From: a virus
Length of the DNA: 21,147 nucleotides
Reading direction: 5' to 3' (one strand)
Virus record (IMG/VR): IMGVR_UViG_3300046517_001480
Coordinates: 1 to 21,147 of that record
Shown here: positions 1 to 21,147 of the stretch, one piece after another
Position numbering within the stretch: position 1 is the stretch's first letter
Layout of the letters: every line of letters begins with the position of its first letter
Position numbers and translations under genes: made by a program
Notes under the pieces: model-generated
Database searches by the model: none
What the model was told of the DNA's origin: nothing
Seen by the model: the letters and a program-made list of their open reading frames with translations, nothing else

Positions 1-232
1 CCTGATCCTCGCGCATGCGTTTGAACGCCGGATCCCAGAACCGCTTGGCGTGCTTGACGCGCGAGGTCCAGGCCGACACCAGCCGCTTGCGCCGCTCCGG
101 CGGATCCGGCATGTCGCGCGGCATCGCGTTGGGCTGCCCGGTCGACGGGTTGATGTCGGGACCGCCGCTTTGATCGGGAGAGGCTTCGCCCATCATGCCC
201 ATCATCGCATCGCCGAATGATGTATCTACCAT
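1..232 (-). CDS. Probable portal protein, N-terminal fragment
   Basis: This is the first 77 codons of a gene that runs off the left edge. It starts at ATG 232, overlapping the terminase stop (TAG, 226-228) by 7 bases. The visible protein begins MVDTSFGDAMMGMMGEASPD, continues through a flexible Pro/Asp stretch, then becomes a basic helical segment (residues about 47-77, with PPERRKRLVSAWTSRVKHAK). A gene directly after the large terminase in a late operon is usually the portal, the dodecameric ring through which DNA enters the capsid, and the basic helix after a disordered start fits P22-like podovirus portals. The assignment rests mainly on position; the conserved portal core lies outside the window. 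A head or linker protein is the alternative. Confidence 0.55.
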   Translation of the reverse strand, partial: MVDTSFGDAMMGMMGEASPDQSGGPDINPSTGQPNAMPRDMPDPPERRKRLVSAWTSRVKHAKRFWDPAFKRMREDQ

Positions 233-1821
233 CCCTGCTGGCTCCTCGGGTCGCCTCGGCCTTCCCTCCTCCGTGTCTGTTCAAACATGTCCCGGAACGT
301 GCCCACTACCACATCGGGCTCCGGTGCTTTGATCCGGGTGCGGCCATGCATCTTGGCCAGGCCCAGACCGATCAGGCTCATCGCGTCGACAAAATCATCC
401 TTGGCGCCGTGCGGAAATTTCAGGATCTCGTCCTGGGCGTCGGCCCACCACCGCGTGAACGCCGGGAAGTGAACCATCCGCATCGAGGTGCGCGCCTGGA
501 TCGCCTGCGCGCGCTGCTGCTTGTCGACCGCAGGGTTGATCGGATCGATCGCACAAAAGGTCTGCTTCTCGACCATGCGCTTGCGCAGGAAAGGCCCGAT
601 CGACTTGTTGATGGCGCCGCCCTCGGCCCACCAGAATTGCGGTTTGTATCTTTTCATCAGGTCGATCATGCTCTCGACCGCCTTCTGGCTGTCGAGCCGC
701 ATCCAGACCAGGTCGGGCATGATCCAGATGTGATCCTGCTCGTCGACGCCGACCACCATCAGACAGCTCTTGTCGGCGTTCTTCTCGATCGAGACCGCAT
801 GATCCGACGCCGCATAGAAGCGCATCTTGTGATGCGCCGGCATCTCGTCCATGCGGTTGTAGGGGACGAGATCGACATTGCGGAAGAACGCACCCTCTTT
901 CGGCGACGGCCGGCCCTGGTAGAGCGCCCCGAAACCGCGCGGGTCGGAGTTGCGGATCTCCTCGAGATATTTTTTCGGAAACCGCTCCGGCCATAGCGAC
1001 TCGCCCTCGGCTCTCCCTAAGATGTCGCTCTCTTCCGCCAGCGCCGGGAAGTCGATCTTGCGCCACAGCTTGGCTTCGTCGACGTTGTAGTAGGGATTGC
1101 GCTCGTCGATCAGCCGGCCGACCAAATCGTCCTCGTTCCACCGGGTCTGGATGATGACGATGGTGCCGGTGGCATCCATCAGCCGGGTGCGCAGCACCTG
1201 CAGCCACCACTGCCATAGTTTCTCGCGCACCAGGACGGAGTCGGCCTCGACGCGGTCCTTGATCGGGTCATCGAGCAGGATGCAATGCGCGCCGCGGCCG
1301 GTGATCGAGGAGCCGCGGCCGACCGCGAACACCACGCCACCGCGCGAGGTCTCGACGCGGTTGACGGCACTGGCGCCGACCTTGATCTCGACGCCAGGGA
1401 ACACCTGGCCATATTGCGGCGTCACCATGATGTCGCGGACCTTGCGACCGAGATCCCAGGAATAATGCTCGTTGTAGGTGGCGACGATGATCGAGCGATC
1501 GGGATGGCGGCCGACATACCAGGCCGGAAACATTGCGGAGGCCAGCGTGGTCTTGCCCATGCGCGGACCCATCGTCATCATCAGCCGGCGGTAGTCGCCG
1601 CGCTCGACCTCTTCCAGCGCAGCCCCGATCACCCGGTGAAAGCGCTGCGGCTGGTACAGCGAGCGCTCCGGATCCTCCTCGAAGTTCGGGTTCGGCATCA
1701 TCAGTTGCGTGAACGCAATCAGGTCCGAGCGCGCAGCGAGGATGGCTCGCTTGCGACGCAACAGCGTCAGATAGCGCTCGTCAGTAACCGTTCCCATCAC
1801 TGCCGCCGTGTTTGGTGACAT
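226..1821 (-). CDS. terL: Terminase large subunit
   Basis: This is the DNA-packaging motor with ATPase and nuclease domains, 531 aa, a normal length for the family. The ATPase shows a Walker A variant GPRMGKTT at residues 85-92, a Walker B HCILLDD at 179-185 and a coupling-type motif IIQTRWNEDDL at 223-233. The C-terminal RNase H-like nuclease begins near FYAASDHAVS (D340), has a second acidic site WWAEGG (E400) and ends with DDFVDAMS (475-482), which supplies the last metal-binding aspartates. The start is uncertain: ATG 1821 has no clear ribosome binding site and overlaps the previous gene by 41 bases; Met9 at 1797 is an alternative. It lies just before the probable portal gene, as in many tailed phages. 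No small-terminase gene lies directly upstream; a candidate sits far away at 15119-15343. Confidence 0.96.
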   Translation of the reverse strand: MSPNTAAVMGTVTDERYLTLLRRKRAILAARSDLIAFTQLMMPNPNFEEDPERSLYQPQRFHRVIGAALEEVERGDYRRLMMTMGPRMGKTTLASAMFPAWYVGRHPDRSIIVATYNEHYSWDLGRKVRDIMVTPQYGQVFPGVEIKVGASAVNRVETSRGGVVFAVGRGSSITGRGAHCILLDDPIKDRVEADSVLVREKLWQWWLQVLRTRLMDATGTIVIIQTRWNEDDLVGRLIDERNPYYNVDEAKLWRKIDFPALAEESDILGRAEGESLWPERFPKKYLEEIRNSDPRGFGALYQGRPSPKEGAFFRNVDLVPYNRMDEMPAHHKMRFYAASDHAVSIEKNADKSCLMVVGVDEQDHIWIMPDLVWMRLDSQKAVESMIDLMKRYKPQFWWAEGGAINKSIGPFLRKRMVEKQTFCAIDPINPAVDKQQRAQAIQARTSMRMVHFPAFTRWWADAQDEILKFPHGAKDDFVDAMSLIGLGLAKMHGRTRIKAPEPDVVVGTFRDMFEQTRRREGRGDPRSQQGW

Positions 1822-2020
1822 GCATCGGCACGTCGGGGATCTTGGTGATCTTGGCGCGCGGTGCTTGCGCGGTGACCACCTCGGGCGCGACGGCTTGCGG
1901 GCCCGAGACCGGCGAGGTGTGATGGGTGTAGTTGTCCTGGGTCTTTGACACCGGCGGCGGCTTTGCCGTCGGCAGCGGTCTGATCGGGGTCAGCGGTGGG
2001 GCGCGGGTCAGCTTGGCCAT
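1781..2020 (-). CDS. Small Pro/Thr-rich protein of unknown function
   Basis: A 79-aa protein not recognised as a family. It starts at ATG 2020 with a strong ribosome binding site (GGAGGAG, 3 bases from the start). It is rich in Pro, Thr and Val and has no hydrophobic segment, so it is probably disordered. Its last 41 bases overlap the terminase start in another frame, so the two genes are likely translationally coupled. The ribosome binding site forms the 3' arm of a 7-bp hairpin directly after the stop of the preceding gene (see 2024-2046). The strong binding site and operon position support a real gene; the sequence gives no function. Confidence 0.6.
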   Translation of the reverse strand: MAKLTRAPPLTPIRPLPTAKPPPVSKTQDNYTHHTSPVSGPQAVAPEVVTAQAPRAKITKIPDVPMHVTKHGGSDGNGY

Positions 2021-2023
2021 GGA

Positions 2024-2046
2024 CTCCTCCTGGTTTGCCGGAGGAG
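2024..2046 (-). promoter_or_regulatory. Hairpin covering the ribosome binding site of the 79-aa gene
   Basis: On the minus-strand transcript CTCCTCC pairs perfectly with GGAGGAG across a 9-base loop. The GGAGGAG arm is the ribosome binding site of the gene starting at 2020, and the hairpin begins 11 bases past the stop codon of the gene ending at 2057. A ribosome terminating upstream could open the stem, which would couple the two genes. There is no U-run, so it is not an intrinsic terminator. Confidence 0.45.
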
Positions 2047-2056
2047 CCGGGAGGGG

Positions 2057-2293
2057 TCAGTCCTTGACCTTCTCCAGCGCCTGCAGCAGGGCGATGATCT
2101 CTTGCTCTTCCTCGTCGATCTCGTCGGGCAATTTGCCCCAGTTCGCCGAGACGTAGTCGTCAGCGGTAGGTCGATCCTTGTGTTGGAGCAGATACTCTAA
2201 GACCGGGTCGTGCCCAGCTCGGCGTGCCAATTCCGCCCGCAAAGTCGAAGATGCGGTCTCTTGCCTGGTCGAGTGAGATGTTGCCCCGGTCAT
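2057..2293 (-). CDS. Small acidic phage protein
   Basis: A 78-aa protein whose C-terminal two thirds (from about RAGHDPVLEYLLQHKDRP) resembles short proteins often found near phage terminase genes: a helix, then a strongly acidic helix (DEIDEEEQEII, about residues 58-68). The start is ATG 2293, preceded by GGAGGG at 3 bases. It overlaps the end of the 625-aa gene by 134 bases in a different frame, which is long for a phage operon. Its first 25 residues look unlike coding sequence, while G/C at third positions moves from the upstream frame to this one partway through the overlap. It might be expressed by its own start, by a +1 frameshift from the upstream gene, or both. Function unknown. Confidence 0.65.
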   Translation of the reverse strand: MTGATSHSTRQETASSTLRAELARRAGHDPVLEYLLQHKDRPTADDYVSANWGKLPDEIDEEEQEIIALLQALEKVKD

Positions 2294-4037
2294 ATTCCCT
2301 CCAGATCCTGTCCACGGCTGCTGTCTTACTCTTATCAGCCTTGAACGACGGAGAGAATAGTTCCCTGACCGGTTCCCACGTTGCAGATTGTGCCGCCCGC
2401 GGCAGCATGTCGTTTTCCATCGCCATCATCCGGGTGGCGTCCGCGGTCAGACCATAGGTGCCCTGCACGCCGGTGACGCTGTCACCCCTGGCCGGCCTGT
2501 AGTTGTATGGCTGCTTGGCGGTCGCCAGGCTCGAGCCCAGGCTGTGCGCCACCGCCGGCGAGGTGCCCGACAACGGCCGCAGCTGGGCAGCGGCGACCTG
2601 GTGGGTGTCGGCGGTGATGTCGCCGAAGCGCGGGTCGTTCGGCACCTCGATGTTGTTGTAGAAATTGCGCACCTTGTGCTTGGTGCCGAGCAGGCCGGAG
2701 ATGATGTCCATATTGCCGCCGCTCTCCATCGATCGCACCGCCTTCTGGATCTCGCCGAGCGCACCCCATCCGACCTTGGCCGGCTCGCCTTCCTGGGTGC
2801 GGATCCAGTCGCCGAAATTGCCCTCTGGCGTGACCGAGCGATAGGCGCGCGGGTTGTGTGCCTCGTCGTAGAGCCGGATCCACAGCGCCTTCTGCAGCGG
2901 GGTCTCGAGCTGGTCGAGACTCTTGCCCTGGATGCTGCGGAACAGCTGCTGCATCTCCGGCTTTTCCAGGAAGTCTGCCTGGCGGCCAAACGCGCGCATG
3001 TCGGGCGTCAGGATCCGCCCCGCCGCAGCGCTGGTCATGATGTCGCCGACGCGCTCGCCGAGCGAGGCGTTCTTGTACCAGTCCATTTGCGGTGACAGCG
3101 ACGCCAGCGCACCGGAGGCTGCTGGCCGCGGCACGTTCCAGCGATTAGCGAGCGCGCCGGAAATTTCGTTGGCGCCCTCGTACCACAGTGGCGAGCGCGC
3201 CTTCATCTCATCGGGCGATCGGTTGTAGAGGTACTGCATGTTGCCGCGCGCCTGGTCGAGATAGGCTGCGACAGCCTCCTCGTCGCTCATGCCGCGCAGA
3301 TGCCGGAAGCCAGGATAGCGCGACAGCAGCTGCACATTGTGCTCATAGCCTGGCGCGTTGCGCATCTCCTCGGTGCCGATCGACAGGTGATGTGTCAGCG
3401 GGTTCTCGGTCGCGCTCACCGCGGTCGGGAAACGTGTCGACACCCGCACATCACCCGGCTTGATCGGGATCGCACTGGCTGGCCCCTGCACCGCCAGGCC
3501 GAGCTCTTCGGCGATGCTCTTGGCGGCCGGCGCCGCCTCCTTCACCACCTGCTTCGCCACCTGGGCGCCAGGCTTGACGCCAGGAATCATGCCGGCCATG
3601 CCCATCACCACACCAGTGTTATCGCCCTGGCTCTTGGCGTGCATGGTGTCCATCGCCCCGAGCGGCACCGACAGCGGCGTCGCCTGCACCAGGCCCATCA
3701 ATTTAGAGGCGAGATTGTTGGCGGTGTAATTGTCGGCGCCGGCGGTTGAGAAGGCACTCGACAGCCCCTGCGTGACACGCTCGCTCGGCGACGGCGGCGG
3801 TGATGCGCGCAGCTGGTCGCCGGTCGGCGCATTGAGCTGCACGGTGCCAGCCGGCGGCTGCGGCGGCAGCACACTCGATCGCGTCAATAGCGTGCCCAGG
3901 CCGGCGTTGGGATCGACCGGTGCCGTCGGCATCGGCTCGGTCGGCGGGGTCCAGAGTTTCTGCCCGCGCAGTTTGTCCCACGGCAGGCCGTTGGCGACGG
4001 TGGCACCGAGCGAGGCAGCGAGACCTTCATCGGCCAT
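2160..4037 (-). CDS. Large phage protein with helix-hairpin-helix-like core (DUF7178-like)
   Basis: A 625-aa protein. The start at ATG 4037 is chosen over a longer reading (to 4181) because GGAGGAGGTG lies directly before it and it overlaps the previous stop by 11 bases. Residues 1-100 are Pro/Ala/Gln-rich and probably disordered; about 110-180 holds Ala/Gly-rich helical stretches. Residues 282-490 form a distinctive core: SPLWYEGANEI (282-292), ASLSPQMDWYKN (312-323), GTKHKVRNFYNNI (451-463) and ITADTHQVAAA (474-484). The order of a Lys-bearing turn followed by a D-T-H motif recalls HhH-GPD DNA glycosylases such as endonuclease III, and the motifs resemble, from memory, phage proteins labelled DUF7178. 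A later segment, SATWEPVRELF (551-561), also looks conserved. It may be a virion protein or a DNA-binding protein made late; glycosylase activity is not established. Confidence 0.7.
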   Translation of the reverse strand: MADEGLAASLGATVANGLPWDKLRGQKLWTPPTEPMPTAPVDPNAGLGTLLTRSSVLPPQPPAGTVQLNAPTGDQLRASPPPSPSERVTQGLSSAFSTAGADNYTANNLASKLMGLVQATPLSVPLGAMDTMHAKSQGDNTGVVMGMAGMIPGVKPGAQVAKQVVKEAAPAAKSIAEELGLAVQGPASAIPIKPGDVRVSTRFPTAVSATENPLTHHLSIGTEEMRNAPGYEHNVQLLSRYPGFRHLRGMSDEEAVAAYLDQARGNMQYLYNRSPDEMKARSPLWYEGANEISGALANRWNVPRPAASGALASLSPQMDWYKNASLGERVGDIMTSAAAGRILTPDMRAFGRQADFLEKPEMQQLFRSIQGKSLDQLETPLQKALWIRLYDEAHNPRAYRSVTPEGNFGDWIRTQEGEPAKVGWGALGEIQKAVRSMESGGNMDIISGLLGTKHKVRNFYNNIEVPNDPRFGDITADTHQVAAAQLRPLSGTSPAVAHSLGSSLATAKQPYNYRPARGDSVTGVQGTYGLTADATRMMAMENDMLPRAAQSATWEPVRELFSPSFKADKSKTAAVDRIWREYDRGNISLDQARDRIFDFAGGIGTPSWARPGLRVSAPTQGSTYR

Positions 4038-4452
4038 CGGCACCTCCTCCGAATTGATAGCGGGTGGTGCCGGTGTTGAGCTCAAGCGTCGGATATTGGG
4101 CGCTGCCCAGCATGCGGATATCGCCGTAGGGATCGACCGGTCGCCGCATCGCCGCCGGCTGATCGCGACCAGGATAGGCAAAGCGATCGAGCTGCGGCAT
4201 GTTCGACTGCGCCTCGCTCCATTCCAGCGGGCGTCGCGTCTGATAGGTCAGCGGCAGCGCCTGGGTAAAATTGTTGCGCCACATCTGCTCCTGCTGCTGC
4301 TCCAGCGCCGCGCGCTGCTCCGGCGTCACCGCGCCCAGCAGATCGTTGCGGAACCTTTCGTCCGATCGGCTGAATTGATCGGCCGACCGCGGCGCTACCG
4401 CGTCGAGCAGAGGCTCCAGCGCCCGCATGAATGCTGTGCCGAGCCCTTCCAT
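4027..4452 (-). CDS. Phage late protein of unknown function, 141 aa
   Basis: Not recognised. The start is ATG 4452 in a TGATG overlap with the stop of the upstream 340-aa gene, preferred to a start 12 codons earlier at 4488 that lacks support. The protein is hydrophilic: an N-terminal amphipathic helix (MEGLGTAFMRALEPLLDAV), a Gln/Glu-rich helix around residues 49-60 (TPEQRAALEQQQEQ), and a Pro/Tyr/Gly-rich C-terminal half. It overlaps the next gene by 11 bases. The surroundings suggest a virion component or assembly factor. Confidence 0.65.
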   Translation of the reverse strand: MEGLGTAFMRALEPLLDAVAPRSADQFSRSDERFRNDLLGAVTPEQRAALEQQQEQMWRNNFTQALPLTYQTRRPLEWSEAQSNMPQLDRFAYPGRDQPAAMRRPVDPYGDIRMLGSAQYPTLELNTGTTRYQFGGGADGR

Positions 4453-5474
4453 CAGCTCTGACCCCAGCCGGTGGCGCCAGCGCCCCACGGCGTGACCCCG
4501 TAGGGGCTGTCAACACCATAGCCTGGGTTGCCGTAAACGCCCCACGGATTGCTGTCGTTTTGAGGCAAGGTCGGCAGATAGCGCGTCACGTCGCCGGTTG
4601 ACTGGAATACGCCGAACGGATCGTAGGTGCCTTGATTGGGACCGTAGACGTCGAACGCGCCGGGTTGAGTCTGTCCGACACCGATGCGCGTCGGAGGCGC
4701 CTGCGGTATCTGCGCGGCGAACGGATTGCTGCCGCCGCCGAAGAAATCCGAGCCGCCGTAGCCGCCGCCGTAGAGGCCCTGGCCGCCGGTATACCCAGCG
4801 CCGGCACCGCCGGCCGAATAATAGGCCGCGTCCCAGGGCGCTTGCGCGCCCGCAAGGCCACCGGTCGGGACGCCGCCGGGGATCGAGCCGCCGCTCTCGG
4901 CATTGTATCCGGCCAGCGCCGCCTGCTGCGCCGGCGACAGGCTAAACGGACTGACCACGCCTGAGGCGCCTTGCGCCGTCGGCAGCGGAATGCCCTGCGA
5001 GCCGAAATATTTATAGAGCAGTTGATCGGTGGTCGGCCGCGCGGCAGCTGCCGGCGCCGCTGGTGCAGCTGGTGCCGCCGGCGCCGGCGCCGTCATCGCA
5101 TCGCCCAATCCGCCACCGCCGCCACCGCCGCCCCCACCGCCTTGCTGGGAGGCAAGCCACTGGTTTGCCACCGTCGGCCCGACCAGACCGCTGAACGTAT
5201 TCCAGTCGCTGTCGCTCATGCCGAAGGCCTGGTAGCCGCGACCACCACCACCGCCGCCCCAGGCCGGCTGTGCCGCCGGCTGTGGTGCTGGCTGCGGTGC
5301 TGCCCACGATGGCTGCGCCGCCGGCTGCGAGTACTGCATGACCTGCTGGGCACCCCACGCCGGGGACATGTTGTACATCTGCGCAAATTGTTGACCGAGG
5401 CCGGCATCACCAGCCGGCGGATCGGGGATGTCGACGCCGGGACCGTCGGTCGGTGAGCCTGACTGAACTCTCAT
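4452..5474 (-). CDS. Low-complexity Gly/Ala/Pro/Gln-rich late protein
   Basis: A 340-aa protein of strongly biased composition, starting at ATG 5474 with GGAGG 6 bases upstream. It contains Gln/Pro/Ala repeats at residues 50-72, six glycines at 73-78, eleven consecutive glycines at 112-122, an APAAPAAPAAPAA block near 131-143, and a Gly/Tyr-rich C-terminal half with repeated PYG/GYG/GVYG motifs. Short ordered segments remain around 83-108 (SDSDWNTFSGLVGPTVANQW) and 148-160 (TTDQLLYKYFGSQ). There is no signal peptide or membrane helix. Unbroken reading through such repeats shows it is coding. Most likely a disordered virion or internal protein; function is not recognised. Confidence 0.75.
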   Translation of the reverse strand: MRVQSGSPTDGPGVDIPDPPAGDAGLGQQFAQMYNMSPAWGAQQVMQYSQPAAQPSWAAPQPAPQPAAQPAWGGGGGGRGYQAFGMSDSDWNTFSGLVGPTVANQWLASQQGGGGGGGGGGGLGDAMTAPAPAAPAAPAAPAAAARPTTDQLLYKYFGSQGIPLPTAQGASGVVSPFSLSPAQQAALAGYNAESGGSIPGGVPTGGLAGAQAPWDAAYYSAGGAGAGYTGGQGLYGGGYGGSDFFGGGSNPFAAQIPQAPPTRIGVGQTQPGAFDVYGPNQGTYDPFGVFQSTGDVTRYLPTLPQNDSNPWGVYGNPGYGVDSPYGVTPWGAGATGWGQS

Positions 5475-5486
5475 GGATGCCTCCTA

Positions 5487-5651
5487 TCAGTGTATCCCGG
5501 CGACGCGACCGAGACCGCCGATCAGCTCAGACGCGATCCAGAACGCGATTGCCATCGGCAGCAGACCCCAGGGACCGGCGGCCGGGATCCGCATCGCGAC
5601 GCAAGCGAGCACAAAGGCAAACACCAGCAGGATCAGACCAAGGTTTTGCAT
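5487..5651 (-). CDS. Small two-helix membrane protein
   Basis: A 54-aa protein starting at ATG 5651 behind AGGAGG spaced 5 bases, an excellent ribosome binding site. It has two hydrophobic segments, residues about 4-21 (LGLILLVFAFVLACVAM) and 28-47 (WGLLPMAIAFWIASELIGG), joined by a short RIPAAGP turn. It lies in the late operon between the Pro-rich protein and the Gly-rich protein, two genes after the endolysin. Size and topology fit a class II-like holin or accessory lysis protein, but the 58-aa protein next to the endolysin is an equal candidate. Function is inferred from topology only. Confidence 0.7.
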   Translation of the reverse strand: MQNLGLILLVFAFVLACVAMRIPAAGPWGLLPMAIAFWIASELIGGLGRVAGIH

Positions 5652-5660
5652 GACGTCCTC

Positions 5661-5909
5661 CTATCCGCGGATGAAGCGGCGCGGTGGTAGCTCCGGTGGC
5701 TTCGGTGGTTCTGTTGGGGCGACCGGTCGCAGCGGCAGCGGCGGTGTCGGCATCACGCCTGGCGGCATGCCCGGCACCGGTGCAGCTCCACCAGGCGGCG
5801 CCATTTGCGGCGGCGCCACGCCAGGCGGTGGCGCCATCGGACCGGCGGCCGGCAGCGGCCCAGGTGGCTTGATCGGCAATTTTCCCTTCGGGGGTGGTGG
5901 TCTGGCCAT
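5661..5909 (-). CDS. Pro-rich small protein (about 40% proline)
   Basis: An 82-aa protein in which 33 residues are proline by my count, arranged as PPP/GMPP/APP repeats, with basic ends (MARPPPPKGK and PPRRFIRG). The start at ATG 5909 is chosen over an upstream Met because AAGGAGG sits 6 bases before it and the endolysin stop is directly next to it (5911). It has no membrane segment. Such sequence should form extended polyproline II structure, which suggests a spacer or a binding partner in the envelope or virion. No family is recognised. The strong ribosome binding site and open frame in a gap-free operon support a real gene. Confidence 0.65.
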   Translation of the reverse strand: MARPPPPKGKLPIKPPGPLPAAGPMAPPPGVAPPQMAPPGGAAPVPGMPPGVMPTPPLPLRPVAPTEPPKPPELPPRRFIRG

Positions 5910-5910
5910 G

Positions 5911-6498
5911 TCAGTCCTCCTTCGGTGGGTCGACGGCTTGCGGCATCGGCGCGATCGCAGGACCAGCGCCTGGATCCGCCTTGCCGTCGTAGTTTTCATC
6001 GGTGATGTTCTGGAACAGCAGCGACTCCGACGCGCGCCTGCGCACCAGGCCGTCGAGCACCTTGCCGTTGGCCTTATTCCACTTCGGAAATTCAGCTGCT
6101 GCGCCGGTGCCGCCCTCGTCCTCGCTCCAGGAGCCGAAGTCGCCGGCGTTGACCTTCTTCAACAGCGTGCTCTTCTGCAGGTTGCCCTCGCCGCAATTAT
6201 AGGTGAACGACACCAAAGCGTCGAACTGCCACGGCTCGAGCTCGATGGTGACGTGCTTGCGCACCGCGGCCTCAAACTTTTCCATGTCGTGAAGGAAAGC
6301 ACTGTCGCATTGCGCTTTCGACCACACCGTGTCCGCCTTGATCGGGTGGTTGTGCTCCGACGTCGTCCCCCATCCGATGGTCCTGACGCCGGCAGGACAC
6401 AGATAGGATTTATACTTGCCCTGGTGCGGCTGCAGGCAGCCCTCGAAATGCTTGACCAGATTGGCGCCGGCCGGCGTCAGTGAGAGATCCTCGTTCAT
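5911..6498 (-). CDS. Endolysin, GH24 lysozyme (T4/P22 type)
   Basis: A muramidase that cleaves peptidoglycan glycan strands for host lysis. It is 195 aa from ATG 6498, which overlaps the holin-like gene stop as ATGA and has GGAGAGG 8 bases before it; a GTG three codons upstream is too close to that site. The catalytic region reads HFEG (E19), then YLCPAGVRTIGWGTT (32-46). The position of the T4 lysozyme Asp20 is taken by Cys34, and the threonine is T40, giving an E/C/T triad; Cys here is common in proteobacterial GH24 enzymes. WQFDALVSFTYNCGEGNL is the usual C-lobe helix. The last 25 residues are a Pro/Ala-rich tail. There is no signal peptide or anchor, so export should depend on a holin. 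Confidence 0.95.
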   Translation of the reverse strand: MNEDLSLTPAGANLVKHFEGCLQPHQGKYKSYLCPAGVRTIGWGTTSEHNHPIKADTVWSKAQCDSAFLHDMEKFEAAVRKHVTIELEPWQFDALVSFTYNCGEGNLQKSTLLKKVNAGDFGSWSEDEGGTGAAAEFPKWNKANGKVLDGLVRRRASESLLFQNITDENYDGKADPGAGPAIAPMPQAVDPPKED

Positions 6499-6671
6499 TT
6501 GATGCACCTCTCCAGGATCTTGTCGCGGCGCTCGATCGCGTTGCCGACCTGGTAGAGCGTGAACGTGAACCCGATCAGCACCACCACATTGATCACCAGC
6601 AGCGCCAGCACAAACGGCGTCGCGCGCATCGTCTCGATGACCTGCTTGGCGAGATCGGCGGGGACGTTCAT
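6495..6671 (-). CDS. Holin-like single-helix membrane protein
   Basis: A 58-aa protein starting at ATG 6671, in ATGA overlap with the stop of the upstream gene (6668), and overlapping the endolysin start by 4 bases in the same way. It has a charged N-terminus (MNVPADLAKQVIETMR), one long hydrophobic helix at about residues 19-41 (PFVLALLVINVVVLIGFTF), and a basic C-terminus (ERRDKILERCIK). Direct coupling to a signal-less endolysin suggests a holin or a spanin-like helper. No Rz/Rz1 pair is seen in the window. The assignment rests on topology and position. Confidence 0.75.
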   Translation of the reverse strand: MNVPADLAKQVIETMRATPFVLALLVINVVVLIGFTFTLYQVGNAIERRDKILERCIK

Positions 6672-6946
6672 GCAGCGCCTTTCATCTTGTCGACGAAATC
6701 GACCACCGACAGCGGCGGCTGACCCTCGATCGCGCGCAGCCGGTTCTCATGGTCGTACAGCACGGTGGTTTCGGCTTGCGGCGCCGGCGGCACCGGCGGC
6801 GGCGCGACATACGGATCCGGCGTGCCGCCACCCTCGAGCCAGGCCTGGTACTCGACCCAGTCGCGGTTGGCGGGATCGTTCGGAATGCAGGCCCCGTCTG
6901 CGGTGCGGATCACGCTGTCGGTTGCGGTGAGTTGATAATCTGCCAT
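6668..6946 (-). CDS. Small tail-associated protein
   Basis: A 92-aa protein starting at ATG 6946 in TGATG overlap with the stop of the tail fibre gene. The N-terminal half has the pattern YQLTATDSVIRTADGACIP then NDPANRDWVEYQAWL, widespread in small phage proteins next to tail fibre genes and in the N-termini of fibre assembly proteins. A Pro-rich linker follows (about residues 43-60), then a helical C-terminus. It probably associates with the tail or helps assemble the fibre encoded directly upstream; no enzymatic motif is visible. Confidence 0.75.
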   Translation of the reverse strand: MADYQLTATDSVIRTADGACIPNDPANRDWVEYQAWLEGGGTPDPYVAPPPVPPAPQAETTVLYDHENRLRAIEGQPPLSVVDFVDKMKGAA

Positions 6947-8901
6947 CACAGCCTCGCATCCGCTACCCAGTGAAAATTGATGGCGTTGCCTGTTGTGGTA
7001 GCAGCGGCATTGCTACCCAGTGTAAAGCTGTTTTCGGTCTGACCGTACTGCACGGCGGTGTTTGCACCGAGATCAACCCCGCCCATGTTGGAGACCTGCC
7101 CCACAGCCCCGGCGTAGCCGTAGATCGTCACTGTCGGAGTTGCGCGTTTGCCTACAGGAAAGCGGACCCCGCCGTAGAACATGCCGCTGACGATCGAGCT
7201 ACTTGGAATAATTCTGCACTCTGAACCGCCGACGCCGTTGGTTCCCGGTGGGTTGGCGTAGGGATAGGTTTTCTCGTAGTACCGCTTGCACGTCAGCAGT
7301 TCCTGATCGTAGGGCCGAATGATCAGCGGTGCACGGGCGGCGGATGGGACGTCGATGCCAGGGAGCACGACAACATCGGTCAGGCGGAAGCGATCCGTAT
7401 TTGCCGCGACCGCATTCACCTGACCGGGCGCAGCGACATAAACACCCGCAAGCCAGCTATTTGCCGATGGTGCTGTCTGGGTGGTGCCACACGCCATCGC
7501 GAATTGGAGCAGCAACCCGATGGTATTGTCCGTGGCCCACACACCGTCAGTGCAGCCCGGAATGGTGACACTCTTGTACTCCAGCGCATCGGAGACGTTC
7601 TGCGTGTAGGTCGTTGCGTAGCTGCGGGTGGCTGCAGAATTACGAGCGACGACGCTATAGGTGCCCACGCGGTTGTGCGCGGTGAAAAAGCTGATCGTGA
7701 TGGGTTGTGCGGAAGGAAAGCCCCACCCCAGCCGTGCTACACGATAACCCTCGACCCGCTGCAGGAACGTGGTGCTGTCGGTAGCCCCCAGCGATGGTGC
7801 GCTTCCTGTGACCGCCGCCGCCAGACAATTGGTGAGGCCGATCGCCAGCATCGCCGCAGTGCCCGCCAGAACGCTTGAGGATACCACTTGAGTACCCGCG
7901 CCGGTCATCATCCAGCCGTCGCAAATATAGGAACCAAACGCAGTGACGCCTGCACCGAGCCCCTTTTCTTGGCTCACCGTAAAGCCGCCATTGATCTGCA
8001 TGCCGTTGTAGGCGAGCGCGTCGAACGGCGCCGCAAACGCCGCGCCATTGACGGTCGGGTTCTGGGTAAAATTGGCAATGCCGGTGGCGCGGGCGATGGC
8101 GAGCGGCACATCGATCCCCACGCCAGCGTCGTTGTAGCGGTTGATGACAAAATCGCTGCCAGCATTGCCGCCACTCTCGGCCACATTGTTGCCGAGCACA
8201 GCAGACCAGCGCAGCAGGCCCCCGGTCATGCCCTGGAGCTGGGCACCGCTGCCCGACGCACTCTTGTTCAGCGCCAGGATCGCAGGACCAGCAACGCCAG
8301 GAACAATGGTCAGCGTGCTGGCGCCGTTCAGCGTGTAGTTGGTGCCGTCGTAGCTCAGATATTTGGTGCCGCTGCTGCCAAACAAATAAAGGCCGGTGGC
8401 GCCGCCAGCGCCAGACCACACACCGCTGCTACCTACCAGCAGTTGCCCCCCAGCCAGGGTGAAATTGGTGCCGTCGTAGGTCAGCTGCTTGGTGCCGCTG
8501 TTGCCGAAGTAGTAGGTGCCGGTGGTTGGAGCGCCAGAGAGAGCAACGGTCAGCGCACCGCTCATGGTGTCGCCGGCCTTGGAGACGAAAGTGCCGCTGG
8601 CGGCGCCCTCCATCACAACCGCATTCCAGTTTGCCGGCGTGAACGCGCCTGGCCCATTGGCAGCCTTGGCGCAATACTGCAGGCCGGCATTGATGACGTA
8701 GTCGCCAATCGCATATTTTCCGCGGGCGTCGAAGAAGCGCACCCCGAGCAGCGGCTCCGGCGTGCCGAGTGTGGCAGAGGCGGCATCGCCGACGGCGATC
8801 TGGCGGTTGGCGGTGTTGACCGCGATCTCGCCCGGCTCGAGCGTTGAGGGGAACGCGACAGTGGGATCGGAGGATCGGCGATGTCGGTACTGGCTGGTCA
8901 T
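6946..8901 (-). CDS. Tail fibre / receptor-binding protein
   Basis: A 651-aa fibre starting at ATG 8901 with GAGGG 8 bases upstream. Residues 15-40 (VAFPSTLEPGEIAVNTANRQ, then IAVGD) match the short N-terminal module found in many phage fibres and in major tropism determinant-type proteins. A carbohydrate-binding-like segment follows (YAIGDYVINAGLQYCAKAANG, read as two short pieces around residues 63-83), then KAGDTMSGALTV (108-119), a motif typical of fibres. Residues 122-156 and 163-198 are a near-duplicate beta module (FGNSGTKQLTYDGTNFTL and FGSSGTKYLSYDGTNYTL). The C-terminal half, from NGMQINGGFTVSQ, resembles the widespread sugar-binding ends of fibres, with ELLTCKRYYEKTYPY near residue 560. 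It likely binds the host surface and would act at the tail tip. Confidence 0.88.
   Translation of the reverse strand: MTSQYRHRRSSDPTVAFPSTLEPGEIAVNTANRQIAVGDAASATLGTPEPLLGVRFFDARGKYAIGDYVINAGLQYCAKAANGPGAFTPANWNAVVMEGAASGTFVSKAGDTMSGALTVALSGAPTTGTYYFGNSGTKQLTYDGTNFTLAGGQLLVGSSGVWSGAGGATGLYLFGSSGTKYLSYDGTNYTLNGASTLTIVPGVAGPAILALNKSASGSGAQLQGMTGGLLRWSAVLGNNVAESGGNAGSDFVINRYNDAGVGIDVPLAIARATGIANFTQNPTVNGAAFAAPFDALAYNGMQINGGFTVSQEKGLGAGVTAFGSYICDGWMMTGAGTQVVSSSVLAGTAAMLAIGLTNCLAAAVTGSAPSLGATDSTTFLQRVEGYRVARLGWGFPSAQPITISFFTAHNRVGTYSVVARNSAATRSYATTYTQNVSDALEYKSVTIPGCTDGVWATDNTIGLLLQFAMACGTTQTAPSANSWLAGVYVAAPGQVNAVAANTDRFRLTDVVVLPGIDVPSAARAPLIIRPYDQELLTCKRYYEKTYPYANPPGTNGVGGSECRIIPSSSIVSGMFYGGVRFPVGKRATPTVTIYGYAGAVGQVSNMGGVDLGANTAVQYGQTENSFTLGSNAAATTTGNAINFHWVADARL
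8339..8514 (-). repeat. Duplicated module inside the tail fibre gene
   Basis: Two copies of a roughly 48-base segment, about 8341-8388 and 8467-8514, lie 126 bases (42 codons) apart in the fibre gene. Both contain GGTGCCGTCGTAG and TTGGTGCCGCTG on the plus strand and encode SGTK-x-L-(S/T)-YDGTN-(F/Y)-T. The similarity holds at the DNA level, so this is a tandem duplication rather than convergent protein repeats. Confidence 0.75.
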
Positions 8902-8914
8902 TTCAAGCCCTCAA

Positions 8915-9292
8915 TCAGGTGTACCTGGGTGGTCGGAAACGATGACGTGCGACTCGGCTCTGGATCTCCGGATCGATGATGCCGGCGGTGTAGGTGATCG
9001 GCCGCCCTGGTGAGACCGGTTGCGGAGTTGGTGAAGGCGCGTTGACGGCAGGATGATCACGATCCTCTTCCGTCACCGGCTTGCTTTCTGCTGCTGCCTC
9101 AGGCGTCGCCGGATGCAGCGTGTCGTAATCCTGTTTGGTCTGCTCCGCGGTGTTGTTGGCGACCGCGGTGGCGTGCAGGCCGATGAACACGTTGAGCGGC
9201 CCGTCGAAGGTCGCCGGATCCGGTGGCACACCGCGCAGATTGATGCGCGGCGGACGTGGATCGATCGGCTCGTCGACGGGCCACTTGCTCAT
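8915..9292 (-). CDS. Late protein of unknown function, 125 aa
   Basis: The start is ATG 9292 in ATGA overlap with the stop of the upstream Lys-rich gene, with CGGAG 6 bases before it. Residues 1-60 look ordered (PRINLRGVPPDPATFDGPLN, then VFIGLHATAVANNTAEQTKQ), and the rest is Pro/Glu/Ala-rich and probably disordered. The family is not recognised. It sits directly before the large tail fibre gene, so a fibre connector or tail-assembly role is possible. It has no membrane helix or signal peptide. Confidence 0.7.
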   Translation of the reverse strand: MSKWPVDEPIDPRPPRINLRGVPPDPATFDGPLNVFIGLHATAVANNTAEQTKQDYDTLHPATPEAAAESKPVTEEDRDHPAVNAPSPTPQPVSPGRPITYTAGIIDPEIQSRVARHRFRPPRYT

Positions 9293-9639
9293 TTCTTCTC
9301 CGGCTCCGGCATGGTGCTCGGCGCCGGCGGGGTGTCGGGCGGCTGTCCCATCGGATCGGGATGCGGATCGCCACCAGTCGCCGGCTTGCCGTGCGGATCC
9401 GGTGCCTGCTTCGTCACTTCCGCGTGCTTCTTCTCAGTCTCTTTGGCTTCGTCGTCGTCGTCGTGCTTCTTGCCGGTCATGCGGGTGCTCCTCTTCTTCC
9501 TGGTCGGTGGCTTGCGCGTTTTCTTCACCGCGACCTTGCGGTGCGCGGCGGACTTTTTCGGTGACGGGCGCCTGGCCTTGGCCTTGCGCGATGTTGATGC
9601 CGTTACCGCCTTACTTTTTGCCTTCACTCGACTTGCCAT
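9289..9639 (-). CDS. Lys/Arg-rich, histone-like protein with acidic C-terminal half
   Basis: A 116-aa protein starting at ATG 9639 with AGGAG 8 bases upstream; longer readings lack a ribosome binding site. Residues 1-58 contain 24 Lys/Arg, in KKTRKPPTRKKRS-type runs like histone H1 tails or bacterial AlgP/H1-like proteins. The chain then switches at about residue 60 to HDDDDEAKETEKKHAEV and ends in a Pro/Asp/His-rich tail. A second start at Met54 (9480) has its own GAGGAG 8 bases upstream and would give a separate 63-aa acidic protein. The basic half probably binds nucleic acid or a negatively charged partner. It overlaps the IPT gene by 29 bases. Family not recognised. Confidence 0.7.
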   Translation of the reverse strand: MASRVKAKSKAVTASTSRKAKARRPSPKKSAAHRKVAVKKTRKPPTRKKRSTRMTGKKHDDDDEAKETEKKHAEVTKQAPDPHGKPATGGDPHPDPMGQPPDTPPAPSTMPEPEKK

Positions 9640-10060
9640 GCTTGGCTCTCCTGGCTGCTGTTGCCTCAGCCCCACCTGGATCAACAAACGTGAAATCCAA
9701 AGGTGCCGATCGCGCCGGACCGTTGCGCACCACCACCGGAACGACTGCGGGGGCAAACAGGCTCGGCCGCACCCCGGTCGAGACCGTGGTGCCGTCGTCG
9801 CTCATCGTGGTGGGCTCGTCATTGGCGCCGAACACGATGACGCTCGATGGCGTGAAGCCGGTGCCGGTGACGACCAGGGTGATGTCCTCGGAGCCCGACT
9901 CGGCGCTGGTCGGATCGAGCGCGGAGATGGTGGGCGCGGAGGCCTGCAGCTCGGCGGCATCCTCGACGATCGCCGGCACCTCGCCGCCCTTCACGGTGAC
10001 GTTGGCGGGACCTGAGATCACCAGGTTCTTGCCGGCCGGGACTTCGTAATGCACGCCCAT
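9611..10060 (-). CDS. IPT/TIG-domain virion-type protein
   Basis: A 149-aa protein starting at ATG 10060 with AGGAGAG 4 bases upstream. The N-terminus (MGVHYEVPAGKNLVISGPAN) is a short beta segment. Residues about 43-126 form an immunoglobulin-like IPT/TIG fold: PTISALDPTSAESGSEDITL, then VVTGTGFTPSSVIVFGAND, and the closing strand PVVVRNGPARSAPLDFTFV. The C-terminal 20 residues are basic. Such domains decorate phage capsids and tails and can bind sugars weakly. Its place between two fibre-type genes supports a tail or decoration role. Confidence 0.82.
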   Translation of the reverse strand: MGVHYEVPAGKNLVISGPANVTVKGGEVPAIVEDAAELQASAPTISALDPTSAESGSEDITLVVTGTGFTPSSVIVFGANDEPTTMSDDGTTVSTGVRPSLFAPAVVPVVVRNGPARSAPLDFTFVDPGGAEATAARRAKHGKSSEGKK

Positions 10061-10072
10061 GTTGCTCTCCTG

Positions 10073-10477
10073 TTAAAAGGTGCCGCCGTCGATCACGGCG
10101 CCGATGGTCGGCACCCAGATGTTGTTGCGGCGGCCGTAGATGGTGCCGTCGGCCGGCGCATCGGCGAAGGTGCCGCCGGTGGCGCCCTGGATGCCCTGCG
10201 GACCCTGGATGCCGGGAATGCCTTGCGGGCCGGTCGGACCTGGCACGCCCTGGATGCCCTGCGCGCCGGGTCCGCCGGCCGGACCGACATCGCCCTGCGG
10301 GCCCTGGGCGCCGACATCGCCTTTCGGTCCTTGCGGCCCAGGCGGGCCGGTGCCGAGACCAAAGACGGTCGGGACGACACGCCCCACACCGGAGACAGCG
10401 GTCGCCTGGATCACCTCGCCGGGGTCGGCCGTGTCGGTCGACGGGATGAACAGCGCGACGCGGGCGTTCTGGGTCAT
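10073..10477 (-). CDS. Collagen-like fibre protein
   Basis: A 134-aa protein starting at ATG 10477 in ATGA overlap with the stop of the upstream fibre gene; a longer reading to 10783 only shadows that gene. Residues 1-43 form a small beta domain. Residues 44-103 are 20 uninterrupted Gly-X-Y triplets ([12 protein letters not shown] and so on), which should form a trimeric collagen helix. The C-terminus [20 protein letters not shown] (107-126) is the short motif often found near phage fibre tips. It probably forms a trimeric shaft attached to the tail. Confidence 0.88.
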
Positions 10478-11883
10478 CGGGTCAACACCGCGTTGGAATA
10501 CCAAAGCACCCAGAAGTGTGCGCCTAGCGGCGGTGCTTTCGCCATCGTCAGCGAGGCGCCACTGGCGTTGTAGTCGACGCCAGGCTCCTGGATCACGCCG
10601 TCGAGCGAGACCTGCAGCTGCGCGCCATTGGTGACGTTGACCGGCTGGTTGCCGAGGGTGGGGTGGGTGTAGGTCATCGAGAACACGGTGGTGACGCCAT
10701 CGGGTGGGCTCGGGTTCAGGATGCCCTTGAAGGAATTGACCGCGCCCGGCGCCAGCTGGCTTGCCGGCACCAGCAGATCCCACTGCACGATCGAGTTGAT
10801 CGAGGCCGGGATGTTGAGCGTCAGTTTCGAGGCGGTCGTGTCGATGGTGTAGTCGGTGACGGCGACGAGGCGGACGCCATTGAGATGGACGTCGCTCGAG
10901 CTCTGTCCGACCACCGGGGTGTGGCCGTTACTGTCGGCGCCACTGAACACGGTCTGTCCGGCGGTCGCGACATAGACATAGGTCGACTGGTAGCCCGGCG
11001 TCAGCACGTAAGGAGAGACCCAGGCGCCGCCGTTCCAGACGTAGAGCTGCTGCGCGGTGGTGTCGTAATAGAACGAGCCGACCGCGAGCGGGTTCGGCAC
11101 CTTGATGCCGGTCGACGGATTGCTGGTGCCAGGCGCCGGCGGATAGGCCCAGGCGCCGAGGTAGTAGAAATTCCAGCCGCCGACCAACTGCCCGGCATAG
11201 ATCGCCCACCACTTCGCCGACCACAGCCCGCCCATGCCGCCCATGCCCTGGACAGGCTGGTAGTAGAGACCGGTGCCCCAGGGCGTACCGGAGATGTAGG
11301 CCGGCGCTTTGGTGGAGTCGACGACGGGGCCGGCGAGATACTCGGCCCAGGCCGCGGCCATCTGCTCCTCGGTCTGGGCGTTGGTCGCCTGCACCTGGGC
11401 ATAGTTGGCCCAATTTTCGGCGTCGGAGGTTTGCGCGTCGGTCGCATCAAGTGCGTTGACGACAGTATCCCTGCTTTCGTCAACGAGTTGCTTGGCCGCG
11501 TTGACCGCGGAGAGAAATTGCGCGGCACTGACGGCGGCGCGCTCGGCGTCCTGGGCGCGCAGGTGGATCTCCCTGGCGGTGTCGCGCGTCGTCACCGCGG
11601 CGTCGATCGCCGAGTGTGCGTTCTGCATCACGCGCTGCTCGAGCTCGTCGATCTCGCCGCGGGAATGTCTGAGCTCGAGCGCGAGCTGATCGGCGCCGAC
11701 CGATTGATTTTTCAGTTTGCCGTCGGCGCGGCGGATCTCGCCGAGCGCCTGTTGCGTCGAGTGGATCGCCTCGATCAGGTTCTGGATCTGGACGTCGAGG
11801 CGGTCGCCAGGAAATGGCGCGCGCGGATTTTTGGCGTGATCGGCAAAGGAAAATGAGCGGCTCGGCCGCACCAGGGCAGGCAT
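10474..11883 (-). CDS. Tail fibre with N-terminal coiled coil
   Basis: A 469-aa protein and the first gene of the late transcript visible here. The start is ATG 11883; no ribosome binding site precedes it and the ATG lies in a GCATC-CGC-GATGC inverted repeat, but the N-terminus ([20 protein letters not shown]) is typical of phage fibres. Residues 30-180 are heptad-like helices rich in Ala, Gln and Glu, likely a trimeric coiled coil. The rest is beta-rich with Tyr/Trp/Gly segments ([20 protein letters not shown] near residues 285-305) and repeated VDYN/VTDYTID modules that resemble fibre shaft domains. It ends in ATGA overlap with the collagen-like gene. It is likely a side or central fibre. 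Confidence 0.85.
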
Positions 11884-11960
11884 CGCGGATGCGTGATGCG
11901 CTTCCCTTTTGCGAGCCGGAAGCGGGGCTGGGCCTGCCGGGGCCGTTACGAGCAGCGCGA

Positions 11961-11989
11961 TTTATGGCACCGGAACCGGCAAAAAGCAA
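11961..11989 (-). promoter_or_regulatory. Candidate promoter of the late block
   Basis: On the minus strand TTGCTT (11984-11989) and CATAAA (11961-11966) are separated by 17 bases, a fair match to sigma70-type -35 and -10 boxes. It lies about 80 bases upstream of the first fibre gene (ATG 11883), in the intergenic region divergent from the HTH gene at 12075. Evidence is by pattern only. Confidence 0.35.
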
Positions 11990-12074
11990 AAGGCGCGTCA
12001 ATCCACCCCTTGCCATCGTCGCCGGCATTGTTCATTTTTTGTGCATGTGGGAACAAGCGGCAACGAGGGACGCG

Positions 12075-12422
12075 ATGGCGAGACGGACAATTATCAGTTT
12101 GGGACCAACGACTTTGCCGCTCAAGCGGCTCGGCTCGATCGGCACCGTGGTGCGGACGCTGGGCGGCACCAACGAGGTGGCACGATCGCTCGGGATCTCG
12201 TCGTCGCATGTGTCGAACTGGCGCAAGCGGGGCAGGATCCCGGCGAAATACTACCTGGTGATCCGCGAGCTCTTAGCCGAGCAAGGCTTCGAGCCGGCGA
12301 CGCGGGTGTTCAATTTTGAAAAGCGGGTGCGGCAAAAGCGGCGGCCGGTGTACTGCGACTTTGACGGCAACAACGTGATCTATGCGGATTTCCGCCGGCG
12401 CAAGGTCCGCCTGGCGGCCTGA
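12075..12422 (+). CDS. YdaS/Cro-like HTH regulator, 115 aa
   Basis: The start is ATG 12075, with GAGGG 5 bases upstream; the open frame extends further but without a ribosome binding site. Residues 22-70 form a helix-turn-helix of the short Cro/YdaS type: RTLGGTNEVARSLGISSSHV then SNWRKRGRIPAKYY. The C-terminal 45 residues are basic (RQKRRPVYCDFDGNN, then FRRRKVRLAA). It is first in the plus-strand cluster, divergent from the late fibre gene, so it is placed to control that junction. It is clearly related to the 78-aa HTH protein at 18419-18655 (shared LGG..-AR..G, S.V.NW, RIP.KYY). Confidence 0.85.
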   Translation: MARRTIISLGPTTLPLKRLGSIGTVVRTLGGTNEVARSLGISSSHVSNWRKRGRIPAKYYLVIRELLAEQGFEPATRVFNFEKRVRQKRRPVYCDFDGNNVIYADFRRRKVRLAA

Positions 12423-12432
12423 TCATTCCCTC

Positions 12433-12460
12433 TTGACGTTTTCCCCACTGCTCAGATTAT
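12433..12460 (+). promoter_or_regulatory. Candidate sigma70-like promoter of the small-gene cluster
   Basis: TTGACG (12433-12438) and GATTAT (12455-12460) are separated by 16 bases, 5/6 and 4/6 matches to the sigma70 -35 and -10 boxes. The next gene starts at 12496 with AAGGAG, about 30 bases downstream. It would drive the overlapping genes from 12496 to 14961. Confidence 0.5.
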
Positions 12461-12495
12461 GTGAATGGTGTGGGACAACCAGAGAAGGAGCCGCC

Positions 12496-12930
12496 ATGGC
12501 CAAACAGCCGGAGACCGTCGATCATTTTCGACTGACCATCAACCGATTGACGCCGCAGCAGCTCGGCGTCGTGATCGCCGATCTCGCCAAGCGCGAGATC
12601 TTTGACATCAGGCCGGAGCTGATCACCGATGTGGTGACGTTCCGCAAGAACAAGCCGAACAAGCCGAAGAAGAAGCAGCGCGCGCCAATCGTGCGCAAAT
12701 TGTTCGACAAGAACGCCAGCGACGTCATCCTGGCGCATGCGCGCAAGCATGGCGGCAAGTTCAACACCCAGCAGCTGCTGCCGGTGTTCGCCAAACAGGA
12801 CCGTGCCCGCAACTCGATCTATGCGACGCTCGACACCCTGATGAAGGACAAGCTGATCAAGCGCACCGGCAAAGGCGAATATCTGCTGCTGGCAAAGGGC
12901 AACGGCGCCGCGGAGGCCGCCCATGGCTAA
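12496..12930 (+). CDS. Winged-helix-like protein with basic linker
   Basis: A 144-aa protein starting at ATG 12496 with AAGGAG 5 bases upstream, first after the candidate promoter. Residues 1-50 are a helical domain (FRLTINRLTPQQLGVVIADL, then AKREIFDIRPEL). A Lys/Pro-rich linker follows (RKNKPNKPKKKQRAP, 50-64). Residues 75-135 look like a winged helix: ARKHGGKFNTQQLLPVFA, a recognition-like helix NSIYATLDTLMKD and a wing KLIKRTGKGEYLLL. It may bind DNA or control early transcription. The last 8 bases overlap the next gene. Confidence 0.8.
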   Translation: MAKQPETVDHFRLTINRLTPQQLGVVIADLAKREIFDIRPELITDVVTFRKNKPNKPKKKQRAPIVRKLFDKNASDVILAHARKHGGKFNTQQLLPVFAKQDRARNSIYATLDTLMKDKLIKRTGKGEYLLLAKGNGAAEAAHG

Positions 12931-13294
12931 AGGCAATGGCGGCACGATGTGGCTGACGCGGTCCTACAATTTCGTCGACAAGGATCCGGAGATCGACAAA
13001 TTCCGGACCCTGTTCCAGAACGAGCGCAAGCTGTTTCGCGAGACTGACCTGGCGGTGCTGGCGGGACTCTCGGCGTCGACGGTGAAGAACATGTTCGGCG
13101 GCAAGACCGCCAGACCGCAGCATGCGACGTTCGCCAAGATGGCGGCGGCGATGGGCTACGAGTATCAGTTGGCGCGCGAGGCGGCACCGAATTACGAGAC
13201 CGAGCTGCTAGAGGCGCGCGAGCAGTATCGCGCGCACAAGGCGCGGCTGAAACGGCTGCGCGAGCGGGAGGAGAAGCGAGGGAAGAAGAAATGA
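12923..13294 (+). CDS. XRE-type HTH protein with C-terminal basic coiled coil
   Basis: A 123-aa protein starting at ATG 12923 with GGAGG 7 bases upstream, overlapping the previous gene by 8 bases. The N-terminus (MWLTRSYNFVDKDPEIDKF) precedes an HTH at residues about 36-80: FRETDLAVLAGLSASTVKNM then FGGKTARPQHATFAKMAAAM. The last 35 residues (EAREQYRAHKARLKRLRERE) form a charged helix, likely a coiled coil or nucleic acid-binding tail. It may bind operators within the early region; target unknown. Confidence 0.85.
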   Translation: MAKGNGGTMWLTRSYNFVDKDPEIDKFRTLFQNERKLFRETDLAVLAGLSASTVKNMFGGKTARPQHATFAKMAAAMGYEYQLAREAAPNYETELLEAREQYRAHKARLKRLREREEKRGKKK

Positions 13295-13485
13295 TGGACG
13301 AGATCCGCACCCGGCTCGCTACGTTTGTTGCCCGCGACCATGCTGACGGATGGCTGATGCGGGCCTATGTGTTCCTGGTCGAGATCGGCGCCACCGAAGA
13401 ACAGTCGCTCGAGGCGTTGAGCGATTTCGTCGACCAGGTGATCGCGAGGAAACATGCCATCCGGAAGAGTGACACCGGCGTATAA
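13291..13485 (+). CDS. Small helical protein, 64 aa
   Basis: ATG 13291 overlaps the stop of the HTH gene as ATGA, with GAGGG 8 bases upstream. The protein is helical and acidic in the middle (VFLVEIGATEEQSLEALSDF), with no catalytic motif. The family is not recognised. Coupled translation with neighbours in a cluster of small early genes supports a real gene. The next gene begins inside its last 32 bases. Confidence 0.7.
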   Translation: MMDEIRTRLATFVARDHADGWLMRAYVFLVEIGATEEQSLEALSDFVDQVIARKHAIRKSDTGV

Positions 13486-13645
13486 ATTCCGGCTGCTGTG
13501 CAAGCGGTGCAACAGCTACATGTGGACGTCGCTGACCCACGGCACCGGGCCGCACCAGCTGGTGCTGGATTGTCAGAAATGCGGCAACATCGCCAACAGC
13601 CTGGACGAGAGCGATGACCGAGATCCTGGCGCAGATCCGCGGTGA
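13454..13645 (+). CDS. Small zinc-ribbon protein
   Basis: A 63-aa protein starting at ATG 13454, GAGG 4 bases upstream, overlapping the previous gene. Two CxxC knuckles (C16-KR-C19 and C40-QK-C43) separated by 20 residues form a classic zinc ribbon (FRLLCKRCNSYMW and LVLDCQKCGNIAN). Such tiny phage proteins often bind zinc and touch nucleic acid or host RNA polymerase; the exact role is unknown. The C-terminus is acidic. Confidence 0.75.
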   Translation: MPSGRVTPAYKFRLLCKRCNSYMWTSLTHGTGPHQLVLDCQKCGNIANSLDESDDRDPGADPR

Positions 13646-13814
13646 TAAATTTTGCGCCGGCATCGTCTTGTGGGACGACCGCGTGGTCGAGGCGGCGCCG
13701 ATCGTCGGCAACATGAAGCGGGGTCGCTGGAGCAGAGAGCGGGTGCGATCGCATTGCGCGACGAAGGGCTGGCAGGTTGAGGTGGTCTGGCAGATGGAGA
13801 GAGCGCGGGCATGA
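13614..13814 (+). CDS. Conserved small phage protein, 66 aa
   Basis: ATG 13614 lies within the end of the zinc-ribbon gene. The central pattern DKFCAGIVLWDDRVVEAAPI, a basic GRWSRERVRSHC stretch and the closing KGWQVEVVW strongly resemble a small protein common in alphaproteobacterial phages (FCAG...V.EAAPI...W....V...C...GW). Its function is unknown. It ends in ATGA overlap with the next gene. Confidence 0.75.
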   Translation: MTEILAQIRGDKFCAGIVLWDDRVVEAAPIVGNMKRGRWSRERVRSHCATKGWQVEVVWQMERARA

Positions 13815-14002
13815 CAAAACTGACCGAACGCCGGCTTGAGGCGATTGAAGAAGCGCTGCACGCCCGACTCGCCGGCGAGATCGAGGACGTTGGCCGGCTC
13901 GAGGTCGAGGACTACCGTGCCGCGCTGCGCTGGACGCAGGAGCGACTGACAAAGCGGGAGCTGAGATATGTTGAGCAAGCAAGCGATCGCCGCCCTGGTT
14001 GA
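13811..14002 (+). CDS. Small charged helical protein, 63 aa
   Basis: ATG 13811 overlaps the stop of the previous gene as ATGA. The protein is almost entirely helical and highly charged (LTERRLEAIEEALHARLAGE, then RWTQERLTKRELRYVEQ), with no cysteine, hydrophobic core or catalytic motif. It could dimerise as a coiled coil. The last 35 bases overlap the next gene. Function unknown. Confidence 0.65.
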   Translation: MTKLTERRLEAIEEALHARLAGEIEDVGRLEVEDYRAALRWTQERLTKRELRYVEQASDRRPG

Positions 14003-14525
14003 GCTCGAGGCCGGCGCGAAAATGAACTGCCTGCACACGGTGGCGCGCGAATTGATCGCGGAAGGCCTGGCGTTCGACGGCTGGGGCCAGCTCGAGATCA
14101 CCGAGGCGGGACGACGGGCGGCGCGATCGGCTGATCTGGCGAACCAGGAGCTGACGATCGCGCGCTATCGCAATTTCGGCGTCGACGATCCGAATTATGC
14201 AAATCTGCATGGTGGAGAGACAGCCTTTGAGACGCCCGGCGACTCGCACCATCTCGACGCCAGCATTCTGCCCGACCTCAAAATCCGCGGCGTGACGCAC
14301 GGCGGAATGATGGATCCGCCGGACAGCCTACCACCCGATCCCGACGCGGAGGACCAGGTCGACCGCAACAAGCCGACCCTGGTGCCGCAGGTTGAGGCGC
14401 TCGGCATCCCGTGGTCGCGATCGCGCGCGATGGCGGCCGCCGGCGAGGCCAATGGCCGATCGGGGATCTGGGTCGACGAGAAATGGGTGGCGTGCTTCCT
14501 GGATGCCTACGAGGCGGTCACCTGA
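13968..14525 (+). CDS. HTH-containing protein of unknown function, 185 aa
   Basis: ATG 13968 follows GGGAG 7 bases upstream and overlaps the previous gene. Residues 1-60 resemble a winged helix found in small phage proteins (ALVELEAGAKMNCLHTVARE, then LIAEGLAFDGWGQLEITEAG). The middle is acidic and Pro-rich (PPDSLPPDPDAEDQVD). The C-terminal 45 residues (VPQVEALGIPWSRSRAMAAA, then IWVDEKWVACFLDAYEAVT) are helical. A regulatory or scaffold role is possible; no family is named with confidence. Confidence 0.75.
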   Translation: MLSKQAIAALVELEAGAKMNCLHTVARELIAEGLAFDGWGQLEITEAGRRAARSADLANQELTIARYRNFGVDDPNYANLHGGETAFETPGDSHHLDASILPDLKIRGVTHGGMMDPPDSLPPDPDAEDQVDRNKPTLVPQVEALGIPWSRSRAMAAAGEANGRSGIWVDEKWVACFLDAYEAVT

Positions 14526-14619
14526 CCAGGAAATGAACCAGCAACAGCGTCAGCGTCGACAGCGCGATGATCGCGGCGATCACGATCCACAGCGGCAGCT
14601 CGTCAAGAGGCGTCGTCAT
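14518..14619 (-). CDS. Candidate antisense single-pass membrane peptide
   Basis: A 33-aa reading frame opposite to the surrounding plus-strand genes. It starts at ATG 14619; that start overlaps the start of the next plus gene (14618) within CATG. The peptide has an acidic N-terminus (MTTPLDELP), a 20-residue hydrophobic core (WIVIAAIIALSTLTLLLVHF) and a basic end. By my count 29 of 33 third positions are G or C. That bias is shared by an overlapping plus frame, so it is not independent proof. No clear ribosome binding site (GGTGGGGGC, 5 bases upstream). It could be a real membrane peptide or an accident of the Gln/Arg/Asp-rich opposite strand. Confidence 0.3.
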   Translation of the reverse strand: MTTPLDELPLWIVIAAIIALSTLTLLLVHFLVR

Positions 14620-14797
14620 GAAAGCCCCCACCATCACCATCACCCTGCACCTCAATCAGCCAGGGTACCTGAGCGATCGGGAGGCAATCAGGATCGGTAA
14701 ACAAGCCATCCGGTCCAGCGCCGTCGCTCACATCATCATCACCGAAATTGACTCTGGACGCATCATATTCGAGGCCGGGAGAGCTCCGGAGAAGTGA
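14618..14797 (+). CDS. Small protein of unknown function, 59 aa
   Basis: ATG 14618 has AGAGG 8 bases upstream. The protein alternates beta and helical patterns (APTITITLHLNQPGYLSD, EAIRIGKQAIRSS, HIIITEIDSGRIIFEAG), as in a small folded domain. Third positions are strongly G/C. An upstream ATG in the same frame (14567) is open but has no ribosome binding site. It ends in GTGA overlap with the next frame. Family not recognised. Confidence 0.6.
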   Translation: MKAPTITITLHLNQPGYLSDREAIRIGKQAIRSSAVAHIIITEIDSGRIIFEAGRAPEK

Positions 14798-14961
14798 AAT
14801 TTTGGCGGGGAGGGTTGCGGCCTCGCCGGCTGCGATCGAGAGGGGGTGCCAGGGGGCGGGTCGGGGTCTGGATCGAGTCCATCCCCTTGGAAGCGCTGGC
14901 GTTTCTGGCCTGGCCGTTGGACCTGGCCGAGACCCCTTCCTTCCAGTGGATTATCCAGTGA
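14794..14961 (+). CDS. Possible 55-aa protein with GTG start
   Basis: GTG 14794 overlaps the stop of the previous gene as GTGA, and GGAG lies 5 bases before it. The N-terminal half is very basic (FWRGGLRPRRLRSRGGARGR), and the C-terminal half reads WIESIPLEALAFLAWPLDLA, a plausible amphipathic helix, before ending near SFQWIIQ. Third positions are mostly G/C. It would be the last gene of the plus cluster. Support is from coupling and codon pattern only. Confidence 0.45.
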   Translation: MKFWRGGLRPRRLRSRGGARGRVGVWIESIPLEALAFLAWPLDLAETPSFQWIIQ

Positions 14962-15118
14962 GGCCGGGGATCGGATACAGACCCCTGATCAATCAATGAC
15001 TTAGCTGCCAAATGTGGATCCTGGCCCAGGATTACAGGGGTCGCCCTGGCCGCGGAAGGAGTTGGGGATCGCTCGTTGTGGGACGAGAGAACGGCCAGGG
15101 CAGCCCCAGGATGCGCGT
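14962..15118. other. Convergent intergenic region with palindrome and long inverted repeat
   Basis: This 157-base gap separates the ends of the plus small-gene cluster and the minus replication module. It contains a perfect 7-bp-arm palindrome ATCCTGG-C-CCAGGAT (15018-15032), and GACCCCTG (14980-14987) is inverted as CAGGGGTC (15035-15042), so the two nest around the same centre region. There is no run of U that would make an ordinary intrinsic terminator. It could be a bidirectional stop, an operator, or no more than local structure. Confidence 0.5.
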
Positions 15119-15343
15119 TCATAGACTCCGCGTCAATCGAGCAATCTCGTCGTCCAGCTCCTCCACGGTCAGCTCTGTTGATCGGCGGGCCCCTCCAGGC
15201 GCCTCCGCAAAAAACTCCATCAGGGTGCGGCCGGCGCTGGCTTTCGCCGCGGCCGACGCTGCCGGATCACGTAGCACCGCACGCATGGCCTCCTTAACCT
15301 CATCCTGGAGCGACTGGATTGCGCCCTCGTCGGCCTTTGCCAT
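15119..15343 (-). CDS. Small-terminase-like protein, 74 aa
   Basis: ATG 15343 is chosen because GAGAGG lies 6 bases upstream. The protein is helical: GAIQSLQDEVKEAMRAVLRD, then a DPAASAAAKASAGRTLMEFF pattern, and an acidic helix VEELDDEIARLTRSL. The DP-A-AKASA-RTL pattern is common in small phage proteins often annotated as small terminase subunits. If so it recognises phage DNA for packaging. It would be unusually far (over 13 kb) from terL and in the replication operon. The name is tentative. Confidence 0.5.
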   Translation of the reverse strand: MAKADEGAIQSLQDEVKEAMRAVLRDPAASAAAKASAGRTLMEFFAEAPGGARRSTELTVEELDDEIARLTRSL

Positions 15344-15557
15344 GTTTTGCCTCTCTGAGCCGCTGTTGTGCCTGGAGCCCCTTGCCGCCATGGAACCTGC
15401 AGACCGTAACGCCCTTCATCGCGACCTGGCGACACTGCCGATCGGTGCCCCTCACCTTTGCGACGCAGTGCCGTCTATTCCGGTGACCAGGTAGGAAACC
15501 GATCTCTCTCCCCATTGCCTTCCAGGCGGCATTACCGCTGCCTCTTGTGAGACCCAT
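15300..15557 (-). CDS. HGG-motif zinc-binding protein
   Basis: An 85-aa protein starting at ATG 15557, preferred over upstream starts at 15593 and 15656 because GAGGAGG lies 5 bases before it. It has the pattern C31-x10-C42-x10-C53-x2-H56-GG (HCVAKVRGTDRQC and VTVCRFHGGKG), a small zinc knuckle family common in phages and mobile elements whose function is not established. Both ends are basic. The last 44 bases overlap the next gene. It may bind nucleic acid. Confidence 0.75.
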   Translation of the reverse strand: MGLTRGSGNAAWKAMGREIGFLPGHRNRRHCVAKVRGTDRQCRQVAMKGVTVCRFHGGKGLQAQQRLREAKHGKGRRGRNPVAPG

Positions 15558-15581
15558 CAGATCCTCCTCTGGACATCCATC

Positions 15582-15849
15582 GGGACGGGACATCGGGACA
15601 TCTCCCCCCTTTCTAAGGGGGGGGAGGAAGTTGTCCCGGTAGAGTCCCAGGGACATGTCCCGGTCATGTCCCGGCTTGTCCCGGTTGTCCCGTTAGCCAC
15701 ACACGGTCCTGCCAAATGCCAATCTTTCCAGCACGTTGCAGCTCAATAACGACCCTCTGAAACGCCTTTTTCTGGCTGTCCCGTTTGATGCCTTCAGCGA
15801 TTGTGCCAGCATAGAAATACGACCTCCAGTCATCTGTCCCGGTTGTCCC
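15582..15849. repeat. Cluster of GGGACA / TGTCCC repeats
   Basis: TGTCCC occurs on the plus strand at 15632, 15656, 15667, 15677, 15686, 15777, 15835 and 15844; GGGACA occurs at 15587, 15595 and 15650. Copies at 15656-15691 are spaced 9-11 bases, and 15650-15661 is a perfect 12-bp palindrome GGGACATGTCCC. The repeats run from the 3' end of the helicase gene into the gap before the HGG gene. Some copies encode the helicase C-terminus GQPGQAGT. Confidence 0.6.
15602..15626 (-). other. G/C hairpin between helicase and HGG gene
   Basis: CTCCCCCC (15602-15609) pairs with GGGGGGAG (15619-15626) across a 9-base loop, giving an 8-bp stem in RNA from either strand. It lies in the gap (15558-15663) after the helicase stop. 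There is no U-run next to it, so it is probably not a terminator. It might set expression of the downstream genes by RNA structure or processing. Confidence 0.4.
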
Positions 15850-16788
15850 GCTCCCATGCGGGATCCGATTGTGCTTGTAGGTTGTTGATCCTGTTTCAAT
15901 TATTGCATCGCCCAACAACCGTAGGGCGATTACCGCATAGGGTGAAAGTTTAACCTTCTTACCATTGGGCGTGTGGTCCTGTTCCACTGGTTCCACCACG
16001 CATGAGGTGATCGCGTCGCCATCATCATCCGCCCCCAACTCGACCAGCCCCAGGTGCGATCGTAACACCTCGCCCTCGGGTCCATCCTTCATCCACTGCA
16101 CGGTGACCACGACGTTGTTCTGCTCATCCCGCTTGACCGCCAGCTGGGCATCGGCGGCGCCGGTCAGGGACGTGTGCCCGCGCGGCCTGGTGGCATCGAT
16201 CCCGCAATGGTGCACGATGATCACCACGCAGCCAAACGTGCCGCGAATGATGTCAGCAGCCTTGACATACTTCGCCATATCCTCGTCCGAGCTCTCAGAG
16301 CCGACCAGCGACCGGTTGAGCGTGTCCAGCACCACCGCGGCCGGCGGATCCGACAACTGTGCGCGGATGTCGTTAATCAGCTCACGGTGGTCCTGGAAGA
16401 GGTCGAGCGTAGCCGGCACCAGGTAGAACGGTGCCAGGATTTCGACGCCGTGCTGCCTCCTGAACGCCTCGGCGCGGGCATTAAAACCATCAGCCCCCTC
16501 GAATGCGCAATACACCACGCTACCCTGGCGCACGCGGTGTTCGCGATACTGCCAGCCGAGCACAACATGCATCATGCAGTCGAACGTCCAGAATGATTTC
16601 CCGCATTTCGGCGGGCCCCACACCACCACCAGGCCGGTCCTGGGGATCAGTCCTTTGACCAGGTAATTCGGTCCCTGGCGTGGCTTCAATGCATCCCAGG
16701 AAATCAGCTTGAAGCGCCGGCGGGTGTGCAGCTCGATCACCTTCTCGATCGGCACAAACCCCTCATCAAACCCATCATTGTCGGCCAC
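15664..16788 (-). CDS. RepA-like RecA-fold ATPase / replicative helicase
   Basis: A 374-aa ATPase starting with GTG 16788 (GGAGGG 6 bases upstream), overlapping the primase stop by 14 bases. It has Walker A GPPKCGKS (58-65), a catalytic-type glutamate AFEG (E97), Walker B AVVLDTLNRS (151-160), an HH pair (193-194) and an arginine/histidine loop RPRGHTSLTGAADAQ (201-215), in the order found in RepA and related AAA_25 hexameric helicases. The C-terminal 100 residues hold a probable winged helix (IALRLLGDAIIETGS, then GIKRDSQKKAFQRVVIELQ). Paired with the Toprim primase it should unwind phage DNA at the replication fork. The C-terminus is partly encoded by TGTCCC repeats. Confidence 0.92.
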   Translation of the reverse strand: MADNDGFDEGFVPIEKVIELHTRRRFKLISWDALKPRQGPNYLVKGLIPRTGLVVVWGPPKCGKSFWTFDCMMHVVLGWQYREHRVRQGSVVYCAFEGADGFNARAEAFRRQHGVEILAPFYLVPATLDLFQDHRELINDIRAQLSDPPAAVVLDTLNRSLVGSESSDEDMAKYVKAADIIRGTFGCVVIIVHHCGIDATRPRGHTSLTGAADAQLAVKRDEQNNVVVTVQWMKDGPEGEVLRSHLGLVELGADDDGDAITSCVVEPVEQDHTPNGKKVKLSPYAVIALRLLGDAIIETGSTTYKHNRIPHGSGTTGTDDWRSYFYAGTIAEGIKRDSQKKAFQRVVIELQRAGKIGIWQDRVWLTGQPGQAGT

Positions 16789-17662
16789 AGCGATCCCTCC
16801 ACACGTCGGCAGGATCCCAGCCCTCTCTTGTCGGCACGCGCGTCAGCACCGGCACGCCGGCCGCTTTCCATCGCACCATGCAGCTGTGTGCCGCCTTCAA
16901 TCCGGCTGCATCGTGATCGGCCCAGATCACCAGGCGATCGATACCGCCGAGCACATCCAGGCGCGACAGCGCACCGGCCGAGCCGAGCGCCCAGGTCGAA
17001 TAGGGATCCATCGATCGCACCGACAGCGCGCTCTCGAAACCCTCGGCGACATTGAGCTGGCGCCAATCATTGTCGTCATCGCCATCGCTGCCAACCATCA
17101 TCGATGCTTTGCCGACCGGCCCCAGCATCATGGTGCCGTCCTTGCGCGCATCGTCGGTCAGAAAGATCCGCTGCACCGCCTGCATCCCTGGGCGCCCGAG
17201 CGAGCACATCCTGACCACGATCGCAGGCTGCACACGTTTCTCCCGCGGACACGCCGGGTGAAAGCGCACGGTGTGATCGATCTCCTTGGCAACCGACCAG
17301 ATCTCCCTGGCCTCGAGATACTTCTGCGCGATCGTGCCGTGGCACAACATTGCATCGTCAAAGATCCTTCTCGCGCGATCGCGCTGCCGCTGCGCATCCG
17401 TTTCACATGAAACCTTTAGCGCTGTCAGTATCTGTCCGCCTTTGTCTGTGTTGGATGCACGCCCCTCCCACAGCCCGCGCTGCCTGAGCGCGTTGATCAG
17501 ATCAACCTGCTCGCATCCCGCCAGGCAACGCACCTGGACGCTCTCGCGGCCGTCGAAAATGATCAGCGATGGCGAGCTATCCTCATGCGCCACACACTTA
17601 CACTTCCACTGCCGGCCCGACCGCACGCCACCCAACGCCTGCGCGAGTTCAGCAGCGGTCAT
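16775..17662 (-). CDS. Zinc/Toprim DNA primase
   Basis: A 295-aa protein starting at ATG 17662 in ATGA overlap with the upstream gene, with GGAGGG 7 bases upstream; a GTG six codons earlier lacks a binding site. The zinc finger uses C23, H26, C46 and C50 (CVAHEDSSPSL and VRCLAGC), as in phage and DnaG-type primases. The Toprim domain shows the glutamate motif NVAEGFESALS (E208) and the acidic pair LVIWADHDAAG (D249, D251). The middle segment 90-200 is family-specific. It lays RNA primers and works with the RepA-like helicase whose gene follows directly. Confidence 0.93.
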   Translation of the reverse strand: MTAAELAQALGGVRSGRQWKCKCVAHEDSSPSLIIFDGRESVQVRCLAGCEQVDLINALRQRGLWEGRASNTDKGGQILTALKVSCETDAQRQRDRARRIFDDAMLCHGTIAQKYLEAREIWSVAKEIDHTVRFHPACPREKRVQPAIVVRMCSLGRPGMQAVQRIFLTDDARKDGTMMLGPVGKASMMVGSDGDDDNDWRQLNVAEGFESALSVRSMDPYSTWALGSAGALSRLDVLGGIDRLVIWADHDAAGLKAAHSCMVRWKAAGVPVLTRVPTREGWDPADVWRDRCGRQ

Positions 17663-17979
17663 GAGGTTGCCCTCCACCACCGATGCGCTTCCTTACCCGA
17701 TCGATTGACGCCGCGGCCCTGGTTCCTGATCCAGCCCCTGCAGCGTAGCTCGGAGACCCGCGGCCGGATGGTGAGGATACTCTCATCGAGCGCGGCCGCG
17801 ATCTCATCGGCGGTGTGACCTGGATGCCGGCAGATGAAGTCGTAGACCAGCTTGCGCAGACGGCCGGCCAGAGGTGCCATCGCCTCGGCCGCCTCGCGCG
17901 AGGTCTCGCCCTCCTTGAACCCAGGCGCGTGCGGATACCGATCGGCAAAGTCGAATAGGTCAGGATCATCGGGGCGCAT
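17659..17979 (-). CDS. Winged-helix protein in the replication operon
   Basis: A 106-aa protein starting at ATG 17979 in TGATG overlap with the VRR-NUC gene stop, and ending in ATGA overlap with the primase start. The N-terminus (MRPDDPDLFDFADRYPHAPG, then FKEGETSREAAEAMAP) precedes a winged helix: LRKLVYDFICRHPGHTADEI, a recognition-like helix ILTIRPRVSELRCRGWI, and a basic wing RNQGRGVNRSGKEAHRWW. This pattern is common in phage replication operons. It probably binds DNA; target unknown. Confidence 0.85.
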   Translation of the reverse strand: MRPDDPDLFDFADRYPHAPGFKEGETSREAAEAMAPLAGRLRKLVYDFICRHPGHTADEIAAALDESILTIRPRVSELRCRGWIRNQGRGVNRSGKEAHRWWRATS

Positions 17980-18395
17980 CACTGCACCTCGATCGTACTG
18001 GGAAGGATGCCGAGGCTCTTCAGCGTTGCCACCGCATCGTCGAACGAGTCGGTGACCAGCACTGCAAAGCCGCACGCCGCCAGGTGTGCGATGACGTCGG
18101 CCTGGTCGACACTGACGCGACCAGAGCCGCGACGCTTCAGCTCCAGGAAAAACATCCGGCACTGAGGCCCGGCAAATTGAAAGTCAGGCCAGCCAGGTGA
18201 GACACCCATCCGCTTCAGTCGCATTGCGGTCGCCGGCAGCCGATACTCGCCAGCCGGCAAATGTGTGTAGCGCCAGGCAGGATGACACCACCGCTTCAAC
18301 AGATCGGCGATCATGCAGTGAGTCGCGTATTCCTTCGCCGATGGTGCGCGCACCCCACGTTGTCGCTTGCCTCTAAACAACGACAATTGCCGCAC
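17979..18395 (-). CDS. VRR-NUC domain nuclease
   Basis: A 138-aa protein with GTG start 18395 (GGAG 6 bases upstream). It carries the compact PD-(D/E)XK nuclease pattern of the VRR-NUC family: E22 in AKEYATHC, D71 in SPGWPDF, E85-L-K87 in FFLELKRRG, and Q98 in SVDQADVI. Phage members act like Holliday-junction or flap nucleases. Its place before the winged-helix and primase genes fits resolution of branched replication or recombination intermediates. All expected catalytic residues are present. Confidence 0.93.
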   Translation of the reverse strand: MRQLSLFRGKRQRGVRAPSAKEYATHCMIADLLKRWCHPAWRYTHLPAGEYRLPATAMRLKRMGVSPGWPDFQFAGPQCRMFFLELKRRGSGRVSVDQADVIAHLAACGFAVLVTDSFDDAVATLKSLGILPSTIEVQ

Positions 18396-18418
18396 GAAGG
18401 TCTCCGCACGTTTTTTGC

Positions 18419-18655
18419 TTATGCCGATTTGCGGAAGTCACCGAGGAAACCGAACAGCTCCAGCGGCGCGTAGTAGCCCTTGTCCTCGAGCGCCACCTTG
18501 AGGATGAAGTAGTATTTTGGCGGGATCCGCGCGTGCTTGCCTGGTCGTTTCCAGTTGCACACGCCACTGGCGAGACAGCCGGTCAGCCGTGCCGCCTGCG
18601 CCGGCCCACCCAGCGCCTTGATGATTTCATCGACAGTCCAGACCGGCTGCAGCAT
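18419..18655 (-). CDS. YdaS/Cro-like HTH regulator, 78 aa
   Basis: The start at ATG 18655 is the best available; its ribosome binding site is weak, and the frame is open further upstream but with Cys/Leu-rich sequence unlike protein. Residues 8-60 are an HTH: VDEIIKALGGPAQAARLTG, SGVCNWKRPGKHARIPPKYY, and ILKVALEDKGYY. It is a paralogue of the 115-aa HTH protein at 12075. It is the first gene of the minus replication block, facing the recombination genes, with an array of decamer repeats upstream that could be its operator. It may be a Cro-like switch protein. Confidence 0.82.
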   Translation of the reverse strand: MLQPVWTVDEIIKALGGPAQAARLTGCLASGVCNWKRPGKHARIPPKYYFILKVALEDKGYYAPLELFGFLGDFRKSA

Positions 18656-18742
18656 GGCACTCACGACGGTTGATTTTGTTTTTCGCCGTCGCACACCAGC
18701 AGCCCACGCATCTAGAACAGCGCGCGCAGAAAACGCAAATTT

Positions 18743-18799
18743 CACAGACAGACACAGACAGAGCCAGACAGCGCAACATGTTGCAGACAGGCACAGACA
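18743..18799. repeat. Phased decamer repeats around a 12-bp palindrome
   Basis: CAGACA occurs at 18745, 18755, 18765, 18784 and 18794, so copies are 10, 10, 19 and 10 bases apart, which is close to the DNA helical turn. The first two full units are both CACAGACAGA. The missing fourth unit is replaced by the perfect palindrome GCAACATGTTGC (18773-18784). Iterated direct repeats with an internal palindrome suggest an operator or iteron-like binding array. Confidence 0.7.
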
Positions 18800-18837
18800 A
18801 CGGAAAACAGTTCCAAAAAAAATCACAAAAAATGAGC

Positions 18838-18864
18838 TTGAATTTTCTGAATGCCGGGATTAAT
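18838..18864 (+). promoter_or_regulatory. Weak candidate promoter of the recombination operon
   Basis: TTGAAT (18838-18843) and ATTAAT (18859-18864) are separated by 15 bases, shorter than the usual 17, so this would be a weak or activated promoter. It lies about 175 bases before the exonuclease start and 40 bases after the decamer array. Pattern only. Confidence 0.25.
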
Positions 18865-19040
18865 CTCCCCGACCGTCACGCCACCGTAGACGTGACACAT
18901 GAGCGATCCGGTTGTGCGACGGTTCCCTCATCAAGACTTCGACGGCAACATTTTAGTCGACAACACGCGCGACCCCACTAACGACCAAACCACCAAGCCC
19001 GTTGTGCTGACGAGATCTCAACTCGCCAGGAGGGAATGCC

Positions 19041-19844
19041 ATGTTCAGTGCCGTCGAGCGCGCCGGCTACATCGGCGCCAGCGATATGCCATGGATCATG
19101 GGCGACAAGAAGCCGCCCGAGATCCTGCGCTGGTGGGAATGCAAGGTCGGCCTCAGAGAACAGGATCCGCCGACCTGGGCGATGCGGCTCGGTTCCCTCG
19201 TCGGTGATGCCATCGTCGACGAGTATGAGCGCGCCAACCAGGGCGCCGGCAACCTGATCACCCGGCGCCAGGAAGTGGTTCCCTCGCCGCTCAACGATCG
19301 GTTCCGCTCGACGCTCGACGGTTTCATGGCTTCGCGCAACGCGGTGATCGAGGCCAAGTTTGCCTCTCCCTTCATGAACCGCGACACCCTGTTCAGCTAT
19401 TACTATCCGCAGGTCGCCATGCAGATGCACTGCACCGACGCTGACACCGGCTACCTGGTGATCGCGCAAGGCACCAACGATCCGATCGAGATCGAGTGCG
19501 TGCGCAGCCAGGAGTATGAGGACGAGCTGCTGGTGCGCTGCGCGGCGATGCTGCTCTCGATGGACACCATGTGCCCGCCGGTCGATGTGCCGGCGCCGAT
19601 CGCGGTGCCGCCGGAGAAATGGCGCACCGTCGATCTCGATCGCGACCAGCCCAACTGGGCGGCCGCGCTGACCTACGAACTCGCCACCTATGAGTTCACC
19701 CGCAAGGATGCCGAGACCCATGAACTCGCAGGCAAGGTCGCCAAGGAGCTGGTGCCCGACGACGTCGGCCGCGTGATCGCTCCCGACCACATCATCGCCC
19801 GCAACAAGAAGGGCTCGCTCGCCATCACCCGGAGAACGTCATGA
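19041..19844 (+). CDS. YqaJ-type (lambda-exonuclease-like) recombination exonuclease
   Basis: A 267-aa protein starting at ATG 19041 with AGGAGGG 6 bases upstream. It shows the YqaJ family pattern in order: YIGASDMPWIMG (10-21), an acidic helix LGSLVGDAIVDEYERA (50-65), STLDGFMA (90-97, D93), VIEAKFASP (102-110, E104 and K106), and YYPQVAMQMHC (121-131, Q124). These give a PD-(D/E)XK active site. The enzyme digests one strand of double-stranded DNA ends in the 5' to 3' direction, leaving single-stranded DNA for the annealing protein encoded directly after it (4-base overlap). The C-terminal 60 residues are helical and family-variable. Confidence 0.93.
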   Translation: MFSAVERAGYIGASDMPWIMGDKKPPEILRWWECKVGLREQDPPTWAMRLGSLVGDAIVDEYERANQGAGNLITRRQEVVPSPLNDRFRSTLDGFMASRNAVIEAKFASPFMNRDTLFSYYYPQVAMQMHCTDADTGYLVIAQGTNDPIEIECVRSQEYEDELLVRCAAMLLSMDTMCPPVDVPAPIAVPPEKWRTVDLDRDQPNWAAALTYELATYEFTRKDAETHELAGKVAKELVPDDVGRVIAPDHIIARNKKGSLAITRRTS

Positions 19845-20677
19845 ACCAGGTCACCACCGCCGGCTACCAGGATGTCATCTCGCGCGCCGCGCAGGATCCC
19901 AATTTCGACGTCGACAAGCTCGAGCGCCTGGTGGCGATGCAGGAGGCGCAGCAGCAGCGCCAGGCCGATCAACAATTCAACAATGCGCTGGCGGCCGCGG
20001 AGGCTGAGATGGAGCCGATCCGCACCGACGCCAACAATCCGCAGACCAGGTCGCGGTTCGCCACCTTCGGCCGGCTCGATAGCGCGGCTCGTCCGATCTA
20101 CACCAAACATGGCTTCGGCGTTTCCTGGAACACCGAGCCCAGTGGTGATCCCAACATCATCCGCACCGTCGGCACGCTGACCAACGGCATGACCTCGCGC
20201 CGCTACCAGTGGGACAACCCGATCGAGACCAAAGGCGCCAAGGGCACCGAGTTCACCACCCGCACCTGGGCGCAGTCCTCGGCCTTCACCTATTCCAAGC
20301 GCATCCTGCTCACCGCGATGTTCAATCTCGCCGTCTCCGACCTCGATGATGATGGCGCGACCGCTGGCGGCCGGCGCCAACCACCGACTCCGCGCGCCAG
20401 GGAGCACGTCGACCCGCAGACCGGCGAGGTCACTACCGCGGCCGAGCCGATGAGCCACCAGACGCCCGGCATGATCGACTGGCAGGACGGTGCCGATACC
20501 TGGGCAACCTGGGCGCCTCGCTTCACCGCGCACCTGCGCACGTCCAACAGTCTCGATGAGGTGCAGCAGTGGTGGGATCTCAACACGTCGACGCTCAACC
20601 GGATGAAGGAAGAGAAGCCGGCCTCTTATGAGAACATCAGCCGCGGTGTCGAGGCGTTCAAGAAAGGTTTCAAGTGA
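19841..20677 (+). CDS. erf: ERF-type single-strand DNA annealing protein
   Basis: A 278-aa protein in ATGA overlap with the exonuclease gene. The N-terminus is helical and Gln/Ala-rich (VAMQEAQQQRQADQQFNNAL). The conserved ERF core spans about residues 43-165: RFATFGRLDSAARPIYTKHG (72-91), then GFGVSW, the segment IIRTVGTLTNGMTSRRY, and a basic stretch SSAFTYSKRILLTAMFNLAV. A linker of about 60 residues leads to a C-terminal helix (PASYENISRGVEAFKKGFK). With the preceding exonuclease it forms a Red-like two-component recombination pair. Confidence 0.92.
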   Translation: MNQVTTAGYQDVISRAAQDPNFDVDKLERLVAMQEAQQQRQADQQFNNALAAAEAEMEPIRTDANNPQTRSRFATFGRLDSAARPIYTKHGFGVSWNTEPSGDPNIIRTVGTLTNGMTSRRYQWDNPIETKGAKGTEFTTRTWAQSSAFTYSKRILLTAMFNLAVSDLDDDGATAGGRRQPPTPRAREHVDPQTGEVTTAAEPMSHQTPGMIDWQDGADTWATWAPRFTAHLRTSNSLDEVQQWWDLNTSTLNRMKEEKPASYENISRGVEAFKKGFK

Positions 20678-21060
20678 TGCGCTGGACTCCGACCCGATCC
20701 GGCCTGATCCCGTTCGACCTGCCGGCGCGCGAGTTTCTCAAAGGGCTGAAATCGGCCGAGCCAATCGAGCTTGAGGCGCTGCACCCGCGCGACATGTTTG
20801 AGCACCGCAAGATCTTCGCCCAGATCGCCGAGCTGGCGAAGGCCCTGGGCCGCGATCCGGAGCGGGTCCGCGCCGAGCTCCTATTCAAGACTGGAAATTT
20901 TCAGCACCTCGGCGAGATGAGCGGAAAAACCTTGATCTGTGTCAACTCCATGAGCCGCAAACACATGACGGACCATGAGTTGCATGCCTTTTGGGATGAC
21001 GCCCAGCAGATCATCGAGAACGAGCTGCTGCCGCAGATCCGATCACTCGAGCCAGGGTGA
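20677..21060 (+). CDS. Conserved phage protein after the recombination pair (DUF1367-like)
   Basis: A 127-aa protein; ATG 20677 overlaps the annealing protein stop as TGATG (a GTG sits one codon earlier). Residues 10-40 read GLIPFDLPAREFLKGLKSAE and PIELEALHPRD, then HRKIFAQIAELAKALGRDPE, a helical C-terminus and a VRAELLFKTGNFQHL segment. The pattern of a short N-terminal domain, an H-(R/K) motif and a late K-T-G-(N/H) resembles DUF1367/NinB-type phage proteins often beside recombination genes. It probably aids recombination or replication. The family name is given with reserve. Confidence 0.65.
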   Translation: MRWTPTRSGLIPFDLPAREFLKGLKSAEPIELEALHPRDMFEHRKIFAQIAELAKALGRDPERVRAELLFKTGNFQHLGEMSGKTLICVNSMSRKHMTDHELHAFWDDAQQIIENELLPQIRSLEPG

Positions 21061-21071
21061 CCTGGTTCGGG

Positions 21072-21129
21072 TTGGTCCGAAGCCCCGCCGCGTCGTCGCA
21101 CAAGCGATTGCAGCGGGGTGGAGGACCAA
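21072..21129 (+). promoter_or_regulatory. Stem-loop leader that buries a ribosome binding site
   Basis: In plus-strand RNA TTGGTCC (21072-21078) pairs with GGACCAA (21123-21129), and inside it CCCCGC (21083-21088) pairs with GCGGGG (21113-21118). The 4x4 internal loop between them (GAAG and UGGA) could form tandem G-A pairs; the apical loop is 24 bases. The GGAGG ribosome binding site (21120-21124) of the next gene (ATG 21134) lies partly inside the outer stem, so folding could control that gene's translation. No U-run follows, so it is not a normal terminator. Confidence 0.5.
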
Positions 21130-21133
21130 AGCA

Positions 21134-21147
21134 ATGACCTGCAGGTG
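21134..21147 (+). CDS. Start of a gene running off the right edge
   Basis: Only the first four complete codons (MTCR) are visible. ATG 21134 has GGAGG 9 bases upstream. It would be the fourth gene of the recombination operon. Nothing can be said about its product. Confidence 0.4.

Follow-up and report, generated by a model that had tools for sequence, protein, structure and literature searches.

A helically phased decamer array between divergent early operons of a phage, a candidate cooperative operator of the Apl/Cox kind

Recombination directionality factors (RDFs) of the Apl/Cox/Xis type recognise direct repeats with a spacing of one helical turn, located both at attP and at early promoters (PMC7498355). 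In coliphage 186, attP carries five Apl sites and the region between pR and pL another seven, and Apl requires three operators side by side; Apl itself is a sequence outlier within the RDF family (PMC7498355). RdfS of Mesorhizobium acts both on attP and on its own promoter (PMC11963761). For BldC, RdfS and Pukovnik Xis, head-to-tail oligomers have been published in which each protomer takes up one turn of DNA, as have roles in transcription or excision.

Here we analyzed a decamer array in the virus record IMGVR_UViG_3300046517_001480, the whole 21,147-bp stretch of which is referred to as the window. The array resembles the operators of 186 Apl and P2/HP1 Cox in its six-bp operators, which are direct repeats with one-turn spacing and at least three to an array, in the position of its sites at early promoters and (in the close relative G001) at attP, and in its putative link to a small DNA-binding protein of the RDF type. 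In contrast to those systems, in which the promoters are face-to-face, the promoters here are divergent; the RDF gene of G001 lies beside int and does not lead the early operon; the array has a palindrome within it, and additional arrays occur in the primase gene and behind int; and the word changes between relatives, whereas the 10-bp geometry stays. Because the two operons are divergent and back-to-back, we describe the array as working like an Apl/Cox-type system and do not file it as a member. The candidate protein has, as modelled, the winged-helix fold of BldC, RdfS and Pukovnik Xis, but RdfS is without a clear consensus motif, whereas the repeats here are sharp. P22/N15-type Cro operators are comparable in that the neighboring gene encodes a 78-aa protein of Cro fold and the control region holds a 12-bp perfect palindrome; unlike in those operators, the palindrome is single here, and among the relatives its sequence is confined to the window, G001 and G004. 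A mechanism of the Apl/Cox kind is already known; the new features are that the promoters diverge, that a palindrome lies within the array, that extra arrays are present, and that the geometry is fixed while the word changes.

Layout of the array and its surroundings

The array lies in the gap between two divergent, back-to-back early operons, as judged by gene calls and by alignment with relatives. The leftward operon comprises the 78-aa HTH gene and genes for a VRR-NUC-like nuclease, a toprim primase and an AAA_25 helicase; the rightward operon comprises genes for a YqaJ/RecE-like exonuclease, an Erf annealing protein and a NinB-like protein. The elements of this region are as follows.

18419–18655, minus strand: gene of the 78-aa Cro-like HTH protein, leading the left (replication) operon
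18710–18738, minus strand: left promoter-like element, TTGCGT and CTAGAT separated by 17 bp, conserved in relatives by alignment
18743–18772, plus strand: array 1a, three decamers (CACAGACAGA, CACAGACAGA, GCCAGACAGC), conserved in G001 and G004
18773–18784, no strand: 12-bp perfect palindrome GCAACATGTTGC, invariant in G001 and G004, candidate operator of a Cro-like dimer
18782–18801, plus strand: array 1b, two decamers (TGCAGACAGG, CACAGACAAC), 1 bp off the phase of array 1a
18838–18866, plus strand: right promoter-like element, TTGAAT and TAATCT separated by 17 bp, the -35 part conserved in aligned relatives
19041–19844, plus strand: gene of the YqaJ/RecE-like exonuclease, leading the right (recombination) operon

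The first-pass annotation had reported five CAGACA cores between the replication and recombination operons and beside a Cro-like HTH gene, with two identical units and a palindrome in the place of a missing unit, and all of this was borne out. The cores start at 18745, 18755, 18765, 18784 and 18794 (spacing of 10, 10, 19 and 10 bp) within a 57-bp array at 18743–18799; the identical units are the word CACAGACAGA at 18743 and 18753, and GCAACATGTTGC fills the gap. The second decamer block is off phase by 1 bp (19 instead of 20), array 1b overlaps the end of the palindrome, and a sixth CAGACA at 18749 is overlapping and out of register. The early control region holds at least three adjacent direct repeats in tandem, spaced by one helix turn (3 + 2 decamers), as in Apl/Cox-type operators, together with a palindrome that, lying beside a cro-like gene, may be a Cro operator.

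The lag-10 self-similarity of the intergenic region was 15.4, whereas none of 2000 dinucleotide shuffles went above 11.4, and CAGACA was found six times there compared with an expected 0.51, which confirmed that the repeat array is real and beyond chance. On the scale of the whole 21-kb window, 1/100 shuffles matched the lag-10 score, which was therefore less exceptional. Because this score alone is not decisive over the whole window, the weight is carried by conservation and by cross-genome evidence.

Array 1 begins 4 bp upstream of the -35 box of the left promoter-like element. A strict sigma-70 consensus scan of the region called no promoter, and both promoter calls therefore rest on alignment. 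An AT-rich stretch (18810–18843), as expected of an iteron-type origin, adjoins the array, and similar stretches occur in relatives. The two divergent leaders each contain one copy of TGCGACGG (18686–18693, minus strand; 18915–18922, plus strand), which is also found in G001, G003, G004 and G006; it resembles a shared leader element and perhaps serves antitermination or control at the RNA level. The right leader also contains a hairpin (18874–18896, GTCACG...CGTGAC), the stem letters of which vary while pairing is kept in L005, L008 and L009. A second HTH gene of the Cro/YdaS type (12075–12419), distantly paralogous to that of the 78-aa protein, adjoins the structural genes.

No int, attP or RDF gene was recognised in the 21,147 bp of the window, which stops short of the region that holds the RDF gene and int in G001; the window phage probably has an RDF gene beyond the right end of the fragment. 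The YqaJ/RecE-like exonuclease gave no match when searched in bacterial genomes and in phage records. As a guess, the host is of Bradyrhizobium type, a label that rests on base composition, on relatives judged to be soil-type, and on one candidate attB. A search for attB with the core common to G001 and G002 gave 73 matches, mostly chance. On one Bradyrhizobium contig, a segment in an apparently intergenic position (L227:843–864) matches the attP-like G002 core across 22 bp and is a suggestive candidate attB.

Fixed period and changing word among relatives

Conservation in close relatives, on which the first-pass annotation had staked its proposal, was observed in both G001 (L007, 47 kb) and G004 (L006, 19 kb). 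Their HTH protein is identical to that of the window, and their array differs from that of the window by three substitutions, all of them outside the AGACA cores (all five unchanged) and outside the palindrome GCAACATGTTGC. Because one CAGACA of the window reads TAGACA in G001, the invariant part between the window and G001 is AGACA. The segment 18419–19844 (HTH gene, intergenic region and exonuclease gene) is 93–100% identical to that of G001, whereas Erf and primase are only 57–60% identical; by this comparison the segment is apparently a recently exchanged module.

More distant relatives (HTH 45–70% identical) carry other sequence at the array position, indicating that the array word itself is not conserved. 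With the primase as bait, 33 loci were collected, and the homologous intergenic regions were scanned, free of any motif, for the best 10-bp phased array. Many of the regions had such an array, with the following words among them.

L092: TGAACACTGC
L094: AACAGTTACG
L091: CACTCGTTGG
L095: TTCACATGCG
L090: AGTCCTCTCC-type
L074: TATCAGCCGG

When periods of 6 to 16 bp were compared as a control, enrichment was observed at 10 bp (mean z 3.9), with z>3 in 11 of the 18 intergenic regions, whereas periods of 9 and 11 bp exceeded this level in none of the 18; a weaker signal was seen at 15 bp. A common core word across the phages (e.g., 'GA') was not significant (p=0.07 or more). The same-place 10-bp period and the lack of a significant common core therefore indicate a site of fixed helical geometry and changing sequence. 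In G010 two strong arrays are kept and the Cro-like gene is absent, and in G010, G012 and G013 an AT-rich centre lies between inverted arrays. G002 and G005 possess an int-linked RDF gene, but no significant array at the early position. Separately, phased CAGACA triplets across the collection were almost all unrelated microsatellites, and one 27/28 match fell in an unrelated coding gene; these were set aside.

Motif copies at att, int and the primase gene

A matrix was trained solely on the nine G001 decamers flanking an inverted-repeat (attP-like) core upstream of int. Outside the training site it scored 32.8 behind int, 31.8 at the homolog of the window array and 31.1 inside the primase gene, followed by 21.0 at the helicase 3' end and 13 or less for the remainder, which was partly the second half of array 1. 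The matrix scores for the window were 30.8 for array 1, 27.6 for an array in the primase gene and 16.7 for the second half of array 1, with noise at 7.2. Such a margin was reached by 0/300 matrices from random training sites. The primase-gene site comprises two elements.

17400–17413, no strand: parS-like palindrome GTTTCACATGAAAC, adjoining array 2 in a variable linker of the primase gene
17419–17448, minus strand: array 2, three degenerate decamers of the array 1 motif, second best by the matrix in the window and inverted relative to array 1

The early motif is shared with attP in G001, where the decamers lie on both sides of the att core with 10-bp spacing. G014 uses its own, unrelated word in common at the early region and the int region, and in both phages the sole recognised RDF-like HTH_17 gene adjoins int. 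Unlike the two-sided motif of G001, known RDF sites are usually on one arm of att. The word of G008 occurs in the early region, in the primase gene beside a parS palindrome, directly behind an HTH_17 gene, and a few hundred bases behind int. In G005 an arm-like word is common to attP and a post-int site, and the early array is absent. The early-promoter word was not found at the att/int region of G009–G013, though an integrase gene is present.

The parS-like form GTTTCA[CT][GA]TGAAAC is kept in the window, G001, G002, G004, G005, G007 and G008, and G003 differs at one end base; the exact parS core GTTTCACGTGAAAC occurs in G005, G007 and G008. The codons at this site look fixed at the DNA level, and use by a host ParB is possible. 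At the helicase 3' end of the window, TGTCCCGG repeats were observed (15637–15696), and the equivalent place in G001 and G002 has 10-bp TGTCCGG repeats. The TGTCC(C)GG repeats of the window were rejected as an array for their spacing of 11/10/9.

Candidate binders and competing explanations

An RDF-type gene was present in the array-bearing relatives whose contigs were long enough to judge. In G009–G013 an HTH_17 excisionase-family gene lies directly beside the array as the first gene of the exonuclease (YqaJ) operon, whereas in G001 it is beside int instead; HTH_17 genes are also near int in G002 and G005, and a second one is near int in G009–G011. The HTH_17 match in G014 was weak (E 3e-5). 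As G009–G013 are relatives of one another, their placement of the RDF gene beside the array may reflect one or two evolutionary events. The G001 protein (70 aa) matched the profile TIGR01764 'excise', and its predicted structure resembled BldC-DNA, Tn916 Xis, Pukovnik Xis, RdfS and a phage P2 DNA-binding protein in Foldseek (TM about 0.6), with weak E-values owing to its small size. For the 78-aa protein the fold is that of Cro and resembles Xfaso1, N15 and P22 Cro. Cro-fold proteins act as dimers on palindromes.

The first-pass claim of cooperative binding by a regulator is well supported. With moderate confidence, we favor the reading of the array as a cooperative operator of the Apl/Cox/Xis kind, bound by a small excisionase-family RDF. 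Points against this reading are the lack of a recognised int, attP or RDF gene in the window, the int-linked RDF genes of G002 and G005 in phages with no significant early array, the two-sided motif at the att core of G001, the relatedness of G009–G013, the weak HTH_17 match of G014, and the separation of the RDF from the Cro-like protein in G010 only. The decamers were assigned to an RDF-type protein because the motif is shared between att and the array, because of the Apl-type precedent and the HTH_17 neighbors, and because G010 keeps its arrays without a Cro-like gene. In line with this, the early motif recurs at att or int in G001 and G014, where the sole recognised RDF-like HTH_17 gene is int-linked, but was not found there in G009–G013, where such a gene adjoins the array. 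We infer the identity of the binder, filament formation and the direction of regulation as follows. A small winged-helix RDF would bind each core of about 6 bp (AGACA/TGTCT), one protomer per helical turn and head-to-tail, and the protomers would build a short filament lying 4 bp upstream of the left promoter, which would serve the cro-like gene, primase and helicase. The same filament would lie upstream of the right promoter (exonuclease and Erf), and the divergent early operons would thereby be adjusted. In the G001 lineage the same RDF would also bind at attP beside int, and excision would therefore be coupled to early transcription.

The first-pass annotation had also suggested that the array may be the operator of the 78-aa HTH protein, which in this case would bind the decamers as monomers or as a chain and autoregulate its own operon. 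This is possible but unlikely for the decamers. The gene adjoins the array and is conserved in nearly all array-bearing phages, HTH and array form one near-identical block in the window and G001, the similarity of the whole protein tracks that of the motif (r=0.36, p=0.009), and Apl, too, is an outlier in its family (PMC7498355). However, the protein has a Cro fold suited to palindromes, covariation of the motif with the recognition helix was not significant (p=0.07; 0.15 after correction for phylogeny), and G010, which alone separates the RDF from the Cro-like protein, has arrays without the gene. The 78-aa protein appears to be a better candidate for the palindrome, for which the earlier suggestion holds as a possible target. 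More tentatively, then, the central palindrome GCAACATGTTGC is probably a separate operator, perhaps that of the Cro-like protein, and as it is embedded in the array the two binders may compete or cooperate.

It is improbable that the decamers are integrase arm-type sites bound by the N-terminal arm-binding domain of a tyrosine recombinase. Such sites would agree with the decamers flanking the att core on both sides in G001 and with the motif common to the arms and the post-int site in G005, and they would explain attP, but not the arrays distant from int: the G001 homolog of array 1 is >4 kb from int and thus outside the core-flanking part of attP, and the early word is missing from the int region of G009–G013 despite their integrase gene.

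Decamer iterons have a precedent of the P4-like type, and an iteron-type origin, in which arrays flanking an AT-rich stretch are bound by an initiator, had been the second suggestion for this site. The adjoining replication operon and the AT-rich centres between inverted arrays in three relatives are in line with it. The proposed GC-skew analysis, however, placed the maximum of the cumulative curve near 14.5–15 kb and revealed no switch at 18.7 kb, no recognised initiator gene adjoins the array, and an origin does not predict motif copies at attP, behind int and before terminators; this suggestion is unsupported, and we regard it as very improbable. A chance or slippage-born simple repeat without function can be dismissed almost entirely, since slippage, although CAGACA repeats are near-microsatellite and the collection scan gave many unrelated ones, cannot explain a family-wide 10-bp period with unrelated words, conserved cores and matching copies at att.

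The Apl/Cox-type reading can be extended to a phage-wide network, in which one filament-forming protein would read a private 10-bp code at early promoters, at the primase gene/parS-like site, at attP and behind int, would loop or compact the genome, and would couple early transcription, replication and excision. The code would be rewritten between relatives with its geometry kept, as in a specificity (immunity-like) system. We consider this extension speculative and rather unlikely.

The relatives form a natural series in which the operator word varies but the spacing is kept strictly at 10 bp in one place of the genome, so that the site choice and specificity change of DNA-lining directionality factors become directly testable. 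Such operators may also be searched for without a known sequence, by a period that stays the same at the same place in the genome.
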